From the NCBI RefSeq assembly GCF_000428945.1, contig NZ_AUAX01000001.1, positions 372,001-436,000 of the forward strand: DNA of 64,000 nucleotides, given 5' to 3'. This document shows positions 1-64,000 of this stretch, piece after piece. Position numbers and translations under genes: made by a program. Position 1 is the first letter of the stretch. Each line of letters starts with the position of its first letter. The notes below the pieces were generated by a model. The model had not been told where the DNA came from. It did no database searches and was given only the letters and a program-made list of their open reading frames with translations. Origin of the DNA: Hamadaea tsunoensis DSM 44101 (lineage in GTDB: Bacteria > Actinomycetota > Actinomycetes > Mycobacteriales > Micromonosporaceae).

Positions 1-117
1 CACAGCGGACCGCCTCTTGGTTATCGTGGACGATGCTCACGAATCCGCCGGTGTGGTCGCCACGGTCGCGGGCATCCGCCGCAGTCGGCCCACTGCGAAG
101 ATCTTGCTAGTGCAACG
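1..117 (+). pseudogene. STAND/AAA ATPase fragment (Walker B region), 5' cut by window edge, 3' cut by IS
   Basis: Reading from base 2, the strand encodes a peptide containing RLLVIVDDAHES, a hydrophobic strand ending in DD that looks like the Walker B element of a STAND or AAA-type NTPase, followed by a stretch resembling the next strand (KILLVQRE). The reading continues to a stop at 172, but beyond about 117 it enters sequence shared with the end of an insertion sequence, so the original gene was interrupted there. No continuation is found on the far side of the insertion sequences near 3.5 kb. The family assignment rests on one short motif. Confidence 0.4.
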
Positions 118-1070
118 TGAGAGAGCCATTCAACAGATGGATGTCGATGGAGTCGGCCTGCCTCGGCGGTGATCCACTCATGATGCGTCGCGAATGGACG
201 CGACTGCTGTGCGCGGGTAGATCTTCTGGTCTGTGACCATAGAGGAGATTCTCGCCGACCGGCCATCGCGGGTAGAGGTTATGACGGGCCTGGCAGCCGA
301 TCATGTCGATGAGTTGGTGTTGCTGGTGTATGCCGAGATTGGCTTCGTTTCCGGGCGGCGTCGTGCGGTCGGTCCGTACCGAGCGGTGGTCGTGGTGCTG
401 CTGTACCTGCGGCACAATCTTTCCCAGGCGCTGCTGGCCGAGCTGTTTGGCTGCTCGCAGCCTACGGTGTCGCGGCTGGTGGGCCGGTTCCTGCCGGTGA
501 TCACCACGGTCCTGACGCCACATGCCGACCAGGTCGCCGAGCGGGCACTGCGCTCCACGGTGCGCGTCGACGGCTTCCTGGCCCCGACCGGCGACCGCCG
601 CGTCAACACCTACACCTCGGGCATGTACTCAGGAAAGCGTCATCGGTGCGGCTTCAACGTGCAGATCGTCACCTCCTGGCGGGGGCGCCTGGTCATGACG
701 AGCCGGCCGCTGCCTGGCGCTACCCACGACGCCCGAGCATGGCACGAATCCGGTCTGGCGCAGCGCTTCGCTGGCCGACTGCACGCCGACGGCGGCCCCG
801 GCGGCTTCGCCGACACCGCATACACCAGCACCGGCCTATGCGTACCTGACCGCAAACCGAACCGCCAACCCCTGACCGCATCGGCCCGCGAGTTCAACAG
901 GCTGATCGCCTCCCGGCGGGCCAGCGTCGAACGCGTCATCGCGCACCTGAAGAACTGGAGGATCTTGGCCCCTGGTTATAGCGGCATGCTCGAGCGGTTC
1001 CCGCCGTACCTGGACGCCGTCACGAAACTGGAGATCTACAGAACCTCATGACCAACTATCGAACAGGTCC
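111..1070 (+). mobile_element. IS5-family insertion sequence
   Basis: A single-gene element carrying one DDE transposase. The left end lies near 111-135 and contains GAGCCATTCAACAG. The right end near 1056-1070, read on the other strand, is GACCTGTTCGATAG, a weak inverted match. CTAG occurs just outside both ends (107-110 and 1070-1073), consistent with the YTAR-type target preference known for part of the IS5 family. The exact termini are uncertain because the terminal match is imperfect. Confidence 0.55.
233..1051 (+). CDS. IS5-family transposase (HTH_Tnp_4 / DDE_Tnp_4)
   Basis: A 272-aa transposase starting at GTG. The N-terminal half holds a helix-turn-helix (around residues 55-85, LFGCSQPTVSRLVGRF). 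It is followed by a DDE nuclease core: a first Asp in STVRVDGFLAP, a second in the LHADGGPGGFADTAY region, and a Glu in RASVERVIAHLKNW. This is the arrangement of IS5-group enzymes that cut and rejoin DNA at element ends. Length is normal for the family and the frame is open, so it may be functional. The upstream 110 bp and the first codons recur in inverted orientation at 2205-2350. Confidence 0.85.
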   Translation: MTIEEILADRPSRVEVMTGLAADHVDELVLLVYAEIGFVSGRRRAVGPYRAVVVVLLYLRHNLSQALLAELFGCSQPTVSRLVGRFLPVITTVLTPHADQVAERALRSTVRVDGFLAPTGDRRVNTYTSGMYSGKRHRCGFNVQIVTSWRGRLVMTSRPLPGATHDARAWHESGLAQRFAGRLHADGGPGGFADTAYTSTGLCVPDRKPNRQPLTASAREFNRLIASRRASVERVIAHLKNWRILAPGYSGMLERFPPYLDAVTKLEIYRTS

Positions 1071-2233
1071 TAGTCATGCAGGGTGCTGCGGTCGAGCGCG
1101 TGTTCGGCGCTGGCGCGGTTGGTGATGCCGGGTGCATCCAGCCAAGCGTTGTCGAGGTGGCCCATCCGCCATCTACCGGTCGGCGCGGCCAGGACGACGG
1201 CGTCCTCGTAGCGTTCGTCAAGAAGCGCCAGGACCAGGTGCAGGATCACGTGTTGGCGGGTGCCGGTGATCCCGTCGGCAAAGGCGGCGATTTCGCCGCG
1301 CAGACCGCGGCCGTGTTCGGGGAAGAGTCCGGCCAGCCGGGCCAGCTGCAACTGCACCGCCGGTGGCTGGGCTGCCCAGGTGGCCAGTAGGCTGCCAACC
1401 TCGGCACCGACGGCCTCATAAGTCCGCAGTACCTCAGCGCTGGCCGCCGGCGCCCGGCGCTGGATCGCTGCGCGGTCTGCGTCCAGGATCAATTCGGTGG
1501 CGACCCCGCCGGCCAACGCGAACAGCCAGGCGGTCAGATCGCGACGGTGGGCCGCGACGCCGGTGCAGCGTGCCAGTTCAGCCAGGAACGGTACGGTGAC
1601 CGCGGCCGCGTCCCACAGGTCACCGGAGTTCGTCAGCAGCTCGGTCACGGCTTCGAGGGCGTCGGACCAGCCGTCGGAGTCGCCGCTCGCGTCGATTGCG
1701 GCCAGCCGCCGCAGCCGGTCGGGGATCCTCGCACCCGTCTCGCCCACCGCCGCGATGCTGGCCCAGTCGATGACGTCGAGCCCGGACAGGTCAGGTTGTC
1801 GGCGCTCAACCAGGTCTGGCGTCATCGACAGGTGCGCCTTCGGCGGCGTCACAACGGGGATCAGCGCGGGCACCGGGGGTTGGACCCCGGGCCGGTCCAG
1901 CATGATCGGCAAGGGCTTGGGGCGGGCATGCGGCGGATTGGCCCCGGAGCCGATCATCTCGGGGATGCCTCCGAACGGTCGCGCGATCGTGACCGCCGCC
2001 CGCTCCAGTACGCCCTGCGCTTCCACACCCCGGAACGGGCCATAGGAGCGGGCTGATACCGCCCACGATCCCTTCCCATTCGGATATCCGTCAACCCGGG
2101 TGAACCCAAATTGCGACAATTCGAGCGCCAACGCCTGCGCCGAGACCTCATCCGCGATGCTGAATCGGATCGACCACTTTTCCACACGCTCGCCCACAAT
2201 GCCCTTCCCCGCAAGAATCTTCTGTGTGGTCAC
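1070..2233 (-). CDS. Hypothetical protein with RraB-like N-terminal domain
   Basis: A 387-aa protein as read from the GTG at 2233. Residues about 20-85 (RFSIADEVSAQALALELSQ and onward) resemble the RraB/ribonuclease E inhibitor fold seen at the start of many actinobacterial proteins of unknown role. The remainder is Ala/Leu-rich and helical with no motif I recognise. The first eight codons and 110 bp upstream match the start of the IS5 transposase at 233. The native start may therefore be a later GTG (about 2197 or 2185), with the annotated start supplied by an IS remnant. The stop abuts the right end of the IS5 element. Confidence 0.6.
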   Translation of the reverse strand: MTTQKILAGKGIVGERVEKWSIRFSIADEVSAQALALELSQFGFTRVDGYPNGKGSWAVSARSYGPFRGVEAQGVLERAAVTIARPFGGIPEMIGSGANPPHARPKPLPIMLDRPGVQPPVPALIPVVTPPKAHLSMTPDLVERRQPDLSGLDVIDWASIAAVGETGARIPDRLRRLAAIDASGDSDGWSDALEAVTELLTNSGDLWDAAAVTVPFLAELARCTGVAAHRRDLTAWLFALAGGVATELILDADRAAIQRRAPAASAEVLRTYEAVGAEVGSLLATWAAQPPAVQLQLARLAGLFPEHGRGLRGEIAAFADGITGTRQHVILHLVLALLDERYEDAVVLAAPTGRWRMGHLDNAWLDAPGITNRASAEHALDRSTLHD

Positions 2234-2350
2234 AGGTCAGAAGAATGACCCGCCCATGGCCGTTGCGTCCGTTCACGTTACGCCACAAGTGGATCACCGC
2301 CGAGACTAGCCAGTTCATCGACGCTTGCCTGTTGAATGGTTCTCTGACTC
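2205..2350 (-). repeat. Inverted remnant of an IS5-family left end
   Basis: Read on the minus strand this segment aligns, at roughly 70 percent by eye, with bases 118-258. It covers the terminal repeat (AACCATTCAACAG), the block CTCGGCGGTGATCCACT, the leader, and the first codons of a transposase. No transposase body follows. It is best explained as the leftover end of a second, related element in opposite orientation. It abuts the IS630 terminus at about 2345. Confidence 0.65.
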
Positions 2351-3503
2351 TGGTTTCGTTACTTCGCGTTGTTGTCGACGAGTTTCTTGACGCTGGTCTG
2401 GACCCAGGCGACTTTGGCGAGGATCTCGTCGGCGGTCGCGGTCCACGCGAACGGTGCCGCGTCGGTGTTCCAGTGGGTGATGTAGTCGTGGACGGCGAAG
2501 ACCAGGGCGTTGACGGAGCTGAACGTTCCGCGGCGGATGGCCTGGCGAGTGATGATCGAAAACCAGGTCTCGATCTGGTTGAGCCACGACGAGCCGACCG
2601 GGGTGAAGTGGAACGTCACGTTCGGATGCTTGGCCAGCCACGCCTTCACCGCAGGAGTGTCGTGGGTGGACAGGTTGTCCAGCACGACGTGGATCTGTTT
2701 GCCCGCGTGGGGTTTGACGGCCCTGCGTACGAACGTCAGGAAGTCCGCGCCCGTCCGTCGTGGGTAGCAGTCACCGATCACCTGACCGGTCGCGGTGTCC
2801 AGGGCGGCGAACAGGTTGGTGGTGCCGTGCCGGCGGTAGTCGTGAGTACCGTTTCTCGGTCACCCCGAAATCCAGCGGCAGCAGTGGCTGTGTGCGGTCC
2901 AATGCTTGGATCTGGGTCTTCTCGTCGATGCACAAGACGACCGCGCCGCCGGGCGGGTCCAGATACAGGCCGACGACGTCGGCGACCATGTCGGCGAACG
3001 CCGGGTCACGCGACAGCTTGAACGTGCCCGACCGATGCGGACGCAAATCGTTGTCCTGCCACACTTTGGCCACGTAGTGCCAGGACACGCTGATGCCCTC
3101 GACCCGGCGCAGATAGCCGGCCAGGGTCCGCGTCGACCAGTGCGTCAAGCCCGTGCTGGTCGGCGGGGTAACCCGGGTCAGCGCCACGATCCGCTCCGCC
3201 GTACCGGCCGGCACCTGAGCTCGCGGCGCGGCATGCGACTCATCGGATAGCCCCGCCAGCCCCGCGTCGGCGTAGCGGGCCAGCCACCGGTCGACCGTCG
3301 GTAGCGACACCCCGGCCAGCACGGCTGTCTCGTTGCGGCGGCGGCCTTCGGCCCGCCACAACACAATCCGAGCCCGCGTCGCGATCGTCGCCGGCACATC
3401 CCGACTGTTGATCAACGCCCGCAACTCCGCGACCTGATCCTCCTCAAGCTCAACCCGCACAGCTGAGACTAACGAGCATCAGAAGATAACGGAACCAGGG
3501 TCA
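2345..3503 (-). mobile_element. IS630-family insertion sequence
   Basis: The element is bounded by an imperfect inverted repeat of about 20 bp: TGACTCTGGTTTCGTTAC at 2345-2362, and on the other strand TGACCCTGGTTCCGTTAT ending at 3503. It contains one transposase gene on the minus strand, broken by a frameshift. It separates the IS5-like remnant on the left from an integrase fragment on the right, so it probably inserted into the integrase gene or was brought next to it by deletion. Confidence 0.75.
2359..3460 (-). pseudogene. IS630-family transposase, frameshifted
   Basis: Two frames together give a full IS630 transposase. The upstream part (3460 to about 2850) has the HTH region and the first catalytic Asp in LCIDEKTQ. 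The downstream part (about 2850 to 2359) has the second Asp in VVLDNLSTH and the Glu in SSWLNQIETWFS. A single extra base near 2848 breaks the frame: removing it turns the end of the first part into EKRTHDYRRHGTTNLFAA, the expected family sequence. The site has no A-rich slippery stretch, so a mutation is more likely than programmed frameshifting. Confidence 0.85.
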
Positions 3504-3798
3504 CAATGCGCTAGTACGGCGCAGCGGCCTGCCACCCATTCGCCTACATGACCTGAGGCAGGGCGCCGCGACCATCGCACTTGCCGCAGGCACGGAGATG
3601 AAGGTCGTTCAGGAGATGCTCGGACACTCGACGATCGTTCTGACCTTCGACCCCTACTCCAGCGTCCTGCCGGAGGTTGCACGCGAGGCAGCGGAGGCCG
3701 CCGTGCGGCTCGTGCCACGCAAGGCTCGGGGATCGGGGCTCACCTCGGGCCCACATGAGCCAACAGATCGAGATCAGACGATTACGAAGATCGCCTAA
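3502..3798 (+). pseudogene. Tyrosine-family integrase, C-terminal fragment
   Basis: The open frame from 3502 encodes LVRRSGLPPIRLHDLRQG and continues with EMLGHSTIVLT and a tyrosine in FDPYSSVLPE. These are the HxxR, GH and nucleophile-Tyr boxes of the catalytic domain of actinobacterial phage/ICE integrases. About 300 N-terminal residues are missing: the fragment begins exactly at the IS630 right end and no remaining piece is visible elsewhere in the window. It marks a former integrated element separate from the serine-recombinase island at 10.9-26.3 kb. Confidence 0.85.
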
Positions 3799-4157
3799 AT
3801 CGGAGGTAACGCCAGCTCAAGGCGTGTACGCAGGAGTGGGGCCGCAGCGTCAGAATGCAAAAACAATCATCCCGGTAACCGGGCACCCGCTGCCGGTACG
3901 AATGGCCGGGTTTCGTCTTCATAATGATCATCGATGAGCGCTCGCTATCGGGACGCGAGGGACGTCGACGAAACCATCCTATCCCTGGGTGCCGCCATTC
4001 CCAGAGCAGCTGCCAGAGGTACGCCCGATCGGCATCGAAGCCTGCCACACCGGTCAGTTTCCTTCCGCCGAAAGCCCGCGCCGACCGCCCCCGTCGGTCC
4101 GGCCGGTGAAGCAAGGATGCCCGCCGGGACACTCCACAAAGGTCGAAGTGGAACGCT
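3799..4157. other. Intergenic stretch, no supported gene
   Basis: About 360 bp between the integrase fragment and the HTH gene. An open frame runs in from ATG 3934, but its N-terminal part is Arg/Pro-rich and has no family resemblance, so I start the next gene at 4158. A -10-like CATAAT occurs near 3920. No attachment-site duplication is visible. Confidence 0.4.
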
Positions 4158-4694
4158 ATGGAACATGGTGGGAAAGTCGGACGGTGGCCAAACGCCAAAC
4201 GACGATCCATTTGGCGAGATCGGGGCGATCGACGAGGTTCAGACCATCGGCGAACGCCTGGCGGCCCTGGACCGTCTGCGGCACACCGCCGCCCGCGGGA
4301 CCGGCCAGGCCCGCGTACCACTGCGGGACCTGGCCGTGTCGGCCGGCGTACCGCTGAGCAGTCTGAGCCACTATCTGCGCGGGACCACGTTGCTGCCGTC
4401 CGACGCACTCGACGCCTTGGTGCTCGCGCTGGGAGTGGCTCCCGCCGACGCCCGGCGCTGGGCCGACGCGTGAGACCGGGCCAGCGGCGGCCACGAACGT
4501 GCCCGGCCATCGGCCCAGCAGGCCGCTGGGAGCGAGGTCCGGCGACTGCTGCCACCGGACACCAGCGCTTTCTGCGGCCGGAACGAGGCACTCGCATGGC
4601 TGGACGAGACTCAGCGCGCCCAGCCCGGCGCACGGGCGTCGTCTCGGCCATCGCGGGCACCGCCGGAGTGGGCAAGCCCAATACCCAACTGTGA
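4158..4694 (+). pseudogene. HTH / NB-ARC (STAND) regulator, decayed after the Walker A
   Basis: The first 105 codons encode a clean helix-turn-helix domain (LRDLAVSAGVPLSSLSHYLRG) ending at a stop at 4473. Downstream, in shifted frames, come LLPPDTSAFCGRNEALAWLD and then VVSAIAGTAGVGK. These are the linker and the P-loop found at the start of NB-ARC/TPR proteins of actinobacteria. The usual lysine-threonine of the P-loop has become KP and the frame stops at 4694. The remaining ATPase and repeat domains are gone. The HTH part could survive as a small protein, but the locus reads as a dead STAND gene. Confidence 0.6.
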
Positions 4695-5134
4695 CACTAT
4701 TTCGCGAGAGCGATTCGTTCCTTTTGTCCTATTTGTATTGCCCTTTAAAGAGAAACCTTGCGGATTGCAGCTATAGGTTGCGGGTGATCTTGTGCGAAGC
4801 CGTTGTCGTGCGGGCGGGTTCCACGGTGCTCAGGTCGGGACCGCGTTTTCTGCGAAGGGAACGCGTTGGTCAAACTGTTATCTATCTCTGCGTAGTTTTC
4901 GAGGACGGGCAATCTGGACGAGTTGGAAGCGTAGTCACGGAAACGACGCGTTGGCGTCACGGTGCGTGACGAATCTTCTCCATTCTGGTCGCTGGGCCGT
5001 CTGATGGGCCCCGAAGTGTCGCATGTGTGTCCTACGCTCCCGGCATCCGAACCATGATCGGTGACGGGGTACGGCTGCGGTGCTGGAACACCGCAGCCGC
5101 TGCGTCCTCTCACCAACCTGCCTAGGAGGATCAT
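4695..5134. other. Intergenic, AT-richer leader of the protease gene
   Basis: Some 440 bp without a convincing coding frame. Bases 4695-4780 are noticeably richer in A+T than the surroundings, including TATTTGTATTG and CTTTAAAGAG, and could carry the promoter of the downstream protease. The ribosome site AGGAGGA lies at 5124-5130. No repeats were found here. Confidence 0.4.
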
Positions 5135-6754
5135 TTGAGGACTCGGTTCATGCTACACAGCCGCAGAGGGCTGCGAGCAGCGTCGATCCTGCTCGCAGCC
5201 ACGGCGGCGACGACCTGGTTGACACCGCAGGCACCTGCAGTGGCGGCAGTGGCCATCCCGCACACCGCGCTAGCCCCCGACTCGGTTCGCGAGTCAATGG
5301 AGTACCTGAAAAAGTCGTATGGGATCTCAGATGCGGAAGCGCTGCGTCGTCTGGAGCTTCAGGCCGACGCCCAATCCCTGGCGGAGAAGCTCGGCAGCGA
5401 CGCATCTGACGCGTACGGCGGCATGTGGATTGACCAAGACAACGGCGGTCGCCTCGTGGTCTTTTCTACGAACCGTCCTTCCGTCGATCCGTATGTCCGA
5501 GGTATGGCCGACAACGCGCACGTTGACGTCCAGCTGGTCAGGCACTCCCTACAGGAGTTGCGGGCAGTCATGTCCCGTCTCAACGCCAAGAGCGGCGTCG
5601 ACGCCTCCAGCGTGGCGACTTCGATCTTCATTCCGGCTATATCGATGATGGAGAACCGCGTCCTGCTGCAACGCCGCGACTGGATCGCCGACGCCAAGGC
5701 GCAGGGAACCTTGGCACAAACCACCGGCGTCCCGGCCAAGCTGCCCGCCACGGCCGCAGCGCGGGCCAAGGCTGTCACAGCCGAACTCGCTGCAGGTCGG
5801 GCAGCCGCTGCGTCGGAAGCGCCTGGGTTGGTGGAGGAGCGGCAACTGAAGCAGCCGCAGCAGTACTTCACGCCGTACGTGGACTGGGGCTATTGCCACC
5901 CGCTCTACTGCTCGACGGCGTACGGGCCGATGCGCGGCGGCCTGCGGCTGAACATCAAGCGAGACAACGGCACCTGGGGCGGATGTACGAGCGGCTTCAA
6001 CGTCCGTTCCACCGGCGGCACCACATACAACAACTGGGCGTGGGTGCTGACCGCGGGGCACTGCACTGTCGGCAAGACCAACAACACCTACATCCACCAC
6101 AACGGCTACAACATCCTGAAACAACACGCGCCGAACCCCGCGCTGGAGGTCAACTCGTTCCCGGTCGACTTCGTGATGCTGCCGTACATCGACGCCAGCT
6201 ACTCGCAGACGTGGCTGGACAACTTCACGGGCAAGAACCGCGTCATGAAGTATTGCCGCAACGGCGGCCAAGACAGCGACTCCGACACGCCGTGCGGCAC
6301 CCAGGCCACCACGGCGAACCAGTACATCACCGGCTACCACTCTCTCGATCAGATCACCCCGGGCTGGGTGGCCTGCGCGAGCGGAACAGCCACCAGCACC
6401 ACGAACTACGCTGACTCCTACTTCACCGGTCACTACGACAGCGACAACGCCGGATACCTGGTCGGTACTCGATGCGGCAGGGTCATCGACCCGCTGGACG
6501 GATCGACTATCTGGACCGACATCTGCGCCCGACCGGGTGACAGTGGCGGCCCGTTGTTCAGCCAGGTAGACCAGACCGCGTACGGCATCCTGGAGGGCAG
6601 CTACCAAACGACGCGAACAGGCGCCTGTTACTCCGGAGAGATCAACAACTACATCCCGATCAGTAGCGGCGCTGGCACGTACTGGGGTGTTTACGAATAC
6701 TCGAACAACGTGGCCGGAGCCACCTACCGCGTCATCACCTCCTCGGCTGGATGA
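5135..6754 (+). CDS. Secreted S1-family (chymotrypsin-fold) serine protease with long propeptide
   Basis: A 539-aa exported protease. The TTG start is chosen because AGGAGGA lies 4 bases upstream; an in-frame ATG 15 bases later is less well placed. Residues about 10-38 form a signal peptide ending near APAVAA. A helical propeptide of about 200 residues follows, then the catalytic domain: His in VLTAGHC, Asp in PVDFVMLPY and Ser in RPGDSGGPLF. Several cysteine pairs support extracellular folding. It stands alone between conflict-gene relics and is followed by a strong hairpin. Substrate is unknown. Confidence 0.85.
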   Translation: MRTRFMLHSRRGLRAASILLAATAATTWLTPQAPAVAAVAIPHTALAPDSVRESMEYLKKSYGISDAEALRRLELQADAQSLAEKLGSDASDAYGGMWIDQDNGGRLVVFSTNRPSVDPYVRGMADNAHVDVQLVRHSLQELRAVMSRLNAKSGVDASSVATSIFIPAISMMENRVLLQRRDWIADAKAQGTLAQTTGVPAKLPATAAARAKAVTAELAAGRAAAASEAPGLVEERQLKQPQQYFTPYVDWGYCHPLYCSTAYGPMRGGLRLNIKRDNGTWGGCTSGFNVRSTGGTTYNNWAWVLTAGHCTVGKTNNTYIHHNGYNILKQHAPNPALEVNSFPVDFVMLPYIDASYSQTWLDNFTGKNRVMKYCRNGGQDSDSDTPCGTQATTANQYITGYHSLDQITPGWVACASGTATSTTNYADSYFTGHYDSDNAGYLVGTRCGRVIDPLDGSTIWTDICARPGDSGGPLFSQVDQTAYGILEGSYQTTRTGACYSGEINNYIPISSGAGTYWGVYEYSNNVAGATYRVITSSAG

Positions 6755-6760
6755 CACCTC

Positions 6761-6797
6761 GTGGATGTGCTGGGAGCCCTGCTCCCAGCACATCCAC
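6761..6797 (+). terminator. Perfect 16-bp stem-loop after the protease gene
   Basis: GTGGATGTGCTGGGAG at 6761-6776 is the exact reverse complement of 6782-6797, with a 5-base loop. It lies 6 bp after the protease stop. No T-tract follows, as is usual for actinobacterial hairpin terminators. Confidence 0.7.
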
Positions 6798-6843
6798 GGC
6801 CCACAGCACGCAAGCCCACACCAACAGTCCCTGGAGGACCTGA

Positions 6844-7302
6844 ATGCGCACACTGGCAGCTCGGCGGATCACTGCCGTTTGGCTCACAGCGCTGATCTCC
6901 GCGCTCGGCGCCGGCCACTTTGGCACCTGGCTGTGGGACTTCGTGCGAGGCAACACCGTCACCGCAACCGTGAACTCGTGCCACCTCCAGTACGGTTGGA
7001 ACGAGACCCCCTACGCTCAATGCATCGGCGATTGGCACCACAGCACTGACCTTGGCGGCGGCAACGTCAGCACAGTCGCCTCCGGGGCGATCCTGGGCGT
7101 CGACGTGGACCCCCTAGCCAAGACCACCACCGAAGACGGCAAGCTGTCGGGAGACTATGCCGGTGACTACTTCGCCCGCCTCAACAGCGGTGGTGCCGTC
7201 GTAATCCCACGCTGGCACGTCATACTCGGCCCCCTCTTCCTGCTCACAATGGCCGTCAGCGGCGGTCTCGTCCTACTCCATCTGCGCAGGACGCACGATT
7301 AG
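6844..7302 (+). CDS. Small two-TM membrane protein, unknown
   Basis: A 152-aa protein with a good ribosome site (CTGGAGGACCTG before ATG). It has an N-terminal membrane segment (about residues 9-30), a roughly 80-residue extracytoplasmic loop with two cysteines (VNSCHLQYGW and AQCIGDW), and a second membrane segment (about 125-145) followed by a basic tail. Not recognised. It lies 90 bp behind the protease gene, but the hairpin between them argues against obligatory co-transcription. Confidence 0.6.
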   Translation: MRTLAARRITAVWLTALISALGAGHFGTWLWDFVRGNTVTATVNSCHLQYGWNETPYAQCIGDWHHSTDLGGGNVSTVASGAILGVDVDPLAKTTTEDGKLSGDYAGDYFARLNSGGAVVIPRWHVILGPLFLLTMAVSGGLVLLHLRRTHD

Positions 7303-7385
7303 TGGTACTTTGGTGACATAAGCGGCTTATGGGGTTTTCATGATGTTAGGAGTAGTTCACCGGGGCTGGCAACAGGAGGTTCTTG

Positions 7386-7545
7386 GTGACTGCTCGTCTG
7401 CTATGTCCGCCGACGGCGGCGCCGCTGGATGCGTACGCCGTCTATTTGATGAGTTGTTCGCCTCGCTGGTGCAGCGGCGCGGGTTTCGTGATTACCTGGC
7501 CGGGTTGCTGGCGCCGCGGGACCGCAACAAGACGCTGACCGCGCC
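7386..7545 (+). pseudogene. IS701-type transposase, 5' fragment
   Basis: A GTG preceded by GGAGG opens a frame (VTARLLCPPTAAPLD). After a one-base slip near 7447 it becomes FDELFASLVQRRGFRDYLAG and LLAPRDRNKTLTA, the well-conserved N-terminus of an IS701-type transposase group common in actinobacteria. The similarity stops abruptly near 7545, where another gene begins. Only the first 50 or so codons remain. Confidence 0.6.
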
Positions 7546-8048
7546 GAGTGGTTCTCAGCCATCGGTACGATCGCCAGCGTCCTCGTCGTCGGTCTCGGAC
7601 TCCGCTGGAAATTCGCCGCCGGCGGCAAGACGACGAGCGCGCCGAAGCCAACCAGGCCAGGCTTGTCACCGTTCGCTCCGATCGCTGGACCGGTCGCGAC
7701 GAGACGAATGCCCCGGCCGCTCACTTGATCATTCATAACCACAGTGAAGCACCGGTCCATCACGTTGACGCGGGACCGCTGATCGCCGACCCAATCGGCC
7801 GTCACACCATCCGCGTGCTTGGCAATCTGACCTGTAGCCAACAGCTATATGTCCTCGAACCGAGCGGAGAACGCGACGCATACTACTGGCCAGACCGTCA
7901 GCCGATCGAAGATCCGCACGCAGTCACGTGGATCACCTTCGTCGACGCTCGAGGACAGAAATGGGGGCGCATCGACAACGGCGAGCCGCGCAAACTGCAA
8001 CGACAGCCGACGACGTCGAGCCTCTGGCCTGGCTCAGTCCAAATGTGA
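7546..8048 (+). pseudogene. Membrane-anchored protein of unknown function, N-terminus lost and frameshifted
   Basis: Sequence from 7546 encodes EWFSAIGTIASVLVVGLGLRW, a membrane-anchor segment, then slips near 7606 into a second frame that stays open to 8048 (RRRQDDERAEANQARLVTV, later AHLIIHNHSEAPVHHVDAGP and YYWPDRQPIEDPHAVTWITF). Together these look like a small actinobacterial protein made of an N-terminal helix plus a beta-rich domain; function unknown. The start codon was lost where the IS701 fragment joins. If translation starts at ATG 7548 in the second frame, the membrane anchor would be missing. Confidence 0.5.
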
Positions 8049-8102
8049 AACGCGCCGGGTTTGCTAGGGGCTACATGGTTAGGTAGCCGCCTCGGTGAGA
8101 CT

Positions 8103-8390
8103 TCGATCGAGTTCGCACCGTGAAACGCTTCCGGGCCGCGGGCCACAGCATACGAAAACGTCGATACACGTTCCCCGCGCAGCGTTGCCCGTCAAGGTCT
8201 CCGGGACGAGGCAGAGCCGACAAGTCAGCGCCTGACGAGCCCCGTCCCTCGTTCGCACTGTGAAACCGTTACGGAAGCCCAGGCTCAGCATGCGAAAGAC
8301 GTTGATACACGGTCCTCGCGAAGCGTTGTCTGTCAAGGTCTCCAGGAGGCGGCAAGCGGGCACGCCAATGCGCGAGCAGCTAGGACGGCG
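8103..8390 (+). repeat. Left array of ~140-bp direct repeat units (two copies)
   Basis: Two units start with GTTCGCACYGTGAAAC at 8111 and 8251, exactly 140 bp apart. Each contains CAGCATRCGAAA, a GTYGATACACG core, GCGTTGYCYGTCAAGGTCTCC and, in unit 1, CGCCTGACGAGCCCC. The first unit is preceded by CGATCGA, as in the right array. Around the core, AACGT and ACGTT can pair, and flanking CAGC can pair with GYTG, so each unit might fold. The array lies just beyond the 3' end of the NaeI-like gene; no protein-coding potential is evident. Confidence 0.8.
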
Positions 8391-8432
8391 CCTCCCGGGC
8401 GGATTCCCGGATCCGTCCTATTCCGGTGACAA

Positions 8433-10007
8433 TCACGAAGGGATGTCGGGAGCCTCGGCTGGTGGGTCGTTGGCAAGCGCCAGCCGCCACCGGCGCCCAT
8501 CGATCACCGCGACCGGCTCGGAAGCACTGTCCTCGGCGGGTACGACGCGGACACTCATATATGATCCCGGCTCTTCCAGAGAAAGACCAAGATCGGTGGC
8601 GATCCCGCGATGATTGGCGTACGCCGAGCCGAGTACGAGATAGCCCTCTTCCTTGAGTGCGCGGCGCGCATCCCGCACGCGTTTGGCGCTGTCCGTCTGC
8701 GTCACCAGGGTTGCCACGACTGTTCTGCTGATGGGTCGGCCCGGCACCCGGCGAAAGAATTCGTTGAGCCTGCGCTGACCCGGCGTGGTGCCGAGTATCG
8801 CCTCACGGTCGCGAGTGGGCAGGTGAAGCAGGGTGTTCTCCGGCAGCGAAACATCTCGGTGCAGCCACTGCAGCGCGGCGCGACCGTCGGCCGACAAGGC
8901 TGCCTTCCCATCCCGGTTGCCACCGGCCCGCAGAATGTCGGCGGTCACCCGGACGAGTGCCACCGAAACTCGTGACTCGCCGTCATCGCCGGTCACGAGG
9001 AGGCAGAGACCCGAGTCACGCCGAGAGAATAGCCAGTCGGACCGCCGGGAGAACTTGACATCGAAGGCGATACCAGCCAGTTCCAGATCCGATCTGCCGC
9101 CACTGACGAGGGAGAACTCTCTCATGAGTTCCAGCTCGATGCGGGCACTCAGCGAGCTCTTCTCGATTCTGGTCATCTGCTCCCAGGAGAACCGGCCAGT
9201 GTGCTGGCCGTCGTACATCTGGTCCAGCGACCGCCGTAGGACTGCGGCGAACCTCGTTCCGTCGGGGTCCAGCCGGAGCAATGCCCTGGCCAACGCTTCG
9301 AGGTCCGCGTCCGGTTCGCCCGGCTGGACAGGCCTTTGGGGTTCGGCCAACGCCACCGCGGCCGGATCCGACCCGTACGCCAGCCGCTCGGCCCGCCGGC
9401 TGTGCTCAGCAGGCTCCCACCGGCGGCGGGCTGCGGTTAGCTCCTGCATGGCCTCATCGCGCTCCTGCTCCGCCCGGCGCACCGCCTCGCGCAGTCGGGT
9501 CAGCTCAGCTAGGTCCACCTCCCGCGTGTCCTGCCGGCTCTGCTCGATCAACTGCCGCTGGACCTCCGCACGCAGTTGGGTCTCGGCCAGAAGATCGTCC
9601 TTGGTGTTCTCCAGCTGGTCCTTCAGCCGGCTGAGATCCCGGCGAAGGCGGGCAGCCTCATCCTGGCGCCGGTCAGCGGGTGTGGCGGTGCTGCTCGCCT
9701 CGCGCTGGAGGTTCTCGGCATGAATGAGTGCCCGTTCGCGGCGGGCGGCGGGCGTGGTGATAGTGACGATCGCCTTGATCAAATCGGTCTCCGACACGAG
9801 GTTCTCCCCGTTGAGTCGGCGTTGCAGTACTGCGTGACTAGGCACGCCGCGTTTGTGAGTGAAGTTCTCCGGGGTGAGGCGCTCGCGCAGCGCCCGCACC
9901 GAGAGACCCGCGTCGGTCAAGCACCTTTGTAGGAACTCGGCGAGCCGGTTGATCTCCTCGGTCTCGCCCGCAGGTCCCTGTCGGCGCCGCCCCGGAACCC
10001 CTGGCAT
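8433..10007 (-). CDS. HTH-coiled-coil-NaeI-like restriction endonuclease
   Basis: A 524-aa protein; ATG at 10007 is set by AAGGAG 5 bases upstream. Residues about 17-100 form a helix-turn-helix-like domain (LSVRALRERLTPENFTHKRG). Residues about 112-205 are a charged coiled coil. Residues about 230-490 match the NaeI endonuclease family from end to end, including DGQHTGRFSWEQM and NEFFRRVPGRPISRTVVATL. A catalytic set is visible: Glu291, Asp307, Asp316 and Lys318 (FDVKF), with the E-x15-D-x8-D-x-K spacing I recall for NaeI. No methyltransferase is nearby. It is flanked by repeat arrays and carries three TTGTCTCG boxes upstream. Probably a DNA-cleaving defence effector; the sequence it cuts and its trigger are unknown. 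Confidence 0.8.
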   Translation of the reverse strand: MPGVPGRRRQGPAGETEEINRLAEFLQRCLTDAGLSVRALRERLTPENFTHKRGVPSHAVLQRRLNGENLVSETDLIKAIVTITTPAARRERALIHAENLQREASSTATPADRRQDEAARLRRDLSRLKDQLENTKDDLLAETQLRAEVQRQLIEQSRQDTREVDLAELTRLREAVRRAEQERDEAMQELTAARRRWEPAEHSRRAERLAYGSDPAAVALAEPQRPVQPGEPDADLEALARALLRLDPDGTRFAAVLRRSLDQMYDGQHTGRFSWEQMTRIEKSSLSARIELELMREFSLVSGGRSDLELAGIAFDVKFSRRSDWLFSRRDSGLCLLVTGDDGESRVSVALVRVTADILRAGGNRDGKAALSADGRAALQWLHRDVSLPENTLLHLPTRDREAILGTTPGQRRLNEFFRRVPGRPISRTVVATLVTQTDSAKRVRDARRALKEEGYLVLGSAYANHRGIATDLGLSLEEPGSYMSVRVVPAEDSASEPVAVIDGRRWRLALANDPPAEAPDIPS

Positions 10008-10016
10008 CTGGCTCCT

Positions 10017-10057
10017 TTGTCTCGAATGTTTGTCTCGCTAAAACTTTAGTTGTCTCG
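10017..10057 (-). promoter_or_regulatory. Triple TTGTCTCG box upstream of the NaeI-like gene
   Basis: TTGTCTCG occurs at 10017, 10030 and 10050 on the plus strand, so CGAGACAA on the coding strand. Between the second and third copies lies CTAAAGTTTTAG, an inverted repeat. The cluster sits 10-50 bp before the start codon, where a repressor would block transcription or initiation. The binder could be the gene's own HTH domain. This is a sequence inference only. Confidence 0.4.
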
Positions 10058-10141
10058 AACAATACTTGCAACCTTAGGCCCATCCCTGAAGGCTCTTACC
10101 TGTCACGGCAGCAAGACAACGGACCGAGGGCAGGGACACGG

Positions 10142-10522
10142 ATGCAGAACAATCAGATGTACGATCTGGCCGCGCTGGTCGCCATCCTTGGCACCGTAGG
10201 CGCGCTGGCCCTCACCGGCCAAGGTGCCGAGGTGCTCGGCGCCGCGGCGGTCGCCTCCAACTCGATTTTCGGGGCGTGGAGACAGCGCCAGCGACGCCCG
10301 GGCTCGTCCGGCAAGGGCCGCCTTGGTCAGCGGGCCGATGGCCACCGTGTCGCTGCTCGGCGGCCTGACCGACGGCCCCACACCATGATCTCGCCTCGCG
10401 AGATCGCCGATGTCGCCGGCCGTGGCAAAGACACCAGGGATGGGAGTCCGGTGGACCTGATGGCTGGATGTTCGGCTGGTCCGAAGCCATGCAGCCGCCC
10501 GGACGCAAGAACTCACCCTTGA
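10142..10522 (+). CDS. Small predicted membrane protein, unknown
   Basis: An open frame of 126 codons divergent from the NaeI-like gene. Residues 1-46 look real: a short polar start, then a hydrophobic span (LAALVAILGTVGALALTG) and a basic end (WRQRQRR). The rest is Arg/Pro-rich and may be read-through of a frameshifted or non-coding tail, so the true protein may be nearer 50-60 residues. The ribosome site is weak. If genuine, it would be a membrane partner of the neighbouring nuclease inside the same repeat-bounded cassette. Confidence 0.35.
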   Translation: MQNNQMYDLAALVAILGTVGALALTGQGAEVLGAAAVASNSIFGAWRQRQRRPGSSGKGRLGQRADGHRVAARRPDRRPHTMISPREIADVAGRGKDTRDGSPVDLMAGCSAGPKPCSRPDARTHP

Positions 10523-10619
10523 CGTTCGGAAGGGGGCTGCCATACCGGCAGCTTCAGCTAGGAGCCTGCCTCGAATTTGGTTTACTCTCGGGCTGGGCAG
10601 CCCCTACGCAGTCTTGCCG

Positions 10620-10896
10620 CGGACCACTGCATGGGAAGACGTCGATACATCTAGCCGGAAAACTGTTGCCCGTCAAGACGTCCAGAACCCGGAGGCGCCG
10701 AAGGCGGAACTCCTGACGAGTTTTGATCGAGTTCGCACTGTGAAGCGCTTCCGGGTCCCCGGGTCCAGCATGCGAAAACGTCAATACATGTTCCCCGTGA
10801 AGCGCTGCCCGTCAGGGTCTCCAGGACGAGGCGAAGTCGACAAGCCAGCGCCTGACGAGCCCCATCTCGCGTTCGCACCGTGAAACCGTTACAGGG
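10620..10896 (+). repeat. Right array of ~140-bp direct repeat units
   Basis: A degraded unit has its core at 10641 (GTCGATACAT, then CTGTTGCCCGTCAAGACGTCC). A full unit starts at 10731 and a truncated third at 10871, again 140 bp apart. Unit 2 matches unit 1 of the left array and the third start matches unit 2 of that array (GTGAAACCGTTAC). About 170 bp is therefore directly repeated on both sides of the 2.4-kb cassette. The third unit stops where the tRNA-like attachment remnant begins. Confidence 0.8.
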
Positions 10897-10935
10897 CGGA
10901 CGGGTACTCGAACCGCGACCGGGGGATTATGAACT
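10893..10935 (-). repeat. Degenerate tRNA-Met 3'-half: left attachment-site remnant
   Basis: Bases 10893-10930 match the 3' half of the tRNA-Met gene at 26294 (GGCGG, CGGG, CTCGAACC, GCGACCG, GGGATTATGA in order), with two small indels and a few substitutions. Similarity ends right after ATTATGA, within the anticodon loop. This is the pattern left when an element integrates into a tRNA 3' half and the displaced half decays. Confidence 0.75.
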
Positions 10936-10968
10936 TAGTTATTACCCTGACGGCGAATGCTGCGAAGT

Positions 10969-11008
10969 GTAGGCGGGTGCCTATCTATACAGGTAGGCAC
11001 CCGCCTAC
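10969..11008. terminator. Perfect 15-bp stem-loop next to the left attachment remnant
   Basis: GTAGGCGGGTGCCTA at 10969-10983 pairs exactly with 10994-11008 around a 10-base loop. It lies between the attachment remnant and the 3' end of the ATPase operon and could terminate that operon, or be a recombination or origin structure of the element. The remaining bases to 11164 hold no gene I can support. Confidence 0.5.
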
Positions 11009-11164
11009 GTCACGATCAGTTCCAATGCGTGACGGCGGCTGTCGGATCGTCCGGGCGCACCTCGGGCGCACCCTCAAGCGTCACCCCGCGACACGACTTG
11101 TCCGGAGTGCCTGGCGGTGCGCGTCCGCTCGGCTGTACGTCATCTGGCCAACCGATGATCACAC

Positions 11165-14100
11165 TCAGCCGTTGCGATGCGCCCGCTCCACCACCTCGTC
11201 CTCGCGCAACGGCCCGGTGTGATGACTTAGGCAGATCGGCACCTGGATCTTGCTGAAGCTCGTTCCCTCGCCGGCCGAGTAGAAGGTGCCCATCGGAAGG
11301 CTGCCCAGATCCTTCAGGTCGGCATTGCGAGACTGCGCCATCATCTGGGCCGCTTCGAGCTGAGTCTGCGCTGTCAGGCGGCCTATGAACTGGTTCGCGG
11401 TGTTGCCAAGCGCCTGATTGTTGATTCCCTTGGGCGCCTGGGAGGCGAGGACCACACCCAGGCCGTATTTGCGAATCTGCCGGATGATCTCGACGGTGCT
11501 GTCGGTGCTGGGGGTGGAGGCGCCGGAGGGTACGAAGTTCTGTGCCTCGTCCATCACGAGCAGCCCGCCAAGGGGGCGGTCGTTGGTGGGGTTGGCGCGG
11601 AACCAGGAGAACAAGGCACCCTGCAAGCGGCTGACGAACCGCGCCGATCCCTCTCGCGACAGGCCGACAAAGCTGATGACCGAGATGCGCGCGGACTTTC
11701 CTGCGGATGGTGTCAGCAGTACGCCAGGATCGACGGGCGTGCCCGACTCTCCGAACAGTGGGTCCGTGTCAAGCGCCGCCTCCAGAGTGTCTGCCATCTG
11801 CTCGGCCAATTTGCGGGTCCGAGTGTTCACGATGTCGGCTGGGGCGTCACCGAGCATCTCGATCAGCCCGGCTAGGTTCCTGCCGCCTTCGCGGGCGTAT
11901 CGCTCCAAGGCCCGGCTCAGCACGCCCAGCTGCTGGGTAGCCCGACCGCCGGTCTTACCTATGCCGGCTTGCGGCGCCAGCGCGGCAATGGTGGCGCCCA
12001 GCAGCCGCTTGAAGTCATCCTCGTCCCCGAGCACCGGGCCGAAATCGGGGAGCGGGTGAAAGCTCAGTGGACGCCCGCGGTTCAACCCGGGTGTCCAGAC
12101 CACCACCTCGGTCTCAGCGAAGTAACGCTGCGCCTCGCCTTGGTGAGTATCGGTCCACCCCCTTGGCGCGTCCGGCCAAGGGTCGCCGAGTCGGCCAAGA
12201 TCGTCATTGGGGTCCAGCACGATGGCAGATATGCCTCTCATCGCACACTGCTCGACGATGCGCTTGACGAGCACCGTTTTCCCGGATCCGGCCGCGCCGA
12301 TCACTACAGCGTGCTTACGGAATTGCTCAATGGCAACGGTGAACGGTCGGCCGCCCCGAGTAGTGGCGCCCAGGATGACGTGCGAACCACCCGGGTAGAT
12401 TTCGGGAGCCCCCACCGCGCCGCGCTCATCCAGATCACCCTCCATCAGGCCCTCGGCATCTGCATCCGCGGTGCCCACCGCGATGTCGTCATTTTCCGTT
12501 GGCGCGCCGAGATACGGCTGCAGATCGCTCACTATCGCGGCGAACACCTCCGTACGCGCCGCGGGGTGCTGCTGCCGCAACCAGACGTCCAGGCCGGAGC
12601 GGTGACTGTCGAGCATGGTGTGCAGAGCGGCGAACGTGCGCAGATCAGCCGCTCCGATCGGTAGCGCGAGGCCACCACGAGCGAGGAAGTCGGCTTTGAT
12701 CTCATCGGTCTTGGTGCCACCCGGATACGTGGTGTTCCGCAGCAGAAACAGGCTGCGGCTAGGAAGCCCTGTCTCCAATCCGGCTTCCACGACCGCGTTG
12801 TGCATTCTGGTCTGCGCCGCGCGGGCATTGTCTGTGGCGATCGCACGGAAGGACCAGTGCAGCTCGTTTTCGGTGGCATCGTCAAGGATGTACCGGAGCC
12901 GTGCGTGCAGCGCTGCCTTGCCGCCGAATTCGGTTTCCACTACGAAGCGGGACTCATCTCCGCCGAGCTCCTTGATCAAGCAGCGCAGCCCGGCGCCGAG
13001 GAGCGCGGGAATCGTCCCATCCTCGTTCGCCTTGTCGAGAGGCCCTATGTCATCGGCTGCGGCGCGGAGCTTGCTAAATTCCTCGGTCAGCACGGCGAGC
13101 TCGGTGGCGGGGACGGTTCGCGGGGAGATGTTGGCCCGGCTTCCCGGAGCCAGCGACAGCAGCTCGGTGACAGCGCCGCTCTCCAGACAATTTGCGATGT
13201 GCTCGGCGACCCGGATGAGCAGCCGCCGCGGCGTATACCGGTGAGGCACTCCGGCGAGTGCCTCCGGCCGTATCGGCCACGTCTGATAGGGCGGCGTGAA
13301 CTCCACCGACGCGTAGCCGGCACGGAAACGGTTGCCGATGATCGCCGCCGCGGTTGCCTCGTCGCGGATTTCCCCCAGGGTCGGCAGGACGGTGAAACGA
13401 TCGAGGGCTGAAAGTATCGCCGCGTGACTGATCTTTCGCCAGGTGTCAGGCTGGCATGCGATCACCATGAGGGTACGCCGAGCCTCCTCCCGCATGTCCA
13501 TCAAGCCCGCAGCGATATCGTTGCTCAGCCGGATAACAGCACGGCTCTCGCCGGACGCCGCTGAGGCCAGTGACGCCTCAGACGCCGAGACCAGGTTGTC
13601 GAGCTGATCGAAGGCGAACACCAGCGGCCCGACCAGGGCGAAGATGCGGGTGAGGTCGCGGAGCACCAGTTGCGCCGGTCGCTGTCGGGACGATAACCCC
13701 CACGCCGCCCGCTGACCCAGGTCCTCGTCGTTCAACGCCAGATATGCCTTGCCGATCTCAACTGCTTCTCCGGACGACGCGATCAGCGCGAGTGCACGGG
13801 CCGTATCCGCGGCCTCATTGCCCACCTGCCGATCCAGTCCGCGAATGCCGTGCACGAACGCGTCGAGGTGCGTACGAGTTAACGCACGCTCGCCCGTAAT
13901 GGCGGCGCGGGTCGCCTCGTCCAGCTCCGACAGCCGAGAAAGCTCGGCCAGCAGGTACACCAGCTGTTCCTGGCCGCCGTCGTCTTTGCGATACAGGCCG
14001 TCTACGAGGCTGCCGGTCGCGCTTTCCCAGAAATCACAACCGGTCACAAGCTTGATATAGAAGAAGAATCCACCACGCGCCTGGATTTCCTGGCGCGTCC

Positions 14101-14320
14101 AGCCGAGCAGGTGCGTCTTGCCCGACCCTCGTTCGCCAAGCGCGACGGCAGCAGTGGGCGCATGGTCACCATCGAGTGCGTTCATTGACCGGGCCAGCCG
14201 GGCGGACACTTCTGGGTAGAGCGCGTCGACGTGGTAAGACGACAGCGATGCCCAGACCTCGTCCGGCGTAGGCGCCGTGCTCACGTGCAGCGCGCCGAGC
14301 GCCTCGAGTTGCCGGTTCAT
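11165..14320 (-). CDS. Double P-loop ATPase: AAA-type N-half, HerA-like C-half
   Basis: A 1051-aa cytoplasmic ATPase. The N-half has Walker A GERGSGKT (residues 62-69) and a Walker-B-like LVFAFDQLDN (233-242). The C-half has Walker A GAAGSGKT (675-682), Walker B LLVMDEAQNF (920-929) and the arrangement of HerA/FtsK-type DNA translocases. The middle (about 330-640) is unassigned. Its start overlaps the stop of the winged-helix gene by ATGA, so the two are translationally coupled. HerA-like pumps are typically paired with nucleases in bacterial defence; here a DUF4365-type nuclease opens the same operon. It does not look like a plain BREX, Dnd or DISARM subunit to me. Confidence 0.8.
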   Translation of the reverse strand: MNRQLEALGALHVSTAPTPDEVWASLSSYHVDALYPEVSARLARSMNALDGDHAPTAAVALGERGSGKTHLLGWTRQEIQARGGFFFYIKLVTGCDFWESATGSLVDGLYRKDDGGQEQLVYLLAELSRLSELDEATRAAITGERALTRTHLDAFVHGIRGLDRQVGNEAADTARALALIASSGEAVEIGKAYLALNDEDLGQRAAWGLSSRQRPAQLVLRDLTRIFALVGPLVFAFDQLDNLVSASEASLASAASGESRAVIRLSNDIAAGLMDMREEARRTLMVIACQPDTWRKISHAAILSALDRFTVLPTLGEIRDEATAAAIIGNRFRAGYASVEFTPPYQTWPIRPEALAGVPHRYTPRRLLIRVAEHIANCLESGAVTELLSLAPGSRANISPRTVPATELAVLTEEFSKLRAAADDIGPLDKANEDGTIPALLGAGLRCLIKELGGDESRFVVETEFGGKAALHARLRYILDDATENELHWSFRAIATDNARAAQTRMHNAVVEAGLETGLPSRSLFLLRNTTYPGGTKTDEIKADFLARGGLALPIGAADLRTFAALHTMLDSHRSGLDVWLRQQHPAARTEVFAAIVSDLQPYLGAPTENDDIAVGTADADAEGLMEGDLDERGAVGAPEIYPGGSHVILGATTRGGRPFTVAIEQFRKHAVVIGAAGSGKTVLVKRIVEQCAMRGISAIVLDPNDDLGRLGDPWPDAPRGWTDTHQGEAQRYFAETEVVVWTPGLNRGRPLSFHPLPDFGPVLGDEDDFKRLLGATIAALAPQAGIGKTGGRATQQLGVLSRALERYAREGGRNLAGLIEMLGDAPADIVNTRTRKLAEQMADTLEAALDTDPLFGESGTPVDPGVLLTPSAGKSARISVISFVGLSREGSARFVSRLQGALFSWFRANPTNDRPLGGLLVMDEAQNFVPSGASTPSTDSTVEIIRQIRKYGLGVVLASQAPKGINNQALGNTANQFIGRLTAQTQLEAAQMMAQSRNADLKDLGSLPMGTFYSAGEGTSFSKIQVPICLSHHTGPLREDEVVERAHRNG

Positions 14321-14928
14321 GCCTTCCCGATCCTCAACAGGTGCCGAGGCTCACCACCGATGTCTACTGCGGCCTCGCGATCGTGCGCCGTGAGTGACTT
14401 CTGGTTAAGCTCTGCCATCAGGTGCACGTCGGGCTGCTCGATCATCCGGTCAAGCTCGGCGTCCACCACCTCGCGGGCAACACCTTCCAGCCACGGGCGC
14501 AACACTGACAGCTTGATCCAGCTGTTTGGCCCACGGCGTACGGTCAGTTCCGCGTACGCCGCGCGTATCCAATTCTCGATGTCTGGCTGGAAGAACTCTT
14601 CGAACTTTATGCCCGACCGCGCGAGATGCTGGCCGATGTTCTCCAGAACTGCGTACAGCACACCCGCCGGGAACTTTGAGTTATCCGGCCGTCCGGCAAC
14701 GAGAGCCGATTCGCACCAGCTGCGGCCGGCCGGGGCGAGCCGATATGTGTTCACTGCGCCACGCTTCTTCTTGGCGACTCGTTCGACACTACGGTTAACC
14801 TGCCGAAGTACCTTCGCATCGATTTCCAGGCCCGCGACATCGCGTAGTTCCCTGTTCGTCACGGGCCGGGCGACCACCATGAGCGCGAAGAGCGACGCCT
14901 GCCCCCGGACAGTCAGATCGGCTGCCAC
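14317..14928 (-). CDS. Winged-helix protein of the ATPase operon
   Basis: A 203-aa protein. Residues about 5-65 (LFALMVVARPVTNRELRDVA, then VNRSVERVAKKK) look like a winged helix, followed by a helical domain with a conserved-looking WIRAAYAELTVRRGPNSWIK stretch. The stop is embedded in the start of the ATPase gene (4-bp overlap), implying stoichiometric production. It may link the ATPase to DNA or to the other subunits. Family not recognised by name. The ribosome site on the coding strand is AGGAATG just before the ATG. Confidence 0.65.
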   Translation of the reverse strand: MAADLTVRGQASLFALMVVARPVTNRELRDVAGLEIDAKVLRQVNRSVERVAKKKRGAVNTYRLAPAGRSWCESALVAGRPDNSKFPAGVLYAVLENIGQHLARSGIKFEEFFQPDIENWIRAAYAELTVRRGPNSWIKLSVLRPWLEGVAREVVDAELDRMIEQPDVHLMAELNQKSLTAHDREAAVDIGGEPRHLLRIGKA

Positions 14929-14963
14929 AACATTCCTCCTGACATCGGATGAGATGAGACAGT

Positions 14964-16049
14964 TCAGAGTGCGAAACCCCGCTCGGGCACCAACTCCACC
15001 CGACCGGTAGTGCTGGACAACTCGCCCGCGACCGTGATCACGAGCCGCTCGCGGTGGGCGGCGATGGCCCGTTCATAGTCAGCCTGAGAACCAAGGCGCA
15101 CCCAGACCGCCCGCCGAGATCGTTGAAGATGCGCGGTGCGCAACTCGCCACGTACCTTCATGCGCCATCGGTCTTCACTTGCGGCATCGTCGTGGAGACC
15201 CTCGACGATGCCGGTTACTGTCGCCGGGCCTGAAGCATTCAGGCCACGCAGGCGCTCGGCAGCGGCCAGCAGGAGCGAGCCTGCGGTCTCCGGGAATGCA
15301 ACCGACTGAGATGTAGCGTCTAGTGGCCGTGCCCGTGCCCAGCGAAACGTGATCTGAAAGGGTTCGTCGTGTCCCGAGCCGGACAGCTCGCTCAGCGCCC
15401 TACAAAAGTCCGCCGAGACTCCCGCAGTCACCGTCTCGTCAAATGCTGAGGGATCTTGCGCTGCCACCGCCGTCTGAACCGCACTGACCGCTTCCAGCAT
15501 TTGAACTACGACCGCGCGGCCGCCCACCGCCTCGCCGCCGGGTACGCCTGCTATCGCGTCGGTAGCTAGGCGTACCTCGAAGATGTAGCTGCCAGCACGC
15601 GACGGGCCCAGTTCCGCTGCACGCAGGATGTCTGTCACCACACTCGGCGGCCGCCCCGCGAACGCGAAGTGGGGACCCTGCAGCACTGTCCGCGTAGCCG
15701 CGCCCAACACGCCGCGGACACCCTGCAGTGCCTTTGCACCGGACGTCAGCGGCGTGTACCCAGGGTCGCGCCCGGCTGGGAAGGTGTGAAAGAACTGCCT
15801 GTCCGCGTTTGGATGAGCAATGTCTCCGGCGATGTCGTCGGCCGGCCGGTCCTCTACAACAGACAGACAGCGCAGGATCTCCCGCAAGCGGCGGTCGCTG
15901 TCACCCATGCCATCCCGGCCTGGTACCAGCACTTCGTAGTCGTCGGCAGTACGCCATATGCTGGCGCCCTGCCACCCATGCGGGTCACGTTCCCATCCCA
16001 TGTCGGCCAGGTAGCTGACGATGTCGCCGACCCGTAATAGAACCTTCAT
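14964..16049 (-). CDS. Unknown 361-aa protein of the ATPase-nuclease operon
   Basis: Not recognised. It begins with MKVLLRVGDIVSYLADMGWE and a short domain rich in Asp/Arg (residues 1-80). It continues as an alternating alpha/beta protein with repeated Val/Ala strands and ends in a beta-rich tail (LVITVAGELSSTTGRVELVP). No nuclease, ATPase or membrane motif is apparent. It sits 8 bp after the DUF4365-type gene and 35 bp before the winged-helix gene on the same strand, so it is an integral operon member, perhaps a structural or sensing subunit. Confidence 0.6.
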   Translation of the reverse strand: MKVLLRVGDIVSYLADMGWERDPHGWQGASIWRTADDYEVLVPGRDGMGDSDRRLREILRCLSVVEDRPADDIAGDIAHPNADRQFFHTFPAGRDPGYTPLTSGAKALQGVRGVLGAATRTVLQGPHFAFAGRPPSVVTDILRAAELGPSRAGSYIFEVRLATDAIAGVPGGEAVGGRAVVVQMLEAVSAVQTAVAAQDPSAFDETVTAGVSADFCRALSELSGSGHDEPFQITFRWARARPLDATSQSVAFPETAGSLLLAAAERLRGLNASGPATVTGIVEGLHDDAASEDRWRMKVRGELRTAHLQRSRRAVWVRLGSQADYERAIAAHRERLVITVAGELSSTTGRVELVPERGFAL

Positions 16050-16057
16050 CGCGCGAT

Positions 16058-16561
16058 CTACCAGACCGACTGGGTCTCGGTGAGCCTGCGCAATGTCGTC
16101 GCCGTGAGCACATTCGCGGTGGGCACCTTCACTGGGTGCTTGCGTTTCCGATCGGGATTGGCGATTGGCTGCTCGTCACGCAGCGACACAAAATAGCCGA
16201 GGTTGCGGAGCAAGATGCCATCCATCGTGGACGTCGCGTATTGCCTGCTATCCGTCGGAACGCAGATGACGAACAGGAAGCGGGGCACGGTGTAATCCGG
16301 ACCTGCGAGCTGGCTGAACTGGCTCTCGCTGAGCCCCCGATAGACCAAGTTACCGGACGTTCCAGCAGGCTGACTCCAGGTCTTCACTTGCGCCTCGATA
16401 GCAGGCGAGTACACGCGCCCGTGGCGGCCGGTGGCACGAAATCCCAAATCGACCCCGTCGACGTCGAGATCTTCCTTGAAGACGATCAGACCAGCGGCGG
16501 AGGCCAGCACACGAACATAGTCCTCGCCAAACTTGCCCTGATGCTGGTTCGCATCGAGCAT
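16058..16561 (-). CDS. DUF4365-type PD-(D/E)XK nuclease-like protein
   Basis: A 167-aa first gene of the operon; start fixed by GGGAGGAAGCCGT before the ATG. The order GKFGEDYVRVLA (Glu13), VDGVDLGFR (Asp38) and IEAQVKTW (Gln58-x-Lys60) fits the DUF4365 domain. I know this as a restriction-endonuclease-fold family often fused to or encoded beside ATPases in defence loci. The Gln at the second acidic position is seen in some active PD-(D/E)XK members. Predicted role: the DNA-cutting subunit working with the HerA-like ATPase. Confidence 0.7.
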   Translation of the reverse strand: MLDANQHQGKFGEDYVRVLASAAGLIVFKEDLDVDGVDLGFRATGRHGRVYSPAIEAQVKTWSQPAGTSGNLVYRGLSESQFSQLAGPDYTVPRFLFVICVPTDSRQYATSTMDGILLRNLGYFVSLRDEQPIANPDRKRKHPVKVPTANVLTATTLRRLTETQSVW

Positions 16562-16950
16562 ACGGCTTCCTCCCCGACGTGACGTACGGTAGCCCGAAGC
16601 CTACGAGACGCTTCGACGCCTGTCAGCACCGAGAGAGGTGGATATCTACGGTTTCCAATCGATAGGAACGAAGATTTGGACAGCGATGGAGCGACCCATC
16701 TGCTGAACCGCTCGCCCCCAGAACACGGCATCCTGCAGTTACGACACCCTGGCGAGCCGTTCGCGAGGCGAGCTGCGCCGGGCTGCCGCTGCCGGTCCGC
16801 CACCGGCTAGCGCCGAATATTTCGCCGCCTACCGTCACTGGATCGTGGCTGTGGACCTCTGCCCTTCGGCCAGACCGCGACCACGATCGACGTTCGCCCC
16901 TTCGGTGTGATCGGGTCATGTCGAGACCGAGCCCTACGGAGGTGGCCTCG
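16562..16950. other. Divergent intergenic region
   Basis: About 390 bp between the DUF4365-type gene and the divergent nuclease gene. It must carry both promoters, but I cannot identify clear -35/-10 pairs. Short open frames here are Arg-rich and look like shadows. The sequence remains GC-rich, unlike the gene downstream of 17040. Confidence 0.4.
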
Positions 16951-19560
16951 ATGGGCTCACGCCCACGGACGAGACTCCAAGTCCCGCACCGCACCAAGAC
17001 GACAGGGTTACTGAATTGCAACGGACGGTCACACGACGACCTGCACAGCACATCGTTGTCAGACTTGACAGAAACCATGATGGTCAACGACGAGCAGGAG
17101 TGGGGAGCGTTGTCGAACGATCGGCGAGGTCGGCAAGTCATCGTGGACGGTCCAGATGGCGTCCGAACTCTTCTCGAGCGCATGGCACGTCATATGGACG
17201 GGCTCGTACCTGCAAAATCCTGGAGCGAGGTCGAGCAACAAGCACCCTCGATAATCCGTCACCACGTCGACGAAATGAAGCGCCTATTGCAGGGCCAGGA
17301 TTTATTCGATGTGCTCGAACTCGTGCGGCAGCATGAGATACCAATCACATTAGCCGGGCATAGGGAAAGCGAGTCGCAAGGCATTGCCGCAATTATCGAT
17401 ATAGTTGCTCTAGTGGCGCTCGGTGTCGGCCAAAGAACGGCGCCCATCAACAATGGAACCACTCCCTCAGATCCCCCATACCCAAACCAGATAATTGAAC
17501 CGCTATGCGCCCTTGCCCGCGATATTTTGAAGCTTGCCGCACTCATGAGTTTCTCGCTGATGGCCAACCCCAGCTATGGCCCTCTGGTCGAGCTGGCTAG
17601 CCAACTCCGTGGTGCCGAGCAGATGATTCGCGGCAAACACTACCAATCGATCGGAATTGAACTAAACCGCGGCATTCTCGATGCACCGCAGATAGCTTCT
17701 CTTCTGAAGGCGAATGTCGGCTTTACCTACGATGATGTAAGGTCAATTTCCGACGCAATAAGAGCCTGGTACGCGGGTGGCAAGAATTCCCTAATAGATC
17801 GGATCGGCGATGCGTCGATGCGGTACGGCCAGGCTGAACCACCACCAGACGACCTTGAATTATTGCGGCAAGCGTTTTCAGATCTTTTCATAAGTCCTGG
17901 TACTCACAGTTCATTCACCGCTGCCGACCTGGCCGAAATCAGTGGCGTCACACAAGACAGGATCTTGAGCGCGCTACAGATCTTTAGCAGGAACCTCGGC
18001 GGAGACTCTGAGGGTCTCATTACTGCGTTTGTCAATGGCCGAAACCCCCTGGCCGGCATTGACATTATCGGCGACGGATCTGGCAACTATCTCATGCTCC
18101 AGAATGGCGTACAGATCGATCATGTTCGAAGGTTGCTGGAGTCGCGGATCAAGGCCGCGGGAAACGGCAAGGCATGGGATCAGTATGGGCGGCGGCGCGA
18201 CGCCTTCGCGGAAGAGAAGGCTGGTAGTACCTTGGCGAGTCTGCTAGGTATGCCAGAGCCAACTTTCGTGGGCCTAAAGTACCTCGCACCATCGAGCAAG
18301 GACTGCGAATGCGATCTGAGCGCTTCGTCCTCGAATCCCCGCGAAAATACGCTGCAAACCGAGGGCGATGCCCTGTTCATAGTCGAAGACGTGGCCATAT
18401 GTCTTGAAGTCAAGGCTGGGGCGATCACCGACAAAGCCAAGAGCGGCAATGTTCAACGAGTTGCCGAGGATCTTAAGAAGACGATCGGCGAGGCAACAAC
18501 ACAGGCCCAGCGACTGGAATCACTGCTATTAGATAATCACGGATTGTGGCTTGCCAATGGAAAGTGGCTTGATCTCTCTGGTGTCCGTGAGGTCAGATCA
18601 GTCGTCGCTTGTTTGGATGACTTCGGCCCTCTTGCCATTGCAGCAGATGCCCTCGTCCGGGCAGGACTGCTCGGAGGTTCGTCAATGCCATGGATTGTCT
18701 CAATCCATGACCTGGCGGTAGTTGAGAAGGTAATAGACGACCCGGCCTCATTCCTACTTTACCTACGGAGGCGTACCGAGCCGTCGGTCGCGAAGCTCGT
18801 CGCCGCTATCGACGAACTGGATGTGTTGATGTGGTTCTTACACGGGGGCCTATACTTCGAAGCCGACCCCGATGCACTCTTTCAACGCTTTCCAAGGTCA
18901 CCAATGCCAACGAGTCGGGATCGTACTCGCTATCGGGAACAGATCGTCACACGAGTCGGAACTCTCACCGACAAACTTGATGCGTGGATGTATTTCGAAG
19001 AAGGTATAAGCAGTTTGCCGGCACCAAAGCCAACGCGGGCCGAGAATCCGATGATTCTAGGGTTGGTCAAGTCTATGCAAAACAGCCGCTCGCCCGGTTG
19101 GTTGCGAAGCGGAGCCGACCTTCTGAATCTTTCCTCCCGAACCCAAACGGCACTAGTAAATGACCTCAAGAAAGTCGTTGAGCAGACTCGCCGCGATGGC
19201 GACTTCCACAGCGTGTTTTACGCGTTCATGGGCGCCTGGGGCTACTCGCTGATTATCATAGCAACGCAACCGCGCTCGTATCCCACGGCGCGGAACCGCC
19301 TGTCCACGTATATGGCAGCGAAGAAACACCAACTCCAGGCCGATCGGGCAGTCGGGTTTCTCATCGACGAACAGCATCAGGTCGTTGGAGTAGAATATCG
19401 AAACGATCCCCCAGGAGAAGATGCGGACCTCGATGAGCTAGTTGAGCGCATGCACCTGGTACCCGTAGAGCGAATGCGCAATACGTTGGCTCCATCACCT
19501 AAGAGGCTGACGCCACGCAAGCCGAAAAAGGGATCGAAATCACATCGGAAGAAAAAGTAG
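16951..19560 (+). CDS. Large protein with PD-(D/E)XK nuclease core, low-GC
   Basis: An 869-aa protein if it starts at ATG 16951, which has GGAGGTGG 5 bases upstream. An ATG at 17077 is the alternative and coincides with the shift to AT-richer coding. A helical N-terminal half (to about residue 400) is unassigned. The centre carries a nuclease signature: FAEEKAG, CECDL (Asp455), EGDALFIVED (Asp473) and LEVKAG (Glu486-x-Lys488). The C-terminal third is helical and ends in a very basic tail (KPKKGSKSHRKKK). Codon use is clearly more AT-rich than the neighbours, a sign of separate acquisition. It is divergent from the ATPase operon and could be an independent restriction-like effector or its partner. 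Confidence 0.65.
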   Translation: MGSRPRTRLQVPHRTKTTGLLNCNGRSHDDLHSTSLSDLTETMMVNDEQEWGALSNDRRGRQVIVDGPDGVRTLLERMARHMDGLVPAKSWSEVEQQAPSIIRHHVDEMKRLLQGQDLFDVLELVRQHEIPITLAGHRESESQGIAAIIDIVALVALGVGQRTAPINNGTTPSDPPYPNQIIEPLCALARDILKLAALMSFSLMANPSYGPLVELASQLRGAEQMIRGKHYQSIGIELNRGILDAPQIASLLKANVGFTYDDVRSISDAIRAWYAGGKNSLIDRIGDASMRYGQAEPPPDDLELLRQAFSDLFISPGTHSSFTAADLAEISGVTQDRILSALQIFSRNLGGDSEGLITAFVNGRNPLAGIDIIGDGSGNYLMLQNGVQIDHVRRLLESRIKAAGNGKAWDQYGRRRDAFAEEKAGSTLASLLGMPEPTFVGLKYLAPSSKDCECDLSASSSNPRENTLQTEGDALFIVEDVAICLEVKAGAITDKAKSGNVQRVAEDLKKTIGEATTQAQRLESLLLDNHGLWLANGKWLDLSGVREVRSVVACLDDFGPLAIAADALVRAGLLGGSSMPWIVSIHDLAVVEKVIDDPASFLLYLRRRTEPSVAKLVAAIDELDVLMWFLHGGLYFEADPDALFQRFPRSPMPTSRDRTRYREQIVTRVGTLTDKLDAWMYFEEGISSLPAPKPTRAENPMILGLVKSMQNSRSPGWLRSGADLLNLSSRTQTALVNDLKKVVEQTRRDGDFHSVFYAFMGAWGYSLIIIATQPRSYPTARNRLSTYMAAKKHQLQADRAVGFLIDEQHQVVGVEYRNDPPGEDADLDELVERMHLVPVERMRNTLAPSPKRLTPRKPKKGSKSHRKKK

Positions 19561-19712
19561 CGTAGCGTCAATGAGATGGTATCCATTCTATTGCGCAGCG
19601 TCATCAAGATCGCTGCTGTCCCACCTGGGGTGGGGTTGCTAGTCACTGACTCGCGGCGTCACGCTAGGATCAGTCGATTCTGCATTTGCTCGGCGATAAC
19701 TGGAGAGCGTGA

Positions 19713-20258
19713 TCAGACCACCTGATCAGTCGCGAGTCGAAGCGCCTCAGCCCAAGGAAACGTGGGCAACCGTTCCGCGCCTCGTCCCGGCACATGCGGC
19801 TCCCAACCATATATAGGACCGGTGAGCACCCTGATTCCCTCAGCTTGCAGGGCAGCGATTGAGTTGCCGAACGGCGGCCGCCTTGCCAGAGCAGAGTTCA
19901 CAAACGGGACGATCACTGTTGGCACGCCTCTACCAATCAGTTCGGCAGCCGATGCCAATGCATAATTGTCTGCGATTCCTGCTGCGATCTTGTTTATGGT
20001 GTTGAAGGTTGCGGGTGCGATGATAAGTGCATCCGCCGCTGCGGTCGCCCGGCTATTTGATATCGTAGCCTGGTAGCTAGTTTTCACTGGACGCCCGGAG
20101 ATTTCCTCCGCCAGCGCTAAGTCGAAGAAGTCCAGTGATGCGGGCGTAGCAGTAACAGCAGCACTCCAGTTACGCTCTTGCGCCAGCCTCAGAAGCTTGG
20201 TGGCATCCGCCGCTGGCGCGGCTCCGCAGACGACGATTTGAAGATGCCCGTCGGTCAC
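19713..20258 (-). CDS. Flavoprotein (phosphopantothenoylcysteine decarboxylase-like fold)
   Basis: A 181-aa member of the HFCD flavoprotein superfamily. It starts with a strand-turn (LQIVVCGAAPA) and contains APATFNTINKIAAGIADNYA, the FMN/substrate loop typical of the family. It lacks the synthetase half of a Dfp protein, so it is not the housekeeping coenzyme A enzyme. The start overlaps the stop of the upstream XRE-TPR gene (4 bp). From memory such pairs recur on actinobacterial integrative elements; their job is not established. Confidence 0.75.
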   Translation of the reverse strand: MTDGHLQIVVCGAAPAADATKLLRLAQERNWSAAVTATPASLDFFDLALAEEISGRPVKTSYQATISNSRATAAADALIIAPATFNTINKIAAGIADNYALASAAELIGRGVPTVIVPFVNSALARRPPFGNSIAALQAEGIRVLTGPIYGWEPHVPGRGAERLPTFPWAEALRLATDQVV

Positions 20259-21694
20259 AGCGGCACCCCCGTTGACCTGGCGAAGTCCGCAACCTCTGTC
20301 CGGGAACTCCCGTAGGACAGCGCGGCGAGATCACCCACCAACCGGTGAACTGTGGATCGCGCTCGGATCTCTTCTGGTGCGATCTGGTAGGCCGTACGTA
20401 GGGCAGCCAATGCCTTGTCCCTCCTGCCCCACTGCGCGTACGCCTGGGCAACGTCGACGAACAGCCGCGCCTTCCGCTCAGGCAGACGGATCGCCTGAAG
20501 GGGCAACTGCCGCGCGTACTGGATCGCCGTTCCGGCGTCGCCCAGCGAGAGCGCCACAGCCATCCGGTGTTGCAGCACGTTCGTAGGCCCAAACCCGGTC
20601 CACCGCTCGTTCCCATCATGGCCGAGCATCTGGGCCGCACGTTCCGCCTCATCGAGCAGCGTTATAGCCGTGTCCCTGTCCTCGGTTCGAGCGGCCGCGA
20701 TCGCTGCACGAAGCAACAGCGCCCCGTACACTGCCACAGACTCGGCGCTGGCGAGGCCCGTGGCACCCTCCAACGCCTCCCCCGCGCCTTGAGCGAAGTC
20801 AACGGCGGTAGCCGAACGCCCGTTGCTCATGAGCGCGTGCGTTGTCAGCCGAGCGCTCGCAGCCACAGCGATCGGATCTCCGCTGGCAGCCGCGCTCTGC
20901 GCGCAGCGCTCCGCCGCGACGAGCGCCATCGGATTGTCGCCAAGCTTGAGGAACACGCTGCCGGCCACGTGATAGGCCTCTGCAGCGAGAGCACGGAGCC
21001 CATCACGCTCGTCCAACGACGCTGAGCTGCACGCGGCATCAACTTGCGGCAAAAGCGTGACGAGGTGGCCCAACGCCTGCTCGTAATGGCAAGCCTGGTA
21101 GGTGCCTTTGGCCCGTCTGACGCTCTGTGAGAGCTCGGACCGAGTCGGGAGTTCCAGGTTGCCGCCGTCGCGCCCAGGCGCCAGCAGGGTCATCACGAGC
21201 TGATCTGTCGCGACGGCACCAGCCGCCGAGTATCTGAGAACATCTCTACGAAGCACGTCGTCACCTCGATCGAAGAGTCTGCCCGCAACTCTATCGGCCG
21301 ACGCCTCCACGTCCGCGGTATCGGACGCCGAACTCGGCTCAACAGACCGAGCGACGTACGGATGCCCTTCCTGGACAAGGGAATCAGGCACGATCAGGCG
21401 TTGACCCGAGGGTGTCGTCGTGGCCAGCAGCTCGGCTTCGGCCCCAGAGATGTGACGTCCGGCCTGAAGAAGTCTGGCTGCGTCGTCGCGGGCGTCGTTG
21501 AGCAGCTCCGCTAGGTCGTCCACCGAGACCGCCAGCGCCTGCGCCAGGCGAGGACGATGCCACGGCTGCGGGCCGGTATCCCCACGCTCCCAACGAACCA
21601 CCGTCGAACGGTCGACTCCGACACGCTCCGCCAACCGCTCCTGGCTGAGACCGACCGCCTTCCGTCGCTGCGCGAGCCGCTGGCGTCTCATCAT
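20255..21694 (-). CDS. XRE-family regulator with TPR-like helical repeats
   Basis: A 480-aa protein starting at ATG 21694 (a second ATG follows directly). I preferred this over a longer frame because the helix-turn-helix begins here: LAQRRKAVGLSQERLAERVG and VDRSTVVRWERGDTGPQ. From about residue 180 on, Ala/Leu-rich helical hairpins resembling tetratricopeptide repeats continue to the end. Such proteins often sense a peptide or small molecule and switch mobile-element genes. It is co-transcribed with the flavoprotein through an ATGA overlap and divergent from the small regulators at 21.9 kb. Confidence 0.8.
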   Translation of the reverse strand: MMRRQRLAQRRKAVGLSQERLAERVGVDRSTVVRWERGDTGPQPWHRPRLAQALAVSVDDLAELLNDARDDAARLLQAGRHISGAEAELLATTTPSGQRLIVPDSLVQEGHPYVARSVEPSSASDTADVEASADRVAGRLFDRGDDVLRRDVLRYSAAGAVATDQLVMTLLAPGRDGGNLELPTRSELSQSVRRAKGTYQACHYEQALGHLVTLLPQVDAACSSASLDERDGLRALAAEAYHVAGSVFLKLGDNPMALVAAERCAQSAAASGDPIAVAASARLTTHALMSNGRSATAVDFAQGAGEALEGATGLASAESVAVYGALLLRAAIAAARTEDRDTAITLLDEAERAAQMLGHDGNERWTGFGPTNVLQHRMAVALSLGDAGTAIQYARQLPLQAIRLPERKARLFVDVAQAYAQWGRRDKALAALRTAYQIAPEEIRARSTVHRLVGDLAALSYGSSRTEVADFARSTGVPL

Positions 21695-21948
21695 GATCCC
21701 ATCCGTAGGGCGACATCGATTTCCTACGGATTCATTTAGCCAAATCAGAATGCGCGTTGCAATGGCGATGCGCCATTTCTGCGCCATTCCCGCAATGTGG
21801 TTCCCGTCCGACCGCTGTTTGGCTGTTCTGGTTCCCCTACCTGGCAGATCATGGCGACGGACGTTCCTACCACTATGGATCAGGGACTTCACACCGCCTC
21901 CGGACGAGGCTTGTCCGGATAGATCGTTACTGACGATAGGAGGCGTGT

Positions 21949-22176
21949 GTGACTCGCCTTTCCAAACTCGACGGATTTTCATCGGAACCACCGCACGAAG
22001 TCTCCAAGAGGCGGATCGGCTTGACCCCGACCTTCCCGCTTCCGGAGGCCGCGACGGAGCTTGCCGCGACCGCCATCGCTCTGGGCCGGTTCAGATCCAC
22101 GCGTTGGTCGACCGACACCGAACATCTCCAGCACACGCTCGACGTTCTCCGGTGGGAATGGAGTCGGCCGTGCTGA
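21949..22176 (+). CDS. Small hypothetical protein (75 aa) of the mobile element
   Basis: Starts at GTG 21949 behind an excellent GATAGGAGGCG ribosome site. It encodes MTRLSKLDGFSSEPPHEVSK and a Thr/Ala-rich middle ending in LQHTLDVLRWEW. Its last 19 bases overlap the next gene, suggesting translational coupling to the XRE regulator. No family recognised. Confidence 0.55.
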   Translation: MTRLSKLDGFSSEPPHEVSKRRIGLTPTFPLPEAATELAATAIALGRFRSTRWSTDTEHLQHTLDVLRWEWSRPC

Positions 22177-22868
22177 CCTCGCGTACCAACGTCCGGCTGC
22201 GGAAATGCATGCTCGCCGCTGGCGTGACCTACGAGGATCTGGCGAACGTCGCCGACGCCGATCCCAAGACGGCTCAGCGCTGGGTCTACGAGGGGCGTAC
22301 GCCTCGACGACGGCGTGCCGAGCGCGTAGCTGCCTTTCTGGGAGTGGAACTGTTCTGGCTCTGGCCGCATCTGTCGGACCTGTCTTCCTGGGAGCGGGAG
22401 GGCATACGACAGGGCTGGCAATTCCGCTTCCGCGCCGACGACCTTCCGTCGTCCTTCCTTCGGCAGACGGTCTTCGCTGCCAAGTCCCGGCTCTGGGTTC
22501 TCACCGACAGCAACTGGCTGCTTGCCCGGCTGCTGATTCCGGATTACCTCGCCTCACTGACCCTCCAAGCGGGCGATTCTCCTCGGCTCCTGCTCTCGCC
22601 GCAGTTGGTACAACCGCATCGCGACATGCCAGCCAACGCCGAGGTCCGTACGCATCCCGGAGTCCACAGCACCTCCATCATCCGCATGGATGGCTTGATG
22701 ATGGTCGTCCCCGGCGGGCTCGGCCTGGAGACGGCGGCCAGCCCGGTCCTGTTCCTTTCCCGCGCCACAGACGAGAAGCCTTTCGACTCCTTCGCCGACG
22801 GTTTCCAGCGGCTCTGGGAATCCTGTCCGCCGAGCAACGGCAGGGCGAAGGCGACCGGCGGCGACTGA
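22158..22868 (+). CDS. XRE-family regulator of the integrative element
   Basis: A 236-aa protein from ATG 22158 (a GTG at 22170 is also possible). The N-terminal HTH is VTYEDLANVADADPKTAQRW and is followed by RRRRAERVAAFLGV. The C-terminal domain, about residues 100-225, contains strand patterns (LWVLTDSN, IIRMDGLMMVVPG, PVLFLSRA) reminiscent of a degenerate phospholipase-D or GAF-like sensor; I cannot decide which. This type of regulator is common next to integration modules in actinobacteria. Confidence 0.7.
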   Translation: MESAVLTSRTNVRLRKCMLAAGVTYEDLANVADADPKTAQRWVYEGRTPRRRRAERVAAFLGVELFWLWPHLSDLSSWEREGIRQGWQFRFRADDLPSSFLRQTVFAAKSRLWVLTDSNWLLARLLIPDYLASLTLQAGDSPRLLLSPQLVQPHRDMPANAEVRTHPGVHSTSIIRMDGLMMVVPGGLGLETAASPVLFLSRATDEKPFDSFADGFQRLWESCPPSNGRAKATGGD

Positions 22869-23378
22869 CAGACGCGAGCGAGGCACCTGACAAGACCTGT
22901 CACGATCTAACAGCCGAGGTCAGCAGCGTCCACGGTCGTCGATAATCGCTCCACAGCCGGCGGGCGATGCACCTACGCTGTTCTTCTCGGCCATGCTGGC
23001 CGGCTGCTCGGCCTCGGGAGTGCGGCGCGGGCAGGCGAGGCGCCGACCGCTCGGATATCAGCGGTCCAAGGAGGCCCTCCCTCACTCCCGCGCGACGCTG
23101 TGGAGCTGTCGTCCGGGCCACGGATCATCCCACCCCGGAACCCCGGTGAATCCAGGGCCGTCGCGTGTACGCGGCGGCCCTGCGGCGTACCGGGATCCGT
23201 GTCGGTGTGCCGATCGTCGTCGACAAGACCGTCCCTCCGGAAAGTGCCCCGCTCAAGCGGCCCCGTTTCGTCTGACAGACCAGGTCAGCGGCCTGACAGG
23301 CGGCTGCGGATGGACGCAGAAGACCCAACGGGTCTCCTCCCTCCCAGGGGTAAGGAATTCCTCCAATCGAAGGTGGCT
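22869..23378. other. Non-coding region with hairpin at 23155-23180
   Basis: About 510 bp without a convincing gene. GGGCCGTCGCG at 23155-23165 pairs with CGCGGCGGCCC at 23170-23180 (one G-T wobble, 4-base loop). Its position before a replication-relaxation gene makes a transfer or replication origin possible, but there is no direct evidence. The ribosome site AAGGTGG of the next gene lies at its end. Confidence 0.4.
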
Positions 23379-24257
23379 ATGACCAAACACATCACCCACG
23401 ATCCGGTCCTACGGCTCCAGCATCAGCTCACGCAGCGCGATTGGCGGCTGCTCGGCTGGCTTCACGATCACCGAGTACTGACGACGTTTCAGATCGCCAA
23501 CGCGCTGTTCCCGACGCTCAACTACGCGCAGCGACGCCTCACCCAGCTCACCGGCCTCGGTCTGCTCGAACGGTTCCGGCCGTTCCGGCTCCAGGGCGGC
23601 AGCTACCCGTACCACTACGCGCTCGCGTACGTGGGCGAGCTTGTGGTTGCGGCTTCGCGAGGTATGCCGCCGCCGCGACGGGCTGACTCAACGGCACGGC
23701 TGCACCGCATCGCAACGAGTCGCAACCTCGACCACCGGCTGGGGATCAACGACTTCTTCACCGGCCTGGCCGGCTACGAGCGCAAGAGGGAGGGCGCTCA
23801 GCTCCATCATTGGTGGCCCGACACGCGACTGGAGAGGTTCACACCGCCGGGAACGACAGCGTTCGGTTATCCGCAGGCGGACGCGCTCGGTGTCTGGACC
23901 GAGGATCGACAGACGGTCGTCTTCTACCTCGAACACGACACCGGGTACGAGGCTCTGACCGTGCTGGCCGACAAGGTACGCCGATACACGGAATTCCACC
24001 GTCGAGGCGCACCTGCCTGGCCAGTGCTGTTCTGGCTGCACTCCACGGTTCGCGAGCAGCACCTCCACCGGCGGCTCGCGGAGACAGCAACGCGCTTCCC
24101 GATCGCGACAGCGGCTCGGGACCGCCTCGACGGGCGTACGCCGGCAGAAGCGATCTGGCGACTCGCGAGCGGTGCGCCGACGCTGCTGCGACTCGCAGCG
24201 CTCCCCATGCCGACTCCAGCCGACCTGGCGGCGTTCGACACAGAGACCCGCTCATAA
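23379..24257 (+). CDS. Replication-relaxation family protein
   Basis: A 292-aa protein from ATG 23379 with AAGGTGG upstream. The start is a winged helix (LLGWLHDHRVLTTFQIANAL, then QRRLTQLTGLGLLERF). The rest is a nuclease-like alpha/beta domain, with DALGVWTEDRQTVVFYLEHD around residue 175. This matches the replication-relaxation family found on actinobacterial plasmids and integrative elements, where it is thought to help mobilisation or replication. Its place upstream of the recombinase fits that role. Confidence 0.8.
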   Translation: MTKHITHDPVLRLQHQLTQRDWRLLGWLHDHRVLTTFQIANALFPTLNYAQRRLTQLTGLGLLERFRPFRLQGGSYPYHYALAYVGELVVAASRGMPPPRRADSTARLHRIATSRNLDHRLGINDFFTGLAGYERKREGAQLHHWWPDTRLERFTPPGTTAFGYPQADALGVWTEDRQTVVFYLEHDTGYEALTVLADKVRRYTEFHRRGAPAWPVLFWLHSTVREQHLHRRLAETATRFPIATAARDRLDGRTPAEAIWRLASGAPTLLRLAALPMPTPADLAAFDTETRS

Positions 24258-24292
24258 GACGTGGAGACCCGCCGGTGAGAAGCAGGCGCGGC

Positions 24293-24358
24293 TTGACATT
24301 TGTCGCAAATGGATGGTCGATCTATAGGTACCCATCCACCCGTATTTGATCATCAAAT
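24293..24358 (+). promoter_or_regulatory. Promoter/operator before the recombinase module
   Basis: TTGACA (24293-24298) overlaps a perfect inverted repeat CATTTG-TCG-CAAATG (24297-24311). A second, ATTTGAT-C-ATCAAAT, lies at 24344-24358. Both share the half-site ATTTG and would suit a repressor such as the XRE proteins of the element. A TATAGG at 24323 is too far from TTGACA for a standard spacer, so the -10 is unclear. Confidence 0.5.
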
Positions 24359-24439
24359 GGCCCGGTCAGCGGGCCGCGAAAGGAGCGCCATGGCCTCGAA
24401 CCGCACCTGGCCTGCCCAGGTTGATCGCCAAGGAGCTAC

Positions 24440-24706
24440 ATGCCAGCACCTGAGCCGAACGAAGACCTCGGCCAGCCGGAGAAGAAGCCCACGCGTCGTG
24501 GCACCCGCGACCGACATGGCCGTCACGAGCCGTCCGCCACCCGGCAGCCCGGCGAAGGCCCGCGTCGCCGCAGAGACGATCCGCGGTGGACTCTCGGACC
24601 GCCGAAGACCGTCCCCATGACCCCGGAGCAATACCAACGAGCGGTACGCGCCTGGGCTGCACTCCTCGCCGCGTACCGGGCACGGCAGCGACCTGACAAC
24701 GACTGA
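24440..24706 (+). CDS. Small basic protein upstream of the recombinase
   Basis: An 88-aa protein whose ATG follows AAGGAGCTAC. It is very hydrophilic (KKPTRRGTRDRHGRHE) and ends in a more structured helix, MTPEQYQRAVRAWAALLAAY. Small proteins with this C-terminal helix lie just before large serine recombinases in other actinobacterial elements; it may be a recombination directionality factor or regulator, but that is inference. Confidence 0.6.
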   Translation: MPAPEPNEDLGQPEKKPTRRGTRDRHGRHEPSATRQPGEGPRRRRDDPRWTLGPPKTVPMTPEQYQRAVRAWAALLAAYRARQRPDND

Positions 24707-24774
24707 CATCCCTGATCACGGCTGCGGCTGGACGAGTTCCGGTCGCAGCCGAGCCGTCCCTGGAGCGTGAAGAC

Positions 24775-26334
24775 ATGGCCAAGAAGAAGCCCATCCGACG
24801 CCGCGACGCGATCACACCCGAGTCCCTCCTCCGCGTGGCGATATACACACGGAGGTCGACCGACGACGAACACCAGCCCTACTCGATCGAGGCGCAGACC
24901 CACCGGTTGGAAGCGTATGTGGCGAGTCAGCCGGGCTGGCAGATCAGCGCGAGCTACACCGACGATGCCTCCGGCGCGACGCTCGACCGCCCGGGACTGC
25001 GTGACGCTCTGACAGCTGCCCGCGACCGGCGATTCGATCTTCTGCTCGTGTACCGCCTCGATCGGTTCAGCCGTCGCATCGCCGACCTCGCGAACCTCAT
25101 GGACGAGCTGGATGCCGCGGGCGTGCACTTCCGGTCGGCCACCGAACCGTTCGACACGTCCAGCGCGGCCGGCCGCTTGTTCGTGCAGATGCTCGGAGCC
25201 TTCGCGGAGTTCGAGCGCGAGGTCATCATCGATCGCGTCATCAGCGGCATGGAGCGCAAGGCGGCCAAGGGCGAGTGGACATACGGCCCACGCCCCTATG
25301 GCTACACCGTCGACCCCACGACACAGCGCCTGTTGCCCCACCTCGACGAGGCGCCGGTGGTTCGCGAGATCTTCGAGCTGTACGCGCGCGTCGGCCTCGG
25401 CACGCGGGCGATCGCCGAGCGGCTGAACACGCAGGGCAGGCGTACCAAGAACGGCAAGCCGTTCTCCGGGCACACCGTGATCAGAATGCTCGTCAACCGG
25501 CTCTATCTGGGCGAGGTCGGGTTCCGGGAGGTCGTCGTTCCCGACGCGCACGAGGCGCTTGTCGACGAGGATCTGTTCCTCCGATGTCAGGCCGTCCTCA
25601 GCAAGCGGACCGATCCGCACTCATCGCGAGCCGCCGCGAACTCCGACTACCAGCTCACCGGCCTGATCACCTGTCCCGAATGCGGACACGGGTACGTTGG
25701 CACGTCCGCGACCGGCAAGCTCCGCCGCTACCGCTACTACACCTGCTTCAGCCGCGCCCGCTACGGCACCGCAGGCTGCACCGCCAGCCGCATCGACGCC
25801 GACCTCCTGGAGCAAGCGGTCAACCGAGCGCTTCTCGACCTGCTGGCCGACACCGATCTGATCATCGACGTCGTCGAGGCCGAGTGGGCGGTCCGCGCCC
25901 AGGACACGGCCAAGCAGCGCGAGGAGCTGGCCGGCATCTCCGGCCAGATCGCCGCCGCCGAGACCGCCGTCGACCGCTACCTCGCCGCGTTCGAAACCGG
26001 CGCCCTCGACGAGCGCACCTGCGGCCACCGCATCCGCGATCTTCATATCAAGATCGACCAGCTCACGGTACGCCGAGACGAACTGACAGCTCTCGTACAG
26101 TACGACCAGGCACGCGTACGCCCGGAAGACATCGCTCAAACCCGAGCGGAGCTGGCTCACGTGCTGGAGCATGGGGAGAACGGAGCGAAGAAGGCGATCA
26201 TCGAGGCGCACGTCGCCGAGATCAAGATCGACGGTCGGGATCTGATCCCTACATTCATGGTCCCCTATGAATTTCGCACAGGGGGCCAGGTTGTGGGGCG
26301 GGCGGGGCTCGAACCCGCGACCGAGGGATTATGA
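24775..26334 (+). CDS. Large serine recombinase (site-specific integrase)
   Basis: A 519-aa recombinase. The resolvase domain has the nucleophile Ser28 in AIYTRRSTDDE and conserved LLLVYRLDRFSRR and GAFAEFEREV. A recombinase domain follows (about 175-280). Next come a zinc-ribbon (CPECGHGY and later YYTCFSRARYGTAGC) and a coiled coil (about 375-440). The last codons (GRAGLEPATEGL) lie inside the tRNA-Met gene on the opposite strand, so the coding end is formed by the attachment site. It should catalyse integration into and excision from that tRNA. Confidence 0.93.
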   Translation: MAKKKPIRRRDAITPESLLRVAIYTRRSTDDEHQPYSIEAQTHRLEAYVASQPGWQISASYTDDASGATLDRPGLRDALTAARDRRFDLLLVYRLDRFSRRIADLANLMDELDAAGVHFRSATEPFDTSSAAGRLFVQMLGAFAEFEREVIIDRVISGMERKAAKGEWTYGPRPYGYTVDPTTQRLLPHLDEAPVVREIFELYARVGLGTRAIAERLNTQGRRTKNGKPFSGHTVIRMLVNRLYLGEVGFREVVVPDAHEALVDEDLFLRCQAVLSKRTDPHSSRAAANSDYQLTGLITCPECGHGYVGTSATGKLRRYRYYTCFSRARYGTAGCTASRIDADLLEQAVNRALLDLLADTDLIIDVVEAEWAVRAQDTAKQREELAGISGQIAAAETAVDRYLAAFETGALDERTCGHRIRDLHIKIDQLTVRRDELTALVQYDQARVRPEDIAQTRAELAHVLEHGENGAKKAIIEAHVAEIKIDGRDLIPTFMVPYEFRTGGQVVGRAGLEPATEGL

Positions 26335-26367
26335 GTCCCCTGCTCTGACCGGCTGAGCTACCGCCCC
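26294..26367 (-). tRNA. tRNA-Met (anticodon CAT)
   Basis: A 74-base cloverleaf on the minus strand: acceptor GGGGCGG pairing with CCGCCCC, D-arm GCTC-GAGC, anticodon stem GGGGA/TCCCT with loop CTCATAA, and T-arm GCGGG-TTCGAGC-CCCGC. CCA is not encoded. Anticodon CAT makes it Met, although an Ile2 (lysidine) identity cannot be excluded from sequence alone. It is the integration target of the element to its left. Confidence 0.93.
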
Positions 26368-26462
26368 GGCACAGCGCCTCCGGGTACGCCCGGGGGCTCG
26401 CGTGCGCCTAGCGTAGCCGGACTGTCGCGCCGATTTCACCCGCCATCCCGTCGCTGCCGCGC

Positions 26463-26509
26463 TTTACACCCTCGGGTGCCCGCGCTATAGTGGAATGGAA
26501 CGTTCCGTT
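26463..26509 (+). promoter_or_regulatory. Promoter with palindromic operator before the DinB-fold gene
   Basis: TTTACA (26463-26468), a 17-bp spacer and TATAGT (26486-26491) form a near-consensus promoter. Just downstream, AATGGAACGTTCCGTT (26494-26509) is a 16-bp palindrome with one mismatched pair, placed over the expected transcription start. This is a classic position for a TetR-type repressor, though no such gene is adjacent. Confidence 0.6.
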
Positions 26510-26547
26510 CTGCAGGTTGAACAGCACCGCGAGCAAGGGAGACACCC

Positions 26548-27126
26548 ATGACCACCAGCGGCTTCAGCATTCTCGACCGGGCTCACGACGCACTGCGCAG
26601 TGCGACTTCCGGCGTACGCGACTGGGGTGTCGGGTCGCCGTGCGATCAGTGGACGGTGGCGCAGGTTCTGCAGCACGCGGCCGGCGACCAGATCGCGTAC
26701 GCGGCGGCGATCACGGGTGGGGCCGGGCCGGCGGAGAATCCGTTCACGCCTTCGGGGCACATCGAGGGCGAGCCCGCGGCCCTGATCGAGGAGGCTATCG
26801 GGCGGTCGGCGGCGGCGTTCGCGACGTTGAGTGCCGGGCAGGCGGATGTGCCGACGCCGATTCCGCCGCATGCGATGAGCGCGGAGATGGCGGCCGGGGC
26901 GGCGGCGATGGACGCGGCTGTGCACGCGTGGGACATCGCGGTCGCGACCGGGCAGGCGTCGCCGCTGGACGATGATATGGCGGCGGAGCTGCTGCCGGTC
27001 GCCAGGGAGCTGGTCGAGCCGCTGCGGGGGTGGGGCGCCTTCAAGGCCGCGATCGACGCGCCGGCCGCCGGGGCCGCGGCGGAATTGCTGCTCTTCCTGG
27101 GCCGCCGCCCGGAGTGGCAGGCCTGA
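26548..27126 (+). CDS. DinB/MDMPI-fold protein (TIGR03086-like)
   Basis: A 192-aa protein typical of the actinobacterial TIGR03086 group related to mycothiol-dependent maleylpyruvate isomerase. It shows CDQWTVAQVLQHAAGDQIAY near residue 33 and DAAVHAWDIAVATGQ near 128. Both histidines (in LQHAAGDQ and VHAWD) are positioned as metal ligands of the DinB four-helix bundle. Possibly a thiol transferase using mycothiol; substrate unknown. The ribosome site (CAAGGGAG) is suitable and a strong operator-bearing promoter precedes it. Confidence 0.8.
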   Translation: MTTSGFSILDRAHDALRSATSGVRDWGVGSPCDQWTVAQVLQHAAGDQIAYAAAITGGAGPAENPFTPSGHIEGEPAALIEEAIGRSAAAFATLSAGQADVPTPIPPHAMSAEMAAGAAAMDAAVHAWDIAVATGQASPLDDDMAAELLPVARELVEPLRGWGAFKAAIDAPAAGAAAELLLFLGRRPEWQA

Positions 27127-27170
27127 GCCGGCCGCCCGCGGCTCGGGTGCGGACTCGGCCGCACCCGACC

Positions 27171-27253
27171 CCTGATCCCGTTTGGATCAGGGATCGCCAC
27201 GTAATCATGGGCCATGATTCGGGTGATTTCCCTGATCCAAACGGGATCAGGGG
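27171..27253. repeat. Palindromic repeat family P1, copy 1
   Basis: An 83-bp nested palindrome: outer arms CCTGATCCCGTTTGGATCAG (27171-27190) and their exact complement (27232-27251), with an inner palindrome AATCATGGGCCATGATT. Similar copies occur at 41861-41942 and 55581-55658, and a half copy at 31411. Confidence 0.85.
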
Positions 27254-27396
27254 GGTTCCGCCCGCGGAGCGCGGCGGCTTCCTGCGGGATCAGGGGAATT
27301 TGAGCGGGCGGAATTCAGCCGAACGGTGCACTCCCCCGGCCCCACGGCGGACTCTTGTCGGCGTACTGTGACCGGCAGACTCCTTGAGCATCGTGG

Positions 27397-28788
27397 ATGT
27401 CCCATGAGGAGGAAGAGTCGTCGCCGATGGACCTGAACGACAACGGCACACTGGCCGGAATCGCCGGCACGGGCCGGTTCGACCTGGGGACGTACTTCCT
27501 CGCCGCACCACCGGCGGCACCGGTGGCCAACGCCTATTGGGTACGCTTCCACGGCTCCACGATCGGCGTCGCCCTCTCGTTGATGAAATACGCCGCGGAG
27601 CGGGTCGCGTACGCGGATCTCGGGCAGTTGACCGAGGGCGAGAAGACGATCCTGATGCGGCACCGCGCGAACGGGCAGCCGATCTTCTCGGCCGGCGCGG
27701 CGGCACCGATCCAGTCCCGGGAGTTCCTCGGGGCCCGGCAGGCGTGGCTGGATCTGCGGGTGGCCCGGGGCGTACTGCTGGATTCGCAGCAGGCCGACGG
27801 GTTCGACTGGGACGTGCCGGAGGCCGTCGGGTCGGCGTTCTCGGCGGTCTCGGTGTGGGCGAACCGGCTGTTCGGCGAGCGGGACGGGCTGGAGAAGACC
27901 GGGCTCGGCGACGGCTCGACGATGGGCTACGTCATGCTCGCCGGCGAACGGGTCACCACGCGGCTGCTGTGGGAGTGCGCCGCCGCGATCGACGCGTACC
28001 TGGGGATCGAGCAGGGGGATCCGGCGCATCTGCAGGGGTCGGCCGGCGCGCCGCTCCGGGCGCTCGCCAAGGCTCTCGAATTGAGCCAGGACCATCTCGT
28101 CCCGGCGCTCGTGACGACGCTGGCCCTCATCGACTTCGCGGTCAACCCGCCGGTGCCGCCGTTCCTCACCAACGAGGAGGCCAAGACGCTGCAGTGGCGC
28201 GACATCTATCCCCCGCTGCGCTTCGCCCGGGCCTGCAACGGGGTGAAGAAGGTCGGCGTGCTCAGTCGCGTACCGGACGACGAGGAACTGCGCATCTATC
28301 TCGAACACGTACGCGACGCCGCCGGGCTGCCGCGTACCAACGGCGCCGGGGTGTTCGCCGGGCGGTCCCCGCACTACGATCTCGCCGCGCCGTTCGTGTT
28401 CGGCAGCGTCAAGCCCGGTTCGCTGGACGCGGACTACCAGGCGTACATCGCCTGGGCGCAGCAGCGGCTGTGGCGGCTGCGGGACGAGCATCCGGCCGCG
28501 ATCGCGTACCTCGGGGTGCACGGGCGGGAGATCAAGGAGGCGGGCGGCTGGTTCGAGACGCCCTATTTCGGCAGCGCGCAGGACGTGTACCGCTGGTCCG
28601 AGGACCTGCCGCAGGGGGTGGCCGCCCAGTACGGGGTCTCGGTCGCGCTGTATCAGACGCTGCACGATCTCGTCTCCAATACAGGGCCGCTGCGCAGGCA
28701 CTTCGTGCCGCCCGCGAGCTATCCCGCCGACTTCTGGGACGGTATCGAGAACTCGGTGAAACGCAGCTTCGGCGAACTGCCGTCCTGA
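27397..28788 (+). CDS. Hypothetical protein, 463 aa
   Basis: Not recognised. A soluble protein with no signal peptide or membrane span. Short Asp/Glu-rich start (MSHEEEESSPMDLND), mixed alpha/beta body, several Trp/Tyr clusters toward the C-terminus (WFETPYFGSAQDVYRW). An internal ATG at 27427 is the alternative start; neither has a well-spaced ribosome site (AGGAGG at 27406 lies between them). It appears monocistronic, converging on the antiporter gene. Confidence 0.65.
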   Translation: MSHEEEESSPMDLNDNGTLAGIAGTGRFDLGTYFLAAPPAAPVANAYWVRFHGSTIGVALSLMKYAAERVAYADLGQLTEGEKTILMRHRANGQPIFSAGAAAPIQSREFLGARQAWLDLRVARGVLLDSQQADGFDWDVPEAVGSAFSAVSVWANRLFGERDGLEKTGLGDGSTMGYVMLAGERVTTRLLWECAAAIDAYLGIEQGDPAHLQGSAGAPLRALAKALELSQDHLVPALVTTLALIDFAVNPPVPPFLTNEEAKTLQWRDIYPPLRFARACNGVKKVGVLSRVPDDEELRIYLEHVRDAAGLPRTNGAGVFAGRSPHYDLAAPFVFGSVKPGSLDADYQAYIAWAQQRLWRLRDEHPAAIAYLGVHGREIKEAGGWFETPYFGSAQDVYRWSEDLPQGVAAQYGVSVALYQTLHDLVSNTGPLRRHFVPPASYPADFWDGIENSVKRSFGELPS

Positions 28789-28801
28789 GCCGAGGACTGT
28801 C

Positions 28802-29962
28802 CTATGCGGACTGCCGCTGTACGCGTACTGCCAGGATAGCGACGAGACGCGCGGCGACGGGACCGGCGACGGCGAGGATCAGCACGTAGGCCGCCGCCAG
28901 GGGACCCAGCTGGGGCGCGGTGCCGGCGGCGACCGCGAGACCGGCGATGACGATGTTGAACTCGCCGCGCGGCAGCAGCGCGGCGCCGGCGCGCAACCGG
29001 CCGGGGCGCCCGATGCCCGCGCGGCGGGCGGCCCACCAGCCGGTGGCCATCTTGGTCAGCACGCCCGCGAGCGCGAGCAGGAGCGCGGCGCCCGCGACCG
29101 GCGGCAGTGCCTGGGGGTTGGTGTGCAGGCCGAAGAAGACGAAGAAGACGGCCGCGAACAGGTCCCGCAGCGGCAGCAGCAGCTGGCGCGCGGTGTGCGC
29201 GAGCGGGCCGGACAGCGCGATGCCGACCAGGAAGGCGCCGACGGCGGCCGAGACCTGCAGCTTCTGCGCGATTCCCGCGACCAGCACGGTCAGGCCGAGC
29301 ACCTTGAGCAGCAGCACTTCCTCGCTGGGCGAGGCGACGAACCGCTCGACCAGGTGGCCGAACCGCAGTGCCACGATCAGGATCACCGTGATGGTGGCCG
29401 CGGCGATGCCGAGCGTGACCGCGCCCAGCAGCAGGCTCGCGCCGGCCAGCAGGGCGGTGAGAATGGGCAGGTAGACGGCCATCGTCAGGTCTTCGAAGAC
29501 CAGCAGCGAGAGCACGATCGGCGTCTCACGGTTGCCCAGCCAGCCGAGGTCGGAGACGACCTTCGCGGTGATGCCCGACGAGGTCACGTAGGTGATGCCG
29601 CCCAGCGCGACCGCCGCGACCGGCCCCCAGCCCAGCAGCAGCGCGGCGATCACGCCCGGCGCCGCGTTCAGGACCAGGTCAACCAGGCCGCCCAGCCAGT
29701 TCGTACGCAGCGTGCCGACCAGCTCCGGCGCCGTGTACTCCAGACCCAGCGTGAACAGCAGCAGGATCACGCCGATCTCCGCGCCGGTCGCCGTGAACTC
29801 CTCGCTCGTCGTCAGCGGCAGGATGCCGCCGTGCCCGAACGCCAGGCCCGCGAGCAGGTACAACGGGATCGGCGAGATGCTCCACCGCCAGCTCACGGCC
29901 GCGAGCAGGCCCAGCCCCAGGATCACCGCACCGAGCTCGACCAGCACGCTCGCTTCGTGCAT
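28802..29962 (-). CDS. Cation:proton antiporter, CPA2 family (KhtU-like)
   Basis: A 386-aa membrane protein with about 12 hydrophobic segments. CPA2 features are visible: a glycine-rich start (LAGLAFGHGGILP), VSDLGWLGNRETPIVLSLLV with the downstream FEDLTM acidic motif, and FFGLHTNPQ. Starts by ATGA overlap with the TrkA-C regulator gene, the arrangement of KhtT-KhtU K+/H+ antiporters. It likely exports K+ (or Na+) in exchange for protons in alkaline pH or osmotic adaptation. Confidence 0.85.
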   Translation of the reverse strand: MHEASVLVELGAVILGLGLLAAVSWRWSISPIPLYLLAGLAFGHGGILPLTTSEEFTATGAEIGVILLLFTLGLEYTAPELVGTLRTNWLGGLVDLVLNAAPGVIAALLLGWGPVAAVALGGITYVTSSGITAKVVSDLGWLGNRETPIVLSLLVFEDLTMAVYLPILTALLAGASLLLGAVTLGIAAATITVILIVALRFGHLVERFVASPSEEVLLLKVLGLTVLVAGIAQKLQVSAAVGAFLVGIALSGPLAHTARQLLLPLRDLFAAVFFVFFGLHTNPQALPPVAGAALLLALAGVLTKMATGWWAARRAGIGRPGRLRAGAALLPRGEFNIVIAGLAVAAGTAPQLGPLAAAYVLILAVAGPVAARLVAILAVRVQRQSA

Positions 29963-30444
29963 CAGCCTGCCCCGAGCAGATCGGCCACGCCCTGCGTACC
30001 GTCGGACGTGCCGACCGCCACGACGACGTCACCCGCCCGGAAACCGAAGTCCGGTCGCGGGCTCGTCACCACCTCCGGGCCGCGCAGCACGGCCACGATC
30101 GAGGCTCCTGTACGCGTACGCGCCTGGGTGTCGCCCAGCGTCCGGCCGTCGTAAGGCGAACCGGCCGCGATGGCCACCTGCACGGTCACCAGACCGGTGA
30201 CCTGCTGCTGCAACTCGGCGAGCCGCTCGACGATCCGCGAGGTACCCAGCAGCTCGGCGACCCCGTTGGCCTCGTCCGGCGTCAGCATCAGCGACGCGAC
30301 GGCGCTGTCGGGATCGTGCGGGTCGTAGACGACGAGATCACGACGCCCGCCGTGATGCGAGATGACCGCCGCGCGCTGCCCGCGGGCGGTCCGGAAATCG
30401 TGGCGCAGGCCCACTCCGGGCAGGGCGGTACGCTCCACGTCCAC
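29962..30444 (-). CDS. TrkA-C domain antiporter regulatory subunit (KhtT-like)
   Basis: A 160-aa protein; GTG 30444 is chosen because GGGAGGAG precedes it and the longer frame is not needed. The N-terminal part (VERTALPGVGLRHDF) and the C-terminal TrkA-C domain (about residues 75-155, with RTRTGASIVAVLRG and FRAGDVVVAVGTSDG) match KhtT, which gates the antiporter by binding a nucleotide or sensing pH. Translationally coupled to the antiporter. Confidence 0.85.
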   Translation of the reverse strand: MDVERTALPGVGLRHDFRTARGQRAAVISHHGGRRDLVVYDPHDPDSAVASLMLTPDEANGVAELLGTSRIVERLAELQQQVTGLVTVQVAIAAGSPYDGRTLGDTQARTRTGASIVAVLRGPEVVTSPRPDFGFRAGDVVVAVGTSDGTQGVADLLGAG

Positions 30445-30552
30445 GGCCGGCTCCTCCCAGTCCGAAGATGGCCATTGCCCCAGCCGGTGAAGCTGGAGCA
30501 ATGGCCACAGTCTACGCGTACCGGGTGGGTCGGGCGGTTGTGGCTTGCTTTG

Positions 30553-30612
30553 GGCCTTACTTCGAGCGGCCTTACTTTGAGCGGGCTTACTTCGAGGGGC
30601 CTTACTTCGAGG
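30553..30612. repeat. 15-bp tandem repeat, four units
   Basis: Units of consensus GGCCTTACTTCGAGS at 30553, 30568, 30583 and 30598. The last unit contains the stop codon of the small membrane protein at 30602. The array lies between that gene and the antiporter regulator. Confidence 0.85.
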
Positions 30613-30799
30613 GGGTGGGCGTGGTGCATTCGATCTTCGGGTTGACGCCCACGTAGTTCAACGGGCCGGCGATCACCGTGACGATCGTGTTGCCGGCCTT
30701 CGCGCAGTTCGTGTCGCTGCTGTTGAAATATCCACGCTGGCCGGCGGCGATGGCTCCGATGACAAGCCAGATGACGACGACTACGGCTCCGATGCGCAT
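30602..30799 (-). CDS. Small single-TM protein, unknown
   Basis: A 65-aa protein starting at ATG 30799, preceded by AAGGAGGAATGGA. One membrane helix (IGAVVVVIWLVIGAIAAGQRG) and a short exported tail with two cysteines (TNCAKAGNTI and PKIECTTPTPSK) that could form a disulfide. A longer frame to 30928 lacks ribosome-site support. Function unknown. Confidence 0.6.
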   Translation of the reverse strand: MRIGAVVVVIWLVIGAIAAGQRGYFNSSDTNCAKAGNTIVTVIAGPLNYVGVNPKIECTTPTPSK

Positions 30800-31243
30800 T
30801 CCATTCCTCCTTATGACCCGACGGTCATACCCCGCGTCTCCCTCCTTCAACCATCTGTCCATAGTGGTCGCTCGCTCGGCCTCGGTCGGCCGGTCCATGA
30901 TCTGGTTTGGAACAGAAATATCGTGCACCTCTCATGATCAGTGCGCCGATCATGAAGCAGGGGAAAAGCGCCCGGGAGGGTTGCCCGATATGGGGGCTTG
31001 GCTGCCAGCAGGCCGGGTGATCGTCGGCGGGTGGGATGTAGTTTTCGGGCCTGTCCCTCGATCGTTTGCGGCAGGGATGTTGATAGGGGAGGGTTTTTCT
31101 ACATCAGTAGCGCTTTGGATCTTGGATGGGGGCTGGATTTCTACATCTCAGCCGCCGTGGATCACGCCCGAGCCCCTCCGCCTCCGCCGGTTGCCCGCGC
31201 TGTGGGACAGATCTTCCGGCAGGTGGACCGTGGCCGCCGTTTT

Positions 31244-31393
31244 CTTGATCATTTACGGCTGAGGTGTCATTTCCAGCCCACCTTGCATGATCGTTTACGC
31301 GCCTGGTGCAACCAGGAGCCGTCCACGCACCCCGGAACCGTAAATGATCATGCAGTCGTCGGCCGTTTTCGCACCTCGCCCGTAAACGATCAC
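31244..31393. repeat. Palindromic repeat family P2, copy 1
   Basis: About 150 bp with nested inverted arms: outer TGATCATTTACGGCTGAGG at 31244 against CGTAAACGATCA ending near 31391, and inner TGCATGATCGTTTACGCG against CCGTAAATGATCATGCA. A second copy with the same nested layout is at 57151-57297. Confidence 0.75.
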
Positions 31394-31410
31394 CTTCTCC
31401 GGCAGGGAGG

Positions 31411-31429
31411 CGATCCAAACGGGATCATG
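31411..31429. repeat. Half copy of repeat P1
   Basis: GATCCAAACGGGATCATGG matches one arm of the P1 palindrome. The other arm is absent, so this is a truncated copy. Confidence 0.6.
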
Positions 31430-31475
31430 GGATGGGAGCACCGGGGTGGGAGTGTTGCTGGGGGAGGATGGGGGG

Positions 31476-31973
31476 GTGCGGGTTGTGGTGATCGCGGATA
31501 CGCATCTGCCCAAGCGGGCTCGGGATCTGCCGGCGGTGGTGTGGGCGGCGATCGACGACGCCGACGTCACGGTGCACGCCGGCGACTGGGTCGACGCGGC
31601 GGCGCTCGGCGCGATCGAGGCGCGTACGCCGAGGCTGGTCGGCGTGTACGGGAACAACGACGGCCCCGAACTGCGGCTGCGGTTGCCGGAGATCGCCCGG
31701 GCCGAGCTGGCCGGCGTACGCGTGGCGGTCGTGCACGAGACCGGCGCCAAGGAAGGCCGGGAGAAGCGGTGCGACCTGCGGTTTCCCGATGCGGATCTGC
31801 TCGTCTTCGGACATTCGCACATCCCGTGGGATTCGACCACGCCGGGCGGGCTGCGGCTGCTCAATCCGGGTTCGCCGACCGACCGGCGGCGGCAGGCGTA
31901 CGCGACGTTCCTGACGATGGACCTCGCCGGTGGCCGGATCGAGTCGGTGGCACTGCATAGGATCGAGCGATGA
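31476..31973 (+). CDS. YfcE/MJ0936-type metallophosphoesterase
   Basis: A 165-aa phosphoesterase from GTG 31476 (GGGGGAGG upstream). Metal-binding boxes are in order: VVIADTHLP (D-x-H), VHAGDWVD (GD), VYGNNDG (GNxD), VHETG (H) and FGHSHIP (GHSH). Acts on phosphodiesters with two divalent metals; natural substrate unknown. The stop overlaps the start of the next gene (ATGA), so the two are an operon. Confidence 0.88.
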   Translation: MRVVVIADTHLPKRARDLPAVVWAAIDDADVTVHAGDWVDAAALGAIEARTPRLVGVYGNNDGPELRLRLPEIARAELAGVRVAVVHETGAKEGREKRCDLRFPDADLLVFGHSHIPWDSTTPGGLRLLNPGSPTDRRRQAYATFLTMDLAGGRIESVALHRIER

Positions 31974-32398
31974 ACGCTGAGGACGTGCGGCGGCTGGGCG
32001 TACGCCTGCCGGAGGCGGTCGAGGGCGGCGATCCCGAGCGGGTCGGGCTGAGCGTACGCGGGAAGGGCTTCGCCTGGACCTTCACGGAGCGACCGGAACC
32101 CCGTGCTCCGAAGGAGCCGGTGATCGGGGTGCTGGCGATCCGGTGCACGGCGGCGGACAAGGAGTCGCTGCTCGCCGCGGACCCGGACAAGTTCTTCACC
32201 ACCGACCACTACCGCGGGTTCCCCGCCGTTCTGGTGCGGCTAGACCGGGTGGACGAGGCCGAGCTCTGGGAGTTGCTCGTCGAGGGCTGGCGCTGCCAGG
32301 TGCCGAAGCGCATGGCAAAGGAGTTCGACGCGAAGGAGTTCGGCGCGAAGGAGTTCGACGCGCGGGAGTCCGACGCCGCCGCTGAGATCATCGATTAA
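31970..32398 (+). CDS. MmcQ/YjbR-family DNA-binding-like protein with repeated tail
   Basis: A 142-aa protein. Residues 1-115 fit the MmcQ/YjbR fold (VRRLGVRLPEAVEGGD near the start; PDKFFTTDHYRGFPAVLVRL near 70). The C-terminal 20 residues are four copies of a pentapeptide like KEFDA, encoded by a 15-bp tandem repeat (32318-32377) and outside the fold. Coupled to the upstream phosphoesterase. Role unknown. Confidence 0.8.
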   Translation: MNAEDVRRLGVRLPEAVEGGDPERVGLSVRGKGFAWTFTERPEPRAPKEPVIGVLAIRCTAADKESLLAADPDKFFTTDHYRGFPAVLVRLDRVDEAELWELLVEGWRCQVPKRMAKEFDAKEFGAKEFDARESDAAAEIID

Positions 32399-32527
32399 CG
32401 CCCATTCGGGGTACGCCGATGCGGCGCCATCCACGCATCTACGCCTATGGTGACAAGCTGTGACCCAGCGGCCGGTGCGAAACGGCATACTGGCGCGAGA
32501 ATCGGACCCCGCCGCCCTGGAGAGCCC

Positions 32528-33484
32528 GTGGATTTCAGCCTGACCGCCGACCAGCACGAGCTGCGCGAGGTGGCCCGACGTTACCTCGCCGACCATTATC
32601 CGCCGGAGCGGATAACGCAGGTGGCTTCGGCCGGGTCCGACATCGCGGCCTGGCACACGCTGGCGGGGCTCGGCTGGTTCGAGGCGGGCATGGTGGAGCG
32701 GGCGCTGCTCGCCGAGGAATGCGGGTACGCCCTCCTGCCCACCCCGTGGTGGAGCGCGCTGGCGTTGCCGGAGCCGCCGGACGGGCCGATCGCGATGGCG
32801 CACGGCGGTTTCTCGGCGAAGGCCCGGTCGCACGGGGGCTGGCTGGTCACGGGGACGGCGGCCGGCGTACCCGACGCGTTGACGGCGACCGCGTTCCTGG
32901 TGTCGGCCGAGGGGCGTACGTTCCAGATCGCGCCGTCGGCGTGCACGGTCACCGCGGTCGCGGGCGTCGACCCGCTGCGGGCCGGGGCGGACCTGTCCTG
33001 CACCGACGTGCCCGCATGGGAGCGTCCGCTGATGGACGACTCCTTCGCGCTCCGGTCGCAGGCGGTGCTGGCCGCCGAGGCCGTCGGGGTCGCCCGGCGC
33101 GCCTGTGACTTCGCGGTCGCGTACGCGAGGGTGCGCTCGCAGTTCGGCCGGCCGGCCGCGGGGTTCGCCGATGATCTGTCCGAAGTGGCGGCCGGCATGG
33201 CGGACTGCCATGTGCTGATCGAGATCGCGCGTTCGCTCGCGTACAAGGCGGCTTGGCTTCTGGACGAACACGACTCGGACCTCGCGCGGATCGCGGTGGC
33301 CATGGCGACGCCGGCCGCCCGGCACGCGGCGGTGACGACGTGCGAGAAGGCGCTGCGGGTGCTGGAGCCGCCGGCGTCAGACGAGCATCCGGTGCACCAC
33401 TGGTACCGGCGGGCGTTGTGGCTGCGGGAGTACGGGCCGAGCGACGCGGACTGCCTGGAGGAGATCGCAGGCACGCTCTTCTGA
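32528..33484 (+). CDS. Acyl-CoA dehydrogenase-like protein
   Basis: A 318-aa protein from GTG 32528 (CTGGAG upstream). It begins VDFSLTADQHELREVARRYL as acyl-CoA dehydrogenases do, and ends in the four-helix C-terminal domain (YARVRSQFGRP, then DCHVLIEIARSLAYKA). It is shorter than the usual 380 residues and the middle beta domain is reduced. That resembles the small partner of the actinobacterial two-subunit FadE enzymes of steroid or lipid catabolism, but no partner is adjacent. Confidence 0.8.
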   Translation: MDFSLTADQHELREVARRYLADHYPPERITQVASAGSDIAAWHTLAGLGWFEAGMVERALLAEECGYALLPTPWWSALALPEPPDGPIAMAHGGFSAKARSHGGWLVTGTAAGVPDALTATAFLVSAEGRTFQIAPSACTVTAVAGVDPLRAGADLSCTDVPAWERPLMDDSFALRSQAVLAAEAVGVARRACDFAVAYARVRSQFGRPAAGFADDLSEVAAGMADCHVLIEIARSLAYKAAWLLDEHDSDLARIAVAMATPAARHAAVTTCEKALRVLEPPASDEHPVHHWYRRALWLREYGPSDADCLEEIAGTLF

Positions 33485-33715
33485 CAGCGCTCCGCCAGCA
33501 CCCGCCAGCGCCCAGCAGCACCCGCCAGCGCCCAACAGCGCCCCAGCAGCGACGATCTTGCGCGAATGTCTCGAATTTCGCGGCAAATGCCCGAAAGGCC
33601 GGTACATTCGCGCAAGATCGTCAGCAGTAGCCGGCGGGGACCCGGGGAGGGCGGCGGCCGGGGCGCCGGGGAGGGCGGTGGCCCGGGGTGTCCCGGGAGG
33701 GCGGCGGCCGGGGCT
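33485..33715. repeat. Inverted repeat and low-complexity GC repeats
   Basis: After the dehydrogenase stop come iterated GCCAGCRCC units (33488-33550). An exact 18-bp inverted repeat follows: ACGATCTTGCGCGAATGT (33552-33569) with its complement at 33604-33621, separated by 34 bp. A run of imperfect GGGGAGGGCGGYGGCC units continues to about 33725. No gene is present. Confidence 0.75.
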
Positions 33716-34891
33716 TCAGGGGAGGGTGAGGTGCAGGTCGCGGAGTTCGTAGCCGGAGATCTCCGGCTTGACGGTCACCCGCGGCCCGCGTGACATCCGC
33801 AGCCCGTCCAGCGCGAACAGCTTCGACAGGAAGATGTCGGTCTCCTGGATCGCGATGTGCGCACCGGGGCATTTGTGTGGCCCGTCGCCGAAGGACAACC
33901 CTTGCGCGGGCGCCCCGTCCCGCAGCGGCCGGGCCGGGCAGACCTCCAGCGCCCGTTCGCCCATGACCGCCGGGTCCAGATTGGTCACCGAGACGACCAC
34001 GTCCACAAGATCACCGGCGGGGATCACGGTTCCGTCGGGCAGTTCGACCGGTGCCGTCGTACGCCGCAACAGGTTCCCCACCACCGGTTCGAGGCGCAGG
34101 ATCTCGTAGAGGATGGCCAGGCGCTCGGGTTCGCCGGCGACCGCGTACCGGGCGCGGAGGGTCTCGTCGTCGAAGAGGTGCCAGGCCGCCACGTTGATGA
34201 ACTCGCGGGTGGTCACCATTCCGGCGGCCGCGAACGTGAGGCACTCGCCGAGGAGCTCGCCGTCGTTGCAGCCCTCGTCCAGCAGGTGCGAGATCAGGTC
34301 GTCGCGGCGGCTCTTGCGGCGCGTACGCGCGGCCGGGCGTACGTCGCCGAGATAGATGGCCAGGTACGCGAGGTTCTGCCGGAAGAACCAGTAGATCCCG
34401 TTGAGGCTGTCGAAGCCGGGCTTGCCGAACTTCTCCGGGAAGAAGCGCTCCAGCCGCCGGTCGGTGCCGGGCTTGCTGTCGGTGAGGCCGATGACCTGCT
34501 TGGCGACGTCGACCGCCAGGCGGAAGCTGAGGTCGGACAGGACGGCCGCGCGGTCGCGGACGAGCAGGGCGATCTCCCGGTCGGCCACGGCGTGCATGAG
34601 GTCGCGGTAGTTCTCGTCGACCTGGCGCGGCGTGAAGTACTTGGCCGTCTGGCGGCGGTGCTCGCGGTGCTCGGGCCCGTCCCGGTAGAGCACCGGGCGG
34701 CGGATCTTCGCGGGCAGCTTCTCGACCGTCTCGACACCGAGACCGGCCTGCTTCGTGTCGTTGCTGCGCAGCAGGGCTCGCCCGGCGGCGAAGCCGCGTA
34801 CGCGCCACACGCCGTCGGCGTCCCGCTCGACCGGGCAGGACGCCGTGGTGTCACCGCGATCGATCTTCCGCGCGCTCACGATCTCCGTCAT
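33716..34891 (-). CDS. Cytochrome P450
   Basis: A 391-aa soluble P450. Visible: the C-helix region (HREHRRQTAKYFTPR), the ExxR box in YEILRLEP and the haem-binding loop LSFGDGPHKCPGAH with the thiolate cysteine. The I-helix reads FAAAGMVTTREF: the usual acidic residue before the threonine pair is replaced by Val, which would alter proton delivery and hints at atypical chemistry. No redox partner is nearby. A 59-aa ORF lies 50 bp upstream on the same strand. Substrate unknown. Confidence 0.92.
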   Translation of the reverse strand: MTEIVSARKIDRGDTTASCPVERDADGVWRVRGFAAGRALLRSNDTKQAGLGVETVEKLPAKIRRPVLYRDGPEHREHRRQTAKYFTPRQVDENYRDLMHAVADREIALLVRDRAAVLSDLSFRLAVDVAKQVIGLTDSKPGTDRRLERFFPEKFGKPGFDSLNGIYWFFRQNLAYLAIYLGDVRPAARTRRKSRRDDLISHLLDEGCNDGELLGECLTFAAAGMVTTREFINVAAWHLFDDETLRARYAVAGEPERLAILYEILRLEPVVGNLLRRTTAPVELPDGTVIPAGDLVDVVVSVTNLDPAVMGERALEVCPARPLRDGAPAQGLSFGDGPHKCPGAHIAIQETDIFLSKLFALDGLRMSRGPRVTVKPEISGYELRDLHLTLP

Positions 34892-34941
34892 CGCGCGAGC
34901 ATAGGGCGCCGCCGCGACGGCGTCACCCGTCGAACAGACGA

Positions 34942-35121
34942 TCAGCCCCGCAGCAGTTGTGTCAGGGACTTGCCCGGCACCACCCGCCGCTCCGGAACGG
35001 GCCTTTCCACCGCCGGCTTCTCCGGGACCCGGCGCACCTGCGCCTCGATGGGCTCACGGATGATGACCTTGGGGGTCGCCGGCTCGGTCAGCTTATATTG
35101 ATCTTGAACGATTCCCGACAT
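34942..35121 (-). CDS. 59-aa small protein upstream of the P450
   Basis: ATG at 35121 to TGA at 34942 encodes 59 residues: MSGIVQDQYKLTEPATPKVI, a Pro/Glu/Arg-rich centre (VPEKPAVERPVPERR) and the end KSLTQLLRG. The reading frame is clean, with an AAGG four bases before the ATG. It shares strand and spacing with the P450 gene. It could be a small accessory protein or a precursor peptide; there is no recognised leader or core motif, so I make no functional call. Confidence 0.55.
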   Translation of the reverse strand: MSGIVQDQYKLTEPATPKVIIREPIEAQVRRVPEKPAVERPVPERRVVPGKSLTQLLRG

Positions 35122-35270
35122 GTTTCGACCTTACGCCGCTCGGTCGCCCGTCCAGTAGGGCGATAAGACCACGAACATGTGACCTTCGCCGGTCCGCGTA
35201 CCGAACTCGTCGAGGCGTCGGCTCCAGGATGAGGCACGCCGGGGCCGGGCGTACCGGGATCGCCGGAAAA

Positions 35271-35894
35271 TCAGGCCCGCGCCGCGCGCAGGGCCTCCTC
35301 GGCCGCCGCGAGTTCGGCCTCGGCCCGGGTCAGGTCGGCCCGCAAGGCTTCGATCCGCTCCAGCGCCCGGTCCCGCCTGCGCTCCGCGTCCGCGACCGCC
35401 TTCTTGTCCGGCGTACGCACAGCCGGCCGGACCGCCCGCGTGACCTGGCCTTCGATCGTCGGGAAGCCGCCGCGTTCGAGCGGTTTCACGAGCATTCCGG
35501 CCCGCAGTTCCGCGGCCGCGGCGGGATCGGCCATGGCGGCCTGGAGGGTGTCGGCGATCTGCCGGGCTGCGTCCTCGCCGACCGGCCGGACCGCCCGCGC
35601 CCGCTGGACCAGCCCGGCCACGAGCTCCTGCTGCCGCCGGCCGAGCTCGCGCAGCTGGGCGCCGTCGAGCGTACGCGTCGCCTCCCGGAGCGTGTCGCCC
35701 AGCGCGAGCAGCTCGTCGACCTCGTCGCGGTGGTCCCGGACCAGGCGGTTGACGAGCCAGGCGACGGTGGTCGGCTTGCGGAGCGCACTGATCTCGCGGG
35801 CGCGCCCGGCGTCCCCCGCCGCCTTCGCCTCCTGTGCGGCGGCCGTGCGGGCCGCGGTGAACTCCTCCGGAGTCAGTCCGTAGAGATCGGTCAC
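35271..35894 (-). CDS. Hypothetical helical/coiled-coil protein
   Basis: A 207-aa all-helical protein. It starts MTDLYGLTPEEFTAARTAAA, contains LRKPTTVAWLVNRLVRDHRD, and ends in a strong coiled coil (about residues 160-207). This N-terminal segment recurs in many actinobacterial hypothetical proteins; function unknown. It stands downstream of the TetR gene with 21 bp between them and might be read from the same transcript. Confidence 0.7.
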   Translation of the reverse strand: MTDLYGLTPEEFTAARTAAAQEAKAAGDAGRAREISALRKPTTVAWLVNRLVRDHRDEVDELLALGDTLREATRTLDGAQLRELGRRQQELVAGLVQRARAVRPVGEDAARQIADTLQAAMADPAAAAELRAGMLVKPLERGGFPTIEGQVTRAVRPAVRTPDKKAVADAERRRDRALERIEALRADLTRAEAELAAAEEALRAARA

Positions 35895-35915
35895 CTGTCC
35901 ATTGTGCGGGCGGAG

Positions 35916-36527
35916 TCAGCGCGTGGGCGGCAGGACCGCGTCGAGGGTCCGCGCCCACTGCCGGAGGACTCGCGTACGCCGGACCGTGTCGTCGCTGAGC
36001 AGGTTGGCGAGCCCGAGACCGCGGGCCAGGTCCAGGGTGGCCTGGACGGTCTCGCGGGCGCCGGGGACGCTCTCGTCCACACGCAACAGCTCGACGGCCA
36101 TGTGGTGGGCCTGCCGGCCGAGCCGGGCCTCCAGCGGGGCGACCCGGGCGTGCAGGGCCTCGTCGGCGGCGGCCGCGACCCACAGGTGCAGCGCGGCCCG
36201 GAAGATCTGCCCGTTGTACAGCCCGACCAGGGCGGTCAGCGCCGCCTCGGTACGCCGTTCCCCGCCCGCCAGGGACGCCGACGCGGCCTCGATCTCGGCC
36301 TGGCGTACCTCGCTCATGTGCTCGACGAGGCCGGTGACGAGATCCTCCCGGGTCGGGAAGTGGTGCTGGGCGGCGCCCCGGGACACGCCGGCCCGCTCGG
36401 CGACGAGGGCGACCGTCGCACCCGACCAGCCCAGTTCGGCCATGCACGCCACCGAGGCGTCCAGCAGCCGCTGCCGGGTCGCCCGGCTGCGATCCTGCCG
36501 GGGCTCGCGGACACTCGCGGACGTCAA
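35916..36527 (-). CDS. TetR-family transcriptional regulator
   Basis: A 203-aa regulator; TTG 36527 with GAGGGGG upstream is preferred to a longer frame that would overlap the upstream dehydrogenase gene. The HTH is typical ([20 protein letters not shown], then [20 protein letters not shown]). Last gene of the AtuA-type operon, so it probably senses an acyl-CoA or terpenoid intermediate and represses the operon. Confidence 0.88.
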
Positions 36528-36537
36528 CGCATCCCCC

Positions 36538-37695
36538 TCAATAGGACCGTGGCAGCCCAAGCGTGTTCTGGGCGACGAAGTTCAGGATCATCTCACGGCT
36601 GACGGGCGCGATCCGGCCCAGCCTCGACGCCACGAGCAGGGTCGCCAACCCGTACTCCGTGGCGAGCCCGTTGCCGCCGTGCGTCTGGACCGCCTGGTCG
36701 ACCGCGCGTACGCAGGCCTCGCCGGCGGCGTACTTGGCCATGTTGGCGGCTTCCCCGGCCCCCTGGTCGTCCCCGGAGTCGTAGAGGTACGCGGCCCGCG
36801 CGGTCATCAGCCGGGCCAGCTCGATCTCGATGTGGCAGGCGGCCAGCGGATGGGCGACCGCCTGGTGCGCCCCGATCGGCGCGTCCCACACCGTCCGGGT
36901 CTTCGCGTAGTCGACCGCTTTGCCGAGCGCGTACCGGGCCATGCCCAGCGCGTACGCCGAAGCCATGATCCGTTCGGGGTTGAGCCCCGCGAAGAGCTGC
37001 GCCAGACCGGCGTCCTCGCTGCCGACGAGGGCGTCCCCGGGTAGCCGGACGTCGTCGAAGAACAGGGCGAACTGCCGCTCGGGCGAGACGAGCTCGGTGT
37101 CGATCGCAGTCGCGGTGAAGCCGGGCGCGTCGGTCGGCACGACCAGGAGCACCGGCTTCAACCGCCCCGTACGCTCGTCCGCCGTACGCCCGACGACCAG
37201 CACGGCCTCGGCCTCGTCCACGCCGGAGATGTAGGTCTTGCGGCCGGACAGGATCCAGCCGTCCCCGTCGCGCCGGGCGGTCGTGGTCAGCTTGTGCGAG
37301 TTCGATCCGGCGTCCGGTTCGGTGATCCCGAACGCGAAGACGCGCGTACCGTCGGCGAGGCCGGGCAGCCAGCGCTGCTTCTGTTCCGGCGTGCCGAAGC
37401 GGGCGATCACGGTCGCGCAGATCGCCGGGGAGACCACCATCATCAGCAGCGGGCTGCCGCAGGCGCCGAGCTCCTCGCAGACCGCCGCGAGGTCGCCGAT
37501 GCCGCCGCCCCCGCCGCCGTACTCCTCCGGCACGTGCACGCCCAGGTAGCCCAGGCGGCCCGCGTCGCGCCAGAGGTCGGTGGTCTTCTCCCCCGCCTTC
37601 GCCCGGGCGACGTAGTAATCGTGGCCGTACTTGGCGCCGAAGGCGGCGACGGCCTGCCGCAGCGCGCGCCGCTCCTCGGACTCGACGAAACTCAT
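36538..37695 (-). CDS. Acyl-CoA dehydrogenase (AtuD/citronellyl-CoA dehydrogenase-like by context)
   Basis: A 385-aa flavoenzyme of normal length. Visible: FAFGITEPDAGSNSHKLTTT (FAD/substrate loop), GWILSGRKTYISG, MARYALGKAVDYAKTRTVW and THGGNGLATEYG near the C-terminus. The start overlaps the carboxylase alpha stop (ATGA). Placed between a biotin carboxylase and a TetR in an AtuA-type operon, it likely oxidises a branched acyl-CoA such as citronellyl-CoA or isovaleryl-CoA; the operon type is clear, the exact substrate is not. Confidence 0.85.
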   Translation of the reverse strand: MSFVESEERRALRQAVAAFGAKYGHDYYVARAKAGEKTTDLWRDAGRLGYLGVHVPEEYGGGGGGIGDLAAVCEELGACGSPLLMMVVSPAICATVIARFGTPEQKQRWLPGLADGTRVFAFGITEPDAGSNSHKLTTTARRDGDGWILSGRKTYISGVDEAEAVLVVGRTADERTGRLKPVLLVVPTDAPGFTATAIDTELVSPERQFALFFDDVRLPGDALVGSEDAGLAQLFAGLNPERIMASAYALGMARYALGKAVDYAKTRTVWDAPIGAHQAVAHPLAACHIEIELARLMTARAAYLYDSGDDQGAGEAANMAKYAAGEACVRAVDQAVQTHGGNGLATEYGLATLLVASRLGRIAPVSREMILNFVAQNTLGLPRSY

Positions 37696-39692
37696 GCCGT
37701 CTCCTGTTCCCGTTCTCGCACCACGTGTTCGTCTGCCACTTGTTCCAGCACTACTTGTTCCAGCCCCACTTGTTCCAGCACTACGAGGACCGTCCCCGGC
37801 TCGACCTGGTCGCCGGCTTTCGCCCGCAGCTCGGCGATCACACCGGCCGCCGGGGCGGGCAGCTGGTGCTGCATCTTCATCGCCTCCAGCCACAGCAGGG
37901 GCTGCCCGGCCGCGACGGTGTCGCCCACCGCGACCGCGACCCGGACGACCGTGCCGGGCATGGGCGCCACCAGCGAACCGCCGGGTCCCGCCGGGCCGCT
38001 TTTCGGGAACCGGTCGACCGGGACGAGGCGTACCGAGCCGAGGGCGGAGTCCACATAGGTCGCATCGTCGTAGCGCGCGACGGCAAAGGCATGGCGTACG
38101 CGGTCACGGAACAGTTCCACCCGGTCGGCCGACACGGTCCCGACGACGGGGCCGTCGACGACCGCCACACCGTCGCGGGAGAAGCGGTAGTGGACATCCA
38201 CAGTGGAATCGTCGGTTGTGAAGCTCCGGCGGCGCGGCATGGAAGGCAGGTTGCGCCAGCCGTTCGGGAGGCCGCCGAGGACGGCCGTGCGCCGGGAGCC
38301 GACGGCGTCCGCGAGAGCGGCGGCGACCGCCGACAGCCGGACGCAGTCCGGATCGGCCGGCGCTGAGGGGAAGGTGGCGAGGAAGCCCGTATCCGCGCCG
38401 CCCGACCGGAAAACGGGGTCGCGCAGGACGCGTACGAGCTGGTCGAGGTTGGTGACGACGCCGTGGATCCGGGCCCGCGACAGCGCGCCCGCGAGCGCCG
38501 ACACGGCCTCGTCGCGCGTGGGCGCCCAGGCCACGACCTTCGCCAGCATCGGGTCGTAGTGCACACCGATCTCGTCGCCCGCCGTCACGCCGGAATCGAG
38601 CCGCAACCCGCGCGGCGCGCCACCGGACTCGAAGCGCGAGACGATCCCGGGGATGTCGAACGCTTGCAGGACACCGGTGTGCGGCCGGTAGTCGTGAGCG
38701 GGGTCCTCGGCGTACAGGCGGGCCTCGACGGCATGGCCCCGGGGATCCGGCGGGCTCGGCGGCAGGCGGTCGCCCCGGGCGATCTCCAGCTGGAGGCGTA
38801 CCAGGTCGAGACCGGTCACCGCCTCGGTCACCGGATGCTCGACCTGCAGCCTCGTGTTCATCTCCAGGAAGAAGAAGCGGCCGTCCGGTCCGACCAGGAA
38901 CTCGACCGTGCCCGCGCCCTCGTAGCCGATCGCCTGCGCCGCCTGGCGCGCGGCCGCGTACAGGCGCTGCCGCAGGGGTTCGCCGACGGTCGGGGCCGGC
39001 GTCTCCTCGATCACCTTCTGGTGCCGCCGCTGCACGGAGCAGTCCCGCTCGCCGACCGTCCACACCGTACCGTGCCGGTCCGCCAGGACCTGCACCTCGA
39101 CGTGCCGACCCGTGGGCAGGTAGGGCTCGCAGAACACCGTCTCGTCGCCGAACGCCGCGAGCGCCTCGGCCCGCGCCGCCGCGAGCTGCTCCGGCAGGTC
39201 CGCGAGCCGCTCCACCACGCGCATGCCCCGGCCACCGCCGCCGGCCGAGGCCTTGATCAGCAGTGGCAGGTCCGCCTCGCCAGGGCTTTCCACCACCCCC
39301 AGCACGGGTACGCCGGCCCCGGCCATCAGTTCCTTCGACCGGACCTTGGACCCCATGGCCGACATGGCCGCCGGGGACGGCCCGATCCAGCCGAGCCCGG
39401 CGTCGAGAACGGCCTGGGCGAATTCCGCGTTCTCTGAGAGGAAGCCGTATCCGGGATGCACCGCCTCGGCGCCCGCCGCCAGAGCGGCTTCGATGATCAG
39501 GTCGGCCCGCAGATAGGTCTCGGCAGCGGAGCGCCCCGGCAGGCGTACTCCCAGATCTGCTTCTGCAGCGTGAAGAGCGTGAGCGTCGGGATCGGAGTAG
39601 ACCGCCACGGTCGTGATGCCGAGCGCGCGGCAGGTGTGAAAGACGCGGCGCGCGATCTCGCCCCGGTTGGCCACGAGAATGCTGGAGAACAT
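37692..39692 (-). CDS. Acyl-CoA carboxylase alpha subunit (biotin carboxylase + BCCP)
   Basis: A 666-aa subunit from ATG 39692 (MFSSILVANRGEIARRVF). Biotin carboxylase domain to about residue 445, with the ATP-grasp loop KASAGGGGRGMRVV and EMNTRLQVEHPVTE. A linker/BT domain follows, then the biotin carrier with LEAMKMQHQ near residue 610. The C-terminus adds a repeated LEQVV/LEQVG tail (15-bp tandem units at 37738-37782) beyond the normal domain end. With the beta subunit it should carboxylate geranyl-, methylcrotonyl- or propionyl-CoA using bicarbonate and ATP. Confidence 0.92.
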   Translation of the reverse strand: MFSSILVANRGEIARRVFHTCRALGITTVAVYSDPDAHALHAAEADLGVRLPGRSAAETYLRADLIIEAALAAGAEAVHPGYGFLSENAEFAQAVLDAGLGWIGPSPAAMSAMGSKVRSKELMAGAGVPVLGVVESPGEADLPLLIKASAGGGGRGMRVVERLADLPEQLAAARAEALAAFGDETVFCEPYLPTGRHVEVQVLADRHGTVWTVGERDCSVQRRHQKVIEETPAPTVGEPLRQRLYAAARQAAQAIGYEGAGTVEFLVGPDGRFFFLEMNTRLQVEHPVTEAVTGLDLVRLQLEIARGDRLPPSPPDPRGHAVEARLYAEDPAHDYRPHTGVLQAFDIPGIVSRFESGGAPRGLRLDSGVTAGDEIGVHYDPMLAKVVAWAPTRDEAVSALAGALSRARIHGVVTNLDQLVRVLRDPVFRSGGADTGFLATFPSAPADPDCVRLSAVAAALADAVGSRRTAVLGGLPNGWRNLPSMPRRRSFTTDDSTVDVHYRFSRDGVAVVDGPVVGTVSADRVELFRDRVRHAFAVARYDDATYVDSALGSVRLVPVDRFPKSGPAGPGGSLVAPMPGTVVRVAVAVGDTVAAGQPLLWLEAMKMQHQLPAPAAGVIAELRAKAGDQVEPGTVLVVLEQVGLEQVVLEQVADEHVVREREQETA

Positions 39693-39697
39693 GCGGC

Positions 39698-41274
<1,577 letters not shown>

Positions 41275-41278
<4 letters not shown>

Positions 41279-43284
41279 GACGTCTCCCCGGTCGCGGCGC
41301 CCGATGGCTCGGTGTCGGCCGATGGCTCGGTGTCGGCCGATGGCTCGGTGTCGGCCGATGGCTCGATGTCGGCCGATGGCTCGGTGTCAGCCGATGGCTC
41401 GGTGTCAACCGATGGCTCGGTGTCAACCGATGTCGCCGGGTCGGCCGATGTCGCCGGGTCGGCCGATGTCGCGGTCGGTTCGGGGAGGAGATGGGCGGGG
41501 ATGTCGGCGTACCGGCTGCGGAGCCATTCGCCGAGGCCCTTGCCCTGCGGATCGAACCGCGTACCGGCGGACACGCCCTCGCCCAGCAGGCCGTCGACGA
41601 CGAAGTTGACGGCGCGCAGGTGGGGCAGTTCGTGCCGTTCGATCGGCAGCTCCGCCGTCTCCGGCAGCAGGTCCCGGAGGCGGTCGGTGGTCAGGAAGGC
41701 CACGAGCCAGGCGAAGGCGTCGTCGGACCGGGCCCACACGCCGATGTTCGCGGAACCACCCTTGTCGCCCGACCGCGCCCCGACGAGAACCCCCAACGGC
41801 ACCCGCCGCGTCCCACCGCCACCTGCGGTGTCCAACCCCGCTGCCCCCGCGGGCTTCCCCAAGATCCCGTTTGGATCAGGGAAATCACCCGAATCTTGGC
41901 CCATGATTACGTGCGGATCCCTGATCCAAACGGGATCTTGGGAGCGGCTCTCGCGCCCGGGGACGGGATCTTGGAGGCTCCCGGGAGCGGGATCTTGGGG
42001 AGGGGTGTGGGGGATGTCGAGGGTGGTGCCGTCGGGGAGGGTGACCGTCTGGCGGACCAGCTCCGGGTCGACGAGCACCGACCGGAACACGCCGAAGGGC
42101 GTACCGTCGCCGGGGGGCGAGGTCATCGTGAACCCGGGATAGCCGGCGAGCGCCAGCTCCACCGCCGCGCCGGAGAACGAGCGTCCCACCACCGCCGGGT
42201 CCGCGTCCTTGACCGTCACGTGCAGCAGGGCGCTCGCTTCCTCCTGTGTGGACGCGTCCGCGTGGTCCGTACGCGCCAGCGTCCACACGATCTCCCCCGG
42301 CGGTACGCGCAGCGAGTCGGCGAGCTGCGATCGGACCAGGGCCGCCTTGGCCGGGATGTCGAGCCCGGTGAGGATGAACGTGGCGTCGTTGCGGTAGCCG
42401 CCGAGCACGGTGACGCCGGCCTTGAGGGTCGGGGGCGGCGGCTCGCCCCGGACTCCGGTCAGCGCGACGCGGTCCGGTCCGGCCGGGGCGACGCGTACGG
42501 TGTCGAGGCGCAGGGTCGCGTCGGGATGCAGGTAACGCGGGCCGCCGACCTCGTAGAGCAGCTGGGCGGTCACGGTTCCCACGTCGACGAGGCCGCCGGT
42601 GCCGGGATGCTTGGTGATGACGCTCGACCCGTCGGCCTCGATCTCCGCGATCGGGAAGCCGGGCAGGCCCATGGTCGCCGGGAAGAAGCTGTAGTTGCCG
42701 CCGGTGGCCTGCGTACCGCACTCGATGACGTGCCCGGCCGCGACCGCGCCGGCCAGCGCGTCGAAGTCGTCGCGGGCCCAGCCGTAATGAGCCGCCGCGG
42801 GTCCGGTGACCAGCGAGGCGTCGGCGACCCGCCCGGCGATGACGACCTGCGCGCCCGCCCGCAGCGCTTCGGCGATCCCCCACCCGCCCAGGTACGCGTT
42901 CGCGGTCAGCGCCCGCTGCACCCCGAGATCGGCGCCCATGAGGTCGTCGCCGGCGACCACGGCGACGCGTACCTCGACACCGAGGCGCCGGGCCAGTTCG
43001 GTGAGGCGCTCGGCCAGTCCGGCCGGGTTCAGGCCGCCCGCGTTGGTGACGACGGCGACGCCCTTGTCCACCGCCAGCCCGAGCGTCTCCTCCATCTGGC
43101 GCAGGAACGTCTTCGCGTACCCGGTGGCGGGGTCCTTGAGGCGGTCGCGGCCGAGGATGAGCATGGTGAGCTCGGCGAGGTAGTCGCCGGTGAGCACGTC
43201 GAGCGGGCCGCCGGTCAGCATCTCGCGGACGGCCGAGAACCGGTCGCCGTAGAAGCCCGAGGCGTTCGCGATCCGCAGCGTCAT
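41275..43284 (-). CDS. AtuA-like acyclic terpene utilisation protein (DUF1446)
   Basis: A 669-aa protein from ATG 43284 (GGAGGGG upstream). The large N-terminal domain begins LRIANASGFYGDRFSAVREM and has TNAGGLNPAGLAERL and VIAGRVADASLVTGPAAAHY. A smaller C-terminal domain begins LVGARSGDKGGSANIGVWAR. Both belong to the AtuA family, needed for growth on citronellol-type terpenes in Pseudomonas, with undefined chemistry. Two oddities: the interdomain linker contains a P1 palindromic repeat translated in frame, and the C-terminus carries about nine hexapeptide repeats (TEPSAD-like). First gene of the operon. Confidence 0.88.
41306..41467. repeat. 18-bp tandem repeat, nine units, inside the atuA-like gene
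   Basis: Units of GGCTCGGTGTCGGCCGAT and close variants from 41306 to 41467, all in frame, adding a (T/S)-(E/D)-P-S-(A/V)-D tail to the protein. Five units in the middle of the array are almost identical, which suggests recent expansion. Confidence 0.9.
41861..41942. repeat. Palindromic repeat family P1, copy 2 (within coding sequence)
   Basis: The same nested palindrome as at 27171, in opposite orientation, starting AAGATCCCGTTTGGATCAGG. It is translated in frame as part of the atuA-like linker (DPVWIRDPHVIMGQDSGDF). Extra half-arms GGGATCTTGG follow at about 41964 and 41989. Confidence 0.88.
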
Positions 43285-43338
43285 GCCACCCCTCCGCACC
43301 GTCCCGACATGCCTCCACGGTCACGCGGCGGTCAGAAA

Positions 43339-43358
43339 AAGTCAAGTGTGCTTGCTTT
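43339..43358 (-). promoter_or_regulatory. Putative promoter/operator of the AtuA-type operon
   Basis: CAAG-TGTG-CTTG (43343-43354) is a short inverted repeat overlapping, on the minus strand, a -35-like TTGACT. It lies about 60 bp before the atuA-like start and is a plausible site for the operon's own TetR protein. The -10 is not clear. Confidence 0.35.
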
Positions 43359-43394
43359 ATTTTCGACTCCAAAGGTTTGCGGGCTCGATGCCTT

Positions 43395-43462
43395 CATGAT
43401 CATGTGATGCACATATGTCGCCAGGCAGGGTTTTTCGACATATACGCATCACATGATCAAGG
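43395..43462. repeat. Palindromic repeat family P3, copy 1
   Basis: Arms CATGATCATGTGATGC (43395) and GCATCACATGATCAAGG (ending 43462) are inverted, with inner ATATGTCG/CGACATAT also pairing. AGTCGGGACAAA follows at 43486, as in other repeat clusters of this window. Confidence 0.75.
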
Positions 43463-43540
43463 CTGGGCGGTCGCGAAACCGGAAAGTCGGGACAAACGCC
43501 TGGCGGATCCGATCGCAGCTCGGCATGATCGCGGCTACCT

Positions 43541-43650
43541 CCTTGATCATGTAACGCTATTTCGGCGAGAACGCGCTCTCCCGCCGATATGGCGTTACAT
43601 GATCAAGGCCAGGTCGGTCACGGCGCCGGAATGGCGTTACATGATCAAGC
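43541..43650. repeat. Palindromic repeat family P3, copy 2 plus half copy
   Basis: CCTTGATCATGTAACGC at 43541 pairs with GGCGTTACATGATCAAGG ending at 43608; CGGCG/CGCCG pairs inside. A further right half (ATGGCGTTACATGATCAAG) is at 43631-43649. The 43285-43965 gap is otherwise gene-free apart from repeat P4 and the trp leader. Confidence 0.75.
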
Positions 43651-43682
43651 CGCTGAGGATCGCCACCGCCTCCATATCAGAC

Positions 43683-43852
43683 AGTCGCGACAAAGGCTGG
43701 GAGTGACGGGTGAAACGGTGACCGAACCGCGGTGAAGAATGCGTCGCCCCAGAAACCTGGCAGTGGAGGCCTCGGAGCGAAGCGGAGGGGCCGGAGCGGT
43801 CTCCCGCGGGAGGAGCGGAGGCGAGATCGACGAACCCGGGACACAATTCTTA
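43683..43852. repeat. Dispersed repeat family P4, copy 1
   Basis: About 165 bp that recurs in inverted orientation at 56915-57083. Shared blocks include GGTGACCGAACCGCGGTG, GGTCTCCCGCGGGAGGAGCG and GAGATCGACGAACCCGGGAC. It contains the short palindrome CTCCCGCGGGAG. No coding potential was recognised. Confidence 0.8.
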
Positions 43853-43965
43853 TAAGAGCGTCCGGCAGTAGGCTCTCGGGATCCGCCGGCCCCCTGCGGC
43901 GCCCCGCTGCCAAGATGCTGGGGCCTACTGCCGGCCTCTCTAAAGATCTTGGCTACACTCCCGCC

Positions 43966-44042
43966 ATGACGTTCCGCGCGCAGTGGTGGCCCGCCTCCTA
44001 GGCGGCCCCCGCGCGCATCCCACGGCCGCCGCTTCCGGCGGC
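43966..44042 (+). promoter_or_regulatory. trpL: Trp leader peptide and attenuator of trpD
   Basis: ATG 43966 to TAG 44001 encodes MTFRAQWWPAS, with two adjacent Trp codons at 43984-43989. Downstream are four segments: 1 GGCCCGCC (43988), 2 GGCGGCC (44001), 3 GGCCGCC (44024) and 4 CGGCGGC (44036). Segments 1:2, 2:3 (perfect 7 bp) and 3:4 (perfect 7 bp, loop CTTC) are mutually exclusive. A ribosome stalled at the Trp codons would cover segment 1, allow 2:3 and prevent the 3:4 terminator. A TACACT -10 at 43954 puts the start of transcription near the leader ATG. Confidence 0.88.
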
Positions 44043-44093
44043 TGTCGTTCCTGTCCAGCTCCCGGTCGGCGGCCCCGATCGACAAGGACACGG

Positions 44094-45122
44094 ATGAACA
44101 CGCTCGCCCGCCTGCTCGCCCGCGAGGACCTCTCCCGCGAGCAGGCCGCCGCCGCCATGACGGAGATCGTGCTCGGCGCCGCCGACCCGGTCCGCATCGC
44201 CGGCTTCCTCGTCGCCCTGCGGGCCAAGGGCGAAACCGCCGTCGAGATCGCAGGGCTCGTCGACGCGCTCCTCCAGGCCGCTGTACGCGTACCGGTCCCG
44301 GGGCCGACCGTGGACATCGCGGGCACCGGCGGGGACGGCACGAACGCGGTCAACATCTCGACCATGGCGGCCGTGGTCGTCGCCGCGACCGGCCGGACCG
44401 TCGTGAAGCACGGTGGCCGGGCGGCCTCGGCCGGCAGCGCCGGATCGGCCGACCTCGTCGAGGCGCTCGGCGTACCGCTGGATCTGACGCCCGAACAGCA
44501 TGTCCGGGTCGCCCGGGAAGCCGGGATCACGTTCCTCTTCGCGGCGGCCCTGCACCCGGGCATGAGACACGCCGGACCCGTACGCCGCGCGCTCGGCGTA
44601 CCGACGGTGTTCAACGCGCTGGGGCCGCTGATCAATCCGGCCGAGCCGACCCATCGGCTGATCGGCGTGGCCGATCCCCGGCTGCTGCCCGCGATCGTGG
44701 AGACCCTGCGCGTACGCGGTGCCGACGCGCTCGTGGTCCGCGGCGGGGACGGCCTCGACAAGCTGAGCACGGCGGCGCCTTCGCACCTGTGGCGCGTACG
44801 CGACGGCGCCGCGACCGCGTCCGTCCTCGATCCGGCCGAGCTGGGCATTCCCCGCCCGGACGGGGACGGTCTGCGCGGCGGATCGGCCGCCGACAACGTC
44901 CGCGTCGTCCACGATCTCGTCGCCGGCCGCCCCGGCCCGGTACGCGACGCCGTCCTGCTCAACGCCGCCGGTGCGGTACTCGTCGCGCGGGGGGCGGCAC
45001 CGGAGCCCGACGGGTTCCGCGCGGCGCTCAAGATCTGCGCGGAGGCGGTCGACACGGGCCGGGCGGCCGCGACCCTGTCCCGGTGGATCGAGGCGAGCAA
45101 CCGGAATTTTCCGCTGCCCTAG
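44094..45122 (+). CDS. trpD: Anthranilate phosphoribosyltransferase
   Basis: A 342-aa enzyme joining anthranilate and PRPP in tryptophan synthesis. Family boxes are present: GTGGDGTNAVNIS (residues 77-89, PRPP loop), KHGGRAASAGSAGSADLVEA (105-124), LHPGMRHAGPVRRALG and FNALGPLINP. The start is ATG 44094 with AAGGA upstream, after the attenuator. It is a stand-alone trp gene, as common in actinobacteria, so Trp-dependent attenuation is likely its main control. Confidence 0.96.
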   Translation: MNTLARLLAREDLSREQAAAAMTEIVLGAADPVRIAGFLVALRAKGETAVEIAGLVDALLQAAVRVPVPGPTVDIAGTGGDGTNAVNISTMAAVVVAATGRTVVKHGGRAASAGSAGSADLVEALGVPLDLTPEQHVRVAREAGITFLFAAALHPGMRHAGPVRRALGVPTVFNALGPLINPAEPTHRLIGVADPRLLPAIVETLRVRGADALVVRGGDGLDKLSTAAPSHLWRVRDGAATASVLDPAELGIPRPDGDGLRGGSAADNVRVVHDLVAGRPGPVRDAVLLNAAGAVLVARGAAPEPDGFRAALKICAEAVDTGRAAATLSRWIEASNRNFPLP

Positions 45123-45178
45123 TGCCACACACAGCAGTGGAAAGCCACTATGGAGCGTCCTACTACGGGCCGTGGGAC

Positions 45179-45203
45179 CGAAAATTTCCGGAACATATTG
45201 ACG
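45179..45203 (+). promoter_or_regulatory. CGAAA-TTCCGGAA box and -35 before the glucuronoyl esterase gene
   Basis: CGAAAATTTCCGGAA (45179-45193) lies just before TTGACG (45198-45203). A very similar box precedes the -35 of the xylanase gene at 48185-48201, suggesting a common regulator of xylan-degrading enzymes. The -10 is not obvious. Confidence 0.45.
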
Positions 45204-45298
45204 CTCATGCGTTTCCTCGCGGAGGCTGGAGGCTGCCCTGACATACGTGATCATCGATCACGTTGTCGCATCCTTCTCCGCCCGGAAGGAGGCCCACA

Positions 45299-46945
45299 GT
45301 GGCCATCGAATCGGGCCGCTCCCTGTTCCGTTCGACGATCGTCGCGGTCACCGCCGCGACCCTCGCCGTCACGGGAGCGGCCACAGTGCTCAGCCGAACC
45401 CCCACCACCGCCCTCGCCGCCTCGGCGGCCGGGGTCGAGGACGAGGGGGCCGACTGCGCGGTGTCCCTGCCCGGCTCCACGCCCAGCGACAGCAGGCTCC
45501 CCGACCCCTTCAAGAAGATCGACGGTACGCGGATCACCGCCAAGTCGGATTGGCGGTGCCGCCGAGAGGAGATCAGGAAACTCGCCGAGCGCTCGGTCTA
45601 CGGCACGAAACCCGGCAAGCCGGCCGGCGTGACCGGGTCGGTGACGCGTACGGCGATCTCGGTCAGCGTCTCCGACAGCGGGCGCAGCGCGAGCTTCTCG
45701 GCGAGCGTCAGCCTGCCCAGCGGCACGGGACCGTTCCCGGCCGTGTTCGTCGTCGGCGGCCTGGGAGCCGACACGGCGACGATCCAGGCGGCCGGAGTGG
45801 CCGTGATCAATTACGACCCGTTGGCCGTCGGCAAGGAAGGCACGCCCCGCACCAGCAAGCAGGGCGCCTTCTACAGCATCTACGGCGCGACCAGCACGAC
45901 CGGTCTCGAAGCCGCCTGGGCCTGGGGGGTCAGCCGGCTGATCGACGTCATCGAGCAGTCCGGCGCGAGCATCCTCAAGGCGGACGCGCTCGGCGTCACC
46001 GGCTGCTCCCGGTACGGCAAGGGCGCCTTCGCCATCGGCGCCTTCGACCAGCGGATCGCGTTGACGATGCCGATCGAGTCCGGCTCCGGCGGCGTCCCGA
46101 TCCTGCGCGGCATCGCGGGCGAGTCCGGGGCGCAGCCGCTGTCCAGCGCGTACTCGGAGCAGCCGTGGCTCGGGGACGCCTTCAGCGCGTACACGGGAAA
46201 TCCGAACGCCCTGCCGGTCGACACGCATGAGACGGTCGCGATGATCGCGCCGCGCGGCCTGCTCGTGATGGAGAACCCGCACATCGACTGGCTGGCGGCG
46301 CGGTCGGGCAGCGTCTCCGCGCTGGCCGGCGCGGAGGTGTACAAGGCGCTCGGCGCGGGTGACAACATCACCTACTGGTCCGACGTCGCGGACGGCACGC
46401 ACTGCGCCGTCCGTCCCGAGTGGAAGGTCCCGCTCCAGCAGAACCTGCAGAAGTTCCTGCTGAAGACGGGCAACGCGGCCGGCACGTTCCGGATCTCCAG
46501 CCTGAAGGCCGGCAACCTGGCCGACTGGCGGACCTGGACCACGCCGACCCTCTCGGACTCCCCGGGATCGCCGTCGCCTTCCCCCTCTTCGCCGCCGCCC
46601 TCTTCGCCGCCGCCCTCCTCACCGCCCGCTTCCTCGCCACCGCCCGTCGGCGGGGCGTGCGCGGCGGCGTACCGGACGGTCAACGCGTGGCAGGGCGGCT
46701 TCCAGGGTGAGGTCACCGTGACCGCCGGTTCCTCCGCGATCAACGGCTGGACCGTACGCTGGACGCTCGCGAGTGGACAGACGATCAGCCAGGTGTGGAA
46801 CGGGACGCTGACCGTCAGCGGCGGTTCGGCGACCGTGAAGAACCTGTCGTACAACGGATCGCTGGGGGCCGGCGGGTCGACGACCTTCGGCTTCCTCGGC
46901 ACCGGTACGGGATCGGCCAACGGCATCACCTGCACCAGTCCTTGA
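45299..46945 (+). CDS. Secreted glucuronoyl esterase (CE15) with CBM2
   Basis: A 548-aa exported esterase from GTG 45299 (AAGGAGG upstream). Signal peptide about residues 1-42. The catalytic domain contains the CE15 nucleophile motif GCSRYGKGAF (Ser about 237), an acidic residue in PIESGSGG and a His in VADGTHCAVR. A Ser/Pro linker (about 435-465) leads to a C-terminal CBM2 that binds cellulose or xylan (starts GACAAAYRTVNAWQGGFQGE). It should cleave ester links between lignin and glucuronoxylan. Neighbouring xylanase and pectinesterase make a plant-wall cluster. Confidence 0.88.
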   Translation: MAIESGRSLFRSTIVAVTAATLAVTGAATVLSRTPTTALAASAAGVEDEGADCAVSLPGSTPSDSRLPDPFKKIDGTRITAKSDWRCRREEIRKLAERSVYGTKPGKPAGVTGSVTRTAISVSVSDSGRSASFSASVSLPSGTGPFPAVFVVGGLGADTATIQAAGVAVINYDPLAVGKEGTPRTSKQGAFYSIYGATSTTGLEAAWAWGVSRLIDVIEQSGASILKADALGVTGCSRYGKGAFAIGAFDQRIALTMPIESGSGGVPILRGIAGESGAQPLSSAYSEQPWLGDAFSAYTGNPNALPVDTHETVAMIAPRGLLVMENPHIDWLAARSGSVSALAGAEVYKALGAGDNITYWSDVADGTHCAVRPEWKVPLQQNLQKFLLKTGNAAGTFRISSLKAGNLADWRTWTTPTLSDSPGSPSPSPSSPPPSSPPPSSPPASSPPPVGGACAAAYRTVNAWQGGFQGEVTVTAGSSAINGWTVRWTLASGQTISQVWNGTLTVSGGSATVKNLSYNGSLGAGGSTTFGFLGTGTGSANGITCTSP

Positions 46946-46997
46946 GTGATGCAGGAGGGGCCGTCGCGCGGCGGCGGCCCCTCCGCCGAACCAGGGA

Positions 46998-50056
<3,059 letters not shown>

Positions 50057-50072
50057 GTCCGGCCCGCGACAG

Positions 50073-50111
50073 GGTGGTCCCGGCCTGCCGCCGGGGGAGG
50101 CCGGGACCACC
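50073..50111 (+). terminator. Stem-loop terminator after the pectinesterase gene
   Basis: GGTGGTCCCGGCC at 50073-50085 pairs exactly with 50099-50111 (13 bp, 13-base loop), 17 bp after the stop codon. Confidence 0.75.
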
Positions 50112-50149
50112 GCCTGCGCACGGGTAACGGTGCGGTGCCGGGGACTACC

Positions 50150-50890
50150 ATGATCACCGTGACTGGGCCGCTGCCGTACCGGGTGCTGACCGGACCCGAC
50201 GATGCCACGTTCTGCGAGCGGGTGAGCGCCGCGCTGGCCGACGGCTACGAACTTCACGGTTCGCCGGCGCTGACCTTCGACGGCGACCGGGTTGTCGTCG
50301 CCCAGGCGCTCACCTACCAGGCCGTCGACCGGGCGCGGGTGGTCGGCTACGACGACCGCTGGCCGGACCGGGCCCGGGCACTGATCGCCGAACTGGCGGA
50401 CAGCCTCGGCCCGCGGGCGCTGCGGATCGACCACATCGGCAGCACCGCCATCGCGGGCATGGCCGCCAAGGATCTGCTGGACCTTCAGGTCAGCGTCGCC
50501 GCCCTGGACCCTGCCGCCAAGGCGTTCGACGAACCGCTTGCCCGGCTCGGGTTCGCGCGTACGCCCTTCCAGCAGGATCACGTGCCGGCCGGCAGCGCCG
50601 ACGCACCCGACCGCTGGGCCAAGCGCTACTGGCACCGGCACCACCATCCAGCCGGCGACGTCAACCTGCACGTACGCGTCGCGGGCGCGCCGAACGAGCG
50701 GCTGGCGCTCCTTTTTCGCGACTGGTTCCGGGCGCATCCTGCGGCGGTCCCGGCGTACGCGAGTTTCAAGCGGGTGCTCGCGGACAGCGTGGCGGACCGG
50801 GACGCGTACACCGATGTGAAGGATCCCGTCGTCGACCTGGTCGTCGGCGTCGCCGAGCAGTGGGCCGCCGACACCGGCTGGCAGCCCTGA
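50150..50890 (+). CDS. DUF1737-GrpB fusion protein
   Basis: A 246-aa protein from ATG 50150. Residues 1-58 are a DUF1737-type domain (PLPYRVLTGPDDATFCERVS, then VVAQALTYQ). The remainder is a GrpB/UPF0157 nucleotidyltransferase-fold domain with RIDHIGSTAIAGMAAKDLLD and HHHPAGDVNLHVRV. GrpB proteins are also joined to dephospho-CoA kinase in actinobacteria; catalytic role unproven. Fusion with DUF1737 is uncommon to my knowledge. Confidence 0.8.
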   Translation: MITVTGPLPYRVLTGPDDATFCERVSAALADGYELHGSPALTFDGDRVVVAQALTYQAVDRARVVGYDDRWPDRARALIAELADSLGPRALRIDHIGSTAIAGMAAKDLLDLQVSVAALDPAAKAFDEPLARLGFARTPFQQDHVPAGSADAPDRWAKRYWHRHHHPAGDVNLHVRVAGAPNERLALLFRDWFRAHPAAVPAYASFKRVLADSVADRDAYTDVKDPVVDLVVGVAEQWAADTGWQP

Positions 50891-50895
50891 ACGAC

Positions 50896-50926
50896 AAGAA
50901 GCCCGGACCGGAGTCCTGGGCTTCTT
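50896..50926. terminator. Bidirectional stem-loop between grpB-like gene and tRNA-Asn
   Basis: AAGAAGCCCGGAC (50896-50908) pairs with GTCCTGGGCTTCTT (50913-50926) with one bulged T and a CGGA loop. Either strand gives a pyrimidine-rich 3' side, so it may serve both converging transcripts. Confidence 0.65.
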
Positions 50927-50940
50927 CGTTGTGGTTCTGG

Positions 50941-51013
50941 CTCCCCGACTTGGACTCGAACCAAGAACCTGCCGGTTAACAGCCGGCTGCTCTGCCAATT
51001 GAGCTATCGGGGA
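50941..51013 (-). tRNA. tRNA-Asn (anticodon GTT)
   Basis: A 73-base minus-strand cloverleaf: acceptor TCCCCGA/TCGGGGA with discriminator G, D-arm GCTC...GAGC, anticodon loop CTGTTAA flanked by GCCGG/CCGGC, T-arm CTTGG-TTCGAGT-CCAAG. CCA is not encoded. No element is inserted here. Confidence 0.95.
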
Positions 51014-51228
51014 TCGCAGTTCCGGACGCTGGAGAAGATCTCCGCGCCCGGGCGACTGCACAAGACTACACAACTCCCAGGGGCCGACGCGAGTGGGTAT
51101 CCCTTCGTGTTGCGGCGCCGACACAGGCCCAGGAAAGGGACAATCTTCACGAGAACGTTCGTCCGAGGTGTAGGCGACCCCGAAACGGGGCATCACCGCG
51201 TACAGGACAACAGGAGGGAGGCACGGAG

Positions 51229-51495
51229 ATGAGCAAGATGTGGTTCGTCGCCGGTGCGGCCGTCGGGTATGTGCTCGGCGCCCGGGCCGGCCGGGAGCAG
51301 TACGACAAGCTGGTGCGCTCGGCGCGGCAGCTGTGGGAGAGCCCTACCGTGCAGGAGGCGGCCGGGGTCGCCCGCGAACAGACGGCCCGCCTGGTCGACA
51401 CCGCCAAGGACAAGGTCCAGGAGAAGGTCGGCACCTACACGCACAGGTTCGACCGTTCCGTGACCGACGCCGAGGCACGCATCAACGGTGCGTGA
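51229..51495 (+). CDS. YtxH-like small membrane-associated protein
   Basis: An 88-aa protein (GGAGGGAGGC before the ATG). It starts MSKMWFVAGAAVGYVLGARA GRE, a glycine-rich membrane helix with the typical YxxGARAGRE-type end, followed by an amphipathic helix with VAREQTARLVDTAKDKVQEK. YtxH-like proteins are widespread, stress-associated and of unknown mechanism. Its end overlaps the convergent EboE-like gene by 14 bp. Confidence 0.8.
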   Translation: MSKMWFVAGAAVGYVLGARAGREQYDKLVRSARQLWESPTVQEAAGVAREQTARLVDTAKDKVQEKVGTYTHRFDRSVTDAEARINGA

Positions 51496-52774
51496 CCCCC
51501 GCATCCGCCGGCCGCCGCTCCTGGTCTCGTACCGGGCGGGGCGGCCGGGCGGGGCCGGTCAGCCCGATCTCGCTCAGCCGGGTGTGCGCGTACGCGACCT
51601 CGGCGGCCAGGTCCGCCACGTCGGGATGGGGTTGCCGGTACGCCCACGTGGCCGTCTCGACCTCCACGTGGTCGGTCAGCGCGTCGGCGCCGGCGAACAG
51701 CTGGTCGAGGGCCGCCCAGGCGATCGGCAGGGTCGTCGTCAGCGGAGCCGGAGCCTCGCTGTGCAACGGGACGTGGACGTGTACGCGCCACGGCCCGTCC
51801 AGATCCCCCGCGAACGCCTCGGGTAGGTCGTCCGCGCCCTTGCCGTCGGGACGGCGTACGGGATGCGGGAAGCGGGGTTCGGCGTACGCGCCGAGGACGG
51901 CCATCGCCTGCGCGGGATCGTCGGCCACCAGCGCGGCCGACAGCTGCACCTTCACGACCTGCAGCCGGTGCGCGCGCAGGTTCGCCATCGCCTCCTCCGG
52001 CGTCTCCCAGGCACAGGCGAGATGGGCGAGGTCGAGGCAGATGCCGAGGAAATTGGGGTCGATGTCGGAGAGCCGCTCAACCGCCTGCGCGCTGGTCTCG
52101 ATGAGGCAGCCCGGCTCCGGCTCGAAGCCGATCCGGACCAGACGCCCGGTATGCCAGGTGATCTCGGCGAGCCCGTCGGCCAGATCCTCCAGCAGCCGGT
52201 CCGCCCGGGCGCCGCGCTCCTCGTCCCAGGGTTCGCGCCAGCCGATCGGCACCGTCGAGACCGAACCCCGCTCGGCGTCGTCCGGCATCAGATCGCAGAG
52301 GACGCGGGCCAGGTCGAGCGTGTATTCGAGGCGCTCCCGTTCGCTCCAGTCGGGCCGGTAGACGGCCCGCTTCTGCGGGGTCAGGGCGCTGTCGCCGGCC
52401 TCGGGCCAGCCCACGGCGGTCTCCGCCGTCTTGTGGACCTCCGCGGCCGGCCGGGGGGACGGCAACCGTCGGCCGTCCTCGGTGGACGAACCCGGTGATC
52501 GGTAGGGGAAGCCGTTCAAGGTCACGACTTCGAGCCCGCGGGCGGCCAGTTCGGAACGTAATCGCGTACGCAGCGAGTACGACGCGGCCAGTGCGGCGGC
52601 GACCGGTGCGGCGAGCCACAGCCCGAGTCCGAGCAGATCGACGCCGAGTTCCTCGCGGACGGGGACGGCGTCGGAGTCGAGTTGGGCGAGGATCCCGCGA
52701 AGGTCGGTCACGTGGCGCACGTTCGTGCCGTAGGCGAGGTGAACGGTCTGACCGTCACGATGCCGTAGACGCAT
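51482..52774 (-). CDS. EboE-like TIM-barrel protein (metabolite traffic family)
   Basis: A 430-aa protein from ATG 52774 (GGAGGTGG upstream). The N-terminus VHLAYGTNVRHVTDLRGILA is characteristic of the EboE family. A sugar-isomerase-like TIM barrel follows with RIGFEPEPGCLIET, GICLDLAHLACAWE and WRVHVHVPLHSE supplying putative metal ligands. Ebo genes occur with isoprenoid/terpenoid transport and modification clusters, but no other eboABCDF member is in the window. Function unproven. Confidence 0.78.
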   Translation of the reverse strand: MRLRHRDGQTVHLAYGTNVRHVTDLRGILAQLDSDAVPVREELGVDLLGLGLWLAAPVAAALAASYSLRTRLRSELAARGLEVVTLNGFPYRSPGSSTEDGRRLPSPRPAAEVHKTAETAVGWPEAGDSALTPQKRAVYRPDWSERERLEYTLDLARVLCDLMPDDAERGSVSTVPIGWREPWDEERGARADRLLEDLADGLAEITWHTGRLVRIGFEPEPGCLIETSAQAVERLSDIDPNFLGICLDLAHLACAWETPEEAMANLRAHRLQVVKVQLSAALVADDPAQAMAVLGAYAEPRFPHPVRRPDGKGADDLPEAFAGDLDGPWRVHVHVPLHSEAPAPLTTTLPIAWAALDQLFAGADALTDHVEVETATWAYRQPHPDVADLAAEVAYAHTRLSEIGLTGPARPPRPVRDQERRPADAGVTHR

Positions 52775-52950
52775 CAAGCCACCTCCAGCCCCTGTGGGAG
52801 TGACCGTATAGGATCTTGCCGCACCTGACAATCCACATGAGACATCCGGTGGACCGCTGGTCTTACGATCCCACGCGGCACGGCCGGACCCCCAGGTCAT
52901 GTCGGATCAACGACACAAAACGTGCCGTGTCCGGCCGTGCGCGCGAACGC

Positions 52951-53772
52951 CTATTTCAGCAGCATGGCCTCGAGCCGGCGGCCCGTGAACCAGAGCCCCA
53001 CGACCACCATCACGACCAGGTACGCCGCGTGCCCCACGGTCGCCCAGTCGGGTACGCCCGTCGCGAGGTCGCGTACCAGACCGACGGCATGGTAGAGGGG
53101 CGTGCACTCGATGATCACCTGGATGGCCGGCGGGTAGTTCTCGATCGGGGCGAACGTCCCGGAGAACAGGAACAGCGCGAACTGCGCCGTGGTGAGCAGG
53201 TCGAAATCCTGCCAGCCGCGCATGAGCGTGCTGAAGGCCATGCCGACGGCGCCGAACGCGAAGCCCACCAGCACGGTCGCCGGGAAGGCCGCGACCGCCC
53301 AGCCGAACGCGGCCAGCTTCATCGCCACCATGATCCCGAGGAACACGGCGGTGTAGAGCGAGCCCCGGATCATCGCCCAGATCAGCTCGCCCATCGCGAT
53401 CTCGAACGGCTGCACCGGCGTGGCCAGCATGGCGTCGTACGTCTTGATGTACTTGAACTTGAAGAAGAAGTTGAACGTGGTCTCGGCCATCGCGCCGTTC
53501 ATCGCCGAGGTGGCGAGCATGGCCGGCGCGACGAACTGCGCGTAGCTCAGGACGGAGCCGTCGACGAGGGTGATGTTCTTGACCAGCGCGCCGACCCCGA
53601 GGCCGATGGACAGCAGGTAGAACAGCGGCTCGAAGAAGCCGGACACGAGCACGACCCAGTACGCCGGCCCGGACCGCAGCGGCCCGATGTTGCGGCTGAT
53701 GACCGCGCCGATCCGGCCGGGCGACAGCGTGCCCGTCCGGAGTCCCGCGGTGGCGACGAAAGTGGTGACCAT
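52951..53772 (-). CDS. ABC-2 type transporter permease
   Basis: A 273-aa permease with six predicted membrane helices. The ABC-2/NodJ pattern is visible: WVVLVSGFFEPLFYLLSIGL early, AMNGAMAETTFNFFFKFKY in the middle, and NYPPAIQVIIECTPLYHAVG before the last helix. It lies 8 bp after the second permease and downstream of the ATPase. Together they form a DrrAB/NodIJ-type exporter with two different permease chains, for drugs, lipids or polysaccharides. Confidence 0.85.
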   Translation of the reverse strand: MVTTFVATAGLRTGTLSPGRIGAVISRNIGPLRSGPAYWVVLVSGFFEPLFYLLSIGLGVGALVKNITLVDGSVLSYAQFVAPAMLATSAMNGAMAETTFNFFFKFKYIKTYDAMLATPVQPFEIAMGELIWAMIRGSLYTAVFLGIMVAMKLAAFGWAVAAFPATVLVGFAFGAVGMAFSTLMRGWQDFDLLTTAQFALFLFSGTFAPIENYPPAIQVIIECTPLYHAVGLVRDLATGVPDWATVGHAAYLVVMVVVGLWFTGRRLEAMLLK

Positions 53773-53780
53773 GTCTCCGC

Positions 53781-54575
53781 CTAGTCCTGAAGTCTCTTGG
53801 TGAAGCGCCAGACCGCGAGCAGCACCCCGACGACCGCCCACACGCCCAGGTACGCGACGTGCCCGGCGATGAAGACGGCGTTCCAGCCGGCCGACGCCCC
53901 GGGATGGGGCGCCTGCCCGAGCATCGCCGAGCGCGACAGCACGACGGCGTGCCACAGCGGCGAGACCCAGGCGAGCGGGCGGATCCACAGCGGCAGCTGG
54001 TTGACGTCGAAGAAGACCCCGGAGAACAGGGTCGCCGGGATCAGCCCGAAGCGGAACAGGATCGCGAAGTAGTTGTCGTTCTCGATCGTGGCGGCGAACG
54101 CCGTGACCGGGGCGGCCGAGGCCACCGCGAGCAGGGCCGCGATCGGCAGGGTCAGGACGGTCAGCCAGGAGTGGATCGCGCCGAAGAAGCCGACCACGAT
54201 GAGGAACGCGATCGTCGCGAGCAGCGCCCGGAAGGCGAGGAACAGCAGGTGCCCGCCGACCATGTCGCGCGGCGCGACCGGGGCGGCCCGCATCGCGTGG
54301 TACGAGCGCACCCATTTGAAACCGCCGAGGACGGGATACGTCGACTCCCCGACCGCGATCTGGAACGCCGTCGTCACCAGGACGCCCGGCGCGATGTAGC
54401 TGAGGTAGTCGACCCCGCCGAGGCCGCCGTTGGCGTCGACGTAGCGGCCGACGCCGACACCGATGCTCAGCACGAACAGCAGCGGCAGCAGGAACGAGGA
54501 GAGTGCGGAAGCCTTCCACAGCCGACGGTAGAGCACGAGTTCGCGCTCCAGCGTGGCCACCATCGCGGTCGCCAT
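53781..54575 (-). CDS. ABC-2 type transporter permease
   Basis: A 264-aa permease with six helices, homologous in layout to its neighbour (SSFLLPLLFVLSIGVGVGRY at the start, PATLFSGVFFDVNQLPLWIR late). It begins with an amphipathic segment (VATLERELVLYRRLWK) as NodJ-type subunits do. Located 3 bp after the ATPase stop, so translation is probably coupled. It likely forms a heterodimer with the next permease. Confidence 0.85.
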   Translation of the reverse strand: MATAMVATLERELVLYRRLWKASALSSFLLPLLFVLSIGVGVGRYVDANGGLGGVDYLSYIAPGVLVTTAFQIAVGESTYPVLGGFKWVRSYHAMRAAPVAPRDMVGGHLLFLAFRALLATIAFLIVVGFFGAIHSWLTVLTLPIAALLAVASAAPVTAFAATIENDNYFAILFRFGLIPATLFSGVFFDVNQLPLWIRPLAWVSPLWHAVVLSRSAMLGQAPHPGASAGWNAVFIAGHVAYLGVWAVVGVLLAVWRFTKRLQD

Positions 54576-54578
54576 CGC

Positions 54579-55508
54579 TCAGTCCACCAGGGTCCGGCCG
54601 GTGAGGTTCAGGAAGACGTCCTCGAGACTGGACCGGCGCACCAGTACGCTCGACGGCGCCAGGTCCCGCCGGTGCACCTCGGCGACGGCCGCGTCGCCGT
54701 CGTCCGCGTACAGCAGGATGCGGTCGGGCAGGACGTCGATGCGCTCCCCCACGCCGTCGAGCTTGCCGCGCAGGCTCTCCAGCGGGGTGTCGCCGTAACG
54801 CAGCTCGACCACCTCGCGGGTGGAGTGGGTCTCGATGAGCGAGCGGGGCGAGCCCTCGGCCACGATCCGGCCGGCGTCCATGACGACCAGGCGGTCGCAG
54901 AGCTGCTCGGCCTCGTCCATGTAGTGCGTGGTCAGCACCAGCGTGACGCCCTGCTGCTTGAGCCGGAACAGCCGCTCCCAGAGCAGGTGGCGGGCCTGCG
55001 GGTCGAGGCCGGTGGTCGGCTCGTCGAGCAGGACGAGGTCCGGCTGGTTGACCATGGCCCGGGCGATGGTGAGCCGGCGCTTCATGCCGCCGGAGAGCGG
55101 GTCGACCTTGCTCTCCGCGCGGTCGCTCAGCTGAACGAACTCCAGCAGCTCCGCCGCGCGGCGGCGGCCCTCGGCCCGGGGCAGGCCGAAGTAGCGCGCG
55201 TAGGTCGTCAGGTTCTCCGCGACGGTGAGGTCCGGGTCGAGGTTGTCCAGCTGCGGGCAGACGCCGAGGCGGGCACGGATCTTGACGCCGTCCCGGACGG
55301 GGTCCATGCCGAGGATGCTCAGCGTGCCCTCGGTGGGGGTCGAGACGCAGCCGATCATCCGCATCGTCGAACTCTTGCCGGCGCCGTTCGGCCCCAGGAA
55401 GCCGAACGCCTCACCGGGGGCGACGTCGAGGTCGATGCCGGCGACGGCGGTGAAGTCGCCGAAGCGTTTCACCAGGCCACGGGCATGAATCAGGGGCTGC
55501 ACAGTCAC
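54579..55508 (-). CDS. ABC transporter ATP-binding protein (NodI/DrrA-like)
   Basis: A 309-aa ATPase from GTG 55508; the frame extends to 55544 without a better start. Walker A GPNGAGKSSTM, Q-loop CPQLDNLD, signature LSGGMKRRLTIARAMVNQP, Walker B LVLLDEPTTGLDP and switch H in TTHYMDEAE are all present. A C-terminal domain of about 80 residues resembles DrrA/NodI. Energises the two downstream permeases. Typical of daunorubicin-resistance-type exporters. Confidence 0.93.
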   Translation of the reverse strand: MTVQPLIHARGLVKRFGDFTAVAGIDLDVAPGEAFGFLGPNGAGKSSTMRMIGCVSTPTEGTLSILGMDPVRDGVKIRARLGVCPQLDNLDPDLTVAENLTTYARYFGLPRAEGRRRAAELLEFVQLSDRAESKVDPLSGGMKRRLTIARAMVNQPDLVLLDEPTTGLDPQARHLLWERLFRLKQQGVTLVLTTHYMDEAEQLCDRLVVMDAGRIVAEGSPRSLIETHSTREVVELRYGDTPLESLRGKLDGVGERIDVLPDRILLYADDGDAAVAEVHRRDLAPSSVLVRRSSLEDVFLNLTGRTLVD

Positions 55509-55580
55509 GGGGCCGACCCTAGACCCGAGGTACGACAAACCCAACCCGAATACGCCCCGGCCCGAATGCCCGCCACCCCC

Positions 55581-55658
55581 ATGATCCGGTTTGGATCAGG
55601 GAATCGCACGTGATCATGGACCAAGATTCGGCTGGTTTCCCTGATCCAAGCCGGATCA
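55581..55658. repeat. Palindromic repeat family P1, copy 3
   Basis: ATGATCCGGTTTGGATCAGG at 55581 and its imperfect complement ending at 55658 enclose the same inner sequence as copies 1 and 2 (CACGTGATCATGGACCAAGA). The arm change CCCG to CCGG is compensated on the other side (CCGGATC), so pairing is preserved. Confidence 0.85.
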
Positions 55659-55773
55659 ACACGAGATCACGGCACGTAACATATCGATAATCTTCGTCGT
55701 AAGCCTTGCCATCAAAAGCGGTGAATGGGAATATCTGCAATCACGGAACTCCTCTACCCCCAAGGAGGACATC

Positions 55774-56835
55774 GTGAGCTTCACCAAGCTCTCCCTACGC
55801 CACGCCGCCGTGATCGGCGCGGCAGCGACCGCATTCTTCTTCGCGACGGCGGTCGCACCCGGTGCCGCGAACGCGGCCGCCCCGCACGCCACCGCGCTGG
55901 GCGCCGCCAACCTCGTCGCCGGACTCGGCGACCGCAGCGCCGGCTTCTACCTCGACCAGGTCACCGGCAAGCCCGTCGTCACGGTCACCGACGACGCGGC
56001 CGCCGCCCTGGTCCGCTCGTCCGGCGCCACGGCCCGGCTCGTGCGGCACAGCGCCGCCGCGTTGAGCTCCGCCGCCGGGCAGGTCGACCGCACCATCCCC
56101 GGTTCCGGCATCGCCTGGGGCGTTGATCCCGCCTCCAACCAGGTCGTCATCACGGTCGACTCGACGGTGACCGGAGCCCGCTACGCCCAGGTCCAGGCGG
56201 CCGCCGCGAAGATCGGCGACACCGTACGCGTCGAGCAGACGCCCGGCGTGTTCAGCCTCCGGATCAACGGCGGCACGGCGATCTACGGCGGGCAGTACCG
56301 GTGCTCGCTGGGCTTCAACGTGCGCAGCGGCTCGACCTACTACTTCCTCACGGCCGGGCACTGCGGCAACATCGCCAGCACCTGGTACGCGAACTCGGCC
56401 CACACGTCACTGCTCGGCACCACCTCGGGATCGAGCTTCCCCGGCAACGACTACGCGATCGTCAAGTTCGCGAGCGGCGTGGCCCACCCCGGCACCGTCA
56501 ACCTGTACAGCGGCAGCCAGACCATCAGCTCGTCGGCGAACGCGTACGTCGGTGAGGCTGTGAAGCGCTCCGGCAGCACGACCGGCGTACACAGCGGCAC
56601 CGTCCAGCAGACCGGCGCCACCGTCCGGTACGCCGAAGGTACCGTCACCGGCCTCATCCGCACCAACGTGTGCGCCGAGGGCGGCGACAGCGGCGGCTCG
56701 CTGTTCGACGGCTCGATCGCGCTGGGCCTGACCTCCGGCGGCAGCGGCAACTGCTCCAGCGGCGGGACGACCTACTTCCAGCCGGTCACCGAGGCGCTCA
56801 GCGTCTACGGCGTCACGGTCTCGGGCGTCGCCTGA
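55774..56835 (+). CDS. Secreted alpha-lytic/streptogrisin-type serine protease
   Basis: A 353-aa exported protease; GTG 55774 has AAGGAGG 5 bases upstream. Signal peptide about 1-35 (ending near AANAAA). A prodomain (about 36-165) contains the alpha-lytic-protease-type segment [20 protein letters not shown]. The mature S1E domain has His in [10 protein letters not shown], Asp in GNDYAIVKF and Ser in [12 protein letters not shown], with paired cysteines. Substrate pocket residues are not resolved. Ends with no extra binding domain. Confidence 0.93.
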
Positions 56836-56914
56836 TCCGCACCCTCCGCTCCCGGGCGTCCTTCCCCCCGGCGCCCGGGAGCACCCATGTCCACGTCGAA
56901 AATCTTCAGATTCT

Positions 56915-57083
56915 TTTGTCCCGGGTTCGTCGATCTCACTTCCGCTCCTCCCGCGGGAGACCGTTCCGCCCCTGTCGCTGCGCTCCGGGGACTCCACTGC
57001 CAGCACAGTGGGGCGAAGCATCGTCCACCGCGGTTCGGTCACCGTTCACCCCAAGCCCCACCCGGACTTTGTCCCGACTGTCC
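56915..57083. repeat. Dispersed repeat family P4, copy 2 (inverted)
   Basis: Reverse-orientation counterpart of 43683-43852, starting TTTTGTCCCGGGTTCGTCG and ending with TTTGTCCCGACTGT. A partial third copy in the other orientation runs from about 57326 to 57405 (ACAGTCGGGACAAAGGCC, then GGTGAAACGCTGACC). The 56836-57421 gap therefore consists almost wholly of repeats and holds no gene. Confidence 0.8.
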
Positions 57084-57150
57084 GAAATCGCGTTGGGCGG
57101 GTCGACTCGTGGCTGATCGTTCGCGGCGGCGATGCCCCGCCACTGTTCGT

Positions 57151-57297
57151 GATCGTTTGCGGCTGAGGTGTAAATCCGGCCCGATCCGCATGATCATTTA
57201 CGCGTCAGGTGTAGCGGAAGTCGGTCAACGCGTTCCAGACCCGTAAACGATCATGCATCGGGACGCCTTTTCTACACCTCAGCCGCAAACGATCACC
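57151..57297. repeat. Palindromic repeat family P2, copy 2
   Basis: Outer arms GTGATCGTTTGCGGCTGAGG (57151) and CCTCAGCCGCAAACGATCAC (ending 57297) are exact complements. Inner GCATGATCATTTACGCG pairs with CGTAAACGATCATGC. It sits between P4 copy 2 and the partial third P4 copy. Confidence 0.85.
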
Positions 57298-57421
57298 TCA
57301 TCGGTCGCCGGCGGGCGCACAAGTCGCACAGTCGGGACAAAGGCCGGGCTGACACAAGCCGGTCGGGGGTTCGGGTGAAACGCTGACCGGACGACGGTGG
57401 CTGATGCCTATAAAATGATCT

Positions 57422-57853
57422 TCAGGGTAGGTGGAGCGTCCAGGCGATGCCGTCGACTCCGGGGATGCGGCGGCCCACCAGGCGCGACCCGTCGGCGTTG
57501 AGGTCGGAGCTGACGACCGACGCCGTGACCCGCTGACGTACCTGGTGGGGCAGGTGGCCGGGCTCGATGAGGGTCAGTTTCAGCGACTCCCGGTCCCGGA
57601 TCGTCACCGGGTCCACCTCGCCGTCGACGATCTCGCTGATCGTCACCGTGAGGCAGGAGCCGTCCCAGACCGCTTTGGTGATCTCGTGCCAGCCGATGCG
57701 CTGCCGCTCGACCCAGAGTCCCAGATTCGTCGCGACGACCAGGCCGGCTTCCTCGCCGTCGGCGCGGGCGGCCCAGGCCAGCGTGCGCTCACCCGGCGCG
57801 AACAGCTCCCGGTACGCCTTCGGCAGCGCGCGTCTCGCGAAGAAGGATGCCAT
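57422..57853 (-). CDS. Hypothetical protein downstream of dnaG
   Basis: A 143-aa soluble protein. Pattern FARRALPKAYRELFAPGERT, then VVATNLGLWVERQRIGWHEI: beta-rich, PH-like in feel, widespread next to dnaG in Micromonosporaceae as far as I recall. Its ATG overlaps the dnaG stop (57853-57855), so it is translationally coupled to primase. Function unknown. Confidence 0.75.
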   Translation of the reverse strand: MASFFARRALPKAYRELFAPGERTLAWAARADGEEAGLVVATNLGLWVERQRIGWHEITKAVWDGSCLTVTISEIVDGEVDPVTIRDRESLKLTLIEPGHLPHQVRQRVTASVVSSDLNADGSRLVGRRIPGVDGIAWTLHLP

Positions 57854-59709
57854 CAGAGAAGTCCTGTCGATGCCTGTTCGCGCAGGGCGCGGGCGGTGGT
57901 CTCCATCGAGACGAGATCGTTGAAGAGGCCGAAGTACTCGTCCTTCTGCGTCACCGGATTGATCCGCTGCAGCCGCGATTTCACGGCGTGTACGCGCCGG
58001 TCGACCTGGGCCAGCTGGAGCCGGGCGACGGTGACGTGGACGTAGTGGGGGTCGGCCTCGCCGTCGTAGCGGAACTCCTCGACGGCCAGTTGGGCGACGA
58101 GCGACTGCGCCATGAGGTCGTCGCACTGGCCGGTGACGGCCGCGATCCAGTTGGCTCCGGCGACGCCCCGGGACGCCCCGCCGGCCGCGTGGATCGCCTG
58201 GCGCACCTGGACGTGGAGAGGATCGGTGTAGCAGTCGGCCTCGGCGTTGTCGAACAGCGGGCCGGCCAGCACCGGTGCCTGGATGGCCAGCTTGAGCGCC
58301 TCCCGTTCGACCAGGAGCTGCGGGTCGTCGGGGCGGGTCCGCGGACGCGTGGCGGTCTCGATGCGCTCGCCCTTGGTCGCGGCCGCGACCGCCTGCTGCA
58401 CCGTCTCGACGTCCGTGCCCAGCCAGCCCGCCAGGATGCGGCCGTACTCGGGACGGAGCGAGCGGTCCTTGATCTGCGCGACGAGCGGGGCGGTCGCCCG
58501 GAGCCCGCCGATGCGTCCCTCCGGGCTGTCGAGATCGTATTCGGTGAGCTTCGTGCGGAGGGCGAAGGACACCAGCCGCTCACGGCTCGCGATCATGTCC
58601 CGCACGGAGGCGTCGCCGCGGGCCAATCGGAGTTCGCAGGGGTCCATCCCGTCGGGGCCGACCGCGATGAAGGTCTGCCCGACGAAGCGCTGGTCGTCGG
58701 CGAAGGCGCGGAGCGCGGCCTTCTGCCCGGCGGCGTCGCCGTCGAAGGTGAAGATGATCTCACCCTTGAACGTGTCGGTGTCCATGAGCATCCGGCGCAG
58801 CACCGAGATGTGCTCCGAGCCGAAGGCCGTCCCGCAGGTCGCCACCGCCGTCGGTACGCCGGCCAGGTGGCACGCCATCACGTCGGTGTACCCCTCGACG
58901 ATGACGGCCTGCCCGCGCTTGCCGATCTCACGTTTGGCCAGGTCGATGCCGTAGAGCACGGTCGACTTCTTGTAGAGCGGGGTCTCCGGGGTGTTGAGGT
59001 ACTTCGGGCCGTCGTCGTCCTCGAACAGCTTGCGGGCGCCGAACCCGATCACGTCGCCGCCGGTGTCGCGGATCGGCCACACGAGCCGGCGGCGGAACCG
59101 GTCGATGAGGCTGCCCGAGCGGGCCGGCTTGGCCAGGCCGCCGGTGTTGAGCTCCTCTGGGGTGAAGCCGAGCTGGCGCAGGTGCTTGGTGAGCGCGTCC
59201 CAGGAGTCCGGCGCGAACCCGCACCCGTACGCCGTCGCCGCGTCCCGGTCGAAGCCGCGCTGGGCGAGGAACTCCCGGGCCGCCCGGGCGCCCGGGGTCA
59301 TCAGCTGCTCGGCGTAGAACTTGGCGGCCGCCACGTGCGCGGCGACCAGGCGCTGGCGCTGGCCGGGCTGCGGGCGCGGCGAACCCGGCGCGGCGGTGCC
59401 CTCGACGTAGCGCAGCTGGAGACCGGCCCGCGCGGCGAGCTTCTCGACCGCCTCGGTGAACCGCAGGTGGTCGATCTCCATCACGAAGTTGATGGCGTCG
59501 CCGCCCTTGCCGCAGCCGTGGCAGAAGTACACGTTGCGGTCCGCGGCGACCGTGAACGACGGCGTCTTCTCGTCGTGGAAGGGGCACAGGCCCTTGAGGT
59601 TGCGCCCGCCGCCGCCCCGCAGCGTCACCTGCTCGGAGATCACATCGACGATGTCCGTACGCTCGCGCACGAGCGCGACGTCCTCGTCGCGTATCCGACC
59701 CCCAGCCAT
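57853..59709 (-). CDS. dnaG: DNA primase
   Basis: A 618-aa primase. Zinc-binding domain: LKGLCPFHDEKTPSF and YFCHGCGKGGDAINF. RNA-polymerase/TOPRIM core: VIVEGYTDVMACHLAGV (catalytic Glu) and FDGDAAGQKAALRAF (Asp pair). The C-terminal helicase-binding helices end near residue 610. It makes the RNA primers for replication. ATG 59709 was chosen by the usual MAGRIRDED-type start. Housekeeping; upstream dgt is also common in actinobacteria. Confidence 0.97.
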   Translation of the reverse strand: MAGGRIRDEDVALVRERTDIVDVISEQVTLRGGGGRNLKGLCPFHDEKTPSFTVAADRNVYFCHGCGKGGDAINFVMEIDHLRFTEAVEKLAARAGLQLRYVEGTAAPGSPRPQPGQRQRLVAAHVAAAKFYAEQLMTPGARAAREFLAQRGFDRDAATAYGCGFAPDSWDALTKHLRQLGFTPEELNTGGLAKPARSGSLIDRFRRRLVWPIRDTGGDVIGFGARKLFEDDDGPKYLNTPETPLYKKSTVLYGIDLAKREIGKRGQAVIVEGYTDVMACHLAGVPTAVATCGTAFGSEHISVLRRMLMDTDTFKGEIIFTFDGDAAGQKAALRAFADDQRFVGQTFIAVGPDGMDPCELRLARGDASVRDMIASRERLVSFALRTKLTEYDLDSPEGRIGGLRATAPLVAQIKDRSLRPEYGRILAGWLGTDVETVQQAVAAATKGERIETATRPRTRPDDPQLLVEREALKLAIQAPVLAGPLFDNAEADCYTDPLHVQVRQAIHAAGGASRGVAGANWIAAVTGQCDDLMAQSLVAQLAVEEFRYDGEADPHYVHVTVARLQLAQVDRRVHAVKSRLQRINPVTQKDEYFGLFNDLVSMETTARALREQASTGLL

Positions 59710-59765
59710 GCCACCATCCTAAGGCGGGGACCGACAGTGTCAGCCGGGGCCGATACCATCCCCGG

Positions 59766-60482
59766 GTGTCCACCCCCCAGAAGGCACACGAACCCGCCGA
59801 CGCGCCCGCCGACGCGCTGACCATCGCGCTCACCGAATACGGGTTCATCGCCCAGCTCCAGAGCAGTATGCGCGACCAGGCCGCCGCCCGGTTCAACTTC
59901 TTCCTGGCCGTCGCGACCGCCGCCGCGGCTGTCGTCGCCGGGCTGCTGAGCAGCGGGAACATCTCCGGCGCCGGGCTGGGAGCGGTCGCGGCCCTGGGCG
60001 TGCTCGTGCTGGTGATGGGGATCTCCATCTTCGTGCGCCAGGTCGAGTTCACCCAGCGCGGCATGCGCTACGCCGCCGCCCATGACGCCGTGCGGACCTA
60101 TCTCGTCGGGCGGGCCGGGCCGGCGGGGGCGTACATCCTGCTGCCGACGCTGCACGACCGGGGTGTGATCGGCGAGGGCTACCGGCGCCTGCGGTGGCGG
60201 CGCGACATCGTGGGGCTGGCCGGCACGGTCGCCTTGATCAACAGCGCCCTCGCGGGCGGCGGGGCCGGGCTGCTGCTGGGCCGGATCGCACCCACGCTGC
60301 CCGTCGCGGTCACCGTGGCGGCGGCCGTCGCGGCGTTCCTCGTCCTGCTCAGCCTGCAGATCGGCTACCTGCAGCGGGCCAAGCGGCTCACGCACCTGAT
60401 GACCAAGGGGGTCATCGAGCAGCGCGGGCTACGCGCCGACGAGATCCCGGTGCAGCTCGATCGCGGCGGGGTCGGTGAGTGA
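59766..60482 (+). CDS. Predicted membrane protein, unknown
   Basis: A 238-aa protein from GTG 59766 (divergent from dnaG, 56 bp apart). After a soluble N-terminus (about 45 residues, LTEYGFIAQLQSSMRDQAAA) come two membrane helices (about 47-85), a cytoplasmic section with MRYAAAHDAVRTYLVGRA, then two more helices (about 150-205) and a basic tail. No family name recognised. The last 54 bp overlap the convergent dgt gene. Confidence 0.7.
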   Translation: MSTPQKAHEPADAPADALTIALTEYGFIAQLQSSMRDQAAARFNFFLAVATAAAAVVAGLLSSGNISGAGLGAVAALGVLVLVMGISIFVRQVEFTQRGMRYAAAHDAVRTYLVGRAGPAGAYILLPTLHDRGVIGEGYRRLRWRRDIVGLAGTVALINSALAGGGAGLLLGRIAPTLPVAVTVAAAVAAFLVLLSLQIGYLQRAKRLTHLMTKGVIEQRGLRADEIPVQLDRGGVGE

Positions 60483-61643
60483 CGCCACCTGGTCGATGAT
60501 CACCCGCAGCCGCGCGGCGTCGTCCGGAGCCGCCCGGAACAGCGGCGCGAACACCTGGTCCAGCCCGGCGCCGTCCCGGTCGCACAGCGTACGGACCAGG
60601 TCGGTGAGGATCTCCCGCTGCTGCTCGTACCACGGCTCCATGCCGCGCCGGCGCATCACGTAACGCAGCGCCACCCCCTTGAGCAGCGCGCACCGCAGCC
60701 GGTCCGCGCGCGGCACCACGAGGTCCGCGGCGTACCTGCGCAGCTTTCCGGGGTACGCCGACCGCGTCGCCGTCACCGCGTTCACCACGAACCGTCCGGT
60801 GAGGACGGACGTGCTGTTCTTCAGCAGCTCCTGACCCTTGTGCGACCCGTCGTACGCGGCCAGGCAGGCGAACACCGGATCGGCCAGCAGCTCGGTCAGG
60901 GCGGCGCGCAGCACGTCGGCCGGTTCCGGCGAGTAGGCCGCGGCGACGTCGGCGCACAGCTCCGCCTGCTCGTCGGCGTCCGCGATGAGCGGGCCGAGCT
61001 TGATGTAGCCGGAGTAGATGCCGTCCTCGACGTCGTGCACCGAGTACGCGACGTCGTCCGACCAGTCCATGACCTGCGCTTCCAGGCAGCGCCGATCACC
61101 GCCCGGCGACCCGGTCCGCAGCCAGTCGTAGACGGCGGCGTCGTCCGCGTACACCCCGAATTTGCGCGTGGTGGAGCGGCGCGGCCACGGATATTTGCAG
61201 GTGGCGTCGAGCGAGGCGCGGGTGAGGTTGAGCCCGGCGCCGGGGATCTTGGCCTCCAGCCGGGTGAGGACCCGCAGCGTCTGCGCGTTGCCCTCGAAGC
61301 CGCCGCACGCCTGGCCGACGGCGTCGAGGGCGTCCTCGCCGTTGTGGCCGAACGGCGGGTGGCCGAGGTCGTGCGCGAGCCCGGCGACGTCGGTCACGTC
61401 GGGGTCGCAGCCGAGGCGCTCGCCGAGTTCGCGGGCGATCTGGGCGACCTCGAGCGAGTGCGTCAGCCGCGTACGCAGGAAGTCGCCGGAGCCGGCCGTG
61501 TGCACCTGGGTCTTGGCGGCGAGCCGGCGGAACGCGGCCGAGTGCAGCACCCGGCCGCGGTCGCGCTCGTAGGCGCCGCGCTCGCCGGCGGTGTCCTTGG
61601 CCGGCTCGGCGACCCAGCGTTGTTCCTCCAGCTCAGCCGTCAC
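60429..61643 (-). CDS. dgt: Deoxyguanosinetriphosphate triphosphohydrolase-like protein
   Basis: A 404-aa HD-superfamily dNTPase. Motifs: FRRLAAKTQVHTAGSGDFLR, LTHSLEVAQIAREL (H...), LAHDLGHPPFGHNGEDALD (HD metal site) and MDWSDDVAYSVHDVEDGI (closing Asp). Hydrolyses dNTPs to nucleosides and triphosphate, balancing dNTP pools; some homologues also restrict phage. Length and order are typical of the actinobacterial Dgt next to dnaG. Confidence 0.93.
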   Translation of the reverse strand: MTAELEEQRWVAEPAKDTAGERGAYERDRGRVLHSAAFRRLAAKTQVHTAGSGDFLRTRLTHSLEVAQIARELGERLGCDPDVTDVAGLAHDLGHPPFGHNGEDALDAVGQACGGFEGNAQTLRVLTRLEAKIPGAGLNLTRASLDATCKYPWPRRSTTRKFGVYADDAAVYDWLRTGSPGGDRRCLEAQVMDWSDDVAYSVHDVEDGIYSGYIKLGPLIADADEQAELCADVAAAYSPEPADVLRAALTELLADPVFACLAAYDGSHKGQELLKNSTSVLTGRFVVNAVTATRSAYPGKLRRYAADLVVPRADRLRCALLKGVALRYVMRRRGMEPWYEQQREILTDLVRTLCDRDGAGLDQVFAPLFRAAPDDAARLRVIIDQVASLTDPAAIELHRDLVGA

Positions 61644-61652
61644 CAGCGCAGC

Positions 61653-62006
61653 CTAGTCCTCGCCACGGCTCTGCAGGACGCAGAACTCGTTGCCCTCCGG
61701 ATCCGCGAGCACCACCCAGCCGACGTCGCCCTGGCCGATGTCGATGTGCCGGGCGCCCATGTCCAGCAGCCGCTCCACCTCGGCCTCCTGGTCGGTGGGG
61801 CTGAGGTCGAGGTGGAGGCGGTTCTTGCCGGCCTTGTCGGCGTGCGCCGGGGTGAAGTAGATGCACGGCAGGTCGAGGTCGGGTCCGATCATCAGCTCGC
61901 CGTGTTCCTCATGCATGATCGGATAGCCGAGCACCTCGGCCCACCAGCGGCCGAGCCGGGCGGGGTCGGCCGCCTCGATCACCACACGGTTCCAGCGCAG
62001 TCCCAT
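61653..62006 (-). CDS. VOC-family (glyoxalase-fold) protein
   Basis: A 117-aa protein of the vicinal oxygen chelate fold. It shows VVIEAADPARLGRWWAEVLG at the start, then KNRLHLDLSPTDQ and the C-terminal VLADPEGNEFCVLQ typical of this group. Potential metal ligands (His in LHLDL, Glu in NEFCVL) are present. Role unknown: such proteins act in antibiotic resistance, aldehyde detoxification or ring cleavage. It lies 9 bp upstream of dgt on the same strand. Confidence 0.85.
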   Translation of the reverse strand: MGLRWNRVVIEAADPARLGRWWAEVLGYPIMHEEHGELMIGPDLDLPCIYFTPAHADKAGKNRLHLDLSPTDQEAEVERLLDMGARHIDIGQGDVGWVVLADPEGNEFCVLQSRGED

Positions 62007-62022
62007 CCGTCCAGGCTAGCGG

Positions 62023-64000
<1,978 letters not shown>

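Follow-up and report, generated by a model that had tools for sequence, protein, structure and literature searches.

The window analysed here is a stretch of 64,000 nucleotides from Hamadaea tsunoensis DSM 44101, a soil bacterium. It contains four tightly packed genes on one strand, referred to below as A, B, C and D (Table 1). The ORF list shows that the genes, coordinates and junctions given in the initial annotation are real: A and B are separated by 8 bp, B and C by 35 bp, and C and D overlap by 4 bp. The quartet occupies one end of a 15.4-kb element that is bounded by tRNA-Met att-like repeats, a pair for which shuffled sequences give 0.01 matches expected by chance. With a 17/18-base repeat pair, and with a serine recombinase gene and a Replic_Relax gene in between, the earlier statement that the genes ride on a mobile element is supported; the window quartet is mobile cargo of this element.

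Table 1. Coordinates, in window positions, of the quartet, of motifs and domains within D, and of parts of the surrounding element
Feature	Position	Strand	Description
Gene A	16058..16561	minus	167 aa; DUF4365 PD-(D/E)XK-type nuclease; PADLOC PDC-M02A
Gene B	14964..16049	minus	361 aa; PADLOC PDC-M02B
Gene C	14317..14928	minus	203 aa; GTG start; probable DNA-binding (wHTH-like) adaptor
Gene D	11165..14320	minus	1051-aa double ATPase; N-terminal AAA and C-terminal HerA/FtsK
Walker A, AAA domain of D (residues 62-70)	14111..14137	minus	G67, K68 and T69 in 22/22 lettered quartet rows
Middle domain of D (residues 405-604)	12509..13108	minus	alpha-beta-beta-beta-alpha-beta (model); possible inactive REase
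Walker A, HerA domain of D (residues 676-682)	12275..12295	minus	G680, K681 and T682 in 23/23 rows
Att-like repeat	10915..10932	plus	GCGACCGNGGGATTATGA; 17/18 bases identical to the tRNA-Met copy; 232 bp past the 3' end of D
Att-like repeat within tRNA-Met (26293-26367)	26317..26334	plus	at the end of the recombinase gene
Element-borne serine recombinase	24775..26334	plus	Resolvase, Recombinase and Zn-ribbon domains
Element-borne replication-relaxation protein	23379..24257	plus	Pfam Replic_Relax, E 2.2e-50

The four gene products

Gene A matches Pfam DUF4365 (PF14280, E 3.5e-12), in agreement with its initial description as a DUF4365-type nuclease, and it matches PADLOC PDC-M02A with an E-value of 1.8e-85. 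Residues D38, E56 and Q58 are kept in 21/21 lettered rows of the quartet alignment, K60 in 20/21 and E13 in 17/21. From knowledge of the family, we take D38, Q58 and K60 to be the catalytic residues, and with these conserved, A is the predicted active REase of the operon. The 361-aa product of gene B had been reported as unrecognised; this holds for Pfam and NCBIfam, where it has zero matches, but not for PADLOC, where it matches PDC-M02B (E 2e-134). The PADLOC models thus place a PDC-M02A and a PDC-M02B protein next to each other in the window, and by these matches A-B is the phage-defence candidate pair PDC-M02. In the AlphaFold2 model of B (pLDDT 86.6), about 80 C-terminal residues are arranged as beta-beta-beta-alpha-beta-beta. 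Foldseek ranks 1-6 are all PriB or RPA chains, with weak E-values of 0.07-0.2, and HicA-like matches are also present (1whz, E 0.33; 5yrz, E 0.60). The N-terminus of the model is weakly suggestive of a HicA/dsRBD-like fold, and the C-terminus of an OB-like one (best E 0.07).

For gene C, the initial label of winged-helix protein could not be confirmed by profile searches. PADLOC, Pfam and NCBIfam all leave the window protein unmatched. Among 28 relatives, a given Pfam family matches one at most, and PDB profiles return calmodulin-type matches only (best E 3.6e-5), which we judged to be a chance helix-loop-helix likeness. A wHTH-like sequence pattern is visible by eye in the alignment. C adjoins D in all 22 quartets and in 42/42 of the C-D loci that lack A-B. 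C is probably a DNA-binding (wHTH-like) adaptor.

The AAA-like and HerA-like P-loop domains originally assigned to D are both recovered by Pfam, with matches to AAA_16 (slightly below cut-off), HerA_C and DUF87, and the HerA part is recovered by fold matches as well. With the AlphaFold2 model of D (pLDDT 86.5, pTM 0.58) as the query, the best Foldseek match is archaeal HerA-NurA (2.0e-12), followed by SIR2/HerA (5.7e-12). All 50 of the listed fold matches are to ATPases of the HerA or coupling-protein type, and the HerA domain also resembles the conjugative coupling protein TrwB. Walker A and B are intact in the AAA domain, and D238 is kept in 23/23 lettered rows of the quartet alignment, as are Q961 and the Walker B residues D924 and E925. 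The similarity of the AAA domain to the Orc/Cdc6 type is weak (Hda, E 9.6e-7; Pfam ORC-CDC6-like, E 0.037). In the AlphaFold2 model, the order of strands and helices in residues 405-604 is compatible with an REase fold; an inactive REase at this position finds no support in hhalign comparison with DUF4365 or in PDB and Pfam profile searches.

The quartet as one block and its two halves apart

Related loci were counted if they were distinct, had a B at least 40% identical and had a readable neighbourhood (n=23). Order, strand and close packing of the quartet are kept in 22 of these 23, the exception being L010, which has A-B only. A scan of 84,980 species gave 23 loci, comprising 22 quartets and one locus truncated at a contig end. 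The pairwise distances of A, B, C and D are correlated with r values of 0.947-0.983, and 0/2000 permutations are equally high. Furthermore, two Streptomyces loci, L027 and L030, have in common a single 5.6-kb stretch of 94% DNA identity that covers just A-D. Their flanks are unmatched. By the distance correlations and this match together, A-D have been inherited and moved as one block. The close quartet family is rare, being found in 1/396 genomes sampled across the phylum (namely the window's own) and in at least 4/200 genomes within the window's family. The initial annotation had proposed a four-gene unit of HerA-plus-nuclease type, and 22 distinct loci other than the window do show its order and strand, a recurrence far beyond chance. 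It had also named homologues that split the operon as evidence against such a unit: within the close family the operon is intact (22/23), whereas among more distant relatives A-B and C-D occur apart.

C-D is missing from 17/20 of the fetched B loci. A-B relatives are found in a DrmA-DrmB (DISARM) locus, L011, and elsewhere they adjoin DrmD- or SNF2-type helicases. A-B is therefore a portable pair that also occurs beside other DNA motors. The C-D loci without A-B number 42, and their neighbours are a DUF559 nuclease in 23, a WD40/trypsin-like protein in 6, AbiU/AIPR in 4 and a 700-aa gene in 2, with none recognised in 7. C-D is thus a motor pair that occurs beside several other effector-like genes. 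The type of partner tracks the D tree (7 changes versus 33.9 in shuffles; 0/200 equally low), a clustering that in part reflects the inheritance of whole neighbourhoods. The window's own genome has three full-length C-D copies, each with different neighbours, and C-D relatives are present in 121/200 genomes sampled from the window's family, a frequency that could also fit a housekeeping role. No relative of B was found among 50,697 phage records; matches in plasmids are limited to two weak ones for B (Entomospira) and three records for D.

Relation to described systems

No single named system in PADLOC covers all four genes, in line with the initial annotation, and the same is true of NCBIfam; neither source supplies a name for the whole quartet. 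In the text covered by a literature search, with preprints outside its scope, no published description of the A-D quartet was found, nor any assay of a member against phage or plasmid, nor any paper naming PDC-M02 or pairing DUF4365 with DISARM. The further claim that the combination matches no system that can be named is not supported, however, given that A-B is the PDC-M02 pair in PADLOC and that AAA, HerA and a nuclease together fit the published class of HerA/FtsK capture systems (PMC10853773). The quartet is not wholly undescribed; what is new is that it forms the junction of two portable modules, A-B and C-D.

The HerA/FtsK capture systems combine an Orc/Cdc6-type AAA ATPase, HerA and an REase (Rakesh, Aravind and Krishnan 2024, PMC10853773). 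According to that paper, members of the Orc/Cdc6 branch have an inactive REase between the AAA core and its C-terminal wHTH, and the active REases of the class belong to two families. The quartet resembles these systems in that a single neighbourhood brings together an AAA ATPase, a HerA/FtsK protein, a predicted active REase and a small protein that probably binds DNA, in that components may reside in single or several polypeptides, and in its mobile context. The HerA/FtsK ATPase is present in D with its Walker motifs intact (K681, D924 E925). The quartet differs from the class, as described in the main text of the paper, in having DUF4365 as its nuclease and an extra OB-like protein, B. The main text of PMC10853773 has 0 occurrences each of 'DUF4365', 'OB-fold', 'actinomycet' and 'DUF559'.

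Several other systems share parts with the quartet. A and B match the models of PDC-M02, unlike C and D, which match none of them. The likeness to DISARM lies in the A-B relatives at L011 or near DrmD/SNF2-type helicases; membership was rejected, as a PADLOC scan of six window proteins (A-D, P0005 and P0006) gave no Drm match. Similarly, the HerA part of D has its best PADLOC match in mad8 (Mad8; E 6.7e-22), and membership in MADS was rejected, D alone among the six proteins matching any mad model. SIR2-HerA and DUF4297-HerA both resemble the quartet in pairing a HerA ring with an effector enzyme, and the HerA domain of D folds similarly. SIR2-HerA is a two-component system whose effector differs from that of the quartet, and in neither system is HerA known to have an N-terminal AAA domain or to be accompanied by a B or C protein. 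DUF4297-HerA, which cuts DNA when activated, is likewise described as two-component, with an effector other than that of the quartet, and one of the Results headings names defence via abortive infection (PMC11291478). Finally, SPARDA (DUF4365-APAZ) resembles the quartet in its DUF4365 nuclease, which is described as degrading DNA nonspecifically when the short Argonaute system is activated (PMC10810196); SPARDA membership was rejected, as PADLOC, Pfam and NCBIfam show neither Argonaute nor APAZ matches among the six scanned proteins.

Proposed function and its alternatives

We infer, with a probability of roughly 60%, that this actinobacterial quartet defends against invading DNA as a restriction system of the HerA/FtsK-capture type, driven by its motor. 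Judging from the domains, D would form rings through its HerA domain and pump double-stranded DNA, and its AAA domain, aided by C, would load or localise D on invading or replicating DNA. As the weak fold match hints, B may bind exposed single-stranded DNA or DNA ends via its OB-like domain, and may couple nuclease A to the motor. By analogy with characterised DUF4365 and HerA-nuclease systems, A would be inactive until assembly and would then degrade the DNA delivered to it.

An outcome by abortive infection, in which D or B senses infection, A cuts all DNA unspecifically and the cell dies, appears unlikely, although it draws on the abortive infection named in the heading for DUF4297-HerA (PMC11291478) and on the nonspecific degradation by the Argonaute-associated DUF4365 nuclease once activated (PMC10810196). 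A processive motor together with several likely DNA-binding parts suits directed DNA processing at least equally well.

It is improbable that the PDC-M02 pair and the C-D motor are two independent systems lying side by side with no joint function. The 17/20 fetched B loci without C-D, among them L010, and the 42 C-D loci without A-B point in this direction. The B of L010 belongs to the quartet clade; because it does so while the locus lacks C-D, the B tree with the L010 and L024 Bs included has two changes. (A transposase-like neighbour was seen by eye at L010.) Nevertheless, L010 aside, the quartet Bs form one clade with a support of 98/98, and a single clade of quartet Ds is not rejected (p 0.425). 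The fixed order and short gaps in 22 loci, the distance correlations of 0.95-0.98 and the transfer of A-D as one block between Streptomyces also argue against independence.

We give still less credence to C-D serving in housekeeping or repair, as a machine like HerA-NurA or FtsK, with A as its repair nuclease and not a defence effector. The presence of C-D relatives in 121/200 family genomes and the top Foldseek match of D, archaeal HerA-NurA, would be consistent with such a role, but the distribution is patchy, the three full-length copies in one genome have differing neighbours, neighbours are swapped (AbiU/AIPR included), and the window copy is cargo of an integrative element. Most improbable is that the quartet serves the stability or transfer of its own element, through partition or incompatibility, and not host immunity: the operon does lie 232 bp inside one att-like end and the HerA domain of D also matches TrwB, but the downstream genes of Streptomyces L030, L032, L033 and L034 are shared between these loci and look ordinary rather than like element genes, L027 and L030 have no flank in common, no recombinase was spotted by eye among the quartet neighbours listed, and partition needs no nuclease.

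Beyond the motor-driven restriction system that we favour, a broader scheme of combinatorial immunity is offered tentatively, as something possible rather than probable. A-B would be a universal cartridge of nuclease plus adaptor for unrelated motors, namely AAA-HerA here and DrmA/DrmB or SNF2/DrmD-type helicases elsewhere, and C-D would be a chassis for unrelated effectors, namely DUF4365-B, DUF559, AbiU/AIPR and the WD40/trypsin-like protein. If this is true, the quartet would be their meeting point, with motor and effector separately exchangeable and joined through adaptor B. PDC-M02 would gain a mechanism and a tie to a DNA motor, and B may let one nuclease serve HerA, SNF2 or DISARM-type motors. 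The PADLOC models used here include none for C, and for D only those for general HerA and mad8. Given these few models and how common C-D is in the family, a frequent actinobacterial defence chassis may therefore escape annotation.

The four genes and their mobile context

The quartet comprises A (167 aa), B (361 aa), C (203 aa) and D (1051 aa), and the four reading frames of the initial annotation were recovered with 8 bp between A and B, 35 bp between B and C and a 4-bp overlap between C and D. The assignment of A to the DUF4365 nuclease family holds in Pfam, and D carries both P-loop domains attributed to it, an AAA-type one near residue 62 and a HerA/DUF87 one from about residue 645; after mad8, its remaining PADLOC matches are HerA and weaker ATPase models. 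No family in Pfam or NCBIfam was matched by B or C, and the earlier reading of C as a winged helix was not confirmed by PDB or Pfam profile searches. In the alignment of A from the quartets, counting rows with a letter, D38, E56 and Q58 are present in 21/21, K60 in 20/21 and E13 in 17/21, and in that of D, K68, K681, D238, D924/E925 and Q961 are invariant in all such rows.

Features located in the window and in related loci (L###)
Feature	Sequence	Position	Strand	Evidence
NaeI-type restriction endonuclease	window	8433-10007	-	Pfam E 4e-88
171-nt direct repeat	window	8102-8272 and 10722-10892		copies 85% identical
att-like repeat	window	10915-10932 and 26317-26334		second copy inside tRNA-Met
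Gene D	window	11165-14320	-	AAA-type P-loop + HerA/DUF87; best PADLOC match mad8, 6.7e-22
Gene C	window	14317-14928	-	ORF; no PADLOC match
Gene B	window	14964-16049	-	PADLOC PDC-M02B, 2e-134
Gene A	window	16058-16561	-	DUF4365, Pfam E 3.5e-12; PADLOC PDC-M02A, 1.8e-85
880-aa protein	window	16918-19560	+	no Pfam, NCBIfam or PADLOC match
DISARM-like locus with A-B	L011	6847-14378
D of 1512 aa	L044	11685-16223
DUF559, C-like, D in tandem	L090	4246-9255
Third C-D pair of the window's genome	L006	4612-9712

The mobile element proposed for the quartet is supported by att-like repeats, a serine recombinase and a Replic_Relax gene. The sequence GCGACCGNGGGATTATGA occurs twice in the window, where shuffled sequences are expected to give 0.01 matches, and its tRNA-Met copy forms the very end of the serine recombinase gene, with the Replic_Relax gene and an HTH gene nearby. 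A 27-base version extended into the tRNA matches the tRNA copy only, which means that the two copies agree less well beyond the core; contig 44 carries one further genomic copy of the 17-base core. G+C is 0.66-0.73 at 26-40 kb versus 0.56-0.68 at 10-26 kb, but left of the 10915 repeat it is still 0.63-0.68, and it therefore marks the right border only. We interpret the 15.4-kb interval enclosed by the repeats as an integrative element whose far end carries A-D as cargo. Within it, the 880-aa protein is divergent from A, and inspection by eye suggests a possible nuclease motif in its 'EVKAG' stretch. Just outside the repeats, the 171-nt direct repeat surrounds the NaeI-like gene, its second copy stopping 22 bp before the att-like repeat.

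In the predicted structure of B (mean pLDDT 86.6), the last ~80 residues are modelled in the beta-beta-beta-alpha-beta-beta order of an OB-like fold, and the first six PDB fold matches are PriB or RPA chains (E 0.07-0.2). The HicA-like structures 1whz and 5yrz reach probabilities of 0.98 and 0.96, but at E 0.33 and 0.60. Among viral models, an uncharacterised protein of Leptospira phage LE1 matches B along its entire length (E 1.1e-19, TM 0.5), and a siphovirus protein of the DUF6575 family also matches (2.3e-5); given these fold matches, B-like proteins may be phage-borne too. A tblastn search of a phage collection gave no relative of B. The model of D has a pLDDT of 86.5 and a pTM of 0.58, so that its domain arrangement is unsure; its 50 listed PDB matches are archaeal and bacterial HerA (with NurA, SIR2 or DUF4297), TdpAB, the DndH C-domain and TrwB. 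Residues 405-604 of D are predicted in alpha-beta-beta-beta-alpha-beta order, and profile comparison of this stretch with DUF4365, PDB and Pfam returned nothing.

Occurrence and inheritance of the quartet

An alignment of B, run against 84,980 species genomes, gave 23 loci, 22 of which are A-B-C-D in one order and on one strand; in the 23rd, the contig ends inside B. Three of these loci are the same places as hits in the window-family sample, leaving 22 distinct quartets beside the window's own. Wide printed gaps between B and C in L009 and between C and D in L046 are gene-caller truncations, as tblastn finds a nearly full-length C and D there. The hosts are Streptomyces (10), Micromonosporaceae (3), Actinophytocola, Amycolatopsis, Kibdelosporangium, Umezawaea, Actinomadura and Frankia. 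Rhodococcus is not counted, because L043, from a record titled Rhodococcus rhodnii NRRL B-16535, is 91-92% identical to L046 of Kibdelosporangium aridum over about 20 kb, and its species name looks doubtful. The Actinomadura D of L044 has a long Gly/Ala-rich low-complexity stretch between its middle and HerA domains.

In the window-family sample of 200 genomes, B has relatives in 42 and D in 121 (E <= 1e-30, with the three best first-look candidates scored per genome). Among the matches listed, B lies beside D in at least four of the 200, namely the window's own genome, G102, G105 and G195; the Ds of the latter three are 50-66% identical to that of the window; the remaining full-length Ds among those listed or aligned reach about 34-45%. 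The proposal that homologues keep the operon together stands only in part: 22 quartets do so, but of the 20 fetched among 49 other listed B matches, 3 are quartets and 17 are without C-D over the 14-15 kb read, among them L010, whose A is about 44% and B 43-45% identical. Across 396 genomes sampled evenly from the phylum, with five candidates scored per genome, E <= 1e-20 was reached in the window's genome only; hence the close quartet family is rare.

Where it occurs, the quartet is inherited together. Across 23 quartets, the pairwise distances of A, B, C and D correlate at r 0.947 to 0.983, values that 0/2000 permutations reached; this shows shared inheritance, not contact. L027 (S. apricus) and L030 (S. 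hokutonensis) are 94% identical over a single stretch of about 5.6 kb, which covers A-D and little else. No second match lies elsewhere in the 21 kb compared, so A-D moves as a block. The genes downstream of the quartet are shared at 85-88% by L030, L032, L033 and L034, whose A-D blocks are 88-95% identical; L043, L045 and L046 have both flanks in common. Window B is about 70% and D up to 69% identical to Streptomyces proteins, but B shares 56-58% with its counterparts in the window's own family; horizontal transfer would give such a pattern.

The quartets group in a single clade (99/98) when 33 Bs are placed on a tree. With L010 and L024 added (35 rows), the clade comprises the quartets and L010 (98/98) and the quartet label takes two changes; either C-D was lost in L010 or it was gained a second time. 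For D, a single quartet clade is not rejected (p 0.425), and the best tree takes two changes.

The A-B and C-D pairs apart from each other

A search for A in the 17 B loci outside the quartets found it in 16, one of them (L026) with a fragment only, and not in L020. Drm or SNF2-type neighbours occur in six: A-B comes immediately downstream of DrmA and DrmB in L011, near a divergent DrmD-like helicase in L023, and just upstream of a ~940-aa SNF2 helicase on the same strand in L016, L019, L022 and L025. Helicase genes converge on the A-B locus of L013. The four queries used found no such neighbour in the other ten.

For C-D without A-B, we took 40 fetched loci, mostly best-scoring listed matches, plus two paralogues from the genome of the window; C adjoins D in 42/42. 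By tblastn near the pair, a DUF559-type nuclease lies upstream in 23 (two also near a 700-aa gene), a divergent gene pair beside C-D in six, an AIPR/AbiU gene downstream in four, and a 700-730-aa protein with at most a weak TPR match upstream in two; seven have no recognised neighbour, and among these PDC-M55B adjoins one and a CBS-domain gene another. Pfam confirmed DUF559 in 5/5 neighbours scanned. In the divergent pairs, the larger protein is WD40-rich with a start read by eye as trypsin-like; the smaller, in the representative L068, is Pfam Trypco1, a trypsin-co-occurring domain. The six Ds opposite these pairs (L063, L068, L073, L074, L078 and L079) form one clade. L006 has no recognised same-strand partner; a divergent Abi_2-like gene (E 9e-6) lies at 539 bp, with an ATPase-like gene after it.

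Mapping the six neighbour classes onto a 65-protein tree of D takes 7 changes (minimum 5), versus an average of 33.9 for shuffled labels, none of 200 shuffles being as low. Some of this clustering reflects whole neighbourhoods inherited together, as in L053-L055 with their common flanking genes. DUF559 as a single clade is rejected (p 1.6e-37), and this partner was therefore gained or lost more than once. DUF559-C-D extends farther afield: a Tsukamurella record has DUF559, a hypothetical protein and DUF87 annotated in series, and the Methylobacterium plasmid L090 (Alphaproteobacteria), for which the PLSDB table lists no genes, carries a confirmed DUF559, a C read by eye as an ORF, and a D that is 34% identical.

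Standing among known systems and proposed action

The claim that the quartet matches no nameable system survives for the whole but not for A-B, which already form the PADLOC phage-defence candidate pair PDC-M02 (PDC-M02A and PDC-M02B). No title, abstract or passage covered by our literature search describes the quartet; the supplement of PMC10853773 may list it. That paper proposes that HerA/FtsK capture systems are directed to invader DNA by their Orc/Cdc6 and HTH parts, and that HerA/FtsK pumps the DNA to an endonuclease, a view repeated in PMC12839542. Of the features of the Orc/Cdc6 branch, HerA and an active-looking REase are found in the quartet and none is contradicted; an Orc/Cdc6 identity of the AAA domain, an inactive REase, which the order of residues 405-604 of D would fit, and the wHTH are putative. 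The quartet is thus likely a new variant, with membership of this branch short of proof.

Related nucleases offer further parallels: DUF4297-HerA is activated by assembly of the nuclease with the HerA ring (PMC11291478; review PMC12198126), and a DUF4365 protein acting with a short Argonaute cuts DNA after activation (PMC10810196). What is observed is anatomy, conservation and co-inheritance; the activity itself, the assembly of a complex, its trigger and the result, be it clearance or cell death, are inferred. By analogy, the quartet would work like HerA-nuclease defence, with D as the motor, C as a DNA-binding helper, A as the cutter and B as a putative nucleic-acid-binding adaptor or sensor.
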